Source of the DNA: Actinomycetota bacterium
Lineage (GTDB): Bacteria; Actinomycetota; Thermoleophilia; Solirubrobacterales; 70-9
Reading direction: 5' to 3'
Length of the DNA: 64,000 nt
Assembly: GCA_018268575.1 (NCBI GenBank)
Contig: JAFDWF010000166.1
Location: forward strand, 1-64,000
Positions 1 through 64,000 of the stretch are shown here, piece after piece. The notes under the pieces were generated by a model, which saw only the letters and a program-made list of their open reading frames with translations, ran no database searches and was not told the DNA's origin. The translations under genes and the position numbers were made by a program. Every line of letters starts with the position of its first letter. Position 1 is the first letter of the stretch.

Positions 1-111
1 CACCACCGGCCCCACTCGGGGCTGGGCTACCGCACGCCGAAGGAGGTGAGGATGACCTGGGAGGATGCCCAGGAGCCGGAAGCGTCTACGAAATCACGCG
101 GCCTCGGGTGA
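1..111 (+). CDS. IS3-family transposase OrfB, C-terminal end (partial)
   Basis: The first 36 codons read as the end of an IS3-family DDE transposase. The segment HRPHSGLGYRTPKEV matches the family's usual HRPHSALGYRTP-type ending after the catalytic Glu. The gene enters from outside the window, so its intactness cannot be judged. It stops with TGA at 109-111. No clear terminal inverted repeat is recognisable just downstream. A second, unrelated-length IS3 scrap lies on the minus strand near 49.4 kb. Confidence 0.85.
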   Translation, partial: HHRPHSGLGYRTPKEVRMTWEDAQEPEASTKSRGLG

Positions 112-381
112 CAACGTCGGAGGGGTCCAGGCCACCCCCCGATTTCTCGGGTGACCCGACCTCGGAAGGAGCGCCAGGGCCGCCCTACGGAACCGCCCCG
201 GTCCTGTTACCTACCTCAATTCGTCCGCCTCACATCATTGGCTGAGAACGGTGGATCGAAGCTAGACGCATAGAGAGGATGCGTATAGCATTGGCGCGGG
301 TACCGCGAGCGGCTCCGTGGTCACCCAGAGGCAAGGCCCGTGGTGGCTCTCTTCGACGGAAAGACAAGACAGGGGGAGGTC

Positions 382-711
382 ATGGCAATCCATAGATCCT
401 GCACCCGTCGAGCGAAGCACCGGGAATCAACGAAGGCGCGATATCTGGCCTGCCGGGCGATTGCCCCGGCGACGGGACTGCTCCTCGTCGCCTGTGGCGG
501 ATCGGCGTCAGGTTCCACGGCTCATGCCGAAGTATCGCGGTGCTACATCGGCGACAACCGCCGCCCCGAGGCCGAAGTCACGCTGGAAGGCGGCGACCCC
601 ACCGACCCGTTCTATTCCGCCGAAGTCGGCTTCATCACCATCGAAGAGCCGGACATCCCGGTCCTCTTCAGCGTGGAACTTACGGCTGAATCCAGTACGG
701 CCACGGAGTGA
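382..711 (+). CDS. Small putative lipoprotein, possibly frameshifted
   Basis: Start chosen at ATG 382 because GGGGGAGG lies just upstream. The protein is about 109 aa, with a hydrophobic stretch ending in LLLVAC, a lipobox-like site followed by GGS. The function is unknown. In another frame, immediately after it, QYGHGVTDDAMPVEP reads as a natural continuation running to 869, so a single-base frameshift near 690 may have split one longer lipoprotein. The next gene (866) begins in an ATGA-type overlap with that continuation, which suggests one transcript. Confidence 0.5.
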   Translation: MAIHRSCTRRAKHRESTKARYLACRAIAPATGLLLVACGGSASGSTAHAEVSRCYIGDNRRPEAEVTLEGGDPTDPFYSAEVGFITIEEPDIPVLFSVELTAESSTATE

Positions 712-722
712 CCGACGACGCC

Positions 723-869
723 ATGCCGGTCGAACCCCTGCTCGAAGACGAAGCCATCTCCGGCTCCGTTCTGCAAGAAGTGCGCCAACAGAAGCTCAAG
801 GGCTACGGGACGCGCCGGATTCAGGGCAAAGGCCCGGAAGTCCCCCTTGAAGGTTCGGGGGGCGAATGA
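723..869 (+). CDS. Small ORF, probable frameshifted end of preceding lipoprotein
   Basis: A 48-aa open frame from ATG 723 to TGA 867-869, rich in Gly and charged residues. It has no RBS of its own that is convincing. Its frame is open back to about codon GTG 708 and joins the preceding ORF if one base is added or lost near 690. It overlaps the start of the 866 gene. It could instead be an independent micro-ORF. Confidence 0.3.
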   Translation: MPVEPLLEDEAISGSVLQEVRQQKLKGYGTRRIQGKGPEVPLEGSGGE

Positions 870-1909
870 TGAAACCCGCCCTCGTTCTCGCTACGCTCGG
901 CAGCCTGATCCTCGCCCTGCTCGTTCTGGCCGGTTGCGGCGGTTCGGGAGGCTCACCGGAAAGCAAGCGCGAACACTGCCAGGGTCTTATCAACCAAGAA
1001 CACGCGGAATGCGTCGCTGAACTGCGAAAGGAAGACAGTCGGAGCGTCACCGAAGCCGACCGCGCAGAACCCACCAGCCAAAAAGCCGCGCCACCGGCAG
1101 GCATTGGACTCTGCCAAAAGCTGGACAATCCGGTCGAAATCGAAGCTTGTCAAGCGGGCTATCGCCGGGGCCTGTCGACCGAAGTTGCGGGGCCTGTAGC
1201 TGAACAGGTGGAAATTCTCACGTCTGCCTGCGAAGGCTATATGTCATCCCCGAATTACAAAGCCATGTCGGATTGTACCGTTGGATTTGAACTGGCCCAC
1301 GGGGAAAGAAAGCGTTGGACGGAAGTCATCAGTCCAGCGAACGAGGGCCTGGAGAACGTCGGCACGATCGCGATCAGCAATCACAAGGGGACGGCTTTCG
1401 TGGACCACTACAAGATCGGGCGGCTTATCTACCCCGATGAAGCGATGCCCCCGGAAGAAGTCTTGAGCGCCTGCAACCTGACCTACCAGAGCGTCCTAGA
1501 CAAGTCGGTGTTCGCCCCCGGTGAAATCTCCGTCAGCTACACGGAAGGCTCATTCCCCGAACTCATGGGCATCGACGCCGAAAGCACCATCCAGGGGAAC
1601 GGCCCTGGGATGGAGGTGGTGGCCTACCAGAAAGACGGCCAATGGCTCTGTCGGCAGGAAGAACTGGCCAGCACCAGCTACGAAATCCAGCCGGGGGAAA
1701 CCTGGAACCTGCCGATCTGGTTCATCGCGGAGGAAGCCCTCAGCAATGCTCAGCCGCGTATCTCGACGGAAACCAGGAACGAGTGGCATTTCCGGTTCGT
1801 CGGGCCGAACATGTACGGGAACTGGAAGTACAGCGGGCCGGGCGCCGGCGAATGTGGTGGCTACGACGAACTTTATCTCTACAACCGATCTGAAACGACC
1901 TATTGTTAG
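866..1909 (+). CDS. Putative lipoprotein of unknown function
   Basis: 347 aa. The N-terminus MMKPALVLATLGSLILALLV is followed by LAGC-GGSGG, a canonical lipobox, so the protein is predicted to be exported and lipid-anchored on the outer face of the membrane. The mature part has several Cys residues and a C-terminal portion resembling extracellular beta-rich domains, but no family is recognisable. Codons here favour GAA over GAG, unlike the sulfur genes further right. It overlaps the preceding small ORF (ATGATG at 866), which suggests co-transcription. ATG 869 is an equally good start. Confidence 0.75.
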   Translation: MMKPALVLATLGSLILALLVLAGCGGSGGSPESKREHCQGLINQEHAECVAELRKEDSRSVTEADRAEPTSQKAAPPAGIGLCQKLDNPVEIEACQAGYRRGLSTEVAGPVAEQVEILTSACEGYMSSPNYKAMSDCTVGFELAHGERKRWTEVISPANEGLENVGTIAISNHKGTAFVDHYKIGRLIYPDEAMPPEEVLSACNLTYQSVLDKSVFAPGEISVSYTEGSFPELMGIDAESTIQGNGPGMEVVAYQKDGQWLCRQEELASTSYEIQPGETWNLPIWFIAEEALSNAQPRISTETRNEWHFRFVGPNMYGNWKYSGPGAGECGGYDELYLYNRSETTYC

Positions 1910-1977
1910 CCCAGGTCCACCGGTAGGCATCTGAGGACCCATCCGGGTCTCCAAGGAGGACCAGTAGGGCAGGGAGT

Positions 1978-2312
1978 CGTCGGGCCATCGCGACTCGGTC
2001 CTGCTGCAACTACGGGACTGCTCACCGGTTCTCCCCCGCTGACCATCGGGCGGCGCCCTAGCAGCGGTGGTCGGCGGTGGGTACGCGCGGGGCGGCTGAG
2101 CGGATCCGCTCCGGTGAGCCGACCATGACCCACTTCTGGGGATAATCAGCTCGGCCCCCGTAGCTCAGCGGATCAGAGCAGCCGCCTCCTAAGGTGAATT
2201 TCTCAAGCGCGTGATCCCTGTTCTCAAGCCGAATCCGCTCTGGACCGCCGTTCTTGAGGGGACAGGAGGGGACACGAGGGGACACGTTTGGCCCAACCCA
2301 TGGGCCAACCCG
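1978..2312. repeat. Repeat copy A (~335 bp) with tRNA-Arg(CCU) 5' half
   Basis: This segment matches 5361-5705 in the same orientation over its whole length, with scattered substitutions and small indels. It begins at CGTCGGGCCA and ends in two tandem GGCCCAACCC-like words. It contains the 5' half of a tRNA-Arg(CCU), and just after that a purine-rich stretch of GGGGACA words. The copies are too diverged to be a recent duplication. Copy A truncates the 3' end of the secreted-protein frame on the minus strand (2313-2918). Confidence 0.8.
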
Positions 2313-2918
2313 TAGGTGATAATCCGGGCTCCGCCCCGGTCGGAAGGCGAGGTTCCCGTCGAAGTCGAGGCTCGGTACCGCCTCGGTCACCGGAACCGCC
2401 TCGAGGCGTGCCACGTACTCGGCCCCTCTCTTCCTGACTCCGGTGACCTTGGAGATGAGCCCGCGCGGCAGCTGCGGGGAAGAGCCGCTGAGGTAGATGG
2501 CGCCGACGCCCGGCGACCTGCCCTGGGCAGGCAGCAACACGGCGCTCGGGTCTTCGGGGTTGCCGAGGAATCCGAGCACGACCCGGGGAAGAGGTCTGGT
2601 CGCCGGGTTGACGATCCCGGCGTAGCCGACGCGGACAGCGGTCCTCCTGCCCACCTTCAGCCACCTTCTCGCCGGGTAGGCGACCGCGCCCGTCTCGACA
2701 CCCTTTCGGGCGGACGCGATCGTCACCGGCAGCACGGTCAAGACGTAGCGGCCGGCGGGCAGCCTCACTCGCCGGCTTCCGGCGAAGCGGACGACCCGTC
2801 TCGTACCCGCAGCGCCGATTCGCACGAGGGCCGGTTGGCCCTTCGGGAGGCCCTTGCCGGCGAGAACGATCGTCCCGGTCGAGGCAGCCGACGCCGGGGC
2901 CGCGCGGTTCACGAACAA
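2058..2918 (-). CDS. Truncated secreted Ig-like protein reading into repeat A
   Basis: The minus-strand frame has a hydrophobic leader whose first codon is unclear (TTG 2918, with VVATGLLCVAVLF open upstream). Beta-rich sequence follows, with P.GLI.KVTGV and TEAVPS segments typical of long secreted actinobacterial proteins. From about 2312 onward the frame runs through repeat A, so the last ~85 codons are probably not native. The native gene is therefore inferred to be cut by the repeat. No RBS is seen at the TTG. Confidence 0.4.
   Translation of the reverse strand: MFVNRAAPASAASTGTIVLAGKGLPKGQPALVRIGAAGTRRVVRFAGSRRVRLPAGRYVLTVLPVTIASARKGVETGAVAYPARRWLKVGRRTAVRVGYAGIVNPATRPLPRVVLGFLGNPEDPSAVLLPAQGRSPGVGAIYLSGSSPQLPRGLISKVTGVRKRGAEYVARLEAVPVTEAVPSLDFDGNLAFRPGRSPDYHLRVGPWVGPNVSPRVPSCPLKNGGPERIRLENRDHALEKFTLGGGCSDPLSYGGRADYPQKWVMVGSPERIRSAAPRVPTADHRC
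2153..2193 (+). pseudogene. tRNA-Arg(CCU) 5' half, remnant A
   Basis: The acceptor 5' strand GGCCCCC, D-arm TAGCTCAGCGGATCAGAGCA, anticodon 5' stem GCCGC and loop CTCCTAA (anticodon CCT) are all present. The expected 3' anticodon stem (GCGGC), T-arm and acceptor 3' strand do not follow. The sequence after the loop is instead shared with repeat copy B. It cannot fold into a whole tRNA. It is probably a relic of integration into, or capture of, a tRNA gene. Confidence 0.7.
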
Positions 2919-2971
2919 AACCGCGACGCACAGGAGCCCTGTCGCAACGACGATCCACCTTCCCGCTCGAA

Positions 2972-3148
2972 ATGACGCCCACGACGAACCGCGAAGTCTG
3001 GAAGTACACCTTCGCCATCAAGGCGGCGCCGGGACGGCGCTACGGGGTCACCTGCCTGATGCCGAACCTCGACCACATGAGCGTCGCCATCAGATCCAGC
3101 TCGGGCAAGATTCTCTACCGGGCCCGTCTACGCACGGAAGGCGTCTGA
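2972..3148 (+). CDS. Small ORF of unknown function
   Basis: ATG 2972 to TGA 3146 gives 58 aa with a balanced composition (WKYTFAIKAAPGRRYGV...). Codon positions show the expected GC bias. It has no RBS of note and no recognised domain. It may be the tail of a larger gene cut off at about 2970, where the opposite-strand secreted-protein frame begins. Confidence 0.25.
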   Translation: MTPTTNREVWKYTFAIKAAPGRRYGVTCLMPNLDHMSVAIRSSSGKILYRARLRTEGV

Positions 3149-3222
3149 GTTTCCGTTGGTCCGGGAGCCCCTATGAGGCCCACCCCAGATACCTCGGCGC
3201 CGAATCCGACCGGGTGGCCCTG

Positions 3223-3594
3223 ATGTCGAAGCCGGATGGGCCGACAAGACATCCTTACGGAATGGTCCTTGCGATCCTGACGGTGGTGGCCATCACGTAT
3301 GCCGCGCTGTCTCCGGCGACTCCGTCCCTGGCCGTCGCCGGAACCTCCGGACATGCCTGCAGTAGTACCGGCGCCGTGCAGGAATTCTTCGTGGTGAAGA
3401 TCTCGGCGCGCCGTGTCTCCTGTCGAGCTGCCCGACGCTTCATCGTTGCGATCAACAAGGATCGACGCTACCTCAAGACCAAGGAAACCCATTTCCGGCG
3501 ATTCGACTGCCAGCCGTACCAGGCCGGCGTGCCGGACACGTGGATCCGCTGCGTGCGCGGGCGGCAACTGATCCACTGGCTGCAGGGAACCTGA
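3223..3594 (+). CDS. Small secreted VSC-family protein
   Basis: 123 aa. A hydrophobic segment (about residues 14-38, ending ATPSLAVAG) serves as an N-terminal signal. The mature part has HACSS, then a core RRVSCRAARRFIVAINK, an ETHFRRFDC segment, and IRCVRGRQLIHW near the end. The same Cys spacing and words recur in the genes at 49646 and 50329, and more distantly at 52269, 60773 and 63321, so it belongs to a locally expanded secreted family. The function is unknown, and the conserved Cys residues probably form disulfides outside the cell. ATG 3262 is an alternative start. Confidence 0.7.
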   Translation: MSKPDGPTRHPYGMVLAILTVVAITYAALSPATPSLAVAGTSGHACSSTGAVQEFFVVKISARRVSCRAARRFIVAINKDRRYLKTKETHFRRFDCQPYQAGVPDTWIRCVRGRQLIHWLQGT

Positions 3595-3681
3595 CCTCGT
3601 CAACGGGAACGGGGAGTTCCAGACCTCCGTCACCGGTCGACCCGCGCTTCGATCGCCGTGGTGCTCCCAGGCCGGCACCCC

Positions 3682-4827
3682 TCAGGCGCCGTGACCGTGG
3701 ATGGTCGCTTCCACCTTCGCCGCTGGGAACCGCCGGCCTTCGTGGCTGAAGGGCGCCGTGATCAACTGGACCCTCACCTGTTCGCCGCGCCTCGGCCACC
3801 TGATAGTGGCCGTCGTCGAGGGAGCGTGCAGGAGGAGGCTTCTATGCGTCACGCGAGTCCTGCGGCAGCGACGCCCTCCGGCGGGCGGGCAGGACGCCGT
3901 CTTCCAGAACAGCCTCAGCTTCGCCCGGACACCGTCCAGTTCGTTCCCCGCCCCGATCACCAGCCTGTGTGACTTGAACCCGAGCGAGAGCACGACGTGG
4001 CCCGGACCGGCCGTCTTCGACGGCGAGGCGGTGGTCGGTTCGGCAAGGACAGGAACGCCAGGGTCGTAGTCGTTGGTCCCCGCGCCTTCAGCCACCGCCT
4101 GCGCCCAGGTGTAGTAGTAGCTCGGCGGTTCGCCTGGCCTCGCACTCACCAGCAGGGCCGCGTATCCCTGGCGCCCTTCGGCAGACAGCCCTGCCGCTGC
4201 GCCCATGACCCATTCCACGCCTGGGACGACGCTCCCGTCGCCGACCAGGACATGACGATGGCCCCAGCAGCCGGTGCTCGTCGGTTCCGGGCAGTCGCCG
4301 TTGGGCGAACCGTAGCCATCGTCGTATACCCACGCGAAATACGCCGCCGGCGCGTTCACGAACCAGCCCGCCCATACCGCCGGGCCGCTGTGCCAGCCAT
4401 ACGGGGTGCTTCCCTCGTTGACCCCGGGATCGGTTTCGTAATAGACCCCTTCCGAGTAGGCGGCGGCCGAGACTTCCGCGTTCAGGCCGGTCAACATCGT
4501 CGAGCCGTACGCTTCCCGGTCGAGGTTCGTCAGGATGAAGATCTGCTCGTCCGCAGGCATGCTGGCGAAGGCCGGTGGCAGGCGATAGGGGCCGAGCCCC
4601 ATCGCCACCCGGGCCTGATCGAGGTAGTAGATGGAGGCGTTCTCGCAATCCGTCGACGTCGGCGTGGAGCAGGCTGCCGGCAGCGGGCCAGCAGCGAAGT
4701 TGGAGGCTGGATCCGGTGGAGTTGCCGCATCCGCGCCGCCTGCGCCCCAGATGGCGAAGGCCACACCGAGCACGACGACGCCTGTCGACATCGCCACGCT
4801 CCCCCGGCATCGCACTCGCCGAGTCAT
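3682..4827 (-). CDS. Secreted CAP (SCP/PR1)-like protein
   Basis: 381 aa. A signal peptide ends near ADAATPP (about residue 36). The middle carries CAP-superfamily features: NLDREAYGS-like helix, A..YSEGVYYETDPG, W.YDDGYGSPNGDC and CWGHRHVLVG, where the GHR/H motif corresponds to the CAP cavity histidine region. The C-terminal ~100 residues (from about 280) form a basic beta-rich extension. CAP proteins in bacteria are extracellular with largely unknown ligands. It is convergent with the 3223 gene. Confidence 0.7.
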   Translation of the reverse strand: MTRRVRCRGSVAMSTGVVVLGVAFAIWGAGGADAATPPDPASNFAAGPLPAACSTPTSTDCENASIYYLDQARVAMGLGPYRLPPAFASMPADEQIFILTNLDREAYGSTMLTGLNAEVSAAAYSEGVYYETDPGVNEGSTPYGWHSGPAVWAGWFVNAPAAYFAWVYDDGYGSPNGDCPEPTSTGCWGHRHVLVGDGSVVPGVEWVMGAAAGLSAEGRQGYAALLVSARPGEPPSYYYTWAQAVAEGAGTNDYDPGVPVLAEPTTASPSKTAGPGHVVLSLGFKSHRLVIGAGNELDGVRAKLRLFWKTASCPPAGGRRCRRTRVTHRSLLLHAPSTTATIRWPRRGEQVRVQLITAPFSHEGRRFPAAKVEATIHGHGA

Positions 4828-4888
4828 CCCCGGAGTCTCAGCGACGTGCAGCAGACGTGGTTCATGCGTAGGGGTGGCGGCCCAAGCG

Positions 4889-5287
4889 CTATTTGTGGTG
4901 CCTCGCCTTCTTGTGATCAGATTTGGCTTTCACACACTTCACCTTGCCTCGGACCTTCTGCTTCCGGAATCCCTTATGACAGACCAGAGGTTTGACCTTC
5001 GGCTTCACCGTCGAGGTCACGGCGGCCGGCGACGGCGCGGAGGTCGAGCTGTCGGTACCACCGCCCCCGTTGTCGGACCACCCGCCTCCCGTGGAGGCAG
5101 GCTCGAACTCGGCGATCACCGACGTATCGGCCTCGGAGGAGGTAGCCGCGATCAACGGCACCGCGATCGCAAGGAGCAGGGCCGAGGGCGCGGACCTCGA
5201 ACGCCTATCTCCCTGGCCGCAGGTCGCGGTAGGTCTTTGGAGAGACGCAGTGCCGGAACTTCGGCTTTCGGTGGGACTTGGAGACAA
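4889..5287 (-). CDS. Small secreted protein with basic Cys-Lys tail
   Basis: The open frame is 132 aa, with a hydrophobic signal-like stretch (SALLLAIAVPLIAATSS), a Gly/Ser linker and a C-terminus CHKGFRKQKVRGKVKCVK. Such a two-Cys basic tail is common at the end of secreted Thermoleophilia proteins. No ATG/GTG lies just ahead of the signal, and the formal TTG start lies inside another gene remnant (5205-5393). The true start is therefore unknown, and the gene may be a fusion of two remnants. Confidence 0.4.
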   Translation of the reverse strand: MSPSPTESRSSGTASLQRPTATCGQGDRRSRSAPSALLLAIAVPLIAATSSEADTSVIAEFEPASTGGGWSDNGGGGTDSSTSAPSPAAVTSTVKPKVKPLVCHKGFRKQKVRGKVKCVKAKSDHKKARHHK

Positions 5288-5393
5288 GCGCGCACTGGAA
5301 GCCGGTCGAGCTTCCGGTCGCCTTGAACTTGAACGTCACCGTGCCGGCCTTTGGATCGATCGTCGGGCCATCACGACTCGGTCCCTGTTGCAA
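5205..5393 (-). pseudogene. Fragment of a secreted beta-domain protein with in-frame TAG
   Basis: The minus-strand frame reads GTVTFKFKATGSSTGFQCAL...FRHCVSPKTYRDLRPGR and then TAG, followed in frame by AFEVRA. Intact family members read GRH.FEVRA at this point (FTF.A...F.C.L....C.SP..Y..L..G.H.F.VRA repeats of extracellular proteins). The TAG therefore appears to replace a His codon. The 5' side is cut by repeat copy B at 5361. This is a double-broken remnant. Confidence 0.55.
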
Positions 5394-5705
5394 CTTCGGG
5401 ACTGCTCACCGGTTCTCCCCAGCCGACCATCGGGCGGCACACTAGCAGCGGTGGTCGGCGCTGGGTACGCGCGGGGTGGCTGAAGCGGATCCGCTCCGAT
5501 GAGCCGCCCATGACCCACTCTGGGGATAATCAGGTCGGCCCCGGTAGCTCAGCGGATCAGAGCAGCCGCCTCCTAAGGGAGATTTGTCAAGGGCGCGATC
5601 CCTGATCTCAAGCCGAATCCGCTCTATGGAGCGGTTTTCGAGCGGACACAAGGGGACAGGAGAGGACACAAGCGGCATCGTCTGGCCCAACCCGTGGCCC
5701 AACCC
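5361..5705. repeat. Repeat copy B (~345 bp) with tRNA-Arg(CCU) 5' half
   Basis: Direct-repeat partner of 1978-2312, with the same order of words: CGTCGGGCCA start, GGGACTGCTCACCGGTTCTC, the tRNA half, AAGCCGAATCCGCTCT, GGGGACA words and tandem GGCCCAACCC. Identity is visibly high but not perfect. Its left edge interrupts the secreted-protein remnant at 5205-5360. Confidence 0.8.
5537..5577 (+). pseudogene. tRNA-Arg(CCU) 5' half, remnant B
   Basis: Same arrangement as remnant A: GGCCCCG acceptor strand, TAGCTCAGCGGATCAGAGCA D-arm, GCCGC stem and CTCCTAA loop, followed by GGGAGATTTG rather than the 3' half. In this copy the following sequence can fold as GAGAT...ATCTC with an inner AGGG/CCCT pair, but it does not complete a tRNA. 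Confidence 0.7.
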
Positions 5706-6193
5706 CGCAAGGCGCTCCTCGCCGGCCCACGCCCGGGGACGCTGAAAGTTCAATCGGGTGGGGCTGGCTTGCCATCCGGATGATTCGGCACCGTCCCTCC
5801 AACTTACCGGCGGTGTTGAGAAGCGGACGGCAGCCGACGCCTCCTGGATCTGGACCACCGCGGAGGATCGCATCGACCTGAGCGAGATCCCGACCAGGCG
5901 TCGCGTGGCGACTAAGGTGTCCCGAGACACCCGTCCGATGCCCGTCACCGGGTTGGCGATGGCGACCGAGCCCACGGAAGGGCCAGGCGAACATGCGGTG
6001 AGGGGTCTACGCCGACGCCGGTCCAAGTCGGCCTCCGGAGTCCGCTCCGGTGCCCGACGGCGCGTCGGATCGCCGCCATGCCCACAGTTCCTTTGGCGGC
6101 GCGCCGGGGTATGCGGTGCCGCCCCCCAGGCCCCGGTCGGACGAGAAAGCCGGCCGGGGCCTGGTGAGGATGTCGTCGCGCACTATCTCTGAC
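5706..6193. other. 488-bp stretch without a supportable gene
   Basis: Open frames exist on both strands but none has a signal, domain, RBS or paralogue in the window. It lies between repeat copy B and the end of the metallophosphatase, and probably contains eroded material left by whatever placed the repeat here. Confidence 0.5.
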
Positions 6194-7429
6194 TCAGTGG
6201 AAGCGACCGCCGTTGCAGCGGCCCGCGCCCGTGTCGCTGTAGCTCGCGGGCGTGCCTTCGGGCGCTTCGGGACTCTTCATCGCCGATTCGTAGTCCCAGC
6301 TGTAGCCGTTCGGCAGCAGCGTGAGCTTCATCGCCCCGTAGTACTGATCGGCCCACGCTTCGAGGTTCGGCGTGGTCGGGATCACTTCGTCGAGGGACTC
6401 ACCGCCGGTGCCGACGATGAACTCGCGGATGCCGTGACGCGGGTCCGGTTCCCCGGCCGGGTTCATCGGCGCGAAGCGTGAGTAGACGTGGTCGTGGCCG
6501 TTCAGGATCAGGGACGCGTGGTGGGCGTAGAGGAGCTTCCACCAGGCGTCGGTGACTTCGCCCTCTTCGCTGTCGGCCGTCGACGGTTCCGCGGTCGAGC
6601 TGAAGGTGGGCTGGTGCCAGTAGGCCAGCGTACAGGCGGCGTGGTCGCTGTTCAGGTCGCCTTCCAGCCACTTCGTCTCGCTCGCGAACCATTCACCGCT
6701 CGTGCCGCAGCCACCGGGCCGCACCGCGCACTCGGCGTTGAGGGAGATGATGTGCCAGGAGCCGAGGTCGTAGGAGTACCAGCCGTTCCCGTCGGCGCCG
6801 TATTCGCCGGCCTGGCCGTCCTGGCGCGGGCGCGGCTGGGTGAAGGAGGGGCCACCGCTTTCGGAGGCGATCGTTTCTTCGACCGGCGTGCCGTTCGAGT
6901 TGAGTTCGGTGCCGTTGTAGTAGTCGAAGTAGCCGCGTCCGTGGACGCCGGTCTCACCGTGCTCGGAGTAGAACTCGTGGTTGCCCGGGGAGGGTCGCTG
7001 CAGGAACTTGAACGCCCCGTAGGTCTTGTCGAAGGAGCCGAGGAAGTCCTGGTAGCGGCCCACCTCGTACTGCTCGTCACCGAGGATCGCGACCAGGTTC
7101 GGTTTCATTTCCTCGATCTGGTTCGCGGTCGCGGCCTGGGCTTCCATCCGCGTCGTGTAGCCGGCGCCGGTCTTGTCGCAGACATCCTTCTGCTTCTCGC
7201 CTTCGACCGGCGAGCCCGGCTGGCAGGAGATGTCGCCGACGGTCGCCAGGACCGGGGCCGGACCGGTGTTTTCGTACGGCCAGGGGTTGTCACCGCCACC
7301 GCCGAACCAGGAGTGGCCGTCCGCCAGCACCGTGCCGGTCAGGCCAGCGAGCGCGAGCACCCCCACCAGCAGTCCGATCCCGAGTCGCAGCGACAGCCGC
7401 CGCGGCCTCCTCGACAGAGCCTTCTTCAT
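6194..7429 (-). CDS. Secreted metallophosphoesterase
   Basis: 411 aa from ATG 7429, which is preceded by GGAAAGGAATGCC. Signal peptide at about residues 1-34 (GLLVGVLALAGLTGTVLA). Calcineurin-like motifs appear in order: VGDIS, ILGDEQY, PGNHEFY, a later WHQP and NGHDHVY. These are the Asp/His/Asn ligands of a two-metal phosphoesterase. The likely role is hydrolysis of a phosphate ester outside the membrane; the substrate cannot be told. Transcribed divergently from the flavoprotein at 7688, with an inverted repeat in between. Confidence 0.85.
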   Translation of the reverse strand: MKKALSRRPRRLSLRLGIGLLVGVLALAGLTGTVLADGHSWFGGGGDNPWPYENTGPAPVLATVGDISCQPGSPVEGEKQKDVCDKTGAGYTTRMEAQAATANQIEEMKPNLVAILGDEQYEVGRYQDFLGSFDKTYGAFKFLQRPSPGNHEFYSEHGETGVHGRGYFDYYNGTELNSNGTPVEETIASESGGPSFTQPRPRQDGQAGEYGADGNGWYSYDLGSWHIISLNAECAVRPGGCGTSGEWFASETKWLEGDLNSDHAACTLAYWHQPTFSSTAEPSTADSEEGEVTDAWWKLLYAHHASLILNGHDHVYSRFAPMNPAGEPDPRHGIREFIVGTGGESLDEVIPTTPNLEAWADQYYGAMKLTLLPNGYSWDYESAMKSPEAPEGTPASYSDTGAGRCNGGRFH

Positions 7430-7536
7430 GGCATTCCTTTCCGTTGGGGAAGAACCCGACGAACCTAGGCCGAGACCTCCACACCACCCGTTAACCGGGT
7501 GGGACGACCGTGTGAAGAGATGGTGAATTAGATGTT

Positions 7537-7556
7537 GACTAATTGTTGAGTTAGTC
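7537..7556. promoter_or_regulatory. Inverted repeat in divergent promoter region
   Basis: GACTAA (7537-7542) and TTAGTC (7551-7556) are perfect inverted arms separated by 8 bases, inside a locally AT-rich stretch. It sits in the 258-bp space between the divergent metallophosphatase and the 7688 flavoprotein. It could be an operator for either gene. It does not match the motif shared by the three ArsR-region promoters. Confidence 0.35.
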
Positions 7557-7687
7557 CGCCAGGAATTTGGAGAACGACCGCTCCTCGGCACCGCCGGGCG
7601 ACAGGGACCCGCATGCGGTGATCCCCGCGTGGAGGCTGCGGCTTAGGACGGATGCGAAGCCGCGGGCGGCGCCGCATCCTCTACCGC

Positions 7688-8944
7688 GTGAAGCGGATCG
7701 TGATCATCGGCGGTGGCACGGGCGGGACGATGGTCGCCAACCGGCTGCGCCGAGAGAACGACGTCGAGGAGTTGCAGATCACCGTCGTCGACCGCGACGA
7801 CGCCCACCTCTACCAGCCGGGCCTCCTCTTCGTCCCGTTCGGGCTCGAGCGGCCGGAGGGCATCGTCCGCTCGCGTCGCGAGCAGCTCCACAACGGGATC
7901 GACTTCAGGCTCGGTGAGGTCGACAGGGTCGAGCTCGAGGAGAACGCCGTTCACCTCGCCGACGGCACGGACCTCGCCTACGACGCGCTGATCGTCGCCA
8001 GCGGCTCCACCCTCCTCTCCGAGGAGACCGACGGACTGCGCGGCCCTGGCTGGGGGGAGAGCGTCTTCTCTTTCTACTCGCTCGACGACGCGACCGCGCT
8101 GCGTTGGGCACTCGTCGACTTCGACGGCGGCCGGCTGGTCGTGAACCTCGTCGACATGCCGATCAAATGCCCGGTCGCGCCGCTCGAGTTCTGCTTCCTC
8201 GCCGACTGGTTCCTGCGCGAGCGCGGCGTCCGCGACAAGGTCGAGATCACCCTCGCGACGCCGCTCGACGCCGCCTTCACCAAGCCGGTCGCGGGCGAGC
8301 ACCTGGGCGGCATGCTGGAGGAACGCGGGATCGGCCTGGAGACGGAGTTCGCCACCGGCCGCGTCGACGGTGCCGAGCACCGGCTGGTCAGTTGGGACGA
8401 GCGCGAGATCCCCTTCGACCTCGCCGTCGTCGTCCCCCTGCACGGCGGCGCGCCGTTCGTCGCCCGCTCCCCCGGCCTCGGCGACGACCTCGGCTTCGTC
8501 GACGTCGACGTCCACACCCTGCAGGCAAAGGCGGCGCCCAACGTCTTCGCGATCGGCGACGCGGCGAGCCTGCCGACCTCGAAGGCCGGCTCGGCCACCC
8601 ACTTCGAGGCCGAGACGCTCTGCGCGAACGTCGAGCGCGTGCTCGGCGGCGAAGAGCCGGAGGGCAGCTACGACGGGCACGTCAACTGCTTCATCGAGAG
8701 CGGCTTCCACAAGGCGCTCCTGATCGACTTCAACTACGAGGTCGAGCCGCTGCCCGGCCGCTATCCCGAGGCCCACCTCGGGCCGCTGCCGTTGCTGCGC
8801 GAATCGCGCCTCAACCACCTCGGCAAGCTCGCCTTCGAGCCGCTTTACTGGCACGTCCTGCTCCCCGGCCGCGAGGTCCCGGGGATCGACGCGACGATGT
8901 CGATGGCGGGCAAGCAGGCACCCAAGCAAGGAGGAGAACCGTGA
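7688..8944 (+). CDS. Sulfide:quinone oxidoreductase-like FAD flavoprotein
   Basis: 418 aa from GTG 7688. N-terminal FAD-binding IVIIGGGTGG (residues 4-13), second dinucleotide motif region VASGS, and the C-terminal FAD motif NVFAIGDAA (about 285-293). Cys161 lies in IKCPVAP, with further Cys at 169, 312 and 334. The KC..AP context resembles the redox-active Cys of sulfide:quinone oxidoreductases. The likely reaction is oxidation of sulfide or persulfide with electrons to quinone at the membrane. It overlaps the DsrC-like gene by 4 bases and heads the 7688-9761 operon. A broader NAD(P)/FAD oxidoreductase role is the alternative. Confidence 0.8.
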   Translation: MKRIVIIGGGTGGTMVANRLRRENDVEELQITVVDRDDAHLYQPGLLFVPFGLERPEGIVRSRREQLHNGIDFRLGEVDRVELEENAVHLADGTDLAYDALIVASGSTLLSEETDGLRGPGWGESVFSFYSLDDATALRWALVDFDGGRLVVNLVDMPIKCPVAPLEFCFLADWFLRERGVRDKVEITLATPLDAAFTKPVAGEHLGGMLEERGIGLETEFATGRVDGAEHRLVSWDEREIPFDLAVVVPLHGGAPFVARSPGLGDDLGFVDVDVHTLQAKAAPNVFAIGDAASLPTSKAGSATHFEAETLCANVERVLGGEEPEGSYDGHVNCFIESGFHKALLIDFNYEVEPLPGRYPEAHLGPLPLLRESRLNHLGKLAFEPLYWHVLLPGREVPGIDATMSMAGKQAPKQGGEP

Positions 8945-9258
8945 GCACGATGACCTATGCCGGCACGGCCGTCGAGGTCGACGCCGAAGGCTTCATGATC
9001 GACCCGTCCCAGTGGAACGAGGACGTCGCCGCGGCGATCGCCGCCGAGGCCGGGATCGGGGAGCTGAGCGACCGCCACCTGCAGGTCGTCCACTTCATGC
9101 GCGACCGCTACCTGGAATCGGGCACGGCGCCCTCGATCCGCACCCTCGGCAAAGCCTCGGGCGTGCCGATCAAGGAGCTCTACGAACTGTTCCCGAAAGG
9201 GCCGGCGAAATTGGCCGCCAAGATCGCCGGCATCCCGAAGCCGCGCGGCTGCATCTAG
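8941..9258 (+). CDS. DsrC/TusE-like sulfur carrier
   Basis: 105 aa from GTG 8941 (overlapping the previous stop, with GGAGGAG upstream). The ending KIAGIPKPRGCI is the DsrC/TusE/TusE-like signature, with the sulfur-carrying Cys104 penultimate. The second Cys of true DsrC, eleven residues upstream, is replaced by Ala93. A single-Cys carrier of the TusE type is therefore indicated, not a dissimilatory DsrC that forms an intramolecular trisulfide. It probably accepts sulfane sulfur from the DsrE2 protein encoded next. Confidence 0.85.
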   Translation: MSTMTYAGTAVEVDAEGFMIDPSQWNEDVAAAIAAEAGIGELSDRHLQVVHFMRDRYLESGTAPSIRTLGKASGVPIKELYELFPKGPAKLAAKIAGIPKPRGCI

Positions 9259-9269
9259 AGGAGGAGAGA

Positions 9270-9761
9270 GTGAGCACGCAGGAGAACGGCGACGCCTCCG
9301 AGCCGATCGCGAAGGTCTCGATCATCGTCTCGAAGGGCTCGCTGGAGGGGATCTACCCCGGACTGATCATGGCCAACGGGGCACGGATGGAGGGAATCGA
9401 GGCGAACCTCTTCTTCACCTTCTTCGGCCTCGACGCGATCAGCCGCGCCAAGCACGAGCACGTCAAGGTGGCGACGGTCGGCAACCCCGGCCTGCACCTC
9501 TCGACCTGGGCGGGCGGGATCCCCGGCGTCTCCGCCTTCGTCACCCACAAACTGGCCGAGGAGATGGAGAAGCTCGACATCCCGCCGATCCCCGAGTTCG
9601 TCGAGATGATCGCCGAATCTGGCGCCGGCCTCTACGCCTGCAAGGCCTCGGTCGATCTCTTCGGCCTGGACAAGGAGGACTTCGTCGACGAGGTGACCGA
9701 CGTGATCACGGTCGGCGAGTTCTACGGCCTCGCCGCCGGCGGCCAGATCATCTTCACCTGA
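9270..9761 (+). CDS. DsrE2-type sulfur-transfer protein
   Basis: 163 aa from GTG 9270, preceded by GAGGAGAGA. The opening IIVSKGSLEGIYPGLIMANG and the later GLYACKASVDLFG, with one conserved Cys in the YAC.AS loop, match the DsrE2/DrsE peroxiredoxin-like group. Family members relay protein-bound persulfide between rhodaneses and TusA/DsrC-type carriers in the cytoplasm. It is the last gene of the SQR-DsrC-DsrE operon and faces a strong hairpin shared with the convergent TauE gene. Confidence 0.85.
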   Translation: MSTQENGDASEPIAKVSIIVSKGSLEGIYPGLIMANGARMEGIEANLFFTFFGLDAISRAKHEHVKVATVGNPGLHLSTWAGGIPGVSAFVTHKLAEEMEKLDIPPIPEFVEMIAESGAGLYACKASVDLFGLDKEDFVDEVTDVITVGEFYGLAAGGQIIFT

Positions 9762-9777
9762 AGGCCGAGGGGAGCGA

Positions 9778-9800
9778 GGCTTCCCCGGCCCCGGGAAGCC
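9778..9800. terminator. Hairpin between convergent genes
   Basis: GGCTTCCCCGG pairs with CCGGGAAGCC (one bulged C) around a two-base loop. It lies between the convergent stops of the DsrE2 gene (9761) and the TauE gene (9838), the usual place for a bidirectional terminator. No clear T-run follows on either side, as is common at this GC content. Confidence 0.55.
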
Positions 9801-9837
9801 GGCGGCCCCGACCGGAGCGGATATGGACCGACGCCGC

Positions 9838-10656
9838 TCAGAAGAAGACCGAGATCAGGAGCCGCGCGGCGAGCACGATCAGCGCCGCCCCCAGGAGCCG
9901 CCTGATCGTCGGGCCGGCGAGCCGCCGGGAGATAATCGCCCCCACCTGCGCCCCCGGCAGTACCCCGACCGAGAGCGCCAGTGCCCTGCGCAGGCCATGC
10001 CCGACCGAGAGGGTCCCGGCGAGGAGGTGGGTGATGCTTCCCGCCCCCGACATGAAGACGAGGACGAAGTGCGAGGTCGCCGTGGCGACGTGCATCGGGA
10101 AGCCGAGCGTGCCGACCATCAGCGGGACGTGGATGATGCCGCCGCCGATCCCGAGGAAGCTCGAGAGGAAGCCGACGCCTACGCTGTAGGCGATGCCGCG
10201 GCGGACCGGGACCCGGTAGGAGTAGGCGGTGCCTGCGCCGTCGACGAGATGACGGGCGGTGGTCTCACCGCCGGGGATCGGGCGCTCGGCGTGGGGACGG
10301 AGGCGGACCACCGCGTATGCGCTCGCCGCCAGCACCACGGCCATGATCGCGTCGAAGGCCCGGACCGGGACGAAGCGCACGGCGGTGGCCCCCGCGACCG
10401 ATCCCGGCAGGGCGGCGAGCGCGAACTGCAGGCCCGAGCGGTAGTCGATCCGGCGCATCCGCGCGTAGGCGACCGAGCCCGAGGCGGCGTTGAAGAAGAC
10501 GACGACGAGGCTGATCGAGGTGATCGTCGCCGCCGACTGGCCCGGATAGAGGATCAGCAGGACCGGGGTGAGGATGAAGCCGCCGCCGGCGCCGACCAGG
10601 GTGCCGAAGATGCCGACCACCAACCCGAGCAGGGCCAGGAGGAGATAGGTCGTCAC
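9838..10656 (-). CDS. TauE/SafE-family sulfite/anion exporter, copy 1
   Basis: 272 aa from GTG 10656; the longer open frame upstream overlaps lgt and is not needed. Two homologous halves each start with a glycine-rich loop (GTLVGAGGGFILTP and SFLGIGGGIIHVPL), and about eight membrane segments are visible. The family exports sulfite, sulfoacetate or related anions, and here it sits in a sulfur operon region. It follows lgt by 31 bases on the same strand. A close paralogue with the same neighbours lies at 35886-36691. Confidence 0.85.
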   Translation of the reverse strand: MTTYLLLALLGLVVGIFGTLVGAGGGFILTPVLLILYPGQSAATITSISLVVVFFNAASGSVAYARMRRIDYRSGLQFALAALPGSVAGATAVRFVPVRAFDAIMAVVLAASAYAVVRLRPHAERPIPGGETTARHLVDGAGTAYSYRVPVRRGIAYSVGVGFLSSFLGIGGGIIHVPLMVGTLGFPMHVATATSHFVLVFMSGAGSITHLLAGTLSVGHGLRRALALSVGVLPGAQVGAIISRRLAGPTIRRLLGAALIVLAARLLISVFF

Positions 10657-10687
10657 CGGGGGCAGGCCATCAGCAGCTCGATCCTCC

Positions 10688-11533
10688 TCAGGGGGGCGGC
10701 CGGGAGAGGGATCGGGGCCGGGCCTCGGCTTCCCTCCCGCCGGCCGCCTCGTCGGGTCCCCGTTGGATCGCGACGAACCATGCGGCACCCAGGATCGTCA
10801 ACACGGCGGCGACGTAGAGGTTCAGGCGCAGCCCGAGGATGTGGTGGGCGGGATCGACTCGGATCGACTCCTCGAAGATGCGGAAGGCCGAGTAGCCGGT
10901 GACGTAGAGGGCGAAGAGGCCGGGCGGGCGGATCCTGCGGTGGTGTCCGAGCCAGACGAGGAAGGCGGCCAGGGCCAGATCCCAGATCAGCTCGTAGAGG
11001 AAGGTCGGGTGGAAGGTGGCGTAGTTCGAGTAGCCGACGGGACGGTTGGCCGGCGCGATCTGGATCGCCCAGGGCAGACTGCTCGGCCCGCCGAAGAGAT
11101 CCTGGTTGAAGTAGTTGCCGATCCGCCCGATCGCCTGGGCGACCAGGAGCGCAGGCGCGACCGCGTCCATGAACGGTGCGACGCTGACCCCGGCACGTCG
11201 CAGGCGCCAGATGCCCACGGCAGCTCCGGCGGCGACCCCGCCCCAGATCCCGAGCCCGCCGTCCCAGACCGCGATCGGGCCGTACCAGGTGTGGGGCATT
11301 TCGGAGAAGCTGGTGAGGTCGAAGTAGATCCGGCCGCCGATCAGGCCCGCCGGGAAGGCCCAGAGGGCGACGTCGTAGACGAGGTCCGGATTGCCGCCGA
11401 CCGCACTCCAGCGGCGCCTGGTGATCAGGATCGCGAGCGCGACCCCGATCGCATACATCAGTCCGTAGGCGTGTACCTCGAAGGGGCCGATCCCGAGCCC
11501 GCTGCTCGAGGGGCTTGGGAGCGATGCGAGCAC
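10688..11533 (-). CDS. lgt: Prolipoprotein diacylglyceryl transferase, copy 1
   Basis: 281 aa from GTG 11533. The Lgt signature GRIGNYFNQDLFG is present, with YGLMYAIG in the first helices, the FHPTFLYELIWD segment and RIFEESIRVDP near the end. It transfers diacylglycerol from phosphatidylglycerol to the lipobox Cys of preprolipoproteins in the membrane, and would act on the lipoproteins seen at 866 and 24808. Seven membrane segments are expected. Having a second full copy (36722) in one window is unusual. The much longer open frame upstream is not supported. Confidence 0.93.
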   Translation of the reverse strand: MLASLPSPSSSGLGIGPFEVHAYGLMYAIGVALAILITRRRWSAVGGNPDLVYDVALWAFPAGLIGGRIYFDLTSFSEMPHTWYGPIAVWDGGLGIWGGVAAGAAVGIWRLRRAGVSVAPFMDAVAPALLVAQAIGRIGNYFNQDLFGGPSSLPWAIQIAPANRPVGYSNYATFHPTFLYELIWDLALAAFLVWLGHHRRIRPPGLFALYVTGYSAFRIFEESIRVDPAHHILGLRLNLYVAAVLTILGAAWFVAIQRGPDEAAGGREAEARPRSLSRPPP

Positions 11534-11658
11534 GCGGGCATTTTGCCATCGCGACCTCAAGGACGTCAGGCCCGCGATCGGCGGCGCTAGGATCGCAGGG
11601 GACCTGCAATCTTCACGAAGGTCGAGGATCGCATGCGCCGACCGCGGACGCTTAGACG

Positions 11659-12000
11659 GTGAGGCCCATCTACGCACGGAGGACGGCGGCGCCCGACCCG
11701 GGCGGGGATCTTGTGCGGAGCGGACGCCAGATCGCCCTGATCGCCCTGTTGATCGCCGCCTGCTTGGCGATCCCGGGGCTGGACCGCGGCTCCCTGCACT
11801 GGCCCTCCGTGGTGGCCGCGGTCGGCTTCGCGGTCTACGCCCTCTGCATGCTGGCGTATTCCCGATCCTGTCGTCGACGACTGCTCGAGGCGGAGTCCAC
11901 GGGAAGACCGTTCGAATCCCCCCGTCTCGCCCTGGCGGGCCTCGGCGCCTTCGGCATGGGGCTCGGGGTGATGACCGTGGTGCTGATCCTGGTCGGCTGA
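11659..12000 (+). CDS. Small two-to-three-TM protein, cassette copy 1
   Basis: 113 aa from GTG 11659. Hydrophobic segments include IALIALLIAACLAIPGL, VVAAVGFAVYALCMLAY and a C-terminal LAGLGAFGMGLGVMTVVLIL. The core AIPGLDRGS..WP is shared with the 37676 protein. The function is unknown. It is divergent from lgt in both cassettes, which suggests shared control. Confidence 0.7.
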   Translation: MRPIYARRTAAPDPGGDLVRSGRQIALIALLIAACLAIPGLDRGSLHWPSVVAAVGFAVYALCMLAYSRSCRRRLLEAESTGRPFESPRLALAGLGAFGMGLGVMTVVLILVG

Positions 12001-12035
12001 CCCAAGGTGTGCCGGCTCGGCGCACCGGTTCCGGT

Positions 12036-14210
12036 TCAGCGCGATCCCGACCCGACCGCGACCGGCTCCTCCTCCTGAACGGGCGCAGGGGCCGCCGCAC
12101 CATCTCCGTGGCCGAAGCGGACGTCCGGCAGGATCCGGTCGAGCCAGGCGGGCAGGTACCAGGCCGCCTTGCCGCTGAGGCGCAGGAAGACCGGTAGCAA
12201 GAGCAGGCGGACCAGGAAGGCGTCGAGCAGGACGGCGACGCCGAGGATCGTGCCCATCTCCTTTGGCGGCAGCGGGCCGGAGAGCGCGAAGGTGAAGAAC
12301 ACCGCCACCATCACCCCGCCGGCGGCGAGGATCACCCGGCCGGAATGGGCGAGCCCGCCGACCATCGCATCCTTGGCGCTGCCCGTCGCTTCCCAGTGCT
12401 CCCGCGCCGAGGAGAGCAGGAAGACCGTGTAGTCCATCGCGATCGCGAAGATCATCGCGAAGAAGAAGATCGGTCCCCAGGCGTCGAGGAAGCCCTGCGA
12501 TTCGAAGCCGAGCAAGCCGGACAGGTGGCCGTGCTGGAAGATGAGCGTGGCCACGCCGAAGGCGGCGGCGGTCGAGAGCAGGTTGGCGAGCACCCCGATC
12601 GCCGCAATCAGCGGGGCCTGGAAGGCGACCAGCAGGAGCAGGAAGCCGAGCGCCAGGATCACCCCGATCGCCAGCGGCGTCGCCGAGGAGAGCGCGGTTT
12701 CGAGGTCGTGGTTTTCGGTCGCCGGGCCGCCGACGAGCGCCGCCGCCGGAAGGTCGGCGCGCAGCCGGTCGATCGTGTGACCCGTCGCTTCGGTCGAGGG
12801 CCCGGTGGTCGGGACGGCCTGGATCAGAACCGCTCCCCCGCCCCCTTCGACCGGCGCCGAGACGTTCGCGATCCCGGCGTCTTCGCGTAGCACCGCCGTC
12901 ACTTCCTTGGCCTCCGAACCCGGCGCGGTGATCTGCAGGGTGCCCGGCGCGCCGGTCCCGAAGGCGGAGCTGATCTGGTCGTAGCCGACGCGCGAGGAGT
13001 CGCCCTTCGGCACCACCTTGATCGACGGCATCCCGGTCTTCATGCCGAGGACCGGCACCGCAAGCGCGAGCAGGACGACGAGGGCAATACCGCCGAAGAC
13101 GAGCGGCCGGCGCCAGAGCAACTCTCCCCAGCGGGCGAAGCGCGGCGAGCGGTGCTCGCCTTGATGGACCCAGGGCAACGACAGCTTGTCCACACGTGGC
13201 CCGAGCTTGCCGAGGACGGCGGGCAACAGCGTCAGCGTCGCCGCCAGGATGAAGATGACCGAGATCATGATCCCCAGCGACATCGAGCGGAACGCCGGGC
13301 TCGGCACGAGCATCACTGCCGAGAGCGAGATCAGCACGGTGAGGCCGGAGAAGAGGACCGCCTTGCCGGCCGTGTCCATCGTCTCGCCGACGGCGTCCTC
13401 GGTCTTCTCGTGTTGCCCGAAGAGGGCGCCGCGGAAGCGCATGACGATGAAGAGGGCGTAGTCGATGCCCAGCGCCAAGGCGAACATCAGCGCGAAGTTC
13501 ATCGCCCAGATCGAGATCGGGGCGATCTTGGTGCCGATGTAAAGGACGCCGGCGGAGGCGATCAGGCCCACGATCGTCAGCATCAGCGGCAGCCCGGCGG
13601 CGACCAGCGAGCCGAAGGCGAGCACGAGGATCGCCAGCGTCACCGGCCAGGAGATCAGCTCCGACTTCATCATCGCTTCGCGGTTGGCTTCGTTGAAGTC
13701 CGACCACATGCCGGCGGCGCCGGTGAGGTTCGCTTCGACCCCGGACGCGGCGGCGTCCTTGATTTCGGTCTTCAGGTCGTTGGCCGCGGCGACCATCGAG
13801 TTCGGGTTCCTCGCGGCCGTGGCGCCGACGATCACGGTGTGGCCGTCGCGCGAGATCGAGGAGCCGCGCTGCGGCGGGACGACCGAACCGACCGCCGGGT
13901 CGGCGGCGAGGATCCGTTCGGTGCGGGCGACGGTGCGGCGGAAGGCGGGGTCGGCGACGGTCAGTTCCCCGGAGTGGACCGCGACCTGGAGCGCATAGCC
14001 GCCGGCGCCGCCGAAGTTCTTGTCGAGCTGTTCGCGGACCTTGACCGACTCCGAGCCGTTGGCCTGCCAGCCGGCACCGGAGAGCGCGGTCTCGACCCGC
14101 GGCGCCAGCACGCCGAGGCCGACCGCGATCACCGCCCAGGCGATGAAGACGGTCCGCCTGTGAGCGGCGGCGTAGCGACCGAGCCGCCCGACCGGACCGA
14201 GCGTGCTCAT
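12036..14210 (-). CDS. MMPL-family RND transporter
   Basis: 724 aa with twelve predicted membrane segments in two halves, each with a large extracytoplasmic loop. TM4 and TM10 carry the proton-relay Asp-Tyr (LALGIDYALF and FAIAMDYTVF) typical of MmpL/actinorhodin-type transporters. It probably exports lipids or other hydrophobic compounds. The gene begins inside the stop of the YgaP-like gene (ATGA overlap at 14207-14210), so the two form an operon divergent from the ArsR gene. The link to sulfur chemistry is from context only. Confidence 0.9.
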   Translation of the reverse strand: MSTLGPVGRLGRYAAAHRRTVFIAWAVIAVGLGVLAPRVETALSGAGWQANGSESVKVREQLDKNFGGAGGYALQVAVHSGELTVADPAFRRTVARTERILAADPAVGSVVPPQRGSSISRDGHTVIVGATAARNPNSMVAAANDLKTEIKDAAASGVEANLTGAAGMWSDFNEANREAMMKSELISWPVTLAILVLAFGSLVAAGLPLMLTIVGLIASAGVLYIGTKIAPISIWAMNFALMFALALGIDYALFIVMRFRGALFGQHEKTEDAVGETMDTAGKAVLFSGLTVLISLSAVMLVPSPAFRSMSLGIMISVIFILAATLTLLPAVLGKLGPRVDKLSLPWVHQGEHRSPRFARWGELLWRRPLVFGGIALVVLLALAVPVLGMKTGMPSIKVVPKGDSSRVGYDQISSAFGTGAPGTLQITAPGSEAKEVTAVLREDAGIANVSAPVEGGGGAVLIQAVPTTGPSTEATGHTIDRLRADLPAAALVGGPATENHDLETALSSATPLAIGVILALGFLLLLVAFQAPLIAAIGVLANLLSTAAAFGVATLIFQHGHLSGLLGFESQGFLDAWGPIFFFAMIFAIAMDYTVFLLSSAREHWEATGSAKDAMVGGLAHSGRVILAAGGVMVAVFFTFALSGPLPPKEMGTILGVAVLLDAFLVRLLLLPVFLRLSGKAAWYLPAWLDRILPDVRFGHGDGAAAPAPVQEEEPVAVGSGSR

Positions 14211-14470
14211 CGGTCGCAGGCGCCCTTGACGCCGAACCAGCGCCGCAGCACCAGGGAGCTGGGGCAGTTGCCGAAGACGACGAAGGCCAGCTGGTTGGCC
14301 GCGACGAAGCCGGTCAGCAGCAGGAACCAGGGGCTGACGACGGCGGCGAGCAGGGCGCTCAGAGCCGTCATCGTCCCCGCCATCAGGAAGAGGATCCGCT
14401 CCAGCGGCCAGACTGAGCCGGCGGCACGAGGCGACGGTGGAGCTTGCGGCGTTACGGTCGTGGCACTCAT
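14207..14470 (-). CDS. YgaP-like small membrane protein (DUF2892 type)
   Basis: 87 aa with two hydrophobic helices (ILFLMAGTMTALSALLAAVV and FLLLTGFVAANQLAFVVF), then NCPSSLVLRRWFGVKGAC. Two-helix proteins of this type occur alone or fused to rhodanese domains (YgaP), next to ArsR regulators and sulfur genes. Two Cys lie in the C-terminal part. First gene of the operon with MMPL, it starts 25 bases from the operator-like palindrome at 14497-14509. Confidence 0.75.
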   Translation of the reverse strand: MSATTVTPQAPPSPRAAGSVWPLERILFLMAGTMTALSALLAAVVSPWFLLLTGFVAANQLAFVVFGNCPSSLVLRRWFGVKGACDR

Positions 14471-14494
14471 CGCTATCCTCCGCTTGGTTGATCT

Positions 14495-14520
14495 ACAAGT
14501 TCACAACTTAACAAGTGTGG
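14495..14520. promoter_or_regulatory. Probable ArsR operator, site 1
   Basis: The perfect inverted repeat AAGTT-CAC-AACTT (14497-14509) sits in the divergent space between the YgaP-like/MMPL operon and the arsR gene. The word ACAACTTAACAAGTG resembles sequences upstream of the 15090 flavoprotein and of the 17206 rhodanese fusion. It is inferred to be the binding site of the ArsR protein encoded immediately to the right, giving autoregulation. Confidence 0.6.
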
Positions 14521-14535
14521 AGTAAGATAGCAGAC

Positions 14536-14865
14536 GTGAAAACCCCGATGACCCCCGAGGCCGCCGAGCTGATCGCCGATCGTTTCCGCGCCCTCTCCGA
14601 TCCCACCAGGCTGCGGATCATCGACCTCCTGAGGACCAAGGAGGAAGCCTCCGTCGGCGAGCTGGCGTCGGCGCTCGGTGCCTCCCAGCAGAACGTCTCC
14701 AAGCACCTCTCGACCCTTCTGGCCGGCGGATTCGTCGCCCGTCGCAAACAGGGGACCAGCTCGCTCTACCGGATCTCCGACCCGGAGGTCCTGGGTCTCT
14801 GCGAGCGCGTCTGCTCCGGGATCGAGACCCAGCTGCTCGAGCTCGAGCGGATGATCGCCGGCTAG
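14536..14865 (+). CDS. ArsR-family winged-helix repressor
   Basis: About 109 aa from GTG 14536 (GTG 14515 or ATG 14548 also possible). The ArsR core is clear: ALSDPTRLRIIDLL, VGELASALGASQQNVSKHLSTL as recognition helices, then the wing GGFVARRKQGTSSLY. The only Cys residues are two near the C-terminus in GLCERVC, so sensing could use thiol chemistry or metal there. It lacks the Cys pair position of the BigR/SqrR sulfide sensors, so the inducer is not assigned. It is likely the regulator of the three promoters sharing the ACAACT motif. Confidence 0.88.
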   Translation: MKTPMTPEAAELIADRFRALSDPTRLRIIDLLRTKEEASVGELASALGASQQNVSKHLSTLLAGGFVARRKQGTSSLYRISDPEVLGLCERVCSGIETQLLELERMIAG

Positions 14866-15032
14866 TTCGAGGAGTTCCATCTCGCCCGAGTCTCCGTCGG
14901 GTTGCGATACCGCCCATCCGTTGATCGCCACACCGGACGGGGGCTAGATACCCGATGTGCTCCGTCGTCCCTGCGGCCAGGCTGAGGATGGTCCCGCCTG
15001 GGTGAGCCTCGGCCTGTCTGGACAGTCCACAT

Positions 15033-15052
15033 CTTCACAACTGTACAATGGT
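15033..15052. promoter_or_regulatory. Probable ArsR operator, site 2
   Basis: TTCACAACTGTACAATGG lies about 40 bases ahead of the SQR start at 15090, followed by AT-rich GTTAATAGTTAATAG. ACAACTGTACAAT matches ACAACTATACAAT ahead of the 17206 gene and ACAACTTAACAAG at 14505. The position fits repression of the SQR promoter. Confidence 0.55.
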
Positions 15053-15089
15053 TAATAGTTAATAGCCACGACCGAACGGAGCAGATTCA

Positions 15090-16328
15090 ATGTCCTCTTC
15101 CAGCCCCAAGCGCGTGGTCGTACTCGGCTCCAGCTTCGCCGGCATGACCGGCGCCCTGGAGGTGCGGAAGCACCTCGACGATCGCGACGAGGTCGTCGTC
15201 CTCGACCCCCACGACCGCTTCACCTTCATCCCCTCGCTGATCTGGATGCCCTTCGGCGCCAGGGACGCCGAGGACGTGACCTTCCCCCTGGCCCCGCTCT
15301 ACGACAAGAAGGGCGTCGAATTCGTGAACGAGGCGGCGGCCGGTGTCGACGTCGCCGCCCACACCGTCGCCACCACCGACGGCCGCTCGCTCGACTACGA
15401 CAAGCTGCTGGTCGCCACCGGCCCGCGGCTGGCCTTCGAGAAGATCCCCGGCCTCGGGCCCGACGGCGGCTTCACCCAGTCGGTCTGCAACCTCGACCAC
15501 GCCGAACGGGCGCGGCTCGCCTGGGAGCGCTTCCTTGAGAATCCCGGCCCGGTCGTCGTCGGCACCGCCCAGGGCGGCTCCTGCTTCGGCGCCTCCTACG
15601 AGTTCCTCTTCAACGTCCACCACCGGATCCGCAAGGCGGGGCTGGAGAAGGTCGCTCCCGTCACCTTCATCACCGCCGAGCCATTCCTCGGCCACTTCGG
15701 CCTCGGTGGGGTCGGCGATTCCGGCAAACGGGTCGAGGGCTTCCTCGAGCGGCTCGGGATCGAGGGGATCCCCAACGCCTCGATCGTGGAGGTCCGTGAG
15801 GGCGAGATCGAGCTCGATGGCGGCCGGGTCCTGCCCTTCGCCTTCTCGATGATCGTGCCCCCGTTCGCCGGCGTCGACGCGATCCGCGAAAGCGAGGGCC
15901 TGGCCAATCCGGTCGGCTTCGTGCCGATCGACGACCGCTTCCGCCATCCGGAGCAGGAGGACGTCTACGCCGCCGGCGTGGCCACCGCGATCGCCCCGCC
16001 CGAGACCACCCAGGTGCCTGCGGGTGTCCCCAAGACCGGGCAGATGAGCGAGACGATGGCCAAGGTCGCCGCCGAGAACATCGTCGCCGACCTCACCGGG
16101 AAGGCACATCGGGATCTGCCGATCGCCGACCTCTCGGCGATCTGCGTGCTGGATGCCGGCAACAACGGCATCATCTTCAAGGCCGACAACGTCCTCGCCC
16201 ACGGCATCTACGCGGACGGCGACGAACCGACCGCCCACGTGATGGCGGGTCCGCAGGCCCACTGGGCGAAGCTCGCCTTCGAGCGCTACTTCCTCGCCAG
16301 CCGCAAGCGCGGGGTCACCGCCTTCTAG
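15090..16328 (+). CDS. sqr: Sulfide:quinone oxidoreductase
   Basis: 412 aa. FAD motif VVVLGSSFAG (9-18) and later LLVATGPR (107-114). Three Cys at 133, 165 and 352 match the spacing of the three catalytic/essential Cys of characterised SQRs (about 127, 159 and 353). Cys165 lies in GGSCFGASYEF. It oxidises sulfide to persulfide/polysulfide and passes electrons to quinone at the cytoplasmic membrane. It is preceded by operator site 2 and followed by the TauE, rhodanese and dioxygenase genes. It is a different subtype from the 7688 flavoprotein. Confidence 0.88.
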   Translation: MSSSSPKRVVVLGSSFAGMTGALEVRKHLDDRDEVVVLDPHDRFTFIPSLIWMPFGARDAEDVTFPLAPLYDKKGVEFVNEAAAGVDVAAHTVATTDGRSLDYDKLLVATGPRLAFEKIPGLGPDGGFTQSVCNLDHAERARLAWERFLENPGPVVVGTAQGGSCFGASYEFLFNVHHRIRKAGLEKVAPVTFITAEPFLGHFGLGGVGDSGKRVEGFLERLGIEGIPNASIVEVREGEIELDGGRVLPFAFSMIVPPFAGVDAIRESEGLANPVGFVPIDDRFRHPEQEDVYAAGVATAIAPPETTQVPAGVPKTGQMSETMAKVAAENIVADLTGKAHRDLPIADLSAICVLDAGNNGIIFKADNVLAHGIYADGDEPTAHVMAGPQAHWAKLAFERYFLASRKRGVTAF

Positions 16329-16366
16329 GCGCGGATGGATCGGGACATCGCGAGAGGCGGCCGATC

Positions 16367-17133
16367 GTGATCGGCACGATCGCCTTCGGCCTGCTGATCG
16401 GCCTGGTGATGGGCATGGTCGGCGGTGGCGGCGCCGTCCTAGCGGTCCCCGCCCTCGTCTACGTGGTCGGGCTCGGGGTTCACGAGGCCACCACCGTGAG
16501 CCTCGCGGTGGTCGCGATGGCGGCGGCGACGGGGGCGGTCGGCCAGGCCCGCCGTGGCGCCGTCTGCTGGAGCTCGGCCGCCTGGCTGTCGGTGGCCGCC
16601 GTGCTCGGCGGATTCGTCGGAGCGGCCGCCAACCGCGCGCTGGGCGGCGCCGTCCTGCTGCTCATCTTCAGCGCGGTGATGGTGATCGCCGCGCGTGCCA
16701 CCTGGCGACGTGCCGGCTCCGCGGTCGCCGTGGCCCAGGGATCCCCGACGCGGCCCCGCGGGAGCTCACCGAGGCCGGGGCCGGGATCGGCGCCCTGACC
16801 GGGCTGGTCGGCGTCGGCGGCGGCGGCGGCTTCGTCGTAGTGCCTGCGCTGGTCGTCCGCCTGGGCTTCGGCCTGCGCGAGGCGATGGCGACCTCGATGG
16901 CGATCGTCGCGATCGTCTCGGCGTCAGGACTTCTCGCCCACCTCGCCATGGGAAGCACGCTCGACGTCCCGGTGGCCGCCGCGATGGGTGGTGCCGCCGT
17001 CGCCGGCGCGCTGGCCGGCCCGCGGCTCGCGGCGGGCGTCTCCACCCGCCTGCTCGGGCGCGCCTTCGCCGCGCTGGTGGTGCTGGTGGCCGTCGGTGTG
17101 GCGGTGGCGACGGTCGCCGGAGTCGGGGTCTGA
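16367..17133 (+). pseudogene. TauE/SafE-type exporter, frameshifted
   Basis: The N-terminal half reads from 16367 (GLLIGLVMGMVGGGGAVLAV, family glycine loop) and the second half resumes in another frame (GLVGVGGGGGFVVVPALVV to the stop at 17131-17133). The switch is near 16738, within CCCAGGGATCCCC, and needs one base. Both halves are otherwise free of stops and well conserved, so the lesion is recent or a sequence error. It is a third TauE-type gene in the window, of a different subgroup from the cassette copies. It would export sulfite or thiosulfate-like anions. Confidence 0.75.
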
Positions 17134-17163
17134 GTCCTTTGGGGATTTGTACCGACTGTGCTT

Positions 17164-17192
17164 ACATACAACTATACAATTGTGAACTTGTG
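17164..17192. promoter_or_regulatory. Probable ArsR operator, site 3
   Basis: The stretch contains ACAACTATACAATTG, and on the opposite strand ACAAGTTCACAA, which is identical to a 12-base word at site 1 (14495-14506). It ends next to the AAAGGTGGGAG ribosome-binding site of the 17206 gene. It probably controls the rhodanese-dioxygenase transcript. Confidence 0.55.
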
Positions 17193-17205
17193 AAAGGTGG
17201 GAGCC

Positions 17206-18351
17206 GTGTCAGTCCATCCCTCTGTATCCGAGCCTCCCGGCGGCAGCCCGCAGGCGACCATCGAGCCCGCCGACCTGGCCGACCGTCTCGCCGGCCTCGA
17301 GCCGATGACGATCCTCGACGTGCGCGCCGAGGCGAAGGACTCGATCGAGGCCGCGGGTGCGAGCTTCCGCCACCTTCCCGCCGCCCACGTCCTCGCCGAC
17401 CCCGATCAGGTCGACGCCCAGCTCGACGGCCCCGTCGCCGTGGTCTGCGAACGCGGCGTCACCGCGCAGGGAGTGACCGACGCGCTCCGCGCCCGCGGGG
17501 TCGACGCGATGGTCCTCGACAGCGGGATGAGGGGATGGCTCGGCACCCTGCAGGCCCGGCCGGTGGAGCTCGGCATCGACGGCCTCGACGTGATCCAGGT
17601 CCAGCGGCCCGGCCGCGGCTGCCTCTCCTATCTGCTCGCCGCGGGGGGAGAGGCGCTCGTCGTCGACCCGGCGCCCGACCCGGCTTCTACCTCGACCTCG
17701 CGAGGGACCTCGATGCCCGGATCACGACGGTATTCGACACCCACATCCACGCCGACCACATCTCCGGAGCGCGTGAGCTCGCCATGGCGAGCGCCGCGAC
17801 GCTGCGGCTCTCGGAGGCGGCGCTCGAGCGCGGCCTCACCTACGCGGACCGGGTGGTGCCGGTAGCCGACGGCGAGGAGCTGACGGTCGGGGGCGTGACC
17901 CTGAGGGCGTTGGCACTGCCCGGTCACACCACCGACATGACCGGCCTCGTGATCGAGGACCGAGCGCTGATCGGCGGCGACTCCCTCTTCGCCGACGGCA
18001 TCGCCCGACCGGACCTCCAGCGCGGCGACAGCGAGGGCGCCAAGGAGATGGCGTTGATGCTCCACGCGACCCTGCACGGGCGGGTCCTGGCGCTCGGGGA
18101 CGACACCGTCCTCCTCCCCTGCCACGCGCCACCCTGGGGTTCACATCGAGGCCATCGCGCCTCGCCTCGGCACGGTCCGGGCGGAGGTCCCCGAGCTGGC
18201 CCTGCACGATCCTGAGGAGTTCGCCCGCGAGGTGACGGCCGCCATGCCTCCTCGCCCCGCGAACTACGAGGAGATCATCGCCGTCAACTCCGGGACTCGC
18301 CCCTTCGACCCGGAACTCGAGACCGGTGGCAACAGCTGCGCCACCCGATGA
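17206..18351 (+). pseudogene. Rhodanese-persulfide dioxygenase fusion with two frameshifts
   Basis: Start at GTG 17206 after AAAGGTGGGAG. The first ~125 codons form a rhodanese domain (LDVRAEA, active loop VVCERGVTAQG). A metallo-beta-lactamase domain of the ETHE1/persulfide dioxygenase type follows, with VFDTHIHADHISG, LPGHTTDM and GGDSLFADG. The frame shifts near 17680 (in CCCGACCCGGC) and again near 18130 (in CTGGGGTT), after which EAIAPRLGTVRAEVPEL leads to the stop at 18349. It would oxidise glutathione- or protein-persulfide to sulfite. With two one-base lesions the gene is broken unless these are sequence errors. Confidence 0.75.
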
Positions 18352-18732
18352 ATGGAGCTGGAACCCAAGATGAACGCCTCCTTCCTGTCCCGCATGCGTC
18401 GCTCCGCCGACGACCTCGATCCCGCTGCCGCGGCGGCCGGTTCCGCGGAGGGCAGGCTGCTCCTGATCGACGTCCGTGAGCCAGATGAGTTCCGGCAGAT
18501 GCACCCACCGCGCGCCGAGCCCGTCCCGCTGGGTCAACTGGCGGCGCACCTGCAACGGCTGGGCGCCGCCGGCAAGCCCGTCGCCTTCGTGTGCCGGTCG
18601 GGCTCGCGCAGTGCGATGGCGACCCGCCAGGCTCGCCAAGCCGGGATCGACGCGCACAACGTCACCGGGGGGATGCTCGCCTGGGAGCGCCAGCGCCTTC
18701 CCCTCGAAGCAGGCGATCCGGCCCGGCCCTGA
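18352..18732 (+). CDS. Single-domain rhodanese
   Basis: 126 aa from ATG 18352, directly after the previous stop (ATG 18370 gives a six-residue shorter form). Rhodanese landmarks are LLIDVREPDEF and the active-site loop FVCRSGSRSAM, with catalytic Cys in CRSGSR, and the NVTGGMLAW ending. It moves sulfane sulfur between carriers. It belongs to the same transcript as the rhodanese-dioxygenase fusion and is likely under operator site 3. Confidence 0.88.
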   Translation: MELEPKMNASFLSRMRRSADDLDPAAAAAGSAEGRLLLIDVREPDEFRQMHPPRAEPVPLGQLAAHLQRLGAAGKPVAFVCRSGSRSAMATRQARQAGIDAHNVTGGMLAWERQRLPLEAGDPARP

Positions 18733-18865
18733 CGGGTCGGCATCGTCCTCCACCCGAACCTGAGACGCACCGGGTGCGGCCAGCGCCCACCCGGCCCGAC
18801 CACTCCCAGCCGGTCGGGAAAATACGGATGGGGACCGGTCGGGGCGAGCCTAGTCTCTGCGCACG

Positions 18866-19564
18866 ATGAGAGACCGCATCAACCACTGGCTCGACTCAGA
18901 CTTGGTCGGCATCCCGGCGACCATCTACACCTTCGGCGTGCTGGCGGTGAGCCTCGCGGTGTTCCGCTTCGGCGGGCCGATGGCCGGGATCATCGTCGCC
19001 GTCGCCCTCTGGATCCCGATGGTCGTCTTCGCGATCCACGGGGTCGGGCGCGAACGGGCTCCGCTCGATATCGAGGTCGCGGACGAAGACGGAAGTCACC
19101 GGGTGCTCGTCGTGGCCAATCAGGGTCTCGACGACCCGGCCCTCTGCGCCGAGGTTTGTCGACGTGCCGACCATGCCGCCACCGAGGCGATGATCCTCGC
19201 TCCCGTCTTCACCCCTGCGAAGCTCAACGCCCTCGCCGACGATGTCGACGAGGACGACGTGCGCCCGGCCGAGCGTCGGGTCGACGAGACGATCCGTGCG
19301 CTCGAAGGTCACGGAGTCAAGGCGGTAGGTCACGTGACCGTCACCGAGCCGCTGCAGGCGACGATCGACGGCCTCCGCGAGTTTCCGGCAAACGAGGTCG
19401 TCCTCCTCCCCGGCGGTGAGACCGGTTGGGAGGACACCGACGCGCTCGTCGGCCGCATCCGGGCGGAGGTCGGGCTGCCCGTGACCGTCGTCGATGCGGA
19501 TCGTCCGCAGCCGCTGCCCACCCCGGACCAAGCACCGGTTTCAGCGCCCCGATCATTGGGGTAG
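18866..19564 (+). CDS. Membrane-anchored universal-stress-like protein
   Basis: 232 aa. Two N-terminal membrane helices (about 20-37 and 41-60) are followed by a soluble domain with the alternating beta/alpha pattern of Usp-type nucleotide-binding folds (HRVLVVANQGLDDPAL, ILAPVF, VTVTEPLQATIDGL, EVVLLPGGETGWED). The sequence lacks a textbook G2xG9xG(S/T) ATP motif. The role is unknown. It closes the sulfur island. Confidence 0.6.
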   Translation: MRDRINHWLDSDLVGIPATIYTFGVLAVSLAVFRFGGPMAGIIVAVALWIPMVVFAIHGVGRERAPLDIEVADEDGSHRVLVVANQGLDDPALCAEVCRRADHAATEAMILAPVFTPAKLNALADDVDEDDVRPAERRVDETIRALEGHGVKAVGHVTVTEPLQATIDGLREFPANEVVLLPGGETGWEDTDALVGRIRAEVGLPVTVVDADRPQPLPTPDQAPVSAPRSLG

Positions 19565-20036
19565 CGGCCTGATCGACGAACTCGGCCGCAGCGCGAGCGG
19601 AGACGACTGCAGGGTTCGCGGCAGTGCACGAGGCGAGTGTCGCTGGACGCAACCGCCCGAGAGAGCGGCCCTCGGTGTACCGGTTGTGGTGGGGGGATTC
19701 GTGTCCTGCGAGAGGTCACAGTGCGCCAGATCACCATTCTTATGTCCATTCAAGATGAGGCGGCATGGCGATCCCGGACGTCCAGCAACTCGTGCGTTAC
19801 TCGATCAAAGCGACATCGCTGACATCGGGGTTCGCAAGACCTAGTTAGGATCCGGCGCGTTTGGAGAGGATCACCTGACAAATCGGCCGACCTTCTCCAA
19901 AGGACGATGTCGGGAGTCGCCAAGTCGCTAGGAAAGTTCGGGGGCACCGTCCGGCGTAGCTTTTCGCGCCGGTAGATGGCGCTGGTCAAAAGCCGGAGGT
20001 ACTCGATCTAAATGGCGCCGTCGCATCGCCAACGCA
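19565..20036. other. 472-bp gap without a supportable gene
   Basis: Short frames on both strands have no signal, domain or RBS. Base composition is somewhat lower in GC than the coding flanks. The frame of the 20037 gene is open back to about 19960, so that gene may have lost its original start here. Confidence 0.45.
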
Positions 20037-20770
20037 GTGTTCTTCCTGGCTGCGGTGGCAGGGATCTTGACGCTGATATTGACGCTGGTCGGGATCGGCC
20101 CCTTGAGGTCTGCGGGCGGCACCGGGGGAGGAGGCGACGGCTCCTGGACGGACCTGCGCCTACAGCGCCCCGTGGCCCTGACGGACGGGGAAGAATCAAG
20201 CAAGGTCGTCATCGGGGACACCGTACGCTGGGCCATTTCCAAGATGCCCCAGATCGACTTCACGATCCGCAATGAAGGCGGAGGAAGGATCCCCCTCGGC
20301 CGTGTTCGCGTCGAAGTCACCGACAGCGCTCGCATCACCCCTTGTCTGCCCCCGCAGGGAGGAGAAGGCGCGATTCCGGTCGCCGAATCCTTTTTCGTCG
20401 ACCTGCCTCTGCTCCCGGTCCCAGGCGAACAGGTGGTCTATCGACAGCTACACCACGAAGTCCCGCCGTGGCGCGCGGCCAGGTTCAAGCTCTACTTTCG
20501 CTCGCTCGAAGGGGCCGGGGACGACCTTTTCGCGATTCACGTCTCGGTGATGGGTCCGCGAGCGGGTCAGACCCTCGACATCGGTCGCTACGTGCTCAGC
20601 CTCCCCGGCGCCGTCCCCCGCCAAGGCGCATACCTTCCGGAAAGCACGGAATTACTGAAATTCTCCAACGGGCTGGATTCGCTTCTGCCGACCACTTGGT
20701 GCTTTCGTCGCAACCAGGCAGTAATCCACCGCTTTCTCTCCTTGCCCGGCAGGCGCTCTCCGGCGTTTAA
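20037..20770 (+). CDS. Membrane-anchored protein of unknown function, 3' end damaged
   Basis: From GTG 20037 the protein begins with a membrane segment (VFFLAAVAGILTLILTLVGI). A beta-rich extracytoplasmic part of about 220 residues follows (IDFTIRNEGGGRIPLGRVRV, Cys in TPCLPPQ). After about 20750 the frame stays open to 21416 but reads as the shadow of the genes at 20801 and 21136, so the true C-terminus is lost or frameshifted. The start is uncertain because the frame continues upstream as KWRRRIANA. No family recognised. Confidence 0.45.
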
Positions 20771-20800
20771 GGCGCTCTCGCTGGTCCACACGCCGCCTGG

Positions 20801-21136
20801 GTGGAATCGGCTGGCGGATCCACGCCCCCCAGGCTTGCCGTCGAACCACTGCTGCAAAGCGGTGAGTTCTTCCTCGGTCCGGTTTTGGCTGAATTCGCGG
20901 CTCGTCGGGCGGGCGACCCGGGACTGCTCGCCACCACCCAGGAGCATGCGGCGAGGCTGCTCCGGCATACCGTCGAAAGCTCGCTCGCGGAAGAACCGCC
21001 CGCCTCCCCAACCGACCTGGCCGTGGAGGCCCATGTCCTCTCGCATGTGGCTCCATCAGATGAAACGAGCATCATGCTCGAACGATCGAAAGCCACGCTC
21101 CGGCGGAGCGAAGTGGCGGCGGCGGGAGTGGGCTGA
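20801..21136 (+). CDS. Unknown helical ORF, possibly the frameshifted end of the 20037 gene
   Basis: 111 aa from GTG 20801; the frame is open from just after a TAA near 20769. It is mostly helical and acidic (GPVLAEFAARRAGDPGLLAT, HAARLLRHTVESS). Its TGA overlaps the ATG of the next gene (21134-21138), so translation is coupled to the propeller protein. It could be a C-terminal part of the 20037 protein displaced by one base. No known domain. Confidence 0.45.
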   Translation: MESAGGSTPPRLAVEPLLQSGEFFLGPVLAEFAARRAGDPGLLATTQEHAARLLRHTVESSLAEEPPASPTDLAVEAHVLSHVAPSDETSIMLERSKATLRRSEVAAAGVG

Positions 21137-22671
21137 TGCATCGTCGAATGCTGGTCGGGCTCGGCTTCCTCGTTATCGCAGCGCTCGGCGTGGCCCTGAT
21201 CCTCAGTCGGAGCGGAAGCGCTCCGACCATCGAGGAAGACGCCGCCCAGCGCGCAGGCGTCCTCGCTCACAGCCTCACCGCAGGCGAAGGCGGTCGCGCA
21301 GCGTGGATGGCGCTGGCGGCGGAGCGCCTCCATCCGGGCGTGCTCGGTCAGCTCGGCATGCTCGAAGTCGCACTCGAAGGCAGCGGCGTCGAACGCGTGA
21401 TCGAGACGGGGGCTGACCAGGTCACCTCTGCGATCCGCCTCGAACACCTGGTTCTCACGGCAGGCAGCAACGACGTACTTCGGGTCTGGCGACCATCGAA
21501 CGGTGCGTTGCTCGGTGAAGTCAAGATGCCCCGGCCGCTTGTGACGATCGGGGAAGCCCCCGGCCTGCCGTTGGCCGCGGGCGCGGATGCGAGCGGCTTG
21601 GTCAGCCTGATTGACGTCAGCGACCCACACCATCCACGCTTGCTGCCGCTGGCCAATTCCGCCGGTCACGGCTCGGCGCTCGCGGTCGCCTTCTCCGAAG
21701 CAGGGAAAGTGGTGCTGGTGCTGAGCAAGAGTGGCCGGCTCGAACGTTTCCTGACGGTCGGCGGTCGGCCCCTTGGCAGCGACACGGTCACCCGGGAATT
21801 CCGCGGACAGGGCAGCGCTTCGCCGGCGCAGCTCGTGGCTGCACAATTCGTTCCGGAACCCTACGACGCACCACGACACCTCCTCCTCGACCTTGCCGAC
21901 GGAGCAGTCTTTCGGGAGAGCGTCGGGGGTCGCGCCGCCAAACTCGTTCTGGCGCCTGGGAAAGCACCAGGACCGATCACCTCTGTCGCGCAGATTCCCT
22001 ACGGCGAGGTGGCGGTCGGTACGCGCGGCGGTCTCGTCACGATCGAAAAGCCGGGAGCCTTCGTGGACCGGGAGCCCGGTCCGCCGCTTGCCGGCGTCGC
22101 TTTCAACTCGGAAGAAGAACTCCTGGTCGCCGAATCGGAAGGCGTCGGACGCAGGAGCGAAGTTCTGCATTTGGGGGGCATCTATGGCAGGCCGGCAATC
22201 GGCCTCACCGTCGGCCACGGCGGGGTTCTCGCTCTCGATGAAGGTGGTGCGGTCTCGCTCCTCGGCCCGCTGCGCAGCGGTCTCGGCCTGCCGCAGCCGC
22301 CCATATCCAGTCCCGCCGTGTCCGGTCCGCGGCGTCACCGAGCACTTCTACCGTCTCCCCCGTTCTCTCCCATGACCGACCGTCGGGAGGCTCCCCCGCT
22401 CGAGGAGTTCGCCGGCCATGTCGCCTCGTTGGCGCCGCGGCTCGGTGGGGCCGTCCACGCCGCCAGCCGCCTCGGCCCCGACCTCCGCCTCGACAGTTTC
22501 GACCTCGTGCGCCTCGACGCGCTCCTCTTCGAGCGCTACGCGGGAGGTCTTGCCCTGTCCCGGCGCGGGATCGACTGGCTCGCGTTGACCGTGCGCGAGG
22601 CCTATGAGCTGTGCCTCGACCATGACCTCGCCGACTGCCTCCCGGAGGGTCCCCGATGGACGAGTGGATGA
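21136..22671 (+). CDS. Membrane-anchored beta-propeller-like ORF fused to an ACP-like end
   Basis: 511 codons in one open frame. An N-terminal membrane helix (GLGFLVIAALGVALILS) is followed by WD/propeller-like blades such as VLTAGSNDVLRVWRPSNGALLG. From about 22316 the frame loses propeller character, because an out-of-frame piece of a winged-helix gene (GVTEHFYRLP) occupies the DNA. The last 99 codons, from the internal ATG 22372, form a separate-looking helical domain with LDSFDLVRLD. The propeller gene has probably lost its own stop and 3' end at that junction. Confidence 0.55.
   Translation: MHRRMLVGLGFLVIAALGVALILSRSGSAPTIEEDAAQRAGVLAHSLTAGEGGRAAWMALAAERLHPGVLGQLGMLEVALEGSGVERVIETGADQVTSAIRLEHLVLTAGSNDVLRVWRPSNGALLGEVKMPRPLVTIGEAPGLPLAAGADASGLVSLIDVSDPHHPRLLPLANSAGHGSALAVAFSEAGKVVLVLSKSGRLERFLTVGGRPLGSDTVTREFRGQGSASPAQLVAAQFVPEPYDAPRHLLLDLADGAVFRESVGGRAAKLVLAPGKAPGPITSVAQIPYGEVAVGTRGGLVTIEKPGAFVDREPGPPLAGVAFNSEEELLVAESEGVGRRSEVLHLGGIYGRPAIGLTVGHGGVLALDEGGAVSLLGPLRSGLGLPQPPISSPAVSGPRRHRALLPSPPFSPMTDRREAPPLEEFAGHVASLAPRLGGAVHAASRLGPDLRLDSFDLVRLDALLFERYAGGLALSRRGIDWLALTVREAYELCLDHDLADCLPEGPRWTSG
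22316..22376 (+). pseudogene. C-terminal scrap of a winged-helix gene
   Basis: In the second frame the DNA reads PVRGVTEHFYRLPRSLP and then stops. VRGA.EHFYR is the ending of a very common Thermoleophilia winged-helix family, also present at 33717. Only this tail remains, placed directly ahead of the ACP-like ORF. The 33 kb locus shows the same order with a more complete winged helix. Confidence 0.55.
22372..22671 (+). other. ACP-like domain, possible independent start
   Basis: From ATG 22372 the 99 residues are helical, with LDSFDLVRLDALLFERY resembling the D-S-(L/F) region of acyl-carrier proteins, where the Ser carries phosphopantetheine. The segment REAYELCLDHDLAD follows. It overlaps the winged-helix gene at 22656 by 16 bases. 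If the Ser is modified this would be a carrier protein with a dedicated regulator, but the resemblance is short and could be chance. Confidence 0.35.
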
Positions 22672-22874
22672 GGCGCCGCCGCGAAGCCCTGCTGGCCCAC
22701 CCGCTGCGGGCCGAACTGATGGCGCTGCTCGGCGATGGCGCTCTCGGCCTGCGCGAGTTGCACCGCCGGCTGGCGGGCGAGCCGCCGATCGCCGTCGTCG
22801 TCTACCACCTGGCGCAATTGCAGGCCGTCGAGCTGGTGTCCTGGGAGGACGGCCGCTACCGGGTGGGGCCGTGA
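22656..22874 (+). CDS. Small winged-helix DNA-binding protein
   Basis: 72 aa: MDEWMRRRREALLAHPLRAE, then LLGDGALGLRELHRRLAGE and VYHLAQLQAVELVSWEDG, an ArsR-like helix-turn-helix and a short wing. It overlaps the ACP-like ORF upstream and the next small ORF (TGATG at 22872-22876). A degraded relative with an in-frame TAG lies at 33892-34078. It is probably a transcription regulator; the target is unknown. Confidence 0.65.
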   Translation: MDEWMRRRREALLAHPLRAELMALLGDGALGLRELHRRLAGEPPIAVVVYHLAQLQAVELVSWEDGRYRVGP

Positions 22875-23047
22875 TGGTCTCCACCAAGGCCCGCCACGGT
22901 CGCCGCCACATGCCGCGTCCGCACCGCGATCACGACAATGTCGGCGCCACCCAGGATCCTCTCGTGCGGGCGAGCCGGGTAGCCCGTCGCCGCGCCCGCC
23001 TGGCGGCGGCGCTGGCCGCCTTCCTGCTTGACCAGACCCAGCCGTAG
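22874..23047 (+). CDS. Small basic ORF
   Basis: 57 aa from ATG 22874, overlapping the winged-helix stop. It is Arg/His-rich in the first half (RHGRRHMPRPHRDH) and ends in an Ala-rich helix ARLAAALAAFLLDQ. No domain recognised. Coupled overlap with the two upstream ORFs suggests a three-gene unit. Confidence 0.4.
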   Translation: MVSTKARHGRRHMPRPHRDHDNVGATQDPLVRASRVARRRARLAAALAAFLLDQTQP

Positions 23048-23781
23048 GGGAGGCCGGGATCGGTCGCAGCGCGTAGGCGAACCGCGTCTACCGGCGGCAT
23101 CGTCGACGTCTAGGACCTAACTCCTTGTCACCGGCCACGGCCTGGTCGTCGACCACCTGCGGCGCCGACCCGCGCCCCATCGCCTTCACCCGAAGGCGCG
23201 ACTTCGTCACACAGCCGTCACACAAGGGGGGCCAATTTCGCCGCTCGACGCTCTGTATAGGTATGGCAGCGAGAAACCGAGACCCGCGAACAGGTCGCCA
23301 TCTCCACCTCCGACACCGCCCCGCGCACCGGCCGCGGCGTTCTCCCCGGCTCCGCGCGAGCGGCCGGCCACCGGCGAAAGAAGTTGAACACCCGGCCCCG
23401 GCCGTTCGTCAGGTTGGTGGATGATCACCACCGTCGAGAAACGGATCGCGGCCGAGGATCGCCGGATCGGCGCGGCGCCCCCCTGCCTCTGCCAGGGTCA
23501 ATCCGCCCAGGATCGGGAGCGGGGTTTCCGCCGCCGAAGGAGGGACCACTTTCGGCCGCCGACGCACTGTCTCTTTATGGACGACGTATTCGAGCCGCAT
23601 GCCCGGGAGGACGGCCGTGACGGCGATACCGATGCCGTCGGGCGTGAGGTCGGGCGCGGGGTCGGGCCTGCGGTCGACCGTGCGGTCGCGATGCCGGGCG
23701 CCGGGAGGCGCCCGATCCCGCACCACTGCGCCGATCGCGGCCTCCAGGTTGAGCGCCGTAGGACGCCACCACCCCCGACCC
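23048..23781. other. 734-bp stretch without a supportable gene
   Basis: All frames here are short, Arg/Pro/Gly-rich shadows without starts, RBS or domains. The stretch abuts the left end of the IS982-type element and looks like eroded intergenic DNA. Confidence 0.5.
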
Positions 23782-24810
23782 TAGATCACTGATTCCTAAT
23801 CACCTGCGGCGAGCCGCGCCCGGATAGGGGCAAGGGGAAGGCCGTCGAAGGTCGGTGTGTTCCGGCAACTCCGACCACCCGGAGGTGGCGACATGCCCAC
23901 CGACCTCGACGACCTTCTGACCGCACTTTACGTGCAGGCCGACGATTTCCTGCCCGGGCGGGATCCTTCCCGCCCGGGCCGCAGGCCCCGTATCTCCGAC
24001 GCCGAGGTGATCTGCCTCGCGGTTGCACAGATCCTCCTCGACTGCGCCAAGGAGCGCCGCTTCCTGCGGTTCGTCAGGCGTCGCCTCGGCCACCTGTTCC
24101 CCTACGTCCCCGGCCAGTCCGGCTACAACAAGCGGGTCCGCGACCTCGCCCCGCGGATCGTCGCCCTGCTCTCCCACCTGGCCCGCCTTTCGCCTTCCTG
24201 GTGCGACGACCTGCGCCTGATCGACGCGACACCCGTGCCCTGCGGGCAATCGCGCCAGACCGTGGAGCGCTCGGAGTTCGCGGGCCACGCCGCCTACGGC
24301 TACTGCGCCGCCCACTCGCGTCACTTCTGGGGCTTCAAGCTCTGTCTGCTCGCCGCCCCGGACGGGATGCCGATCGCCTTCGAGCTCGCCCCGGCCGACC
24401 GGCCCGAGCGCGAGATCGTCGCCGGGCTGCTCGAGGAGGTCGATCTCACCGGCTACACGGTGATCGGTGACAAAGGGCTCTCCGGCACCGCGATCGAAGA
24501 GCTCGTGGCGGGGCTCGGCGGTCTCTTCCTACGACCCGACCGCCGCGACGAGGCACCGCGCTTCGGCGATCTCGGTGGTGTGCGCCAGCGGATCGAGGCG
24601 ATCTTCGACCAGCCGAAGGATCAGCTCTCGCTGGAGCGCCATGGCGCCCGCACCCCTGGTGGCCTGCGGGCCAGGGTCGCCCAGCGCCTCCTCGCGCTCG
24701 GCGCCTGCGTCTGGCACAACTGGCGCCGATGGGAGGCCGGCGAGCTCGACGGCCCGCTGCGCAGCCTGATCGCCTACGACCACTGACCGGGAATAGGAAT
24801 CAGTGATCTA
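23782..24810 (+). mobile_element. Complete IS982-type insertion sequence
   Basis: About 1029 bp bounded by perfect 17-bp inverted repeats: TAGATCACTGATTCCTA at 23782-23798 and its reverse complement at 24794-24810. One transposase gene fills the interior. No target-site duplication is evident in the flanks (CCGACCC left, AGCAGCG right). The right end lies inside the lipoprotein gene at 24808. Confidence 0.85.
23893..24786 (+). CDS. IS982-family transposase
   Basis: 297 aa from ATG 23893 with GGAGGTGGCGAC ahead. DDE residues are recognisable in LIDATPVP (first Asp), TVIGDKGL (second Asp) and RIEAIFDQPKDQLSLERH (Glu region). The SGYNKRVR and GFKLCLLA segments are typical of the family. The gene is uninterrupted, so the element may be active. 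Confidence 0.88.
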   Translation: MPTDLDDLLTALYVQADDFLPGRDPSRPGRRPRISDAEVICLAVAQILLDCAKERRFLRFVRRRLGHLFPYVPGQSGYNKRVRDLAPRIVALLSHLARLSPSWCDDLRLIDATPVPCGQSRQTVERSEFAGHAAYGYCAAHSRHFWGFKLCLLAAPDGMPIAFELAPADRPEREIVAGLLEEVDLTGYTVIGDKGLSGTAIEELVAGLGGLFLRPDRRDEAPRFGDLGGVRQRIEAIFDQPKDQLSLERHGARTPGGLRARVAQRLLALGACVWHNWRRWEAGELDGPLRSLIAYDH

Positions 24811-25452
24811 AGCAGCGTTAGAGCCCGTGCGGTCGAGGACCAACCCCTGAGCATCGTTGCAGACGGCGAATCCCTCGACCTGGTCGCCTGGAGGGGTCGA
24901 ACACCGGGGGGCGGGAAGGTCAGAGCCGGGCATGCGGATGGTCATGCTCCAGACCCTCAAGGTCCGATCGCAGTTGAGGGCCGCCTTGCCCACGAACTGA
25001 CGTCCGCGATCCACGCCGGTCCCGCGCACGGTGCCCCAATAGTAGAAATCGACGTGCCGCGCCGCCTGGTGCAGGGAGAAGGCGACGGTCCGGAAATGGA
25101 CAGGGAGTCCGTGGCGGGCACGGATGAAGGCGAGCAGCTTCCTGGGTTTGTACGCGACGATGTTGCCGTTCCCCGGACCATGACGCCAGTCATCGACCGA
25201 GAACCAACCGAAGCGGCCGCTGGTCAGGTGGCGAAGAGCGCCAGCGTCCGCCTCGGAAAGATCCCTTTCGAATCCGACGACCCAATCCGCGAGGGCACTG
25301 ACACCACCGGCGCAGGAGGTGTCCGTGGGTGCCCCCTGGCCCGCGGCAAGCGACCTCGTGGTCGTGGTCGACGGCGCAGAGCTCCCACATGCCGCAACCA
25401 CGAGGGCGAGCGCTGCGATCGCTGCGACTACCGTTCCGGTGCGCACGTTCAT
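24808..25452 (-). CDS. Lipoprotein whose stop codon lies in the IS end
   Basis: 214 aa. Signal ALALVVAAC with GSS after the Cys is a lipobox. The mature domain (about 45-190) is a compact alpha/beta fold with three or four Cys (TSCAGG, LNCDRTL, PRCSTPP, AVCNDA), NTF2-like in look but not assignable. The final TAG (24808-24810) is formed by the right inverted repeat of the IS982-type element, so the native C-terminus has been replaced. Its start overlaps the stop of the 25449 gene by 4 bases. Confidence 0.7.
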   Translation of the reverse strand: MNVRTGTVVAAIAALALVVAACGSSAPSTTTTRSLAAGQGAPTDTSCAGGVSALADWVVGFERDLSEADAGALRHLTSGRFGWFSVDDWRHGPGNGNIVAYKPRKLLAFIRARHGLPVHFRTVAFSLHQAARHVDFYYWGTVRGTGVDRGRQFVGKAALNCDRTLRVWSMTIRMPGSDLPAPRCSTPPGDQVEGFAVCNDAQGLVLDRTGSNAA

Positions 25453-26018
25453 AGTCCCGTCGAGAACAGGGCCGCGACGCCGAGTCCGAGTAGGAGGGTC
25501 GCACTGATCCTGACCCCGAGTGGTTTCCGGGCGAAGAGCCGCTCGTGCAACTCTCCCTGGCCGATGTCACAGGCGTTCATGTATCCGAACCATGCGAAGA
25601 CCAACACACAACGGGAAAAACCATACATGCCGAATATAAGGGCGCCGACCCATACCTTCCCGACGACCAGACAGAGGACGGGGATCAGGTACCAGAGCAT
25701 GAAGGATATGCGCGATATGAACCCCGCCCCGATGGCGAGGCCATTGACGATCGGCCAGCCGACCGAACCGAGGTTCAACTTCATCTGCCCCGTCTCACGG
25801 TCCAATTGAGGTATCCGGATCGATCGGACATAGAGCTCGCAGGTCGCGCCGCCGACGAGGATCCCGAGCAGTACGACCCCGATCGCCGCGCGGGTGGTCG
25901 GATCGAGGATGGCACCCAGGGCCGCCAACGCACCGCCGACCAGGAGGCCCGAAATCGTCCCGCTCAGCGTGAACAACATGGCCTTCACGCGCCAGTCAAG
26001 TTCTGAGTGCCCGCGCAA
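25449..26018 (-). CDS. Polytopic membrane protein of unknown function
   Basis: 189 aa with about five membrane segments (LFTLSGTISGLLVGGALAAL, AAIGVVLLGILVGGA, IVNGLAIGAGFISRISFML, YLIPVLCLVVGKVWVGALIF, ISATLLLGLGVAALF). A polar insert, SIRIPQLDRETGQMK, lies between TM2 and TM3. It overlaps the lipoprotein start by 4 bases, so those two genes are coupled. A 39-bp gap separates it from the Mau-like operon on the same strand, and it may be its distal part. Confidence 0.6.
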   Translation of the reverse strand: MRGHSELDWRVKAMLFTLSGTISGLLVGGALAALGAILDPTTRAAIGVVLLGILVGGATCELYVRSIRIPQLDRETGQMKLNLGSVGWPIVNGLAIGAGFISRISFMLWYLIPVLCLVVGKVWVGALIFGMYGFSRCVLVFAWFGYMNACDIGQGELHERLFARKPLGVRISATLLLGLGVAALFSTGL

Positions 26019-26057
26019 ACCTGCGTAGGTAGCGATCCCGACGACCGCATTGCCGCC

Positions 26058-26267
26058 TCACGGGATCGTCTGCTGTAGGAGCGCCACCGCGACGGCGGCG
26101 ACGAGGCCGGCGAGGCCGAGGGCGGCGAGCGGGGAGATGGTCGCGAGAGCGCCGACGATCGCCGCCGCCACCACTCCCACCAAGGTCAGCGCAGGAAGGG
26201 ACCAGCGCTCGCTCGGTTTGTCACCGGCGGTCGGCGTGGGCGTCGCGCTCTCAGCAGGTGCCGACAT
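26058..26267 (-). CDS. Small membrane protein at end of Mau-like operon
   Basis: 69 aa with a Pro/Thr-rich head and two adjoining hydrophobic helices (LVGVVAAAIVGALATI and LAALGLAGLVAAVAVALL). It overlaps the end of the Cys-rich protein gene by 17 bases, which implies translational coupling. The function is unknown; it may be a membrane partner for the exported protein. Confidence 0.55.
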   Translation of the reverse strand: MSAPAESATPTPTAGDKPSERWSLPALTLVGVVAAAIVGALATISPLAALGLAGLVAAVAVALLQQTIP

Positions 26268-26667
26268 TGAATCGGCAGATGCAGGGCACCGGGTAGGTGT
26301 TGATGTCCCAACAGTCGCAGCACTTGATGTGGATGCCGCCGGCAGAACACGTGTACCAGCATTGTTCGTGGGTCGAGCAGCCGAGCCAGCCCTGATTGCA
26401 GTGTTCGTCGCACTTGTTCGGGACGCAGCAGGCGCCGCAACAGAGTTCGGCGCCTTCGCAGGGTGCGGCGTTGCCGCAGTAGGCCTCCGCCAACTTCGGG
26501 TTCGGTAGGAAGATCGCGACCCCCGCGCCGAACAGCCCGAGGCCGAGCGTCTTCAGGAAGCGGCTGCGCGCGAGCCGGCCGTCGGACTGGCCGCTCTCCA
26601 CGATGCTCTCGAGTTGCTCCTGGCCCTCGTGATAGGTCGAGCTGGCCTCGCCGATCTGGTTCAACAT
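26251..26667 (-). CDS. Exported 17-Cys protein in mauA position
   Basis: 138 aa. A long polar leader (1-33) is followed by ARSRFLKTLGLGLFGAG, a Tat-like signal in which the two Arg are separated by Ser and FLK follows. The exported part (about 62-138) has 17 Cys and 3 Trp (residues 94, 104 and 120), including CCGACC, CWYTC and CCDCW. Methylamine dehydrogenase light chain (MauA) is likewise a small, disulfide-packed, Trp-bearing protein with an unusually long Tat leader, and also follows mauE and mauD. Homology to MauA cannot be claimed from sequence alone. The odd Cys number leaves one free for a cofactor or metal. Confidence 0.7.
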   Translation of the reverse strand: MLNQIGEASSTYHEGQEQLESIVESGQSDGRLARSRFLKTLGLGLFGAGVAIFLPNPKLAEAYCGNAAPCEGAELCCGACCVPNKCDEHCNQGWLGCSTHEQCWYTCSAGGIHIKCCDCWDINTYPVPCICRFNVGTC

Positions 26668-26668
26668 C

Positions 26669-27238
26669 TCAATCTCCTCCCGCTTCGACGTCCAGCGCGA
26701 TCACGCGGCCGTTCCCTCCGTTGTCGGTGTTTCGCAGCGCGCCGAGATCCTGCGGGCTGCGCAGGTAGGTTTTCGACTTGACGTGTCCTTCCGCGAGGTG
26801 GAGCGCGAAGGGCACCATCTGGATCCCGAAGGCATGTGCCAGTTCGTCGGACACGGGATCGAAGACCGAGTCGGCTCCCTCCGGCAGAAGCGCCGCGACG
26901 CCGCGCGCCAGTTCCTCCCGGCCGGAGATCGCGATCGTCGTGTCGCTGCCGAGTTCCGCGCTGGTGACGCGGGACGCGAAGTCACGACACGGCGTGCAGG
27001 TGCAGGAGAGGAAGACCAGGTTGCGCCCCTCTCCGTTCAGGCTGAGCAGCTCCATGACCCTGTCGGGAACCGGATGTCCGATGGCCGGGCCGTGTTCCTC
27101 CGCCGCCCCATGCGGTGCCGAGTAGGTCAGCCTGATCGTGAGGAGGCCGATCTGCCGGACCATCAGTATCACCGCGACGGTTAGCGCCCCCAGCCAGATC
27201 GCGCCGAGGACGACTGCGGTCGCACCAAGCGTGGTCAC
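26669..27238 (-). CDS. MauD-like membrane-anchored thioredoxin-fold protein
   Basis: 189 aa. An N-terminal membrane anchor (VVLGAIWLGALTVAVILMV) is followed by a thioredoxin-like domain with CTPC in VFLSCTCTPCRDF and IQMVPFAL as the cis-Pro loop. MauD-type proteins are thiol-disulfide oxidoreductases or isomerases for periplasmic Cys-rich subunits. It overlaps the MauE-like stop by 4 bases and is 1 base from the Cys-rich gene, so the three are clearly one operon. Confidence 0.75.
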   Translation of the reverse strand: MTTLGATAVVLGAIWLGALTVAVILMVRQIGLLTIRLTYSAPHGAAEEHGPAIGHPVPDRVMELLSLNGEGRNLVFLSCTCTPCRDFASRVTSAELGSDTTIAISGREELARGVAALLPEGADSVFDPVSDELAHAFGIQMVPFALHLAEGHVKSKTYLRSPQDLGALRNTDNGGNGRVIALDVEAGGD

Positions 27239-27843
27239 AGTTCCGCCTCACCGATGCGGCGCAGGAAGTTCACCGTGTCGGCGTTCCACCCCAGGAGCTT
27301 CCGGTACTGGGACACCAGGGCGAAGCTCCCGACGACGGCCGCCGCGCCGATCGCCTCGAGATAGACGCTGCCAACGCCGGGATGGCCCACTGCCCCAGGG
27401 GCCGTGAGGAGGAGGATCGCAAGTGCCCCGAGCGCCGTGGCCCGCAGGAGCCCGAGGACCGTGATGCTGTCGTCCTCGCCGCCGAAGCAGTAACACGGGA
27501 ACTGCTCGCCGATCAGGAGACTGCGTGCGATGGTCGCCGCGAAGGCGAGGAAGATCACCGACGCCCCGGCAAGCGCGACGCCGGGGGCCGCACCGGATGC
27601 CAGAAACAGGCCGAGCGCCATCTCGGTCGCTCCGAGGAGCGCCCCCTGCCAGCGCCTCGGCGTCGAGACGAGGCGGAAGTCCGATATCGCGACGGCCGCC
27701 CTCATCGGATTACGGAGCTTCGGGACCGCGCTCCAGAAGAGGACGATGGCGAGCACCCAGACGGCGATGCCGTGCCCGGCGCCGGTCCGCACGAAGGCCA
27801 GGGTCTCGGCCAGTGCGTGCCCCACCGACTGGAAGCCTCCCAT
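27235..27843 (-). CDS. MauE-family membrane protein
   Basis: 202 aa with four or more membrane helices and the loop FPCYCFGGEDDS, the C.CFG motif of the MauE (methylamine utilisation) family. MauE is thought to work with MauD in disulfide formation of the light chain, possibly shuttling electrons across the membrane like DsbB. Here it is followed by the MauD-like gene with an ATGA overlap. MauB (heavy chain) and MauG are absent from the window. Confidence 0.78.
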   Translation of the reverse strand: MGGFQSVGHALAETLAFVRTGAGHGIAVWVLAIVLFWSAVPKLRNPMRAAVAISDFRLVSTPRRWQGALLGATEMALGLFLASGAAPGVALAGASVIFLAFAATIARSLLIGEQFPCYCFGGEDDSITVLGLLRATALGALAILLLTAPGAVGHPGVGSVYLEAIGAAAVVGSFALVSQYRKLLGWNADTVNFLRRIGEAEL

Positions 27844-27874
27844 CTCAGCTCCCCGCGCCTCGCGCCGACATCCT

Positions 27875-28429
27875 CTAAGACCTCGCCACGCCGATCTGGT
27901 CGACCACGAGGAAGCTGCCCGTGGGGTCGCGGTGCCCGATCCCGATCACGGTGTCCCCGGCCCCGATCCGGGAGGGAGACCGGGCGACGATCCGTCCCGG
28001 CTCGAAGAACTGGCTCGCCTCGGTTTCCGACGTCAGCTTCATCTCTTCCCCGGAGGTCGTCAGGAGCCCGCGGGATTCGCCGGTCACCTCGGCTTCTTCC
28101 AGAGGTCGGTACATCCGCTGGATGTCGAACAGGACCCATTCGTCCTCTTCGAAGAACCAGATGACATCGGCCTCCTCGCCGGCCAGCCATTCCTCCCGCG
28201 GCTTGGGATCGACCATTTCCTGGATGGTGCCGTCGCGCATCTGCAGGGTCAGGCGATCTCCCCCTTCGACCCCTTTGATGATCGCCGGTTCCACCCTTTC
28301 CGGCGGTTCGGGCGTTCCCGTCACGGCGGGCACGTCCGCCCCCGCGCTCGAGCCGGCGGCGGCGGCCGCCCCGGCGAGCGCGGCTCCTCCTGCAAGAAGA
28401 CTGCGGCGGCTGAGCTTGCGATCGAACAT
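27875..28429 (-). CDS. Tat-exported protein, first gene of the Mau-like operon
   Basis: 184 aa. A clear twin-arginine signal, RKLSRRSLLAGGAALAGAAA, is followed by beta-rich sequence with GDRLTLQMRDGTIQEMV and GDTVIGIGHRDPTG, resembling a small OB/SH3-like barrel. No Cys remains in the mature part, so it is unlikely to be a disulfide substrate. ATG 28429 has GGAGGCG five bases upstream. It could be a partner of the 17-Cys protein. Confidence 0.65.
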   Translation of the reverse strand: MFDRKLSRRSLLAGGAALAGAAAAAGSSAGADVPAVTGTPEPPERVEPAIIKGVEGGDRLTLQMRDGTIQEMVDPKPREEWLAGEEADVIWFFEEDEWVLFDIQRMYRPLEEAEVTGESRGLLTTSGEEMKLTSETEASQFFEPGRIVARSPSRIGAGDTVIGIGHRDPTGSFLVVDQIGVARS

Positions 28430-28520
28430 CGGCGCCTCCGACTGGTCAGGATTACCAGAATTACAAGAAAATCATCTTTTGACTATACAAAGCCCGATCA
28501 AAATCTAACACCTCGGTCAA
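28430..28520 (-). promoter_or_regulatory. AT-rich promoter region of the Mau-like operon
   Basis: A marked drop in GC against both flanks, with TTGTATAGTC and TTTTCTTGTAATTC on the minus strand that could supply a -10 element (TATAGT). It lies directly upstream of the Tat-protein start. No operator palindrome is obvious. Confidence 0.35.
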
Positions 28521-28622
28521 GGCCGGATGTCGACCAGGAACGGATGCCCCTCACAACTTTCGGCCCCCTCACCGGCAGTCGGAGCGTCACCCTGCCATGA
28601 GCCGTCCCGGCAGGATGCAAGA

Positions 28623-28715
28623 CGAGGCGGCGAAGGAATCGAACCTTCCAAGCGGTGGGCTACACCGCCCTGCTGGTTTTGAAGACCAGACGGGCCACCA
28701 GACCCCTGCCGCCCC
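28623..28715 (-). tRNA. selC: tRNA-Sec (anticodon TCA)
   Basis: 93 nt on the minus strand. The acceptor is an 8-bp stem, GGGGCGGC with GCCGCCTC (one G-U), typical of tRNA-Sec. The anticodon loop CTTCAAA carries TCA (28680-28682), the extra arm is long (GGGCGGTGTAGCCCACCGC), the T-arm reads GGTTCGATTCC and the discriminator is G. CCA is not encoded. It starts 7 bases after selB, so it is probably cut out of the selA-selB transcript or has its own promoter within selB. Confidence 0.95.
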
Positions 28716-28722
28716 ACGCAGA

Positions 28723-30279
28723 TCAGCCCACGGTCCGTGATCCCCTCCTCCCCGGATAGTGCCGCTCGCCATCGCGCCGCAGCTCTCGCTCGCCGTCGAG
28801 GTGCTCGAGCAGCGCCAGCGCGTACCTGCGGCTCAGGCCCAACTCGTCGCGGACCTCGGCGATGCTGGCCGACCCTCGCTCGCGGACGAGCACGAGGACG
28901 CGGTCGCGGAGGCGCTCGAAGGCGGCCGGGGTGTAGACGACCCCTGGCTTCAGCCGGACCGCGGCGCCGGCGGCCACCAGCTCGCCGAGGGCACGTTCGG
29001 CCTCCCGGCGGTCGGCCCCGGCCCGCTCCGCCAGATCGGCGACCCCTGGCGGCCTGTCGCCTCCGGCCTCCAGCTCGGCCAGCAGCACCCGGGCAAGCTC
29101 CGAGGGTCCCGCTGCCTTCGTCGGCCCGGTCTCCTCCTCGACCCGCGCCTGCCTGCGGCGAGGCGCGGCGGACCGGCGGATCTCGACGGTCCCTGCGCGC
29201 TCGTCGGGACGCGAGGACCGGCCACTACCACGGCGCGGCGGGGAGGGGTCACGGACGGTGCCGCCGCCGAGCGTGCCCGGTGGGGCGATGCGACGGACCA
29301 CGAGGCGGTCACCGAGGCGGGCCAGCAGCGGCGCCTCGAGCCGAAACTGCGCCGCGCTGGCGCCGAGATCGACCACCCGGGCAGGTGCCTCGCGGGTGCC
29401 GAGGTGAACCTGCACACGGCGCTCGGCGACGATCTCCGCCGCGCCGAGGGTGAGGTCGGCGTCGATCCGGTGGGTGGGAGCGACGGCGCCGCCCGGAATC
29501 GTTATGACGTCACCGCGCCGCACCTCGTCCGGTCCCACCCCGCCGAGGTTGAGGGCGACTCGCTGGTGGGCGGCGGCCCGGTCGACGGCGGTGTCGTGGA
29601 CCTCGATCGAGCGCACCCGCGCCTCCCGTCCCTCCGGCAGGACGGTCACCCGCCGCCCACGCTCCAGCATTCCCGACCGGAGCGTGCCGGTGACGACGGT
29701 CCCGTGCCCCGTGACGGTGAACGAGCGGTCGACGTGGAGGACCGGCTCGACCTCCTCGTCCGGCGCCCCACCGTGGTCGATGCTGGCGGTGACCGCCACC
29801 AGGGCCGCACGCAGCTCCTCGACCCCCTCGCCGCGCGGCGCGCTCACCTCGACCAGAGGCGCGGCGGGCATCAGGGCGGTGCATTCGGACGCCGCCGTCC
29901 GGCGCCGCTCCGCGTCGACCAGGTCGACCTTGGTCAGCGCGACGACCCCTGCCTCGACACCGAGCGCCTCGAGCACGCGCAGGTGCTCGAGGGTCTGTGG
30001 CATCGGGCCGTCGTCGGCGGCGACGACAAGCACGAAGAGGTCGATGCCGCCGGCGCCGGCGATCATCGTCCGCACGAACCGCTCGTGCCCGGGCACGTCG
30101 ATCAGGCTGAGCCGCCGGTCGCCCAGTTCGAGCGGCGCGAAGCCGAGCTCGATCGACATCCCCCGCCGCCGCTCCTCGGCCAGCCGATCGGTGTCGCGGC
30201 CGGTTAGCGCCCGCACGAGGGCCGTCTTGCCGTGGTCGATGTGACCGGCGGTGCCGACGGTGAGCGGCGCTGCGTCCAT
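28723..30279 (-). CDS. selB: Selenocysteine-specific elongation factor
   Basis: 518 aa. GTPase motifs GHIDHGKTAL (G1), DVPGHERF (G3) and LTKVDLVD (G4) are followed by EF-Tu-like domains 2-3 (VTGHGTVVTGTL). The C-terminal winged helices end with SIAEVRDELGLSRRYALALL, which bind the SECIS hairpin. It is somewhat shorter than E. coli SelB (about 614), with a Pro/Arg-rich linker before the wings. SelB delivers Sec-tRNA at UGA codons. It starts 1 base after selA. Confidence 0.95.
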   Translation of the reverse strand: MDAAPLTVGTAGHIDHGKTALVRALTGRDTDRLAEERRRGMSIELGFAPLELGDRRLSLIDVPGHERFVRTMIAGAGGIDLFVLVVAADDGPMPQTLEHLRVLEALGVEAGVVALTKVDLVDAERRRTAASECTALMPAAPLVEVSAPRGEGVEELRAALVAVTASIDHGGAPDEEVEPVLHVDRSFTVTGHGTVVTGTLRSGMLERGRRVTVLPEGREARVRSIEVHDTAVDRAAAHQRVALNLGGVGPDEVRRGDVITIPGGAVAPTHRIDADLTLGAAEIVAERRVQVHLGTREAPARVVDLGASAAQFRLEAPLLARLGDRLVVRRIAPPGTLGGGTVRDPSPPRRGSGRSSRPDERAGTVEIRRSAAPRRRQARVEEETGPTKAAGPSELARVLLAELEAGGDRPPGVADLAERAGADRREAERALGELVAAGAAVRLKPGVVYTPAAFERLRDRVLVLVRERGSASIAEVRDELGLSRRYALALLEHLDGERELRRDGERHYPGRRGSRTVG

Positions 30280-30280
30280 C

Positions 30281-31624
30281 TCAGGCCAGGGCGTCCCGCA
30301 CCGCGGTCGCCGCGATCACGGCCTCCTCGTCGTCCATCGTCCGCGGGTCGAGGACGACGCGGTGACGGACGATACGGGCGACTACCGGCACCTCGGCGCC
30401 ACGCAGCCGCGCGAGCAGGGCGTCGGCGCCGAGGCCGCCGGGGTCGACCTCGCAGACGGGTCCCTCGAGAGACACGTCGGCGAGCGAGCCGCCGCCTGGT
30501 GCGCCGCTCTCGCGCCCGACCGCGGCCGCGGCGCCGATCGCCGCCGCGATCCGATCCGCCCGCGCCGCCAGCTCGGACTCCCCGGCGTCGATCATCGCCA
30601 GCGCCGGGATCGCCTCCCGGCCGCCGTCGCGGTGCGCCCGCAGCGTCGCCTCGAGCGCCGCGATCTGCAGCTTGTCGAGCCGCACCGCGCGGGCCAGGGG
30701 ATGGCGACGGCAGAGCTCGATCGCGTCGGCCCGACCGAACAGGAGACCCGCCTGCGGGCCACCCAGCAGCTTGTCTCCCGAGCAGCACACCACGTCTGCG
30801 CCGGAGGCGACCGCCGCCCGCACGATCGGCTCGTCTTGGACCTCCTCCAGCGCCCCGGAACCGAGGTCGTCGATCATGGCCAAACGGTGGCGGTGGGCGA
30901 GCTTCGTCAGGTCGGCGGGCGCGGGCGCCTCGGTGAAGCCGACGATACTGAAGTTCGACTGGTGGACGCGGAGGATCGCCGTCGTCGCCGGACCGATTGC
31001 CATCTCGTAGTCGGCGAGCCGGGTACGGTTGGTCGTCCCGACCTCGACCAGGGTCGCCCCCGATTGGGCGAGGATATCGGGGACGCGGAAGGAGCCGCCG
31101 ATCTCGACCAGCTCGCCGCGGCTGACGACCACCTCACCGTCGCCTGCCAGCGCGGCCAGCGCCAACATCACCGCGGCGGCGTTGTTGTTGACAGCGATCG
31201 CCGCTTGGGCGCCGCCCAGCCCGGTCAGCAGTCCCTCGATATGCGCGCCACGACCTCCCCGGCCCCCCGCCTCGAGGTCGTACTCGAGGTTGCTGTAGCC
31301 GGCGGCCACCGCGACCAGTTGGTCGACCGCGGAGCGCGGCAATGGCGCCCGGCCGAGGTTGGTGTGGAGGACGATACCGGTCGCGTTGACCACGCGACGG
31401 AGACTCGGATGTGCGAGCCGCGCGGCGCGCAACGCCGTGGCGGCGGTGAGCTCCTCCTGCTCGGGCGCGCCGCGACCGGAGAGCACCGAGCTACGGGCAC
31501 GCTCGATCTCCGCCCGCGCCGCCGCGACCGCCAGGTGGTGCGGGCCGCCGGCTCTCCGCGCCAGCCGCTCCACCGACGGCAAGCGGCGAAGCTCCTCACC
31601 ACCGCCGCGTTCGAGCCCGCTCAT
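30281..31624 (-). CDS. selA: L-seryl-tRNA(Sec) selenium transferase
   Basis: 447 aa from ATG 31624. A TTG start at 31648 would add eight residues but overlap the selD start, so ATG is preferred. PLP enzyme features are VNATGIVLHTNLGR, YSNLEYDLEAGGRG and the Lys in CCSGDKLLGGPQAG. It converts seryl-tRNA(Sec) to selenocysteinyl-tRNA(Sec) using selenophosphate. It is divergent from selD with only 23 bases between the two starts, so their promoters must overlap each other's genes or lie within them. Confidence 0.95.
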   Translation of the reverse strand: MSGLERGGGEELRRLPSVERLARRAGGPHHLAVAAARAEIERARSSVLSGRGAPEQEELTAATALRAARLAHPSLRRVVNATGIVLHTNLGRAPLPRSAVDQLVAVAAGYSNLEYDLEAGGRGGRGAHIEGLLTGLGGAQAAIAVNNNAAAVMLALAALAGDGEVVVSRGELVEIGGSFRVPDILAQSGATLVEVGTTNRTRLADYEMAIGPATTAILRVHQSNFSIVGFTEAPAPADLTKLAHRHRLAMIDDLGSGALEEVQDEPIVRAAVASGADVVCCSGDKLLGGPQAGLLFGRADAIELCRRHPLARAVRLDKLQIAALEATLRAHRDGGREAIPALAMIDAGESELAARADRIAAAIGAAAAVGRESGAPGGGSLADVSLEGPVCEVDPGGLGADALLARLRGAEVPVVARIVRHRVVLDPRTMDDEEAVIAATAVRDALA

Positions 31625-31647
31625 CTTGCTCAGGGTATCTTGGGCCA

Positions 31648-32649
31648 ATGAGATTGACCAGCCTCTCCCACGGCGCCGGCTGCGCCTGCAAGATCGATGC
31701 CGCCCAGCTGCGGGCCATCCGCGCGGCGATCCCGGCCGGCGGCCACGACCCGGCGCTGCTCGTCGGACTGGACCCGGCCGACGACGCCGCCGTCTATCGC
31801 CTCAGCGACGAGCTTGCCCTGGTCCAGACGATCGACTTCTTCACCCCGATCGTCGACGACCCGCGCGACTTCGGCCGCATCGCCGCGACCAACGCGCTCT
31901 CCGACGTCTACGCGATGGGGGCAAGGCCGGTCCTTGCGCTGAACGTCGTCGCCTTCTCGCTCGACGATCTCGGCACCGACATCCTCACGGAGATCCTCTC
32001 CGGCGGTGCCGAGGTGGCCGCCGCCGCGGGCGTCCCGATCGCCGGCGGCCACTCGATCGACGACCCCGAGCCGAAGTACGGGATGGCGGTGAGCGGCGTC
32101 GTCAATCCCGACGAGGTGCTGACCGCAGCTGGTGGGCGCGCAGGCGACGACCTCTACCTGACCAAGCCGGTCGGCGGCGGGCTGATCACGACGGCGTCGA
32201 AGCGCGGGATCGCCAAGCCGGATTGGGTGGCGGCGGCGGTCGCGACGATGACGACGCTGAACGCCGAGGCGGCGGCCGCAGCCCGCGCCGCCGGGGCCCA
32301 TGCCCTCACCGACGTCACCGGCTTCGGCCTGCTCGGCCACCTGCATGAGCTCTGCGAGGCGAGCGGCCTCGCCGCCGAGCTCGATGCTGATGCGGTTCCG
32401 GCGTTGCCCGGCACGCTCGAGTTGGCGGCGGGCGGCGAAGCACTGGCCGGCGGCAGCGCCCGCAACGCCGCCGACGCCGAGGCGTTCACCACCTTCGTCG
32501 GCGACATCCCTGCGGAGCGCCGCGTACTGCTCGCCGACGCGATGACCTCCGGCGGCCTGCTCGCCGCAGTGCCACCGGGCGCCGCGATGGAGGGCACGCG
32601 GATCGGTGTTCTCGTCGAAGGCGACGCCGGATCGATCTCGGTGATCTAG
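31648..32649 (+). CDS. selD: Selenide, water dikinase
   Basis: 333 aa. The N-terminus SLSHGAGCACKI holds the catalytic Cys12 (Sec in some organisms; here an ordinary TGC) and Lys15. ATP-binding segments follow: DDAAVYRL, TIDFFTPIVDDP, ATNALSDVYAMGA and GGHSIDDPEPKYG. It makes selenophosphate, the Se donor for SelA. A rhodanese gene follows after 2 bases on the same transcript. Confidence 0.95.
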   Translation: MRLTSLSHGAGCACKIDAAQLRAIRAAIPAGGHDPALLVGLDPADDAAVYRLSDELALVQTIDFFTPIVDDPRDFGRIAATNALSDVYAMGARPVLALNVVAFSLDDLGTDILTEILSGGAEVAAAAGVPIAGGHSIDDPEPKYGMAVSGVVNPDEVLTAAGGRAGDDLYLTKPVGGGLITTASKRGIAKPDWVAAAVATMTTLNAEAAAAARAAGAHALTDVTGFGLLGHLHELCEASGLAAELDADAVPALPGTLELAAGGEALAGGSARNAADAEAFTTFVGDIPAERRVLLADAMTSGGLLAAVPPGAAMEGTRIGVLVEGDAGSISVI

Positions 32650-32651
32650 CG

Positions 32652-33047
32652 ATGTTCCAGGGCGATATCGAGGTCATCACCGTCGAGGAGCTGTTGGCCT
32701 CGGCCCGCTCGACGATACGCCGCTTCACGCCCGCCGAGGCCAAGAACGCCGTCGACCACGGCGCGGTATTGATCGACATTCGCCCGCCTGAGCAACGTGA
32801 TCGAGATGGCCATCTGCCCGACGCCCGAGTGGTCGGGAGAAACGTGCTGGAGTGGCGTATCGATCCGCGAAGCAGACATCGCGATCCTGACCTCGTCGGT
32901 CATCCCGTCATCCTGATCTGTAACCAGGTCTACCAGTCGAGCCTGGCCGCCGCTCTCCTCCGGCGCCTCGGCGTGGACTCGGGGGATGTCATCGGCGGCT
33001 TTGAGGCATGGCAGAAAGACGGGTTGACGCTCGATTGGGCGACTTGA
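32652..33047 (+). CDS. Rhodanese-domain protein coupled to selD
   Basis: 131 aa. Rhodanese landmarks are VLIDIRPPEQRDRDGHLPDA, the active loop LICNQVYQSSLAA with Cys, and VIGGFEAWQKDG. It starts 2 bases after selD. A rhodanese could supply or channel selenide (as perselenide) to SelD, an activity shown for rhodaneses in vitro. Sulfur transfer unrelated to Se is the alternative. Confidence 0.85.
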   Translation: MFQGDIEVITVEELLASARSTIRRFTPAEAKNAVDHGAVLIDIRPPEQRDRDGHLPDARVVGRNVLEWRIDPRSRHRDPDLVGHPVILICNQVYQSSLAAALLRRLGVDSGDVIGGFEAWQKDGLTLDWAT

Positions 33048-33299
33048 CCTCGTCCGGTAGGCGACGTTGAAGGCGACGAAGTGGACGAGGACGACGAGGT
33101 TCGCGATCAGGCCCACCCCAAGGAGATCACGAGGAGACTGGTCGGATCCGCCAGGCGCTTCGAGCACCATGGAGCTCCGCCGTCCGGGGAGCAACTCGAT
33201 CACCGTCAGGGACGTGGAACCGGGCGACCGCTGGCACGCGATAGACCGCGCCGTGCCCGACTGGGAAGATCGCGACCTCTTCTTCCGCCCCGGTTTCTT
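33048..33299. other. Scrap region with two partial frames
   Basis: On the plus strand ATG 33169 to 33303 gives 44 aa ending DRDLFFRPGFF. On the minus strand a piece with a membrane-like helix, LLGVGLIANLVVLVHFVAF, reads from about 33171 leftward. Neither has a complete gene structure. Both look like ends of genes lost in the rearranged 33-35 kb zone. Confidence 0.35.
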
Positions 33300-33701
33300 C
33301 TAGTGACCTGGGTCGTTAATCCTTTGGCAGTACACCGCGAGACCGTCGAGGATCTCGTCCGCCTCCTCGTGCCAGACGTAGGGTCTCGGTTCGTCGTTCC
33401 AGTTCGCGATCCAGGTCCTGATCGAGGCGACGAGGTCAGGGACCGAGCGGTGCGAGCCACGCCTGATCCACTTGGTGGTCAGCTCGGCGAACCAGCGCTC
33501 GACCAGGTTGAGCCAGGAGCTGTAGGTCGGTGTGAAGTGGAAGGTGAAGTGGGGGTGGCCCTTCAGCCACCGGCGGATCTGCGGCGTCTTGTGGGTCGAG
33601 GAGTTGTCGAGCACGACGTGGATCTCGAGGCCCTCCGGCACCGATCGCTCGACCAGGTTCAGGAATCTCCGGAACTCCTCGGCCCGGTGCCTCGGGGTCA
33701 T
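33300..33701 (-). pseudogene. IS630-family transposase, C-terminal part
   Basis: 133 aa matching the second half of an IS630/Tc1-like DDE transposase: VVLDNSSTHKTPQIRRWL holds the second Asp, and TPTYSSWLNLVERWFAELT holds the catalytic Glu. The first Asp and the DNA-binding part are missing because the frame begins at MTPRHRAEEF. No inverted repeats were found. It is a dead fragment. Confidence 0.85.
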
Positions 33702-33716
33702 GTCGGCGATCGGATC

Positions 33717-33872
33717 ATGTCGCCGAGCGAGCTGTGTCAGGAGCTACAGCTCTATCTCAGCAAGGTGGACTACCACGTCGACCGCCTTCACGAGGCGGGG
33801 CTGATCGAGTTGGTCGGCAGGCGCCAGGTCCGCGGTGCCACCGAGCACTTCTAGCGGCTGGCGCCGCGATGA
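33717..33872 (+). pseudogene. Winged-helix regulator remnant with in-frame TAG
   Basis: MSPSELCQELQLYLSKVDYH leads to VDRLHEAGLIELV and VRGATEHF, then TAG at 33852, then in-frame RLAPR and TGA. Relatives end VRGA.EHFYRL, so TAG has replaced a Tyr codon. The N-terminus is also missing. It is the same family as the scrap at 22316. Confidence 0.65.
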
Positions 33873-33891
33873 GTGCCCCCTCCCCACAGGC

Positions 33892-34078
33892 GCCGAGGAT
33901 GACTGGCTGAGGCGACGACAGAAGGAGCTGCTCGAGGACCCGCTGCGCGCGGAGATGTCCGACCTCCTGCGCGCGGGCGATCTCGGCCGCGGCGCGCTGT
34001 AGGGTCGGCTGACCGGCGAGCATCCGGATACCGTGATCATCCACACCGACCAACTCCGCCTCCGCGGCATTGGTAAAC
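33892..34078 (+). pseudogene. Degraded copy of small winged-helix gene
   Basis: The frame DDWLRRRQKELLEDPLRAE and SDLLRAGDLGRGAL is interrupted by TAG near 34000, then continues GRLTGEHPDTVIIHTDQL. It parallels the intact 22656 protein (MDEWMRRRREALLAHPLRAE). Its position just after the first winged helix mirrors the 22.3 kb locus. Confidence 0.6.
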
Positions 34079-34088
34079 CCACCACATC

Positions 34089-34481
34089 ATGCTGTGGGAT
34101 CCTGTCGATGCCATGAGATGGCCTCGCCGTAGGGGAAAAAAGCCCTCGCTCGCCGACCGCGTCCTGCCGACCGCGGACGGCAGCGCCTTCCTCGTGCCGG
34201 CCGAGCGGCTGGGACCCCTGGCGGAGGGATTCGAGCGGGTGATGACCTTCGACGAGGCCGAAGGCCGCAAAGGGATCTTCGTCCTGGTCGATGTGGACGC
34301 TGTCGAGGCGGAGGTGGAGCAGAACGTCGTCGAGGGAACGGTCGCGATCGAGCTGGCCGAGGCGGCAGCGAATAATCCGGCCAACTGGGTCCATGACGAA
34401 CGCGACCTGCACGAGGACGGCAGGTATTCGTTCAATGAGCTGGACCCGGAGACGGGACGGATCAAGACACCGAGAGGATGA
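34089..34481 (+). CDS. Hypothetical protein, 130 aa
   Basis: An acidic, Glu/Ala-rich globular protein with a basic N-terminus (MRWPRRRGKKPS, ATG 34116 is an alternative start) and segments ADGSAFLVPAERLGPLAEGF and GIFVLVDVDAVEAEVEQNVV. No signal, membrane helix or recognised family. The frame is clean and codon bias is normal, so it is probably real. Confidence 0.5.
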   Translation: MLWDPVDAMRWPRRRGKKPSLADRVLPTADGSAFLVPAERLGPLAEGFERVMTFDEAEGRKGIFVLVDVDAVEAEVEQNVVEGTVAIELAEAAANNPANWVHDERDLHEDGRYSFNELDPETGRIKTPRG

Positions 34482-34603
34482 GGACCGGCAGGGCGGCCTC
34501 CCGAAGATCCCGAACGGGGATCGTCTCTCCTGGTGCCCGTCCGCCTGACTCGCCGCCCCGCTGCGGGGCTCGCCGTGCTTCGGTTCTCCTGTGAGCGAGG
34601 GCT

Positions 34604-34917
34604 ATGACCGACGAGCAGGCGATCCACTGGCGGCGCATCTGCAGCGAACGCGACATCGGAGAGCTGAGCTGGAACGAGGCGGTGCCGGAGATCTCGCCGG
34701 CGCTGATCGAGGAGTCGGGTGGGGCGTTGGATGCGTCGATCGTCGATATGGGCGGGGGTGCGTCCAGGTTGGCGGGCGAGCCGCCACGGCGCCGCGTCGA
34801 TCTCGGCCGTACTCGGGGTCGACTTTCCAGCTCGTCTCCGCGGAGCCGAGGGAGCATCGGACGCCGGCAGGCGACACCCGGCAGTTCATGTACGGGCACT
34901 TCAGGAAGATCGCCTGA
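34604..34917 (+). pseudogene. SAM methyltransferase with internal deletion
   Basis: ATG 34604 begins IHWRRICSERDIGELSWNEA and reaches ISPALIEESGG and IVDMGGGASRL, the N-terminal half and SAM-binding motif I of a class I methyltransferase. Near 34790 the frame changes, and FQLVSAEPREHRTPAGDTRQ leads to FMYGHFRKIA and stop at 34917, the C-terminal end of the same family. The roughly 100 residues between are gone. It cannot encode an active enzyme. Confidence 0.7.
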
Positions 34918-35009
34918 GCAGCCGGCGACCGACCGGCCTGACGATTGGTGTTGCGAGCGCCGCAAACCCTCAAACGGAGTCGTCCCATATATGACCGGGC
35001 CTGGGACAC

Positions 35010-35609
35010 TCAGGGGAGGTCGACCCGGCGGGCGCCCCGATCGAGCGCCCGGTCCCACCAGCCGCCGAGGAGGTCGGCGAGGGCGTCGACCCGGGCGCGG
35101 ACCGGGGCCGCCCAGAGGACCAGGGCGCTCGCCGCGCCGAGGGCGGCGCCCGCCAGCACGTCGCTCGGGTAATGGACGCCGATCGCGACCCGTCCCACCG
35201 AGAGCACGGCCGCGGCGAGGAGGGCGAAGATGCCCCAGCCGCGCCTGCGCAGGACGATCGCCGTGGCGATCGCGAAGGCGGCAGTGGCGTGGTCGCTGGG
35301 GAAGCCGGGGTCGGCCGCGTGGCCGGAGAAGAGGTGGACGCCGTGGGGGTCGGCGACGAAGGGCCGCGCCCGGTCGACGATTTCGGAGATCACCCTGCCG
35401 ATCGCCAGCGCCAGGCCGGCGCTGAGCACGGCGGCGACGGCGGCCCGTCGCCAGGGCGCGTGGCGCTCGCCGCGCGCGGCCAGGAAGACGAGCGCAAGCG
35501 TGCCGGCGAACAGCGCCTCGGAGGCATTGACGTAAAAAAGGAGAGGGTCCTCGACCGCGTCGTGGTGGAAGAGGAAGTGGTTCAGCGTGTGCAGCAGGGA
35601 CCAGTCCAT
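35010..35609 (-). CDS. PAP2-family membrane phosphatase
   Basis: 199 aa. Acid-phosphatase motifs are DRARPF (first), PSDHATAAF (second, catalytic His) and GRVAIGVHYPSD (third, catalytic His), spread over about five membrane segments. Such enzymes recycle undecaprenyl diphosphate or hydrolyse phosphatidic acid at the outer face of the membrane. Undecaprenyl-diphosphatase (BcrC type) is the likelier role. Confidence 0.85.
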   Translation of the reverse strand: MDWSLLHTLNHFLFHHDAVEDPLLFYVNASEALFAGTLALVFLAARGERHAPWRRAAVAAVLSAGLALAIGRVISEIVDRARPFVADPHGVHLFSGHAADPGFPSDHATAAFAIATAIVLRRRGWGIFALLAAAVLSVGRVAIGVHYPSDVLAGAALGAASALVLWAAPVRARVDALADLLGGWWDRALDRGARRVDLP

Positions 35610-35885
35610 GCGCGGAGGTTTTCACAATTCGTTCACAGCCGCGCTCGATGGAGACGGCATCGGCGATGGCTTCCCGGCCTGCCTGATGGTGGCGAGGTGT
35701 CCTACGCTTGGCTCGTCAGGGAGGTGGAAGGGGCCCGGCGCCATCCGGGCCACCTTTTCCACAGGCCAGGGCGTCATCCCTTGCGGAGGGGCCAGGCGCC
35801 ATGCCCGGCGCGTCGGCGATCTGGCCTGCCTTGATGAGGCCACCGCCTACGGCCCGCCCGCTCGACCACAGCCGGTCCCGCGCAC

Positions 35886-36691
35886 TCATACCACGACGGA
35901 GATCGCCAGGGCGACGAGCGCGACGCCCAGCAGCCGCCGGATCGTCGGCCCCGACAACCGCCGCGAGAGCCTGGCCCCCAACTGCGCGCCGGGCAGCACC
36001 CCGACCGACAGCGCCAGCGCCCGCCGCAGGCCGTGGCCGACAGAGAGGGTGCCAGCGAGCAGAGGGGTGACGCTCCCCGCCCCCGACATGAAGACCAGGA
36101 CGAAGTGCGAGGTCGCGGTGGCGACGTGCATCGGGAAGCCGAGCGTGCCGACCATCAGCGGGACGTGGATGATGCCGCCGCCGATGCCGAGGAAGCTTGA
36201 GAGGAAGCCGACCCCGACGCTGTAGGCGATGCCGCGACGGAGCGGCACCCGATAGGTGTAGCCGGTGCCCTCGCGATCGACCAGATGGCGGGCGGCGTAT
36301 GCCCGCCCGGCACCGCGCGCTCGGCGTGTGGGCGTAGCCGGACCACCGCGAAGGCGGCCCCCGCGAGCACCACGGCCATGATCGCGTCGAAGACCCGGAC
36401 CGGGACGAAGCGCACAGCGGTCGCCCCCGCCACCGAGCCGGGCAGCGCGGCCAGCGCGAACTGCAATCCCGAGCGGTAGTCGATCCGCCGCAGCCGCGCG
36501 TAGGCAGCCGAGCCGGAGGCGGCGTTGAAGAAGACGACGACGAGGCTGATCGAGGTGATGGTCGCCGCCGACTCGCCGGGGTAGAGGACCAGCAGCACCG
36601 GCGTCAGGATGAAGCCGCCGCCGGCCCCGACCAGGGTGCCGAAGCAGCCGACGACGAGCCCCAGCAGGGCCAGGAGGAGGTAGGTCGTCAC
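35886..36691 (-). pseudogene. TauE/SafE exporter, cassette copy 2, frameshifted
   Basis: From GTG 36691 the first half closely matches copy 1 at 9838-10656. Near 36290 the frame breaks: copy 1 has GAGACCACCGCC where this copy has CATACGCCGCC, one base fewer. The second half (RRGIAYSVGVGFLSSFLGIG onward) is intact in the other frame to 35886. Apart from that base the sequence is well conserved, so the break is recent or a sequence error. Confidence 0.8.
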
Positions 36692-36721
36692 CGAGATTCG
36701 GCCATAGGCGGGCGGGCTTCC

Positions 36722-37561
36722 CTATGGCGGCGGGGAGAGTGGCCGGGGCCGTTCGGGTTCCGCCACGGCTCCGGGCAGCCCGGGGTCCCGCTGGGTCACG
36801 ACGAACCAGGCGGCGCCGACGATCGTCAGCGCGATCGCGACCCAGAAGTTCAGTCGCTGGCCGAGGATGTAATGGGCGGGATCGACGCGGAGCGACTCCT
36901 CGAAGATGCGGAAGGCCGAGTAGCCGGTGACATAGAGGGCGAAGAGGCCCGGCGGCCTGATCCGGCGGTGGTGTCCCAGCCAGACCAGGAAGGCGGCCAG
37001 GGCCAGGTCGAAGATCAGCTCGTAGAGGAAGGTCGGTTGGAAGGTGGCGTATGCGCCGTAACCGACCGGACGATTGGCTGGCGCGATCTGGATCGCCCAG
37101 GGCAGGCTGCTGGGGCCGCCGAACAGCTCCTGGTTGAAGTAGTTGCCGATCCGCCCGACCGCCTGGGCGACTAGGAGCGCCGGGGCGACGGCGTCCATGA
37201 AGGGGGCGACCGAGACCCCGGCCCGGCGCAGGCGCCAGATGCCGACCGCCGCGCCGGCGGCCACCCCGCCCCAGATCCCCATGCCGCCGTCCCAGATCGC
37301 GATCGGGCCGTACCAGGTGTGGGGCATTTCGCTGAAGCTGGTGATGTCGAAGTAGAGCCGACCGCCGATCAGCCCCGCCGGGAAGCCCCAGATGGCGACG
37401 TCGTAGACGAGGTCGGGGTCGCCGCCGACCGCGCGCCAGCGTCGCCGGGTGATGTAGATCGCCAGGGCCACCCCGATCGCGTACATCAGCCCGTAGACGT
37501 GGACTTCAAAGGGACCGAGCTGGAGGCCGCTACTGGTCGGGCTGGGGATCGAGCCGAGCAT
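36722..37561 (-). CDS. lgt: Prolipoprotein diacylglyceryl transferase, copy 2
   Basis: 279 aa from ATG 37561. GRIGNYFNQELFG signature, YGLMYAIGVALAIYITRRRW and RIFEESLRVDPAHYI are intact, so it should be as functional as copy 1. The two proteins differ mainly at the N-terminus, in TM loops and in the Pro/Arg-rich C-terminal tail. One of the two is presumably the housekeeping enzyme; sequence alone does not tell which. Confidence 0.93.
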   Translation of the reverse strand: MLGSIPSPTSSGLQLGPFEVHVYGLMYAIGVALAIYITRRRWRAVGGDPDLVYDVAIWGFPAGLIGGRLYFDITSFSEMPHTWYGPIAIWDGGMGIWGGVAAGAAVGIWRLRRAGVSVAPFMDAVAPALLVAQAVGRIGNYFNQELFGGPSSLPWAIQIAPANRPVGYGAYATFQPTFLYELIFDLALAAFLVWLGHHRRIRPPGLFALYVTGYSAFRIFEESLRVDPAHYILGQRLNFWVAIALTIVGAAWFVVTQRDPGLPGAVAEPERPRPLSPPP

Positions 37562-37675
37562 CGGGGCATTCTCCCCCGCCGGGGCCTCGGGGTGAGGCGC
37601 TACCATCGGGCGCGACCCGCGTCACATGGCCCGACGCGGGTCCACTTCGGCCAATGGCTGCGTTGTAAAGGCGTG

Positions 37676-38002
37676 ATGGACGAGACCGGCGACACGGGAG
37701 GGAGTGCCAGGCAGGAAGGCCGGGCGGTGGAGCGGCTGGGACGTGAGATCGCCCTGCTCGCGCTGCTGATAGCCGTCTGCTGGGCGATCCCCGGCCTCGA
37801 CCGCGGCTCGCCACGCTGGCCGTTCGACCTGGCGGCGGTCAGCTTCGCAGTCTACGGCCTCGCCGTGTTCGCCTACGCCCGTGCCCACCGCCGCGCCTAC
37901 GAGGGGACCGGCGACGGGCCGCCGCAGGTGGTGGCCACGCTGCTCGCGGCCATGGGCGTGGTGCTCGGTCTGCTGACGGTCGTCCTGCTTCTGCTGGACT
38001 GA
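37676..38002 (+). CDS. Small membrane protein, cassette copy 2
   Basis: 108 aa from ATG 37676. LALLIAVCWAIPGLDRGSPR, FAVYGLAVFAYARA and a C-terminal VVLGLLTVVLLLL helix match the 11659 protein. Unknown function; divergent from lgt. Confidence 0.7.
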   Translation: MDETGDTGGSARQEGRAVERLGREIALLALLIAVCWAIPGLDRGSPRWPFDLAAVSFAVYGLAVFAYARAHRRAYEGTGDGPPQVVATLLAAMGVVLGLLTVVLLLLD

Positions 38003-38284
38003 GGAGGAGCGGGTCTTTCCCCTTACGTAGGGCAGGGCGGAACGGGCCGCCGTGGCCCGGGCCACCGCCTGGTCGTGACGACCAGGACAGGCCGGGCGAC
38101 GCCGGGCGGCCACCACGCTGCCCTCACCGACGAGATCGACCTCGGTGGAGGAGAGATCCCCGACCGTCACCGAACCGGGCAGGACTCGGGTTCGCGTCGC
38201 GCCGAGGCGGGCGGCGCCTTCACCGTCCTTACATCTTGCCCCGACACCCTGGCGTCGATGAGGTGCCCCAAGGAAAGGAACAAC

Positions 38285-38674
38285 ATGATCCGACGATTGA
38301 ACAAGCTGCTGGTGACCCTCGCCGCCGTGGCGGCGATGGGTGTCGGCGGCGCCGCGCTCGCCGCGGCGCAACAGGGCGGGAGCGTAGGCCACAAGGCCGA
38401 CCAGCACAAGGTCCACAAGCCATCGCGGGCCGCGACCGCGTCGCAGCAGACCGGCGAAGGGACGGGCAACGTCCAGGAAGGCGACCAGGGCGGGGAAAAC
38501 GTCCAGGAAGGCGACCAGGGCGCCCCCGACACCGGCCAGGCGGGCGAGCAGGGCGCCGAGGGCGACGGGCAACCCGGGTCCGAGGGCGACACGGCCCAGG
38601 AATCCGACGGCCCCGGCGGCCACGCCGACCCGCCCGGAGCCAATGTGGACCACCAGTTCGAAGGAGAAGAGTGA
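38285..38674 (+). CDS. Secreted acidic low-complexity protein
   Basis: 129 aa. A signal peptide (LLVTLAAVAAMGVGGAALAA) is followed by a Gly/Gln/Glu-rich mature chain with a tandem NVQEGDQG repeat. It is likely unstructured and exported. A strong hairpin terminator follows directly, so it is a monocistronic gene. It lies just before the response regulator and could be part of its envelope-stress output, but that is only position. Confidence 0.65.
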   Translation: MIRRLNKLLVTLAAVAAMGVGGAALAAAQQGGSVGHKADQHKVHKPSRAATASQQTGEGTGNVQEGDQGGENVQEGDQGAPDTGQAGEQGAEGDGQPGSEGDTAQESDGPGGHADPPGANVDHQFEGEE

Positions 38675-38680
38675 GGTCCG

Positions 38681-38706
38681 GAGGGCCGCCCCGCGCGGCG
38701 GCCCTC
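38681..38706 (+). terminator. Rho-independent-type hairpin
   Basis: A perfect 10-bp stem, GAGGGCCGCC / GGCGGCCCTC, around CCGCGC is followed by TCCTTT. It sits 7 bases after the stop of the 38285 gene and separates it from the two-component operon. Confidence 0.75.
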
Positions 38707-38770
38707 TCCTTTACGTCCCCTTTGGCCTGTCTTTGCCGGTCGTTGAACCCGACCTGATCAGACTGCCTCG

Positions 38771-39454
38771 ATGCGCGTCCTGATCGTCGAGGACAAGGTG
38801 AAGATGGCCGGTCAGCTGCGGCGCGCGCTGCGTGGTGTCGGCATCGCGGCCGATGTCGCGACGCGGGGTGAGGACGCCCTCTGGATGGCCGCCGCGACCC
38901 GCTACAGCGCGATCGTCCTCGACGTCATGCTTCCAGGTCTCGACGGGGTCGAGACGGTTCGCCGGCTACGCTCCCAGGGCGAGTGGGTGCCGGTCCTGAT
39001 GCTGACCGCGCTCGGTGGCCTCGAGGATCGGGTCTCCGGCCTCGACGGAGGCGCCGACGACTACATGACCAAGCCCTTCCGGTTGGAGGAGCTGACGGCG
39101 CGCTTGCGGGCACTGGTGCGCCGTGATCCGATCGAGCGACCGACTATCCTCGTGGTCGGCGACCTTCGCCTCGACCCGGCAGGTCGCAGCGTCTGGCGCG
39201 GCGAGGAGGATGTCGAGCTGCCCGAGAAGCCCTTCGCGATCCTCGAAGCGCTGATGCGCCGGCCGGCGGTGACACTCTCGCGGTTCGCGCTGCTCGAGGC
39301 CGCATGGGACCGGGCCTACGAGAACCGCTCCAACGTGGTCGACCAGCACGTCCGGGCACTGCGCAACCGGATCGACCGGCCGTTCGGCGTGGAGAGCATC
39401 GAGACGGTCCGCGGCCTCGGCTACCGCCTCCGCGCCGACGGTGGCCGACGATGA
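38771..39454 (+). CDS. OmpR-family response regulator
   Basis: 227 aa. Receiver domain with phospho-acceptor Asp51 in VLDVMLPG, acidic VEDK and Lys101 in TKPF. A winged-helix effector domain (about 130-224) holds ALLEAAWDRAYENRSNVVDQ and RGLGYRLRA. It overlaps the kinase start (ATGA at 39451-39454), so the pair is one operon. The signal and target genes are unknown. Confidence 0.92.
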   Translation: MRVLIVEDKVKMAGQLRRALRGVGIAADVATRGEDALWMAAATRYSAIVLDVMLPGLDGVETVRRLRSQGEWVPVLMLTALGGLEDRVSGLDGGADDYMTKPFRLEELTARLRALVRRDPIERPTILVVGDLRLDPAGRSVWRGEEDVELPEKPFAILEALMRRPAVTLSRFALLEAAWDRAYENRSNVVDQHVRALRNRIDRPFGVESIETVRGLGYRLRADGGRR

Positions 39455-40740
39455 GCCGGATCCCGGTCCGGGGACGCCTGACGCTCGGCTTCACGGCGGT
39501 GATGGCATGCGTGCTCGCCGCGACGGGCCTGTTCGTGGTCGATCGTAACGCCGCCGACCTCGACCGGGCCCTGGACGACTCGCTGCGGGCGCAGGCCGGC
39601 GGACTGGCCACGCTGGCGAAGCAGTCGGACTCCGGCCTGGCCGAAGCCGGGGGCCGGCAGATCGGCGCGGCCCCGCTGCGGACCGCACAGCTGCTGACCG
39701 CGCGGGGAAAGGTGATCGACGCGACGCCGGCCGTCGGCCATGGCGCGCTCCTCTCCGGATCCACCCTGGCACGGGCCCGTGGCGGCTCCGTGTACTTCGA
39801 ACGCCCCTGGGCCGGCGGCCAGACGGTGAGGTTCCTGGCGATCCCGATCGACGCGCAGGGCCGGCACCTCGTCGGCGTGGTGGGCCAGTCGGTCGCCCGG
39901 CGCGACGAGGCGATCGCCGACCTCACGCACACGCTGTTGATCGGCGGCCCCCTCGCTCTCCTGCTCTCCGCCGCGGCCGGATACCTGCTGATCGGCCTCG
40001 CCCTGCGTCCGGTCGAGGTGATGCGTCGCCGCGAGCGCGCCTTCGTCGCCGAGGCCAGCCATGAGCTGCGCAGCCCGCTCACCATGCTGCGGACCGAGCT
40101 CGAACTGATGGCGCGCGATCGCCCGGTCGGAGCCGAGCTCGACGCGGCCACCGGCTCGGCGATCGAGGAGACCGAACGCCTGTGCACCCTGGTCGACGAC
40201 CTGCTGCTGTTGAGTCGCGCCGACGAGCGGTGGCTCTCGATCCGCACCGTGGTGGGTCCAGCGCCCGAGCCGGCTCTGGAGGCGGTCGCGCGCGCGCGTC
40301 GCCGACTCCCGGCCGGGGTGGGGATCCGGTTCGAGGACAACTCGACCGCATGCTTCGTCGAGGTCGATCCCGGCAGCCTCGGCCGGGCACTCGACAACCT
40401 GCTCGACAACGCGATGCGCCAAGCCGCGAGCGAGGTACGCGTCTCGGTCCGGCAGCCTGAAGGAGGTGTCGAGGTCCACGTGCTCGACGACGGCCCCGGA
40501 TTCCCGCCCGACTTCCTGCCCCGTGCCTGGGAGCGCTTCTCGTGCGCCGACGACGCCCGCACGGAGGGCGGTGCGGGGCTCGGCCTCTCGATCGTCCGCA
40601 CGATCGTCGAGCTGCACGGCGGTCGGGTCGGCGCGGTCAATCGTCCCGATGGAGGGGGCGACGTGTGGATCGCGCTGCCCGCCGTCGCCGCCCCGGCGGC
40701 CGACCGCGACGCGGAGAGCGCGGTCGCGGCGGGTGGCTGA
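39451..40740 (+). CDS. Sensor histidine kinase
   Basis: 429 aa. Membrane segments at about 11-31 and 163-184 flank an extracytoplasmic sensor loop of about 130 residues. H-box EASHELRSPL has His204, N-box ALDNLLDNAM, G1 DDGPGF and G2 GGAGLGLSIV. The kinase core is complete. A HAMP region is short or absent. It pairs with the regulator upstream. The sensor loop resembles no known ligand-binding domain. Confidence 0.92.
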   Translation: MSRIPVRGRLTLGFTAVMACVLAATGLFVVDRNAADLDRALDDSLRAQAGGLATLAKQSDSGLAEAGGRQIGAAPLRTAQLLTARGKVIDATPAVGHGALLSGSTLARARGGSVYFERPWAGGQTVRFLAIPIDAQGRHLVGVVGQSVARRDEAIADLTHTLLIGGPLALLLSAAAGYLLIGLALRPVEVMRRRERAFVAEASHELRSPLTMLRTELELMARDRPVGAELDAATGSAIEETERLCTLVDDLLLLSRADERWLSIRTVVGPAPEPALEAVARARRRLPAGVGIRFEDNSTACFVEVDPGSLGRALDNLLDNAMRQAASEVRVSVRQPEGGVEVHVLDDGPGFPPDFLPRAWERFSCADDARTEGGAGLGLSIVRTIVELHGGRVGAVNRPDGGGDVWIALPAVAAPAADRDAESAVAAGG

Positions 40741-41110
40741 ACGACGCCCGCCTCGATCGGCGGTTCAGGTCGGTCAGGAGACCCCCCGGCAAGGTCGTCG
40801 GCCCTTGAGCGGCACCGGCACTCGCGGCAGGATGCCTGGCCTGCCTGCGGCGTCCTCGACCCGACAGATCACGATGGTATCCGCGGCTGGTCCGCGTCGC
40901 CTGACTTGACCAACGGGAGGGCGAGGCGGACCAGACCGAGACCCAGAGGAGGGTGAGGACGGCGGGGGGCAGCAGCCACCAGGCGTTGACGCCCGTGTGG
41001 ACGAGGAGGGCGGTGACGGCCATGGCCACCACGACACCGAGTGCCGTGCGCCAGTCGTCGCCGACGACGAAGTCCCAGACGCCGAGGAGGAACGCCTTGA
41101 TCATGTTCAT
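40637..41110 (-). CDS. Small membrane protein, C-terminus uncertain
   Basis: From ATG 41110: MNMIKAFLLGVWDFVVGDDW, then TALGVVVAMAVTALLVHTGV and WWLLPPAVLTLLWVSVW, two membrane helices. After about residue 60 the frame turns Arg/Ser-rich and runs into the opposite-strand kinase end, so the native protein probably ended near 40920 before a frame change. It overlaps the 41107 gene stop by 4 bases and belongs with it. Confidence 0.5.
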   Translation of the reverse strand: MNMIKAFLLGVWDFVVGDDWRTALGVVVAMAVTALLVHTGVNAWWLLPPAVLTLLWVSVWSASPSRWSSQATRTSRGYHRDLSGRGRRRQARHPAASAGAAQGPTTLPGGLLTDLNRRSRRASFSHPPRPRSPRRGRPPGRRRRAARSTRRPLHRDD

Positions 41111-41676
41111 ACGCCCACCGCCTCGGGGTCGTCGCTCGACTCTTGTACGGCCGCGGCCGCTTTCTCCACCTGGGTCCGCAGGACGCTGACCATCGCCAGG
41201 GCGGCGAACAGGACGACGGGGATGAGGCCGAGGAGGGCGGCGTCGGTGCCGGGCCAGGAGGTGCCGGCGCCCTCGGCGCCCCAGAACATCCCGAAGGAGG
41301 TGAGCATCACGCCGACCCCGAACTTCATCGTGTTCTCCGGGACGCTCGCCAGTGGCGAGCGGGCGGCGATCCCGGCGACCACCACGGCGAGGACCGCAAG
41401 GCCCGCGGCGGCGGCCGCCACCCCCACGTCGTGCTGGTTGGTGCCGAAGGTGAGGACGATGAACGCCACCTCGAGGCTCTCCAGCAGCACCCCTTTGAAG
41501 GAGATCGCGAAGGAGTAGCCGTCGAATCCCGGGGGCTTGGTGCCCGCCGCCAGAGCCGCCTCGGTCTCCTCGCGGAAGGTCGCCTCCTCGTCGTGCCTGG
41601 CCTTCAGGCCGGAGGCACGCAGGATCGCCTTGCGCAGCCACTGCAGGCCGAAGATCAGGAGGAGGCCGCCGACCAC
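41107..41676 (-). CDS. COG4280-type membrane protein, 5'-truncated
   Basis: 189 aa from GTG 41676. GGLLLIFGLQWLRKAILRAS and RHDEEATFREE followed by YSFAISFKGVLLESLEVAFI match a conserved multi-TM family of unknown function. The frame is open a little further upstream (ITSLPIGTLRLVVGG) but then breaks near 41720, and the first helix or two normally present are missing. A start inside the family is possible, but truncation is likelier given the VapC scrap directly upstream. Confidence 0.6.
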   Translation of the reverse strand: MVGGLLLIFGLQWLRKAILRASGLKARHDEEATFREETEAALAAGTKPPGFDGYSFAISFKGVLLESLEVAFIVLTFGTNQHDVGVAAAAAGLAVLAVVVAGIAARSPLASVPENTMKFGVGVMLTSFGMFWGAEGAGTSWPGTDAALLGLIPVVLFAALAMVSVLRTQVEKAAAAVQESSDDPEAVGV

Positions 41677-41892
41677 GAGGCGCAGGGTGCCGATCGGCAG
41701 CGAGGTGATCGCCCCGGACGGCGGCCTCGCGGGCTGGCTCGAACATCGCGACGTGCTGCGTGCCTACGCGACCGCGAACACCGTCGGGTCGAGCAACGGA
41801 GGGCCGGTGGCCACGAGCGAGGAGCCGTGACCTTCCGACCTGCCGAGGCGCCGGACCTCGCCGGTGCGCTGATGCCTTAGCGCGGACGGAGA

Positions 41893-42420
41893 GAACCTCC
41901 ACCACGCAGCGGACACCGCTTGCCTTCCCGATCCCGCCGTCTGCGGTTGAGAGCGGACAGTCCAGCACCTCCGCGAGGGCGACATAGGACGCGTCATAGG
42001 CCGTGAGGTTGTCGCGGAGTTCCCAGATTCGATTAACGGGAGGCAGGTGCGATACGCGCCTCAGGGGGAGCGCCGCCAGATCTTCCAAGGCCTGACCGGA
42101 GCGCCGTTCGTCGAGTCAGCCTCCGCGCCCGGCGCGCCGAACGGTCGATAGAACCTCTAGGTCGACAAGCCCGGGGGCGACGAGCCGCTCACCGCGCAGT
42201 CGATCCCGGACGAGATCCCATCGGCCCCGTCGGCGGCCAGCGCCGTCGCCAGGACCGAGGCGTCGACAACGATCACGCCGCGCGCTTGCGGTCCGCCCTC
42301 AGCGTCTCGGCCGAGAAGGCAAGCCCGACGGACCCGCGGCCCGACCGCCGGCGCGGTCGAGGACGTCATCAAGAGACTCCTCTTCAGCCTGCCGGGTGAG
42401 CTGCGCGCTCTGATCAAACT
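41893..42420 (-). pseudogene. VapBC toxin-antitoxin remnant
   Basis: On the minus strand, an antitoxin end (GLAFSAETLRADRKRAA) overlaps a GTG start (42276) reading VIVVDASVLATALAADGADG, the first beta strand with catalytic Asp of a PIN-domain toxin. That frame stops at 42157. After about 70 bases, RRSGQALEDLAALPLRRV and RIWELRDNLTAYDASYVALA give the C-terminal half. The middle of the toxin is deleted, and the antitoxin needs a frame change too. It is a dead system. Confidence 0.65.
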
Positions 42421-42536
42421 CTCGGCGTTCTGAAAGTCCTTCGGCTCGTCACCTCACCCGGCGGGCGCGCCACGGGCGGCCCGAGACGCGAGACGACGAG
42501 AGGACTCAGCGGGGATAGAGCCGGATAGCGGCGACC

Positions 42537-43651
42537 TCAATAGGCGGTGCCGGCCTTGCCGCCGTCGATCCCGAGCGGGCCGGTCCAGCTGCCGCCGGGC
42601 ACCTGCCAGTAGGCGTAGAGGCTGTTGCTCGGTCCCTCGGCGACGGCGGTCGCGAGGCCGGTCGACGGGTTGATCGCGATCGAGGGCCCTTGATTGGAGC
42701 CGTCGGGAATCCCACTGGGCGGTTCGCCCGGGGATCCGGCGCTTCCGCCTGGAGCCGGCGAATTGCCACCCTCGGCAGGACCGTTGCCGGCGGGCCCCCG
42801 TATATGTAGCCCTGCAGATGCGAGGCCGCCTGGGGGTTCTCCCAGATCGTCCGGCAGTGGCCCTGGAAGTCGTAGTTGCATTCGGCGATCAGGACGTGGG
42901 TGGGAGAAGTGGTTGCTTCGACGTAGGCGACATGACCCCAGGCCGCGCTGTTCGGGACGCCCCAGACGACGAGCGCGCCGGCCACCGGCTGTCTGCCCGT
43001 GGGAATCCCCGCCCGCTGGGCATTGACGAGCCATTGCTCTCCGTCCCATACGTAGAACCCCCGTCCGGCGGCGCGGGCGCCTCCCGCCGGGACACCATGC
43101 GCCACGGCCGTGTTGTAGACGTCGGGACGCTTCTGGTAGGCGAGGCAGGTGCATTGGCCGGGTTCGAACGGACCGCATACACCTCCACCCTCGCCCGCGG
43201 GCTGCCCGAACTTCGAGCGGACCGAGGTCGGGTCCCCGATCGCCCCGCCGCGATGCCTCGACCCGGTCACGATCAGGACATCGGTGGTGGCGTGTGCGCG
43301 CCTCCCACCAAGTTTGCAGTAGACCGTTATCCGCCAGTCTCCGGACGGAGACGATCGCAATATCAACCATTCCCAGCTGACTCGTCCACGACGGTCTGCC
43401 ACCAATTGGGTCAGCATCGCCCTGCTGCCGTGAACGACCACCGCGGCGCGACAGGTAGCCGATGGCGAGGTGCGTGCGTCCACCCCGATCAGGTGCTGAT
43501 GACCTGCGGCAGGGAGAAGCTTCGGCGCCCGGACGTCGACACTCAGATGCTGCCCGCCGGTCGATCGCGGAGCGGCTGCCGCCGAGTCAGATGGCGATGC
43601 CAGAAGCGTCACCACAAGAACCAGGGCGAGCAAGGAGATCGTGTGGCGCAT
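42537..43651 (-). pseudogene. Secreted CHAP-domain hydrolase with frameshift
   Basis: From ATG 43651: signal SLLALVLVVTLLASPSDSAA, an Ig-like part, then a CHAP amidase domain with CTCLAYQKRPDVYN (catalytic Cys) and AAWGHVAYVEATT (catalytic His). Near 42800, in the run GGGCCCCC, the frame shifts. The expected C-terminal module (PSIAINPSTGLATAVAEGPS, LYAYWQVPGGSW) continues in another frame to 42537. The catalytic domain itself is upstream of the break and could still be made, so it may act on peptidoglycan. Confidence 0.7.
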
Positions 43652-43887
43652 CCACCGTGACCCCGCCGTATCGAGAATCCCCACTGCCCGGTCGAGCAGG
43701 ATGGATGCCACCACCACGGGAGATCCTGATCCAAGCGTTCCGCCGGGTCGCCCCAGCTTGGCACGTTCCGCGGAAGGCATTGGTGTCATATGAAGGGGGC
43801 TCTGTATCAAGGATGTGCCTGGCGCCACGCGCCGTCCGGCACCGTACTGCCAATCTCGTTCGATCGAGCGTGTTTGATCGAATATTG

Positions 43888-44900
43888 GGTACCTCATGAC
43901 TATCCGGTTCCGTCAGGTGCCGTGACTACGGTCGTCGGGTGGCCCGGCCAGACTTCCCGCGCAGCATCGTGGATTTCCAAGATCGCTTCCCCGACGACGA
44001 CGCCTGCCTGGAGTACCTGGCCGCCTCGCGCTGGCCGGAGGGCTTCCGTTGTCCCGACTGCGGTGGGGAGCGTGCCTGGGTGCTCGACCGTCGCCACCTC
44101 TGGGAGTGCGCGGAGTGCCACCTGCAGACCTCGGTGACCGCGGGGACGGTCATGCACGGCACCCGCACCTCGCTACGCCTCTGGTTCTGGGCCGCCTACC
44201 TGGTCGCCACCCACACCCCAGGGATCTCGGCCGTGCAGCTGCAGCGCCAGCTCGGGATCTCCCGCTATGAGACCGCCTGGCTGATCCTGCAGAAGCTGCG
44301 CCGGGCGATGGTGGCACCCGAGCGCAGGCCGCTGCGCGGCGAGGTCGAGGTCGACGAGACACTCGTCGGTGGCTACCACGAGGGCCGTCGCGGCGGGCGC
44401 CAGCGCGACGGCACCAAGACCCTGGTCGGGGTGATCGTCGAGGTCCGCGGCGAGGGCTCGGGGCGCCTGCGCCTGAAGGTGCTCGCCGACGCCGGCCAGA
44501 GGACCCTCACCCCCTGGGTGAAGGCGAGCGTAGAGCCCGGCGCGATCGTCCACACCGATGCCTGGAAGGGCTATGGCAAGCTCGGCGGGGCGGGCTTCGA
44601 CCACCGTCCCCGCCCTCAGCGTCGCGACCATCCCGACGCCCAGAAGCTCCTGCCTCGGGCCCACCGGGCGGCCTCCAACCTGAAGACCTGGCTGCAGGGC
44701 ACCCATCGCGGCGTCTCGCCCGAGCACCTGCAGGTCTACCTCGACGAGTTCGTGTTCCGCCACAACCGTCGCGGCACGCCGATGGCGGCCTTCCAGGCGC
44801 TGCTCGGCCTCGGCGCCCAGCACGAACCGGCCACCTATCGCCAGATCGTGCGGCAGGGCCGATCAGCAGCCTGAGCGAACCGGATAGTCATGTGGGTACC
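43888..44900 (+). mobile_element. Complete IS1595-type insertion sequence
   Basis: About 1013 bp with terminal inverted repeats: CATGACTATCCGGTTC at 43895-43910 and its complement at 44877-44892, each preceded outward by GGTACC with a one-base length difference. One transposase gene lies inside. Flanks (AATATT left, TATTCG right) do not give a clear duplication. The element follows the CHAP gene start region. Confidence 0.82.
43939..44874 (+). CDS. IS1595-family transposase
   Basis: 311 aa from GTG 43939. The N-terminal zinc ribbon CPDC...CAEC (about 37-60) is followed by the ISXO2-like catalytic domain: EVEVDETLVGG (first Asp), AIVHTDAWKGY (second Asp) and the late EFVFRHNRR. Uninterrupted, so potentially active. 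Confidence 0.9.
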   Translation: MARPDFPRSIVDFQDRFPDDDACLEYLAASRWPEGFRCPDCGGERAWVLDRRHLWECAECHLQTSVTAGTVMHGTRTSLRLWFWAAYLVATHTPGISAVQLQRQLGISRYETAWLILQKLRRAMVAPERRPLRGEVEVDETLVGGYHEGRRGGRQRDGTKTLVGVIVEVRGEGSGRLRLKVLADAGQRTLTPWVKASVEPGAIVHTDAWKGYGKLGGAGFDHRPRPQRRDHPDAQKLLPRAHRAASNLKTWLQGTHRGVSPEHLQVYLDEFVFRHNRRGTPMAAFQALLGLGAQHEPATYRQIVRQGRSAA

Positions 44901-45037
44901 TATTCGTACTTTTATAGATCCACAGCGGCGCGACCCGGACGACGGTTCTTCACGGGACAAGCGGGGAGGGGCGCTCGACCGTCCCCCGCCGCGACCATGG
45001 CGGACCGTCGGTGGTGCTTTGTACCTTTGCGTTCCTG

Positions 45038-45742
45038 ATGAGTGACGTGTGCGAGCTGAGCGAGCGGGATACCGAGATCCTCGAGATCTTGGTCGGCCTC
45101 TCCGGTGGTGATGCCGACTGGTTCTTCGAGATCCCCGTGGGCGCGGAGCGGATCCCCTCCCCACCCTGGCCCGGCTCGATCCAGTCCCCGTACCGAGATG
45201 AGATCCGGTCGTTGGTGAACCAGGACCTGCTGGAGATCGACAGGAGCGTGGCCCCGACCTGGCGCTTCTGGCCTTCCGCGAAGGCACGCGAGCATTTCCC
45301 GGATGCGGGCGAAAGGGCCCTCAAAGAGGCCCTCTCGGACCCCGACGAACGGCTGGCAGTGATCCTGAAGGCGATCGTCGACGCGTTCGAGGCAGACCCT
45401 TCCGAACCTCTACTTCTCCTCCGTACGAGCTCGGTCGACCTCGTCCGACACAGCAGTTGGGCGATTCCACCTGACGTCGTCAGACATCACGACCTCAGCC
45501 AACTTCAGGAACTCGGCCTCGTCGGATGGGAGAGCGACACCGCGTTCTACCCGACGCCTGCAGGACGGACGGCCGTGAAGAATCCGGCCGCATTGCTCAG
45601 CGAACGGGCCGAACAGACCCAGGACGAGGCCGAGCGCTCACGACTGCGCATCTGGGTCGAGAAGATCCGCGCCGGAGAAATTGCCGTCAGCGCGACCAGT
45701 GGGGTCGCCGTCGCCGCGATCAGGGCCCTGCTTGGGTTTTGA
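45038..45742 (+). CDS. Hypothetical protein, 234 aa
   Basis: ATG 45038 chosen over ATG 45011. The N-terminal half is helical and acidic (LSERDTEILEILVGLSGG). A middle segment, SPYRDEIRSLVNQDLLEIDR, looks like a winged-helix-type 'helix then lineage of short strands'. A C-terminal amphipathic part ends in AVSATSGVAVAAIRALL, a possible membrane-associated helix. It might be a phage-resistance or regulatory protein, but no family is recognised. It lies next to an IS end. Confidence 0.5.
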   Translation: MSDVCELSERDTEILEILVGLSGGDADWFFEIPVGAERIPSPPWPGSIQSPYRDEIRSLVNQDLLEIDRSVAPTWRFWPSAKAREHFPDAGERALKEALSDPDERLAVILKAIVDAFEADPSEPLLLLRTSSVDLVRHSSWAIPPDVVRHHDLSQLQELGLVGWESDTAFYPTPAGRTAVKNPAALLSERAEQTQDEAERSRLRIWVEKIRAGEIAVSATSGVAVAAIRALLGF

Positions 45743-45753
45743 GACGGAACTCC

Positions 45754-46257
45754 ATGTTCCGCTTCCGTGACCGCAGGCGGCTCGGACCACCCCTGCCTGA
45801 GCCCTCGCGCGCCGTCAACCTCGAGGCGGACCCGGAACTGATCCGCGAGGCCCACCTCTTCGCGCTCGACCGCCTCGGTCGCGCCATGGGTCTCGCCTTC
45901 CATCCCCAGCCCTGCCTCGAACCACCGACGCACGAGCGGGTCGTCGTCTTCGGCCGCTTCGACCCGAGAGCCGGACAGCGGGAGTTCGGTTTGGAGATCG
46001 GAGTCGAGTCGGGGCGCGATGTCCGGGTCGCCTGGCTGATCGACCTCTACATTCCTGAGCGCCGCCCTAACCAAGGGTTCGGGACCAGGTTGATGAAGGA
46101 CCTCGTCGAGCTCTGGGTCCAAATCGGCGTGGCCGAAGCACGGCTGACCGCGACCGCCGAGGGTCTTCCGGCCTATGAATCCTGGGGCTTCACCGCAGAC
46201 GAGTCTCGCGAGCGACGGGACGTCGGCCTTCAGCCTGTGTCTCTGAAGCTCGGCTGA
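45754..46257 (+). CDS. GNAT-type acetyltransferase
   Basis: 167 aa from ATG 45754. The acetyl-CoA binding region PNQGFGTRLMKDLVELWV is close to the GNAT R/Q-x-x-G-x-G/A motif, followed by EARLTATAEGLPAYESWGF, the usual motif B ending. The N-terminal part binds an unknown substrate. It begins 12 bases after the previous gene and may be co-transcribed with it. Confidence 0.65.
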   Translation: MFRFRDRRRLGPPLPEPSRAVNLEADPELIREAHLFALDRLGRAMGLAFHPQPCLEPPTHERVVVFGRFDPRAGQREFGLEIGVESGRDVRVAWLIDLYIPERRPNQGFGTRLMKDLVELWVQIGVAEARLTATAEGLPAYESWGFTADESRERRDVGLQPVSLKLG

Positions 46258-46534
46258 CCTCGGTCCTCCAAGGGGCTAAGCGACCGAACCGGATCGCCGA
46301 CCCAAAGCGGAGCCGGAGGCTGCCGAATCCGACTCACACCTAATCCGTCGTCTCGCCGTGGGGCGATCGACCTCTGCGTAGTTCAGATCCACCGTTCCGT
46401 CGATGATCGGCGATCGGTCACGGACCAAGAGCCCGCGTACGCGCCTCGGCGGAGACCGGACCGCAGTCGACAGCTCTCGCCTCGCCCTGGACCCCGGCGC
46501 CAAGCGATCCCGACTGAGCACTTAGGCTTCATCG

Positions 46535-48163
46535 ATGCAGATCGCTCGCGGGATGGTGATCGCCGGCTTCCGGCTGGACGAACTGGTCGGCGAAGGTGGC
46601 ATGGGAGTCGTCTGGAAGGCGCGCCAACTCGATCTCGACCGCGTAGTCGCCCTGAAGCTGATCCAGCCGGCCAAGAGCGGAGATCCCGGGTTCCTCGAGC
46701 GCTTCCGGCGTGAGTCGCGCCTGGCTGCATCCATCGACCACCCGAACGTGGTTCCCGTATTCGGTGCCGGAGAGGAGGGTGGCGTCTGGTTCATCGCCAT
46801 GCGCTACGTCGACGGCACCGACCTCGGCGAGTACCTGCGCAGTCGCAGCTCTCCGCTACCGCCGGTCGACGCGGCAAGGATCATCTCCCAGATCGCCGAC
46901 GGCCTCGACGCCGCGCACCGCGCCGGGCTCGTCCACCGCGACGTGAAGCCGGCGAACATCCTCCTCGACGCGCAGCTCCACCCCTACCTGACCGACTTCG
47001 GCCTGACCAAACAGCTCTCCTCGCAGAGCAACGCGACGAGGACCGGCGTCTGGCTCGGCTCGGTCAACTACGCGGCCCCCGAGCAGATCGAGAGCGGGCC
47101 CGTCGACGCACGGACCGACGTCTACTCGCTCGCCTGCGTGCTCTTCGAGGCACTCACCCGGCGCCTTCCCTACGCCCGCGACTCCGAGATGGCGGTCATG
47201 TACGCGAAGGTCCACGAGCCGCCGCTCCTCCCCGGCCAGGTCGACCCGAGCCTGCCGCGTCAATTCGACCAGGTGATCCACCGCGCGCTGGCCCGGAACC
47301 CCGAGGACCGCTATCCATCCGCCGGCGACCTCGGCCGGGCGGCGACGGCGGCCGCCCATGGGGAGAGCGCCACCGAGCCCGAACGCACCGTCGCCCGTGG
47401 GGCGGCCGCGGGCAGGCGCGGCTACGAACCCACCCAGCCCACCCCGATCCCCGAACACGCGACCCAGGTGATGCAGAAGCACCGATCCCGCAATCGGGCG
47501 GCGGTCGTCGGCGCCGTCCTCGCCGGCCTGGCGGTCGTCGCCGCGGCGGCGATCCTGATCGGCAAGTCCGGCTCCTCGCACCCGGGCACCCCGAGGAGGA
47601 CGGAAGCGAGCATCGGAGAGCAGAAGCCTGCGACCAAGGAACCCGAAGCCAAGGCTTCCGCCTCCGAAATCCCGGTACGTGAAGAAGAAGTGGAACCGTC
47701 GACCTCAAGCCACCCTGCGGGCGTAGCACCGCTCGAACCTTTCCACGGGCACCTCTATTCCGCAGAAGTGCCCGTCGGCTGGACGCCCGAAGAGGTCGAG
47801 ACGCATCCCTCCACCTACTACGAGAGCCACTGGCGCAACCCGGAAGACGAAAATACCTCGGTCCTGATCGACTCACAGATCCACACGGCCAACTCCGACG
47901 CGGTCGAAGACGCCGAAGGCGTACGCGAAGAAACCGCGCAGTCCTCCGGCTACCGCGAGCTCGCCTTCGAAGAAACGACGCTGCAGGGCCAGCAGGCGGT
48001 GCGCTGGGTCTTCGAAGTCGAAGGAGACCGCCGCGTCGACTACTTCGTGATCAATTGCGGGATCGGCTTCGGCGTACTCGGCTCGAGCTCACCGTCGACC
48101 TTCGGCCGCTGGGCGCCCACCTTCCATGCCGTCGCCGACTCGGTAACCGGCATCTGCGAGTAG
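46535..48163 (+). CDS. Membrane Ser/Thr protein kinase (PknB-like)
   Basis: 542 aa. Gly loop VGEGGMGVVWKA, Lys41, catalytic HRDVKPAN (Asp136), DFG as TDFGLT (Asp154) and APEQ. A Pro-rich juxtamembrane linker leads to one membrane helix (322-342), then an extracellular part of about 200 residues without PASTA repeats. The ectodomain (about 405-542) resembles a small lipoprotein-like fold (HGHLYSAEVPVGWTPEE). It signals from the envelope to cytoplasmic substrates. Confidence 0.9.
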   Translation: MQIARGMVIAGFRLDELVGEGGMGVVWKARQLDLDRVVALKLIQPAKSGDPGFLERFRRESRLAASIDHPNVVPVFGAGEEGGVWFIAMRYVDGTDLGEYLRSRSSPLPPVDAARIISQIADGLDAAHRAGLVHRDVKPANILLDAQLHPYLTDFGLTKQLSSQSNATRTGVWLGSVNYAAPEQIESGPVDARTDVYSLACVLFEALTRRLPYARDSEMAVMYAKVHEPPLLPGQVDPSLPRQFDQVIHRALARNPEDRYPSAGDLGRAATAAAHGESATEPERTVARGAAAGRRGYEPTQPTPIPEHATQVMQKHRSRNRAAVVGAVLAGLAVVAAAAILIGKSGSSHPGTPRRTEASIGEQKPATKEPEAKASASEIPVREEEVEPSTSSHPAGVAPLEPFHGHLYSAEVPVGWTPEEVETHPSTYYESHWRNPEDENTSVLIDSQIHTANSDAVEDAEGVREETAQSSGYRELAFEETTLQGQQAVRWVFEVEGDRRVDYFVINCGIGFGVLGSSSPSTFGRWAPTFHAVADSVTGICE

Positions 48164-48419
48164 TAGCAACGGCTTCGTGACCGCAGATACGGCACGCACG
48201 TAAGGAAAGCAGCTCGCCTCGAGCCGGACCAGCCTCGAAGTCCGACCGTATTTCCTATGCCCAGGCTCCCGCCTGTTTCGTGAGCACGTGATGCCGTCGG
48301 AGGAGCCGCAGCATCTCAGGACAGTGGAACTCGCGGCCATCGCGCGGCAAGGCGCCTAGCGGATGCTGCCGCCTATAAGCTGATACGGCTGCGGTGTGCC
48401 AGCTTGAGCGCGGAGGCGG

Positions 48420-49166
48420 ATGGCTATGTGGCATGAGGTATTTCAAAGGGTGGGGCGACATGGCCGCCGATCTGTGGCGATCGGGACCATGATCGTGATC
48501 TTGTGCTGCCTTCTCGCGTCGTCGGGCGCCTCGGCATCGACGTCACATGGAGGCCGCGCCAAAGCCTCGTCCCTGACAATGGAAACGGCCCATCGTTGCC
48601 GAACCGAAGCGGCGGTCCACACGAGGCGCATATGGCCTGAGATGCAGGTCAAGCCGGCTGGTCCGGGGCTGTCCACCTACCGAGACAAATTCGGGACGAC
48701 TCTGATCGGCCCGGAGGGCTGGCAGTGCGGTTCGATTGTCGGCGGCGACGGCAACTCCTTCATGGTGATCAGCCCCCATGTCGGCCGGAACCTCTTCTCG
48801 CGCCTCCCGAACACCGCCGGACAGGCGGTGACCGCGAACTCGATCCCTGCCTGCGCCGGCTGCCAGTACGACGAGATCTGCGCCATCTTCCCGAACGCCT
48901 CCCTGGTTAAGCAGACCGAGGCGGTCTACGGGCCCTGCGAACCGAGGCCCTCGCTCGAGACCCTGAAGACCGTGGGGCGCTTCGACGTACGCTTCGAAGA
49001 CCCACCCGGGACGCAGGGAATAGGCACTCCAAGTGGCGGTCCCTTACCAGCGCTCGGGGAGATGCGATGGTCGAGGTTGGCCGGGGTGACGGTGGTTACC
49101 TGCACTTTGGCGGCGGCCTCGAGAAGCTCGTGCGACAAGATCATCCGGAGAGGGATGCCGAAGTAG
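48420..49166 (+). CDS. Secreted Cys protein with replaced C-terminus
   Basis: From ATG 48420 after GCGGAGGCGG. Signal (VAIGTMIVILCCLLASSGAS), then a mature part with several Cys (HRCRTEA, WQCGS, ACAGCQYDEICAIFP, GPCEPRP). From about 49035 the frame leaves native-looking sequence and passes over DNA next to an IS3 scrap, so the last ~40 codons are probably not original. Homologous pieces were not seen elsewhere in the window. Function unknown. Confidence 0.5.
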   Translation: MAMWHEVFQRVGRHGRRSVAIGTMIVILCCLLASSGASASTSHGGRAKASSLTMETAHRCRTEAAVHTRRIWPEMQVKPAGPGLSTYRDKFGTTLIGPEGWQCGSIVGGDGNSFMVISPHVGRNLFSRLPNTAGQAVTANSIPACAGCQYDEICAIFPNASLVKQTEAVYGPCEPRPSLETLKTVGRFDVRFEDPPGTQGIGTPSGGPLPALGEMRWSRLAGVTVVTCTLAAASRSSCDKIIRRGMPK

Positions 49167-49343
49167 CCGGCCGTCGCGCGGCGGCTGTAGGGCGCCGGCC
49201 CCACCCCAGCTGCAGTCCCTGCCCCGGTCCTGGGCATCGCGTGTGGCGTGGCGTACTCGCTGGCAGAGGTACAGGAGCCGAGATCGCCCCTGCCTCCGTC
49301 CATATTTGGCCAGGACCGTGGTGGTCTGGGCGCTTTCGACCGA

Positions 49344-49470
49344 CCAGTCGCGGGAAGGCGTCGAGGACGACCCAGCAGTAGACCTTGCCCCTCGCTCGAG
49401 AGTGCTCGTCGAGACCGGTCATCCAGAGCTGGTCGGGGCGATCACACCCGAACTTGCGCCGGACCGACAC
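49344..49470 (-). pseudogene. IS3 transposase fragment
   Basis: The minus strand reads VRRKFGCDRPDQLWMTG followed by DEHSRARGKVYCWVVLDAF, the region around the first catalytic Asp of IS3-family OrfB (usually WVTDITEHPT..GKVY..VVLDAFSR). The first Asp is changed to Gly (TG in place of TD). Nothing convincing follows or precedes. The rest of the 49167-49645 gap holds no supportable gene. Confidence 0.65.
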
Positions 49471-49645
49471 GGCCGTCGAACTGCTCCGCGACCAGCACCC
49501 CGAGAGCGTGTTCGCTGAATTCGAGGCGCGGAGCCGAAGCCCGGGTCGGGTGGACTGAGCCCACCTTCGCAGCCACTACGTCAGCGGGTCAGACTGGCGC
49601 GGTACTCCGGATGTGCGCAGGAGTACCGCTAGGATCGAGGGGCCG

Positions 49646-50326
49646 ATGAAGGACAGGGGCGGCAGGGGAGCTGTTTTCACGATCGTGACCATGGTGTTCG
49701 TCGCGACGGTGGCCGTGCTCCCGTCCTCGGCGTCGGCGTTCACGATGCTGACGACCTACCAGCGCCACCAGATCCTCGACCACGCCGGCGTGATCGGGCC
49801 GGATGGGAAGCGCATCGACGATGCGGCCTGCATAGGCGGACGTCTGTCCACCGTGGACCCACGCTGGGCGGCGGCCTTCCTCACGAACACGAGAACGTGC
49901 GTCCGGCGCTACGGCGGCGCATCCGGGGAGGCGGAACTCTTCAAGCGGAGCTCCGACAACTCCGTGGACTGGCGGATGGTCGGACACATCGGCGACAGCT
50001 GCATTCACCACGAAGCCGGCGCCTCCGACCGGGTCCTGCGCGATCTGGGATGTGGCTTGTTCCAGAGCCCTCCCCGGCAGGTCCGCCATTGCAGCAATGC
50101 CGGGACCCCGACGGAATGGTTCCTCGCCGACATCACGACGCGCCACGTCGCCTGTCGCGCCGCCAGACGCTTCATCTTCTCCCTACATCGGGCCCGCCCC
50201 CGCTTCAAGGCCGAAGTCACCCACTTCCGCGCATACACCTGTACGCCCTCGGAAGAAGGCGTCGCCGTCTGGGTCCGCTGCGTGAATGGTGAGAGAAAGA
50301 TGATCCGCTGGCTCAACGGCACCTGA
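49646..50326 (+). CDS. Two-part secreted protein with VSC-type C-terminal domain
   Basis: 226 aa from ATG 49646. Signal (VFTIVTMVFVATVAVLPSSASA), an N-terminal Cys domain (about 28-140: CIGGRL, RTCVRRYGG, DSCIHHEAG, LGCGL), then a VSC-type domain (RHVACRAARRFIFSLHRARP, THFRAYTC, VRCVNGERKMIRW). The second domain is the same as the whole of the 3223 and 50329 proteins. It is followed after 2 bases by another VSC gene, so they form an operon. Function unknown. Confidence 0.65.
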   Translation: MKDRGGRGAVFTIVTMVFVATVAVLPSSASAFTMLTTYQRHQILDHAGVIGPDGKRIDDAACIGGRLSTVDPRWAAAFLTNTRTCVRRYGGASGEAELFKRSSDNSVDWRMVGHIGDSCIHHEAGASDRVLRDLGCGLFQSPPRQVRHCSNAGTPTEWFLADITTRHVACRAARRFIFSLHRARPRFKAEVTHFRAYTCTPSEEGVAVWVRCVNGERKMIRWLNGT

Positions 50327-50328
50327 GC

Positions 50329-50685
50329 GTGCACGAGCTCACGCGACAACCTCGCCGGATAGTCCTGTTGGTCTTCGTCGCGGCCTTTGCAGCACTTCTC
50401 GCGGCATCTCCGCCTTTGGGGGATGCTGCGAGCCCTGGGCGCGCCTGCAGCAGCGACGTCGACGCCTTGCGCGAATTCTTCGTGTTGGACATCAGGGTGC
50501 GCCATGTCTCTTGCCGGGCCGCGCGGCGCTTCATCGTCGCGGTCAACGAGAACCGTCGCTACCTCAAGGTGGAGGAAACCCATTTTCGGCGGTACGCCTG
50601 TCGGCCATACGAAGAAAGCGTCCCCGCCACGCGGATCACCTGCACGCGAGGGCAACAGTGGATCCGCTGGCTGACGGGGACCTGA
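50329..50685 (+). CDS. Small secreted VSC-family protein
   Basis: 118 aa from GTG 50329. Signal IVLLVFVAAFAALLAA, then ACSSDVDALREFFVLDIRVR, HVSCRAARRFIVAV, ETHFRRYACRPY and ITCTRGQQWIRWL. It is very close to the 3223 protein. It directly follows the 49646 gene. Confidence 0.7.
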   Translation: MHELTRQPRRIVLLVFVAAFAALLAASPPLGDAASPGRACSSDVDALREFFVLDIRVRHVSCRAARRFIVAVNENRRYLKVEETHFRRYACRPYEESVPATRITCTRGQQWIRWLTGT

Positions 50686-50989
50686 CCGGCCCCGCCTCGC
50701 GCTCTTCCCCCGCTTGCAGGGTGCCGGTTCTCCATCGACTCGAGCGCAGAAGGTGCGCCCAGAGCCTCCGGAGAGACGACCGTTAGTCGTCGAGCGACCA
50801 GCCTCTTCCGATCCGGTGGCCGGGAGAGCGTTCGGCTCCGGCCGGAGGCTGGCGATGCGCGAGCGCCGTGCGCGGCGTGTGTCCGAGGATCGGCCTACCG
50901 TTCACTCGCATCCTCGTCGACCCAGAAAACCCACTGCATCCACAGTTTCTCCGTCGCGAACCCGCGAACCCCAACTTCCGCGAGTGAAC
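50686..50989. other. 304-bp gap without a supportable gene
   Basis: The long frame running through from 50714 has no start or domain until the next signal peptide. It contains AT-richer sequence near 50880-50990 that probably holds the promoter of the 50990 gene. Confidence 0.45.
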
Positions 50990-51409
50990 ATGAGACGAAT
51001 CACGAAATTGTTGTCCCTTGTCCTGCTGGCCGCGGCCGTCGCAATCCCCGCCTCCATCGCGGGCGCGACCGGCGAACTCCCGAAGGTCCCGGCCGCATCC
51101 TTCAGCACGCCGACCGAATTCCTGATCAAGCCGGCGAAGCTCTCACTCGGCACCTCCGCCTGCGCCCCGTACTTCTCGAACCTGCGCTGGACCAGCTACG
51201 GCAGAAACGTGGCCCGGGCCGAAGGCACCGGCCTCTTCCCTGTGAAAGGGGCCTCCGACTGCGCCGAAGCGGCCAACGTCGCGCGGCCCGAGCCGGCGCG
51301 CATCGTCCTCTCCTCAGCGCACTACTGCGAAGGCAGGCTGATCTTCATGCGGATCGGCTGGCAGGGACGAGGCGTCCACGCCCACACCGTCACCTACGCC
51401 TGTCGGTGA
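50990..51409 (+). CDS. Small secreted W-x-S/T-W-type protein
   Basis: 139 aa from ATG 50990. Signal KLLSLVLLAAAVAIPASIAG. The mature part has LRWTSYGRNVARAEGTGLFP, a Cys pair (SACAPYF, SDCAEAANV) and RIVLSSAHYCEG...YACR. The layout (Trp near a central strand, A.G.G, Cys-Ala, beta hairpin) is shared with the 51829 and 62788 proteins. Unknown function. Confidence 0.6.
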   Translation: MRRITKLLSLVLLAAAVAIPASIAGATGELPKVPAASFSTPTEFLIKPAKLSLGTSACAPYFSNLRWTSYGRNVARAEGTGLFPVKGASDCAEAANVARPEPARIVLSSAHYCEGRLIFMRIGWQGRGVHAHTVTYACR

Positions 51410-51641
51410 TCTGATCGGTGTCCCGCCCAGACCCCGGTCGATGCAAGGCGAAGAACTCGATCCGCCGGGCGCCGTGGATACCGACATGGCGGATCCTGAG
51501 GTCGAACGCCAGGCCCTCGGTAGCGCCACCGCAGGGTCGATGCGGCGGGCCACGCACCCGCTCGGCACGTGCCAGGCGCTTGGCCTCGGGGCAGGACACA
51601 TGCCGGTGCACGACGATGGACAGGCCGTAGACGTCTTAGCC
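51390..51641 (-). pseudogene. Decayed VSC-family gene
   Basis: On the minus strand VYGLSIVVHRHVSCPEAKRL, then PCGGATEGLAFDLRIRH and ARRIEFFAL, resembles the VSC core followed by the second-half strand and a basic Cys/Arg end. The start, signal peptide and the second Cys pair are missing, and the upstream frame is broken near 51640. The remainder of 51642-51828 holds nothing supportable. Confidence 0.45.
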
Positions 51642-51828
51642 GATCCCCCTCGGGGATAGGTGGCATCGGCCAGCCCGACGACACAGTCGGAGTTCGCCTT
51701 CGTCCACGCCGGAGGATTCGGGCTCGCCTGGACAGAGGTCTAAGGCGAGACTTCTGCACCGGCGACGGTGCAGACCGGCAGGGCCGCGGCCGAAACCAGG
51801 TAGATGGAGGTCAAGGTCTCGACCTGGC

Positions 51829-52272
51829 TTACTCGCACGGGAACTGGGCCAACCCCCACTGCACGCGGCGCTTCTGGCTGTACCCCGGGAGCCCGCTCGG
51901 CGGGCCGTGCAGCCAGATCAGCGTCATCCTGGTCCAGACCTCATGGCCGCACTTCCGACGAGGCCTCCAGAGTCGGACCCTCGCCGGCGCACGGTGGAAG
52001 GTGCCGGTCGCGCAGTCGGGTTCGCAGTCGTCCTGGGCGCCGATCCCGCTACCGCGGGCAACCCGGTTCGTCCAGGTGCTCCAGTACATCTTCTCGACGG
52101 CGAAGCTACCCTCACCGGCGACCTGCAGGGTCTTCGGTCGGTAACCCCGCGAAGCCGGATCCTGAGACTGTCCGAAGTAGGTGGCCGAGGCCTGGGCCAC
52201 GGCCGGCGGGACGAGGATGGCTAAGGACACAAGGACGACGAGGCCCGCTCTTCTCGCGACGGTCGACCTCAT
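51829..52272 (-). CDS. Small secreted W-x-x-W protein
   Basis: 147 aa. Signal LVVLVSLAILVPPAVAQA, then KMYWSTWTNRVARGSGIGAQ, DDCEPDCATGTFHRAPARVR and a C-terminal Cys pair. This W.W..A.G.G..C.P.CA.G layout is widespread in secreted actinobacterial proteins of unknown role. Its start overlaps the stop of the 52269 gene by 4 bases (ATGA), so it is the third gene of the cutinase operon. Confidence 0.7.
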   Translation of the reverse strand: MRSTVARRAGLVVLVSLAILVPPAVAQASATYFGQSQDPASRGYRPKTLQVAGEGSFAVEKMYWSTWTNRVARGSGIGAQDDCEPDCATGTFHRAPARVRLWRPRRKCGHEVWTRMTLIWLHGPPSGLPGYSQKRRVQWGLAQFPCE

Positions 52273-52658
52273 CCGTCATAGGTGGAGTAGGCGGCTTCCT
52301 TCCGGCCCTTCACGCATGCACCCGCCATCGCCCCCGAGGTGCAGCGCCAGCCGGGGAAGCGCTTGAGGCGCACGTAGCCGTTGTATTCGTCCGGGCCGAC
52401 GAGTTCCTTCTCGCTTTCTGGCGCCAGCCAGTACTCCTTCTGGACCTTCATCGCGGTCCGGCAGGAGACGTGCTTCGCGACGACGTGGATCGTGTAGCGG
52501 GCCTGGAATGACCCGCAGCCCTTGTAGCCGGCGGGCACCGTGAAGGCGTCTCCCTGGGCCGGGAAGGCAAGGACCCCGCCAAGGCAGACCAACGCCATGA
52601 GGATCACCGCTGGTCCGAGGGTGAGCGAGCGCCCGGGGTGAAGTCCCGAGCCGGTCAT
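52269..52658 (-). CDS. Small secreted VSC-family protein, GWRC subgroup
   Basis: 129 aa from ATG 52658, overlapping the cutinase stop. Signal LTLGPAVILMALVCLGGVLA. Mature: CGSFQARYTIHVVAKHVSCR, AMKVQKEYW, then RLKRFPGWRCTSGAMAG and ACVKGRKEAAYS. It matches the 60773 protein almost strand for strand. Middle gene of the 53548-51829 operon. The four Cys likely form two disulfides. Confidence 0.7.
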   Translation of the reverse strand: MTGSGLHPGRSLTLGPAVILMALVCLGGVLAFPAQGDAFTVPAGYKGCGSFQARYTIHVVAKHVSCRTAMKVQKEYWLAPESEKELVGPDEYNGYVRLKRFPGWRCTSGAMAGACVKGRKEAAYSTYDG

Positions 52659-53548
52659 CCGGTCAGGCCCATTTCTTCTGCGAGCCAGGCGACGGCCTGG
52701 GCCAGGACGGCCTTCTCCCCGGAATCCTTCGTGTAGTGGGTGTGGACGTAGGTCGCGTGCATGTACCACGAGATGCTCAGGTGGATCCTGAAGTCGCAGA
52801 CGATGTCGCCCTTGATGCAGATCTCGGCGGTGGTTTCGGGTTCGGGGACGTCGGCCGCCCTGAAGCCGTGGAGGTACACCTGCACGCCCTCTCCTCCCCT
52901 CGGGGCACCGCCGAAGATCTTCGCCTGCGTGTTCGGGGCACGGTCGCCGTCGCCGAGCAGGAGCGTGCCACCAATCGCGTCGAGAGCTTCTTCATCGCCT
53001 TCGCGTTCCAGCTGCAGCTCGGCCTGATGGACCGCCATCGCACCCTGTGAGTAGCCGGCGAGGACGAGTTCGGCTTCAGGGCACCGGTCGGTCGTGGAGC
53101 GGATGTCGGCGACGGTTTCCCTCACTCCGTCGGCGATGCTGGCGGCGTAGGGCTTGTAATTGCGCTCGTAGTAGATCTCGGGTGCGCCGCCGAGGGCCAT
53201 CTCCGCGAGCTCAGGCTTCGACGGCACGAGGTCATCGACGGAGTCGGCCGAGTAGGCCACCGGGAAGACCTGCATTTCTTCTCCGTAGTTGCGGACGTCC
53301 TCTTCCAGGAGGCCGGCCATGTATGCGAGCGGCCCCCCCACGCCTCGGGATTCCGTCACCACATAACTGCCCTTCTTCAGCAGCGGTTCGCCGGAGCCGC
53401 GCGCGCCGATGAATATGACGTCGGGACAGTTGGTCGGAGTGGCCGCGCGAGCGGACCCGATACCCACCGAGAGCGCGATCAGGACCATCGCCAGGGCGCC
53501 GCAGAGGATCGATGCACGGAGAACGTTGCGACGACCTGAACGGGTCAT
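52655..53548 (-). CDS. Secreted cutinase-family serine esterase
   Basis: 297 aa from ATG 53548. Signal ILCGALAMVLIALSVGIGSA. Cutinase features: CPDVIFIGARGSGEPL, nucleophile elbow AGYSQGAMA (Ser), the Cys-flanked Asp in CIKGDIVCD and a late His in MHATYVHTHY. It hydrolyses extracellular esters (cutin, lipids or acylglycerols). Followed by two small secreted proteins with ATGA overlaps. Confidence 0.88.
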   Translation of the reverse strand: MTRSGRRNVLRASILCGALAMVLIALSVGIGSARAATPTNCPDVIFIGARGSGEPLLKKGSYVVTESRGVGGPLAYMAGLLEEDVRNYGEEMQVFPVAYSADSVDDLVPSKPELAEMALGGAPEIYYERNYKPYAASIADGVRETVADIRSTTDRCPEAELVLAGYSQGAMAVHQAELQLEREGDEEALDAIGGTLLLGDGDRAPNTQAKIFGGAPRGGEGVQVYLHGFRAADVPEPETTAEICIKGDIVCDFRIHLSISWYMHATYVHTHYTKDSGEKAVLAQAVAWLAEEMGLTG

Positions 53549-53774
53549 GTCCCTGCGCCTGGAAGTGGGGTGGTCATCGTCATCTGCCGCCTCGATCGCC
53601 TGGTCCATCCGGTACCGGGACGGGAGCTTATGAGCCGTCAGGAACAAGGCGGGGCGTCGGAGCATGCCGATCGGGTCAGGCACACGGTGTTTTTCAAGCT
53701 TTGGGTAGACGATCGCGCGAAAATGAAGCAGGCCGAGCGTCGGGACGGGTTCACAGCTCGTTCGCGCTCTCGGG

Positions 53775-55991
53775 CTAGACGTCGCGGCTGCGGCGCGCGA
53801 GAAGGAGGGCGGCGCCGAGGAGCGCGGCCGCGGCGAAGCCGAGGAGGACCAGCGCGGCGATCCCGGGCTGCAGGGAGAAGAAGTCGGTGCCGTAGCCACT
53901 CAGCTTCGCCGCCCTCGGTTCCCCCGCCAGGCGCGAGTTCATCGAGATCACATGCCCGACGCCGGCGAACGCCCAGCGACTGACGGTGAGGTCGGCGAGG
54001 ACCTTGATCACAGCGCCCATCCGGTCGAGCGCGACCAATGCCCCACCGAAGAGGAGCTGCGGGATCAGGAGGAGGGGGATCACGCTCGTCGCCTGGTCGA
54101 CGCTGCGAGCGACGGTGGAGACCAGGAGGCCCAGGCCGACCATCGCCCAGCTGGTCAGGATCAGGAGTCCGAGGATCTCGCCGTAGTGCGCGAGTGAGAC
54201 GTGGAAGGGACGGAGCGCCGCCACCACGGCGAGGAGGAGCAGGCACTGCACCGCGGCGATGCCGAACAGGATGGTCGCCTTGGCGATGATCTGGGCATCG
54301 AGCCGCACCCCGACCGCGAGCTCGCGCAGGATGATCGCCCGCTCGCGGACGATCTCCCGGCAGGAGTCGATCAGGCCCAGCCAGAGAGCGGCGGTGACGA
54401 GGAGGAACATGAACTGCGCGCTCCGCGTCGGCGAGGTGTCCGGCAGCGCCAGCACATCGCGGGGATAGAGAAGGGCGAGCAGGAGGCCGATCAACGGCGC
54501 CTGCCCGAGCAGCGCCCCGATCGTGCGACGGTCGCGGCCGAGGGTGTGGGCGTAGCGTCCGATCAGCGTCCCCGACTGGCGGAGGAGGGAGCGCCCGGCG
54601 AGAAGGGAGAGGCCGGACCCTCGCGGCCTTTCCGGCTGGGGGCCCGCCGGCGATGGCGCCGGAGGGGTGACCAGCTCGGCGGCGCCGTAGATTTCGTCGT
54701 AGTTGCCGACGTTGAAGTGCTCGAGGCATTCCCTCGGCGAGCCGCTGAAGAGCAGGTTCCCGCCTTCCCCCATCACCGCGACCGTGTCGCAGAGGGCGAG
54801 GCTCGAGGTGGCGTGGGTGACGACCACGATCCCGCGCCCACCGTCGGAGAGACGACGCAGCGTCGACATCAGGTGGCGCTCAAGGGGCGGGTCGAGGCCG
54901 CTGGTCGGCTCGTCGAGCAGCACCGTCGACGGCTTGCCGATCAACTCGACCCCGCAGCTGAGGCGCTTGCGCTGTCCGCCGGAGAGCTTCTCGACGTTGG
55001 TCTCGGCGTGCTCGGTCAGGCGGAGCTCCGCGAGCACCTCCTCGACGGCGACCGCGCACTCCTCCCTGCTCGTGTCGGAGGGGAGGCGCAGCCGCGCCGT
55101 GTACATCAGCGTCTCCCGCACCGAGAGCCGGTCGTGAAGGACATCGGTCTGCGGCACGTAGCCGACTTCGGTCAGTCGCAGGTCGATCGGATCGGTGCCG
55201 ACGAGCACCTGCCCCGAGCTCGGGTCTTTCACGCCGGCGAGGCATTTGAGGAGCGTCGTCTTCCCCGAGCCGCTGGCGCCGATCAAGGCGACGAACTCAC
55301 CCGGAGCCACGCTCAGGTAGGTGGGCTGCAGGATCCGCCGCTCGCCGACGTCCACCGAGACGCCTGCGGCGCCGAGCCGCGCGCCGTGCTCGTCTGAGAT
55401 CACCAGCTCGCCGCCGTCGAGGCGCAGGGCATACGGGCCGATACCGGCGACCGCGTCGGGCCGCAGCGGCTCCTCGCCGCGGATCAGCCGACCGTCGAGC
55501 CGCACGCCATTGCGTGATCCGAGGTCGACGATCGTCGGCGCGCGCCCCGGGCGGAACTCGGCATGGTGCCAGGAGACGTTCGGCTCCTCGAGGACGACGT
55601 CGTTGTCGGGCGCGCGGCCGATCCGCAGCGCGCGATTGCGGAAGTGCACGCGCCGGAAGCGGCCGCGCTCTTCGGCCGTCGACGGGGTCGCCCGACGCAG
55701 GCGGACCCGGGTCGAGCCCATCTGGATCAGGGCGTCGGTCGAGACGTAGACCGGCCCCGGGTCCATCCGCTGGGCGTTCAGGAAGGTGCCGTTGCTGGAT
55801 TCCAGGTCGACGACCTCGACCTGACCGTTCTTCGGCTCGATCCGCAGGTGGCGCCATGAGACCTGCTCGTCGTCGAGAGGGACGGCGCAGGACGGATCGC
55901 GGCCGATCTCGAGCACTCCCTCGAGTGCCAGCCGCATCCCGGAGACCTCGATCTCCCACCGATCTCCCGAGGACGGCCGCGGCCCGGTCAC
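53775..55991 (-). CDS. ABCG-type transporter with two FHA domains
   Basis: 738 aa from GTG 55991. FHA1 (about 27-80: EIGRDPSCAVPLDDEQVSWRH, SSNGTFLN) and FHA2 (about 123-175: IGRAPDNDVVLEEPNVSWHH, GSRNGVRL). Then an ABC ATPase with Walker A GASGSGKTT, signature LSGGQRKRLS and Walker B LLDEPTSGLD, and an ABC-2 membrane part with six helices. This layout matches Rv1747 of M. tuberculosis, whose FHA domains bind a phosphorylated Thr made by PknF. Divergent from the 56112 kinase, 120 bases away. It is likely an exporter gated by phosphorylation. Confidence 0.9.
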   Translation of the reverse strand: MTGPRPSSGDRWEIEVSGMRLALEGVLEIGRDPSCAVPLDDEQVSWRHLRIEPKNGQVEVVDLESSNGTFLNAQRMDPGPVYVSTDALIQMGSTRVRLRRATPSTAEERGRFRRVHFRNRALRIGRAPDNDVVLEEPNVSWHHAEFRPGRAPTIVDLGSRNGVRLDGRLIRGEEPLRPDAVAGIGPYALRLDGGELVISDEHGARLGAAGVSVDVGERRILQPTYLSVAPGEFVALIGASGSGKTTLLKCLAGVKDPSSGQVLVGTDPIDLRLTEVGYVPQTDVLHDRLSVRETLMYTARLRLPSDTSREECAVAVEEVLAELRLTEHAETNVEKLSGGQRKRLSCGVELIGKPSTVLLDEPTSGLDPPLERHLMSTLRRLSDGGRGIVVVTHATSSLALCDTVAVMGEGGNLLFSGSPRECLEHFNVGNYDEIYGAAELVTPPAPSPAGPQPERPRGSGLSLLAGRSLLRQSGTLIGRYAHTLGRDRRTIGALLGQAPLIGLLLALLYPRDVLALPDTSPTRSAQFMFLLVTAALWLGLIDSCREIVRERAIILRELAVGVRLDAQIIAKATILFGIAAVQCLLLLAVVAALRPFHVSLAHYGEILGLLILTSWAMVGLGLLVSTVARSVDQATSVIPLLLIPQLLFGGALVALDRMGAVIKVLADLTVSRWAFAGVGHVISMNSRLAGEPRAAKLSGYGTDFFSLQPGIAALVLLGFAAAALLGAALLLARRSRDV

Positions 55992-56111
55992 GCGGGCATC
56001 GTCGCATGGACGGATGTCGCTCGAACGGACCGCTTCCGTTCCACCGTTAAGCAGATATACGAGTAGTCTGCGCTCGCGCAGCCATCCAAGGGGAGTGAGA
56101 AAAGGCACGCC

Positions 56112-57878
56112 ATGACAGAGGAACTGAAGGCCGGAGACAAGTTCGGGGACTTCGAGATCGTCCAGGTCGCCGGCGCCGGAGGCATGGGCGTCGTCTACAA
56201 GGCGCGGCAGCGGTCGCTGGACCGAGACGTGGCACTGAAGGTGATCAAGGACGAGATCGCCGCCGAGCCCGAATACCGCGAACGCTTCCTGCGCGAGGCG
56301 AAGCTCGCGGCCTCCGTCGACCATCCGCACGTCGTCACCGTCTATGACGTCGGCGACGAGGACGGCCGCCTCTACCTGGTCATGCAGTGGATCGACGGCT
56401 CCGACCTGCGCCAGGTCCTCGACGGCTCCGGGCGGCTGACGCCGAAACGCGCCGTCGCGATCGGCGGGCAGCTGGCCGGCGCCCTCGACGCGGTCCATGA
56501 GGCCTCGGGCCTCGTCCACCGCGACGTCAAGCCCGCCAACGTCCTTCTCCGGGAGGTCGGCGGTGAGGACCACGCCTACCTGACCGACTTCGGGGTCGCC
56601 AAGCCGCCGGAGGCCCTCGAGGCGCTGACCCGCACCGGTTCGACCGTCGGCACCACGGGCTACCTGGCGCCCGAGCAGATCCAGGGCAAGGAAGCGGGGC
56701 CGCGGAGCGACCTCTACTCGCTCGGCTGCCTGACCTTCGAGATACTGACCGGCAAACGTCCCTTCACCGGGGAGAACGAGCTGGCCGTGCGCTGGGCCCA
56801 CGCCCAGGATGAGCGCCCCCTGGTGAGCAACGTCCTCCCGGCCCTCGGGCATCGCTACGACGGGTTCTTCGTCAAGGCGCTCGCCATCGATCCCGACCAG
56901 CGCTTCGCCTCGGGCCGGGAGTTCGCCGAGGCCCTTGCCGGGGCCCAGGCCTCGACGGGAGACAGCGACCCGACCGCGGTGATGGGCGCGACCCACGCCG
57001 CCACCGCGATCGGGCCCGCCACCCCGCCTCCTCCCCGCGCCGCCGGCCAGACCCCGGCGCCCTACGGCTACGCCACCCCGCCACCCCAGCCACATCAACG
57101 TGATCGCTCCGGCAGCCCGGTCGCCCTGATCGTGATCGGCATCGTCGCCGTCTGCGGGATCGCCGCGGCGGTCCTCGCCGCATCCGGGGTCTTCACCAAG
57201 GAAACCTCGCCCGCCTCGAGGACCGTCGCCCAGACGACCTCGAAAGCGCAGACGACGAAACCGGTCAAGCACGTCTCCCACCACCAGCCGAAGCCGGCGA
57301 CGCCTCCGGCCGGCTCGGAATCGTGCCCTGGGGCATCGGAACTGTGGGTGAACGAACACACCAGCTGCCCGTTCGCCGAAAACGCGCAGTCCGCCTACGC
57401 GGAAGCCGACGGGGCGAAGAACATCTCCGTCTACAGCCCGGTCACGGGCAAGACGTACGCGATGGCCTGCAAGGGGACGGGCCTCATCGCCTGCACCGGC
57501 GGCAACGACGCCGCCGTCTACTTCGGCTCGGCGAAGGCCAGCGGCCAGAACACGGAACCCGCGCCCCACGTCGAACCCGAACCGACGCCGGAACCAGAAC
57601 CCGAATACAACGGCGGAGGCGCGGCGACCGTCGCCTGTGACTCGAACATCTACGTCAACGAAGTCACCAGCTGTCCGTTCGCCGAGAACGTCTTCGAAGC
57701 CTATGCCGACGAATACCAGAGCAACGGCGAATCAGGCTATTACTACGTCGAAGCCTATTCCGAAGAGACCGGCAAGACCTTCGGGATGGACTGCTACGAC
57801 GACTCCGACTTCGTCGAATGCAGCGGAGGCAAGGACGCCCTCGTGACCTTCCCGATGCAGGCCGTGCGCGTCTACTAG
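56112..57878 (+). CDS. Membrane Ser/Thr kinase with repeated Cys ectodomain
   Basis: 588 aa. Gly loop VAGAGGMGVVYKA, Lys43, HRDVKPAN (Asp138), TDFGVA (Asp159) and APEQ. One membrane helix (about 337-357) and a Thr/Lys-rich linker lead to two copies of a Cys-rich module at about 405-471 and 509-580 (TSCPFAEN..., SP.TGKTY.M.C, C.GG.DA.V.F). The next gene has the same module on its own. Probably an envelope sensor whose targets include the FHA transporter beside it. Confidence 0.9.
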   Translation: MTEELKAGDKFGDFEIVQVAGAGGMGVVYKARQRSLDRDVALKVIKDEIAAEPEYRERFLREAKLAASVDHPHVVTVYDVGDEDGRLYLVMQWIDGSDLRQVLDGSGRLTPKRAVAIGGQLAGALDAVHEASGLVHRDVKPANVLLREVGGEDHAYLTDFGVAKPPEALEALTRTGSTVGTTGYLAPEQIQGKEAGPRSDLYSLGCLTFEILTGKRPFTGENELAVRWAHAQDERPLVSNVLPALGHRYDGFFVKALAIDPDQRFASGREFAEALAGAQASTGDSDPTAVMGATHAATAIGPATPPPPRAAGQTPAPYGYATPPPQPHQRDRSGSPVALIVIGIVAVCGIAAAVLAASGVFTKETSPASRTVAQTTSKAQTTKPVKHVSHHQPKPATPPAGSESCPGASELWVNEHTSCPFAENAQSAYAEADGAKNISVYSPVTGKTYAMACKGTGLIACTGGNDAAVYFGSAKASGQNTEPAPHVEPEPTPEPEPEYNGGGAATVACDSNIYVNEVTSCPFAENVFEAYADEYQSNGESGYYYVEAYSEETGKTFGMDCYDDSDFVECSGGKDALVTFPMQAVRVY

Positions 57879-58292
57879 ATGCGCGCCGCCACTGTGATCG
57901 TGGGCGCCATCGCCGCCGCCAGCATCCTCGTCGCCCTCGCCTTCATCCTTTCCCCCGGCGGCTCGGGCGCGGGTCCGACGACGACGATCGAAAGGGTCGT
58001 GGAAGCGCCCGAAGAGCCGGCCAAGAGCGAAGGCGGCGCCCAGGGAGTGGCACGTGGCGGGGGCGCCCAGTACGGCGGTCCGAGGCAGTGTGGCGGCGGC
58101 GATTACACGGTCGAAGGCACGAGCTGCGCGATCGGCGCCCAGATCCACGATGACTACGAAGGCGGACACCGCGGCGACCTCTTCGCCAAGGACAACGAAA
58201 CCGGGGCGACCCTCACCTTCTTCTGCAAGGACGAAACCGAGCCGATCACCTGCACCGACGAAGAAGGCGGGGTCGTCTATTTCGGCGGCTGA
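57879..58292 (+). CDS. Secreted/anchored protein with the same Cys module
   Basis: 137 aa, starting directly at the kinase stop (57878/57879). N-terminal membrane segment (IVGAIAAASILVALAFIL), then one module EGTSCAIGAQIHDDYEG, FAKDNETGATLTFFCKD and ITCTDEEGGVVYF. It aligns with the kinase ectodomain repeats. It could bind the same ligand or dimerise with the kinase. Confidence 0.75.
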   Translation: MRAATVIVGAIAAASILVALAFILSPGGSGAGPTTTIERVVEAPEEPAKSEGGAQGVARGGGAQYGGPRQCGGGDYTVEGTSCAIGAQIHDDYEGGHRGDLFAKDNETGATLTFFCKDETEPITCTDEEGGVVYFGG

Positions 58293-58293
58293 C

Positions 58294-59424
58294 CTAGCCC
58301 GTGCAGCCGTGGTAGGCGGGCCCGTAGCCCTTCAGTTCACGGGCCAGCCACCGGGCGATCGTCGATAGGTCTTCGGCTCCGGCCGGATAGCTGCCTGATT
58401 CGTCGATGGCGATCATCGCGACGGCGATGCCGCCTTCCTTGCTCTGAACGAATCCCGACTGGCGCACCAGGTAGCCACCGCCGGCTTCGGTGTCGGGGCC
58501 CCAACCACCCTTCATCCCCACGCGTGGGCTCGACGGGAAGGCGGCCTGCCCGAGTCCCCAGCGCTGTTCTCCGATCACGTTTTCCATCAGGCCCTCGATG
58601 TAGGAGGTGCCGGGCACCCTGCAGGTGGCGAGCCCGTGGTAGAAGCGCACCGCTTCGCCCACCGGCCAATCGGTCTGGCCGTAGGTGGACACCGCTCCGG
58701 CAGGCGGCGGTGCGGTTGCGACCACGGTGCTCCCGCTGCTGCCTTCGTGGATCGTCTCCCCCACGGCCGCGCTGGCGCCGTCGAGGCCTCCCTGGCGCCC
58801 TTCGATCGTGTGGAAGAGGGCAGCGGCGTCTTCGTTGTCGGAGGCGGTGATCGCGCCCTCAGCCCAGGCTTCTTCTTCGGGCCCCAACGATCCGCCCTGT
58901 TCCTTCAGCACCGTGGAGAGGATCGCCGGCTTGATCGAGCTCCAGGCATGACCCGACCCGAGCAGGCTTCCGAATTCGGTCACTTCTTCGGAACCCAGCG
59001 GCTCGACCGCGAGGCCGACCTGAGCGCCGAGGCCCGCCGCCATCGCTTCGAACGACGAATGTGCGCCGGGCCCAAGGAGCCTGCCCCCGCCCCCGCCGCT
59101 CACCGACTGGCCCGTGTTTTCTTCGGCTTCCTTCTTGGTCAGCGAGCTGGCCGCGGGAGCCTTGGCGCGTTCGTGACTGGGGATCACGTCGGTCATGTGC
59201 TGTTCGTCAGGGTGCTGCTTGCGCGGCGAGGTCTTGGTGATGACCACCGTCTTCGCCGCCTCGGTAGAGCTCCCGCCGCTGCGCGAGGCGAAGATGGCGA
59301 TCGCGGCTCCGAGGCCTGCCGCGACGATGAGGACGGCGACGATCGTCGCCCATCCGGGCGTACCACCTCCGTCGTCCCAGAAGCGATCTTCCTGGCGCCT
59401 GCCACGGGGGTCCTGGTAGCTCAT
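58294..59424 (-). CDS. Membrane-anchored class A beta-lactamase-like protein
   Basis: 376 aa from ATG 59424. One N-terminal membrane helix (ATIVAVLIVAAGLGAAIAIF) is followed by a linker and a serine-hydrolase domain with SSIK (SxxK) in HAWSSIKPAIL, SDN in ITASDNEDAA and KGG in VGMKGGWGPD. The three motifs are in the order and spacing of penicillin-recognising enzymes. Whether it hydrolyses beta-lactams or peptidoglycan peptides cannot be told. Convergent with the 57879 gene, ends 1 base apart. Confidence 0.8.
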   Translation of the reverse strand: MSYQDPRGRRQEDRFWDDGGGTPGWATIVAVLIVAAGLGAAIAIFASRSGGSSTEAAKTVVITKTSPRKQHPDEQHMTDVIPSHERAKAPAASSLTKKEAEENTGQSVSGGGGGRLLGPGAHSSFEAMAAGLGAQVGLAVEPLGSEEVTEFGSLLGSGHAWSSIKPAILSTVLKEQGGSLGPEEEAWAEGAITASDNEDAAALFHTIEGRQGGLDGASAAVGETIHEGSSGSTVVATAPPPAGAVSTYGQTDWPVGEAVRFYHGLATCRVPGTSYIEGLMENVIGEQRWGLGQAAFPSSPRVGMKGGWGPDTEAGGGYLVRQSGFVQSKEGGIAVAMIAIDESGSYPAGAEDLSTIARWLARELKGYGPAYHGCTG

Positions 59425-59753
59425 CCGGACCGCGACGATATAGGCGGGGCCAGAGGCATGACACCTACGACAAAGGTAGAGCCGGCCTTGCAATGGGACA
59501 GGGCCGCCTGCCAGGACTGCGCCTTCGTGAGCGCCAGGAGGGAGTCCCCTGTGAGGCGGCCGAACAGATCGTCCTCGAGGTGAACGCCCCGGTGATCAGC
59601 GACAAGCCGCTGCACCCCATCGCCGGGTTCAACGGTCAGGTCAGGTTCAAATCCGGCCGCCCGATCCAGTACCGGCGCGGGCGACAGACGATCCGCACGC
59701 CGATCTCCAACTTCCCCTCGCCGGCGTGGCCCTTGTCGCCGAGCACCGTCCAA
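59425..59753. other. 329-bp stretch, no supported gene
   Basis: A minus-strand frame of 110 codons could start at TTG 59753, overlapping the amidase stop, and contains LTVEPGDGVQRLVADHRGVH, but no start, RBS or domain supports it. The plus strand shows GGTTCAAATCC at 59643, resembling a T-loop, but no tRNA folds around it. Confidence 0.4.
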
Positions 59754-60665
59754 CTAGTTGCGGGAGAGGAAGACGACGATCCCGGCGGCGAGAGCGTCGG
59801 CCAACTTCCGCCGGTAGGCCGGGTCCTCGAGCTTCGCCGCCTCTTCGGGTTCGCGCATGTTGCCGAGCTCGACCAGGACCGCGGGCTCCTTGGCGAGGTT
59901 GAGGCCCGCGAGGTCGGAGCGTTCGTCGAGCCCGTCTTCCCCGACGTAGTCGGCGGGCGGCACTCCGGCTTCCACCAGCGCGTTCCTCTCTGCTTCGGCG
60001 AGCTGCAACGAGGGCGCGACCATCCCCGGCGCCACCGATTCCGCCGCCGAGGGGTGGATGACGTCGAAGCCGTGGGCGCCTTCGGCAAGGTTGCCGTCGG
60101 CATGGATCGCCAGGTCCACGGAAGCGTGGGCGCGGTTGGCGATCCCGGCACGTTCGTCGACGCAGGGCCCGACGCCTTGGTTCGAGTGGCGCGTCAGCAC
60201 CACCCTCGCCCCCAGTTCCTTCAGTCGGGGGACCAGGTCCTGTGCGACGTCCCAGTTGAACTGGGCCTCGGTGAGGGAACCATCGTCGGTCTCGGTGCCG
60301 GTCGTGTTGCATGGCTTGGTCGTCCCGTTCGCGCCCGCCGGGACCGGCCGGGCGATCGCTTCCGGGTGGGTGAAGTTGCCGCCGTTGTGGCCGGGGTCGA
60401 CGCTGATCGTCTTCCCCTCGAGGGGAAGGCTCTTGCGCGGCGGCGTCTTGGTCGCTGGCGGCATCTGCTTCGGCGTGGCCGACTTGGTCGGCACCCTCGT
60501 CACGGGTTCCTGGCGCGCCGGCAACTGCGCCGGGTGCACGACCTTGATCACGCGGGTGACGGTGGAGTTGCCGCCGTCGCTGCCGCCGCCGAGTGCCGCG
60601 TCGACCACCACGGCGGTCAGCGCGCAGACGAGAAGCGCGAGCAGCCCCAGCTTCCATTTCGTCAT
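59754..60665 (-). CDS. N-acetylmuramoyl-L-alanine amidase (Amidase_3)
   Basis: 303 aa. N-terminal signal/anchor (LGLLALLVCALTAVVVDAAL), then a Pro/Thr-rich linker to about 85. Zinc and catalytic residues of AmiC/CwlM-type amidases: VDPGHNGGN (His), EAQFNWD (Glu), IHADGN (His) and VELGNMREPEE (catalytic Glu). It cleaves the peptide stem from peptidoglycan at the cell surface. Confidence 0.88.
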   Translation of the reverse strand: MTKWKLGLLALLVCALTAVVVDAALGGGSDGGNSTVTRVIKVVHPAQLPARQEPVTRVPTKSATPKQMPPATKTPPRKSLPLEGKTISVDPGHNGGNFTHPEAIARPVPAGANGTTKPCNTTGTETDDGSLTEAQFNWDVAQDLVPRLKELGARVVLTRHSNQGVGPCVDERAGIANRAHASVDLAIHADGNLAEGAHGFDVIHPSAAESVAPGMVAPSLQLAEAERNALVEAGVPPADYVGEDGLDERSDLAGLNLAKEPAVLVELGNMREPEEAAKLEDPAYRRKLADALAAGIVVFLSRN

Positions 60666-60772
60666 CGGGTCACCGTTCCGCCGAGCCTGTCATATGGCGG
60701 TGAATTGCTCTTCTCGACGCTCGGTGGAAGGTCAGACCCGACTGAAGCGCCTCTCTCGGCGGCGGATTTGCC

Positions 60773-61162
60773 TCAGATGTCCGAGTAGGCGGCGACCCTT
60801 CGACCCTTCGTGCAGCTTCCTCCTCCGGTGCCGGAAAAGCATCTCCAGCCCGGAAAGCGCTTCAACAAGACGACCTGGGGACCGTGACGGCGATGGACTT
60901 CCACCTGCCCGCTGGGTGGCCCGAGCCAGTAGTCCTTTTGGATCCGCCTCGCCTTGGCACAGCTGACGTCCTTGGCGAAGACCTGGATCTTGTACTCGGC
61001 GCGAAAGCTCCCACATGGCTTGTACCCCGGGCCCCAGTCCGACGCGCTGGTCGCCGAGCTCCCGGCCGGCACCGCCAGCCACAGGGCCAGCAGTGCCAAT
61101 GCCGCCGTCGCAGCCCGCACACGGGTTCGCCTCGGAAGATCGGTGCCGGACCGCAGGCTCAC
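60773..61162 (-). CDS. Small secreted VSC-family protein, GWRC subgroup
   Basis: 129 aa from GTG 61162, overlapping the upstream stop (GTGA). Signal TAALALLALWLAVPAGSSA. Mature: CGSFRAEYKIQVFAKDVSCA, RRIQKDYWLG, LLKRFPGWRCFSGTGGGSC and TKGRRVAAYS. Close to the 52269 protein. Second gene of an operon with 61159-62196. Confidence 0.7.
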   Translation of the reverse strand: MSLRSGTDLPRRTRVRAATAALALLALWLAVPAGSSATSASDWGPGYKPCGSFRAEYKIQVFAKDVSCAKARRIQKDYWLGPPSGQVEVHRRHGPQVVLLKRFPGWRCFSGTGGGSCTKGRRVAAYSDI

Positions 61163-62196
61163 GCGCAGGCCACCTTGGCGCGAGCCTTTGCGCGACGGAG
61201 CTTCGCGTGGAGGGTCCTGGCGCGACGGTGGAGCTTCACCCGCTCGATCCCCCGGGCCTCCTGCCAATGCGCCGCCGTGCGGTGATAGAGGCGCCCGATC
61301 ACCCGCACCCGTGACTTGGCCTTCTTGCACGCCTTATGAAGCGGCTTCTTGACCACGGGGGGTGCCGGTGGTGGTGGCGGTTCTGAGACCTTGGCGCGGG
61401 TCACCGGCGTTTCGACCGCCTGATATTCGCCGTCGGCTCCTCGCCCGCCGATGAAGCTCGCGCTCTTCTTGTAGACGCTTTCCGGGAGGGCGAGCTGGAA
61501 TGCGACGTTTCCGCCGGCGCTGGTGCCCGTGTAGGTCGCCGTCCCTCCCCCGGTCCACCGGACCGTCAACCCGAACGTCAGGCCATCAGGAGCCGGTGAG
61601 CCGTCGGACTTGGTGACCGAGGCGCTGACGATTCCGTTCGCGGGCACTTCGGTGAACGGGGCGAGGGTCATGCTCAGGTAGTGGCGGGGCTGTTCGACCG
61701 TGAAGTTGTACTGGAAAGTTTCCTGGGTCCCTTCCCCGACGCCGGTGGAGGCGCGGCTGACGAACTCGAGATAGCTGCTGCCGCCGGCGTCGCTGTCCTG
61801 GACCGTCACCGAGGAGGCCGCGGTTCCGCTGCCCGACAATTCGAAGCCTCTTTCCCTTCGTTCGAACAGTTCGCCCCAGTTGCTGTCGTTCACACCCTGG
61901 ACGAAGTACATGTACACGGGGAAGGAGCCGGACTTGGTCGGGACGCTCTGCCAGTTGACGACCAACTGGTCCCGGGTGCTGACTGCAGGGACGCGCCAGA
62001 ATGAAACCTCGTACCCGCCCGCACTGAGGTAGTTGGCGTTTTCCTTGTGATTGTCGAGTTCGCCCACGTAATGCTGGCCCCATCCGATCGTCGCCGCTTC
62101 GCTCGGCTTCTTGCCGCCTCCCTGGAAGTTGGCCTGTGCCGAGGACGTCGCGACCAGGGACACCAAGAGCACGACCACGACCGGTATCTTCTTCAT
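61159..62196 (-). CDS. Secreted beta-rich protein of unknown function
   Basis: 345 aa from ATG 62196 with GAGGAGGTCC upstream. Signal KKIPVVVVLLVSLVATSSAQ. Two beta-sandwich-like parts (about 35-185 and 190-260), then Pro-rich PPPPPAPP and a basic Cys-containing tail (KKPLHKACKKAKSRVRV...). The tail resembles the Lys/Arg ends of other secreted proteins here. No family assigned. Coupled to the VSC gene downstream. Confidence 0.65.
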   Translation of the reverse strand: MKKIPVVVVLLVSLVATSSAQANFQGGGKKPSEAATIGWGQHYVGELDNHKENANYLSAGGYEVSFWRVPAVSTRDQLVVNWQSVPTKSGSFPVYMYFVQGVNDSNWGELFERRERGFELSGSGTAASSVTVQDSDAGGSSYLEFVSRASTGVGEGTQETFQYNFTVEQPRHYLSMTLAPFTEVPANGIVSASVTKSDGSPAPDGLTFGLTVRWTGGGTATYTGTSAGGNVAFQLALPESVYKKSASFIGGRGADGEYQAVETPVTRAKVSEPPPPPAPPVVKKPLHKACKKAKSRVRVIGRLYHRTAAHWQEARGIERVKLHRRARTLHAKLRRAKARAKVACA

Positions 62197-62787
62197 CGAC
62201 TGGACCTCCTCGTTCTCGCCGACGCCATCCGTCGACTTCGGATGCTCCCCTGACGGGCGTCAATCTACGGGCAGGGCACGACCGGGAAGGAGTGGAACGG
62301 CTCGCTTCTGCGACTATTAGTCGAGAGCGATGCCTGATATTGCGGAGTGGCAACGTCGACCTCGCTCGACACCGCACATCGAAGGCTGATCAACGCCAGC
62401 CGACTTCGCGGATCCTGATCCAGTCGATCCTCACTGTCCGACTGGGGCGTTTCGCCCTCGGTGTCGAGCGCGTCGATGCGCCTGACGGGGTGCATGCAGG
62501 CGACGACCCTGTCGGGGATGGCGTAACCGTCAGGGACTTCCGCCGTCCCAGGAGGCGACGAAGAAGGCGCTCCCGACCGGCACCAAGCTCGGTGACGCCA
62601 GGGAAGAAGGCGATGACCCAACGATCCAAGGACCCTGCCGAAGAAACGAACACCCTGAGCCACACGGGCAAAGGGACGGCTCAGGACCACGGCTCAGGGT
62701 CGGTGGTCAAGAAGACGAACGAGTTGACCTCGAGCGGGCCTCCTGCCTAGGATGCGCGAGTCGATCGAGGCCTTGGGAAGGAGCCCG
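62197..62787. other. 591-bp gap without a supportable gene
   Basis: Frames on both strands lack starts with RBS and recognised motifs. The stretch separates divergent genes and must hold the promoters of both. Nothing repeat-like was noticed. Confidence 0.4.
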
Positions 62788-63273
62788 GTGAAGTTCAGGG
62801 CGGTAATCGCGGTTCTGGCGGTCTGGGCCACCCCGGGCATCATCTCCCCGGGATTGACGGCAGCCGCGTCCCGTCCGCCCAAGACGCGGGTGCTCGTGAC
62901 CACCAGGTGCTCGCCCGGCTGCGGCGCTTCCGTCGGCGTGTACAAGGTCAGTCCGAGGCACATCTACCTGAGCGACGACTTCGGCGGTACCCTCACCCTC
63001 CGCTGGTCGAGTTGGCACATGCGCTCGGCCACCGGTGAGGGCTCCTCCTACGCGGCACTGGCGGGAGGACACATAACCGCCCACGTCCGGGTGTCCCTGG
63101 GAGAGTGGGCCAATGGCGAATTCCTCTACATGGGTATCCGATTCACCCACGTTCGGAACCATGACTCGACGACGGGCAGCGTCAGGCCGATGCGGAACCA
63201 CTACGAGAAGCTGGGTGAGAAGTTCGACGAAGACGGGCAGCCTGCCTGGCTTCCCCTGGATCAACTCGGCTGA
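62788..63273 (+). CDS. Small secreted protein, W-S-S-W type
   Basis: 161 aa from GTG 62788 with AAGGAGCCC ahead (ATG 62752 is the longer option). Signal FRAVIAVLAVWATPGIIS. Mature: TTRCSPGCGASVGVYKVSPR, then TLRWSSWHMRSATGEGSSYA and WANGEFLYMGIRF. The central W.SW..A.G.G strand is shared with the 50990 and 51829 proteins. Unknown function. Confidence 0.6.
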   Translation: MKFRAVIAVLAVWATPGIISPGLTAAASRPPKTRVLVTTRCSPGCGASVGVYKVSPRHIYLSDDFGGTLTLRWSSWHMRSATGEGSSYAALAGGHITAHVRVSLGEWANGEFLYMGIRFTHVRNHDSTTGSVRPMRNHYEKLGEKFDEDGQPAWLPLDQLG

Positions 63274-63320
63274 GGCGCCGCACGGGAGGGCGGTGCAGGC
63301 CCTTGGATCTCCCATGAGCA

Positions 63321-63752
63321 TCAGAAGCGACGCCCGGCCCCGTAGTCGATGTAGGTATCGCCGCTCGAGGAGGACCACAGGGGGTGGTAGTTCCAGCCTT
63401 CGCCGTCCGGCCGCGACACGTAGCAGCCGAAGATCCGGCCCCTGAATTTCACCTCGGTGTTGTTCGGGCCGCCATAAGGCGCCGAGTGAGGGATGAAGCG
63501 GCGCATCACCGCGCGGGCTGCGGAGCAACTGTGCGACACGTCACCACGAGCTTCGGCGATGTCCACCTTCTGCCGCTTCCCCTTCGCATGGATCGCGCCG
63601 CAAGCCTTGACGATCGGAGGTCGCGTGGCGGCGGCGACGGGCGTGGTGGCGAGCAGGCCCAGGGGGCCGACAAGGGTGAGGCATGCCAAGACGAGTCGCC
63701 GGAGACCTCTTGCCGCCACGTCACCGGGTTCGCGCAGCGTCCCGTGGTTCAT
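63321..63752 (-). CDS. Secreted Cys protein, distant VSC relative
   Basis: 143 aa from ATG 63752, overlapping the previous stop. Signal RLVLACLTLVGPLGLLATTP. Mature: KACGAIHAKGKRQKVDIAEA, DVSHSCSAARAVMRRFI and RGRIFGCYVSRPDGEGW. The S-C-x-x-A-R-x-V-x-R-R pattern after a beta strand recalls the VSC core. Coupled to the partial upstream gene. Confidence 0.55.
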   Translation of the reverse strand: MNHGTLREPGDVAARGLRRLVLACLTLVGPLGLLATTPVAAATRPPIVKACGAIHAKGKRQKVDIAEARGDVSHSCSAARAVMRRFIPHSAPYGGPNNTEVKFRGRIFGCYVSRPDGEGWNYHPLWSSSSGDTYIDYGAGRRF

Positions 63753-64000
63753 GCTCGTGCCCGGCAATGCACCGCGCCACCGACGGTGTCGTACGCGCTG
63801 ATGTCGGTAGGTATCTGAGCCATCAGTGATGGTTCGACCTGCCTGATCCATAGGCAGCGGTACACATGCCGCGTGCCGACCGGCGCCCATCCCTCGTCGT
63901 AGACGACGAACGACGCGCCGGATTCGATGCAGTCGGAGCCGTCGCTTGGGGCGCCGTCGGGACACGCCACCGCAGTCGCGCGTCCGTGCGCCGTCGGGGC
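63749..64000 (-). CDS. Partial protein running off the right end
   Basis: The frame is open from the window edge to TGA at 63749 and overlaps the next start by 4 bases. The visible 83 residues include ACPDGAPSDGSDCIESGASF, FVVYDEGWAPVGTRHVYRCL and VHCRARA, with several Cys, probably the C-terminal part of a secreted protein in the same operon. Its start lies outside. Confidence 0.45.
   Translation of the reverse strand, partial: APTAHGRATAVACPDGAPSDGSDCIESGASFVVYDEGWAPVGTRHVYRCLWIRQVEPSLMAQIPTDISAYDTVGGAVHCRARA

What the first reader, a model, noticed from the sequence alone, without database searches (positions are those of the whole stretch)
14495..17192. Shared operator motif at three promoters beside the ArsR gene
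ACAACTTAACAAG (14505), ACAACTGTACAAT (15037) and ACAACTATACAAT (17169) lie ahead of the YgaP/MMPL-arsR divergent genes, the SQR and the rhodanese-dioxygenase. Site 3 on its opposite strand also repeats the 12-base word ACAAGTTCACAA of site 1. The spacing from each start fits repression. This predicts a three-operon regulon. No such site precedes the 7688 SQR-like operon, so that operon may be controlled separately, perhaps by the GACTAA/TTAGTC repeat.
Basis: seen in the sequence. Interest (0 to 1): 0.6.

Follow-up and report, generated by a model that had tools for sequence, protein, structure and literature searches.

The report
Sulfur-linked ArsR repressor and its operator
Three promoters in an uncultured actinobacterium share a DNA switch site that sequence comparison ties to the neighbouring ArsR repressor, predicting one regulon for sulfide and persulfide detoxification; the site and the repressor's pair of cysteines differ from those of the sulfide sensors already known.

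Summary
It is the left part of a 16-bp palindrome, ACAACT-N4-AGTTGT. In 68 independent loci carrying an orthologue of this ArsR, the palindrome (at most 1 mismatch) lies ahead of arsR in 28; permuted half-sites average 0.07 and other spacers give 0. A matrix built only from other genomes ranks the window's three promoters first (26.6-34.4 bits; best unrelated site 9.2). Exact palindromes in 299 class genomes adjoin arsR/YgaP-TM/MMPL genes in 16 of 19 loci examined. The site also precedes SQR orthologues when arsR lies on another contig. So ArsR autoregulation plus control of YgaP/MMPL, SQR and the persulfide dioxygenase is well supported, though binding is not shown. The ArsR lacks the SqrR/BigR/YgaV cysteine pair and operator; it has an invariant CxxxC in helix alpha-5. 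Neighbours (SQR, PDO, rhodanese, DsrE, glutaredoxin, thioredoxin, TauE) point to reactive sulfur as the signal (inferred). Refinement: in a sister genome the second SQR operon lies just downstream of ygaP-mmpl and may belong to the regulon there.

The parts
14503..14518 (.). Operator 1, ACAACTTAACAAGTGT, between divergent ygaP-mmpl and arsR; a further ACAAGT half-site starts 8 bp upstream (14495)
   Evidence: 2 mismatches to the palindrome; matrix 26.6 bits; near-identical site at the same place in sister MAG L135
14500..14528 (+). Sigma-70-like promoter of arsR, TTCACA-17-TAAGAT, overlapped by operator 1; the GTG at 14536 lies 8 bp after the -10 hexamer, so the transcript may be leaderless
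   Evidence: Consensus scan, 1 found against 0.1 expected; leaderless start inferred
15037..15052 (.). Operator 2, ACAACTGTACAATGGT, 37 bp ahead of the SQR start
   Evidence: 2 mismatches; matrix 31.2 bits; identical 16-mer ahead of SQR in G077, L034
17168..17183 (.). Operator 3, ACAACTATACAATTGT, 22 bp ahead of the rhodanese-dioxygenase start
   Evidence: 1 mismatch; matrix 34.4 bits; a site also precedes the PDO orthologue in G050
17176..17191 (.). Overlapping second register of operator 3, ACAATTGTGAACTTGT, offset 8 bp
   Evidence: 2 mismatches; matrix 29.3 bits
14536..14865 (+). arsR, ArsR/SmtB-family repressor, 109 aa, CxxxC (C89, C93) in helix alpha-5
   Evidence: HTH_20, HTH_5; NF033788 88.6 bits, cut-off 55; model pLDDT 93.9; cysteines invariant in 60 orthologues
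14207..14470 (-). YgaP-like transmembrane protein (no rhodanese domain)
   Evidence: PF11127 E 4.6e-4, below the curated cut-off; neighbour of arsR in 45 of 80 loci
12036..14210 (-). MMPL-family transporter
   Evidence: PF03176 E 4.7e-71; neighbour of arsR in 59 of 80 loci
15090..16328 (+). Sulfide:quinone oxidoreductase
   Evidence: PDB 3sz0 sulfide-quinone reductase E 1.2e-90
16367..17133 (+). TauE/SafE sulfite exporter, reading frame interrupted
   Evidence: PF01925 E 4.4e-19 on the N-terminal part; two ORFs in different frames
17206..18348 (+). Rhodanese + ETHE1-like persulfide dioxygenase, reading frame interrupted twice
   Evidence: tblastn of the intact G077 homologue aligns in three pieces in two frames; homologue matches ETHE1 and PRF structures
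18352..18732 (+). Rhodanese-domain protein, probably in the same transcription unit
   Evidence: PF00581 E 5.4e-14; cotranscription inferred from spacing

Best explanation
The three sites are operators of the adjacent ArsR. A dimer binds the palindrome ACAACT-N4-AGTTGT, over the promoter, and represses arsR itself, ygaP-mmpl, the SQR (with TauE) and the rhodanese-persulfide dioxygenase (with the downstream rhodanese). When sulfide is oxidised to persulfides or polysulfides, the two helix alpha-5 cysteines (C89 and C93, the only ones in the protein) are modified, most simply by a sulfur bridge, the dimer lets go, and sulfide oxidation, persulfide removal, sulfite export and the YgaP/MMPL membrane functions are switched on. 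Shown by comparison: the operator sequence, its association with this ArsR clade, and the target genes. Inferred: physical binding, repression rather than activation, reactive sulfur as the signal, and the cysteine chemistry.
For: Genome-wide exclusivity. Hold-out: 28 of 68 arsR loci with at most 1 mismatch against a mean of 0.07 for permuted half-sites and 0 for other spacers. Matrix from other genomes: 26.6-34.4 bits at the three promoters, best unrelated site 9.2. Exact sites in 299 genomes adjoin arsR/ygaP/mmpl in 16 of 19 loci. Sites ahead of SQR with arsR on another contig (G047, G077). Exact sites ahead of rhodanese and DsrE genes. Promoter overlap. Invariant C89/C93 on alpha-5. In another family 12 of 16 orthologues with the same CxxxC adjoin PDO, rhodanese or TauE genes.
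Against: No binding or expression data. Sulfur genes lie near arsR in only 25 of 80 loci, whereas YgaP/MMPL is the commonest neighbour, so the core function may be wider than sulfur; no background rate for such neighbours was computed. 8 of 21 SQR promoters lack a site. In the window TauE and the dioxygenase have interrupted frames.
Confidence: 0.68

Rival explanations
1. The operator and regulon are right, but the signal is a thiophilic metal(loid) such as As(III), Sb(III) or Cd(II) bound by the CxxxC pair.
For: ArsR/SmtB proteins are classically metal sensors; nearest folds include CzrA, SmtB and the antimony repressor AntR; two alpha-5 cysteines could bind a thiophilic ion.
Against: No arsenic gene seen among the neighbours examined; neighbours are SQR, PDO, rhodanese, DsrE, glutaredoxin and thioredoxin. 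Of the four residues of the SmtB alpha-5 zinc site (identities from general knowledge) only the aspartate (D82) aligns with the same residue.
Confidence: 0.1
2. The operator and regulon are right, but ArsR is a general thiol-redox switch responding to disulfide stress, hypochlorite or electrophiles, with MMPL/YgaP as the main output and sulfur genes recruited in some lineages.
For: MMPL in 59 and YgaP in 45 of 80 loci, sulfur genes in 25; glutaredoxin and thioredoxin neighbours; an OEP/HlyD efflux pair in the two Gemmatimonadetes loci.
Against: The exact sites found away from arsR-mmpl whose neighbours could be named precede rhodanese and DsrE genes; sulfur neighbours recur in a second family.
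Confidence: 0.17
3. The motif belongs to another regulator (a different ArsR-like or sigma-related factor) and its place beside this arsR is incidental.
For: Another ArsR-like group has a near-identical palindrome (ACAACCATTTAGTTGT) at its own gene (G114 C177:908, G080 C89:118187).
Against: Hold-out, permutation and spacer controls; matrix separation in window and genome; adjacency to this ArsR's gene cluster across the class.
Confidence: 0.05

Closest known systems
BigR (Xylella, Agrobacterium) and the bigR operon
   Same: ArsR-family repressor over the promoter of a sulfur-transferase/ETHE1 dioxygenase and a TauE exporter; sulfide or polysulfide relieves repression (PMC5823870)
   Different: BigR uses Cys42 and Cys108; this ArsR has only C89 and C93 on one helix. 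Scores 35.5 on the BigR family model, cut-off 155
SqrR (Rhodobacter) and YgaV (E. coli)
   Same: ArsR-family repressors of sqr or ygaVP, responding to sulfide or persulfide; YgaV is linked to a YgaP gene (PMC9774250)
   Different: Operator ATTC-N8-GAAT against ACAACT-N4-AGTTGT; two cysteines about 67 residues apart (YgaV Cys31 and Cys98) against CxxxC
SoxR and sHdrR (Hyphomicrobium)
   Same: Sulfane-sulfur-responsive ArsR repressors of sulfur oxidation genes (PMC10451225, PMC12423496)
   Different: Same distant cysteine pair as SqrR (Cys50 and Cys116 in SoxR); other targets
SmtB, CzrA and NolR
   Same: Closest sequences and folds in the PDB
   Different: Three of the four SmtB alpha-5 metal ligands are not kept; different regulon
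cst operon (CstR) of Staphylococcus aureus
   Same: One repressor for persulfide and sulfide detoxification genes (general knowledge; Blh compared with CstB in PMC5823870)
   Different: CstR is a CsoR-family protein, unrelated in fold (general knowledge)

Membership tests
ArsR/SmtB family | Winged helix-turn-helix of ArsR type | tested here: met
   HTH_20 and HTH_5 above cut-off; NF033788 88.6 against 55; fold matches SmtB, CzrA
ArsR/SmtB family | Own promoter carries an inverted-repeat operator (autoregulation) | tested here: met
   Palindrome ahead of arsR, at most 2 mismatches in 53 of 68 held-out loci; binding itself not tested
SqrR/BigR/YgaV sulfide sensors | Two conserved cysteines about 67 residues apart (alpha-2 and the C-terminal helix) | tested here: not met
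   Only C89 and C93 in the protein
SqrR/BigR/YgaV sulfide sensors | BigR equivalog model NF040642 | tested here: not met
   35.5 bits, cut-off 155
SqrR/BigR/YgaV sulfide sensors | Operator of type ATTC-N8-GAAT | tested here: not met
   Operator is ACAACT-N4-AGTTGT; other half-site permutations and spacers give about 0
SqrR/BigR/YgaV sulfide sensors | Targets are sulfide and persulfide detoxification genes | tested here: met
   SQR, rhodanese-PDO, rhodanese, DsrE
SqrR/BigR/YgaV sulfide sensors | Release from DNA on persulfidation of cysteines | not testable with these tools
   Needs purified protein
SmtB/CzrA alpha-5 metal sensors | Four alpha-5 metal ligands | tested here: not met
   Alignment to SmtB: D82 kept, the other three positions differ; ligand identities from general knowledge

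The most novel reading that the evidence does not exclude
A separate branch of ArsR repressors, spread over Thermoleophilia and at least one other actinobacterial family, senses reactive sulfur with a single-helix CxxxC switch, reads (in Thermoleophilia) an operator made of ACAACT half-sites repeated every 8 bp around a 6-4-6 palindrome, and controls a YgaP/MMPL membrane module that would be a new part of sulfane-sulfur defence.
Probability: 0.5. Interest if true: 0.72.

Novelty: new variant of a known kind. Interest (0 to 1): 0.56.

Why it matters
It gives a concrete operator, regulator and target list for sulfide/persulfide defence in Thermoleophilia, a class for which I found no described sulfide regulator in the papers held. 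It suggests that ArsR proteins acquired sulfur sensing with a second cysteine arrangement, and it links MMPL transporters to sulfur stress, which is directly testable. The operator also lets the regulon be found by scanning genomes.

Tried and rejected
(2) Profile R1 against the own genome found only operator 3 (14.0 and 12.4 bits), probably because its background is not GC-rich, so it could not extend the regulon. (3) Other own-genome palindromes with 2 mismatches: among those held as loci the best outside the cluster scores 11.7 bits by matrix, so none was called a target; not all were held. (4) The first hold-out script hung on a faulty control loop and was replaced. (6) Literature searches for the motif, for MMPL/DUF2892 with ArsR and for ArsR with CXXXC gave nothing relevant; only open-licence papers are held, so absence is weak evidence. 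(7) The GACTAA/TTAGTC repeat was located; upstream of four SQR-like genes in other loci no obvious copy was seen by eye; not pursued.

Full report
OBSERVATION. The three sites exist; two coordinates shift by 1-2 bases. The shared 12-base word on the opposite strand of site 3 is also real. The absence of a site ahead of the 7688 operon is confirmed.

GENES. Pfam, NCBIfam and PDB searches give: MMPL transporter 12036-14210(-), YgaP-like transmembrane protein 14207-14470(-, below the Pfam cut-off), ArsR 14536-14865(+), sulfide:quinone oxidoreductase 15090-16328(+; PDB sulfide-quinone reductase 3sz0, E 1.2e-90), TauE 16367-17133(+), rhodanese-ETHE1 dioxygenase from 17206(+), rhodanese 18352-18732(+). 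The TauE and dioxygenase frames are interrupted; whether this is assembly error or decay is unknown.

WHAT THE SITE IS. SQR orthologues at 63-93% identity were found in 19 further genomes of the order, and their surroundings were fetched. Comparing promoters showed that the conserved element is a palindrome, ACAACT-N4-AGTTGT; the window copies are imperfect (1-2 mismatches). In relatives it stands ahead of the ArsR orthologue, and ahead of SQR even when arsR is on another contig (G077, G047).

HOLD-OUT TEST. A scan of genome contigs with the ArsR alignment brought 80 loci, mostly Thermoleophilia, with a few labelled Gemmatimonadetes or Acidobacteriota; 68 were not used to derive the motif. In the 270 bp around the arsR start, 28 of 68 carry the palindrome with at most 1 mismatch and 53 with at most 2. 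The other 59 permutations of the half-site give a mean of 0.07 loci (maximum 2), and every spacer other than 4 (0-10 tested) gives 0. Density there is 290-, 153- and 75-fold that of the rest of the loci for 0, 1 and 2 mismatches. A 32-bp matrix made from 60 of these sites scores the window's operators 34.4, 31.2, 29.3 and 26.6 bits; apart from overlapping registers of the same operators the next site in 64 kb scores 9.2. Among the own-genome 2-mismatch palindromes held as loci, the best outside the cluster scores 11.7.

UNBIASED TARGETS. Exact palindromes (with one flanking A) in 299 class genomes: 22 places, against 1 for the reversed control. Of the 19 loci examined, 16 adjoin arsR, ygaP or mmpl; a few of these genomes had also been used to find the motif. 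Elsewhere exact sites precede a rhodanese gene (G110), a second arsR divergent from a rhodanese-like gene (G012) and a DsrE-family gene (G016). Among 21 SQR promoters, 13 score above 20 bits and 8 below 0; three of the 13 (G080, G110, G086) carry a variant, ACCACT-N4-AGTAGT.

OPERATOR FINE STRUCTURE. Outside the inner palindrome the half-site recurs as a direct repeat at exactly 8 bp (34 of 120 arms match at least 5 of 6 bases at that offset, against 0-2 at all other offsets except -16, which has 6). Its meaning, a second dimer or alternative registers, is open.

REGULATOR. The protein is an ArsR/SmtB member (NF033788, 88.6 against cut-off 55) with a confident model (pLDDT 94) and CzrA, NolR and SmtB as nearest folds. 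Its only cysteines, C89 and C93, lie on helix alpha-5 and are invariant in 60 orthologues, although the search patterns did not include them. SqrR, BigR, YgaV and SoxR use two cysteines about 67 residues apart (PMC9774250, PMC5823870, PMC10451225), which this protein cannot form, and SqrR/YgaV read ATTC-N8-GAAT. It therefore works like these sensors (inferred) but does not meet their defining features.

SIGNAL. Sulfur genes lie within 5 kb of arsR in 25 of 80 loci, mmpl in 59 and ygaP in 45. Where MMPL is missing, neighbours include PDO-rhodanese fusions, an SQR-like gene, glutaredoxins and a thioredoxin; two Gemmatimonadetes loci have an efflux pair. In another family of the phylum, 12 of 16 ArsR orthologues with the same CxxxC sit beside PDO, rhodanese or TauE genes within about 1.5 kb, with a diverged operator. 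No arsenic gene was seen among those examined. No background rate for such neighbours was computed. Reactive sulfur as the signal is thus the best inference, not a demonstration.

MODEL. The arsR operator overlaps a sigma-70-like promoter (TTCACA-17-TAAGAT), so bound ArsR should block transcription of arsR and probably of ygaP-mmpl; the other two sites lie 37 and 22 bp ahead of their start codons. Release would express sulfide oxidation (SQR), persulfide oxidation (dioxygenase, rhodanese), sulfite export (TauE) and the YgaP/MMPL pair. The 7688 SQR/DsrC/DsrE2 operon has no site here, but in G114 its orthologues follow ygaP-mmpl on the same strand about 150 bp after mmpl, so it may be a target there through cotranscription.

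VERDICT. Observation confirmed, interpretation supported and sharpened. A new variant of a known kind; binding and signal remain to be tested.

Noticed in passing
16367-17133 and 17206-18348: TauE and the rhodanese-dioxygenase have interrupted reading frames (dioxygenase breaks near 17680 and 18125), while the dioxygenase homologue in G077 is intact; assembly errors or decay.
   Followed up: partly
7535-7556: TTGACTAATTGTTGAGTTAGTC, an inverted repeat (GACTAA...TTAGTC) ahead of the second SQR/DsrC/DsrE2 operon, different from the ArsR operator; a candidate site for another regulator.
   Followed up: partly
7691-8944: The second SQR passes NCBIfam NF049943 (type III SQR, selenoprotein subtype; 565.6 against 525) although its frame is open without a read-through stop; it is followed by DsrC and DsrE2 genes.
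   Followed up: no
L040, L041, L043 (ahead of SQR): Variant operator ACCACT-N4-AGTAGT with ATAC/GTAT flanks in genomes G080, G110 and G086, whose ArsR carries changes around the wing and recognition helix: a possible case of operator and regulator changing together.
   Followed up: partly
L128:908-923 and L040:7188-7203: A different ArsR-like regulator group has a near-identical palindrome with a fixed spacer (ACAACCATTTAGTTGT) at its own gene, so the half-site is not exclusive to one ArsR group.
   Followed up: partly
Sites ahead of arsR in L135-L214: ACAACT half-sites repeat at exactly 8 bp outside the inner palindrome; unexplained.
   Followed up: partly
L123:7589-8424: A second, shorter ArsR paralogue with the CxxxC is divergent from a rhodanese-like gene, with an exact palindrome between them.
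   Followed up: partly
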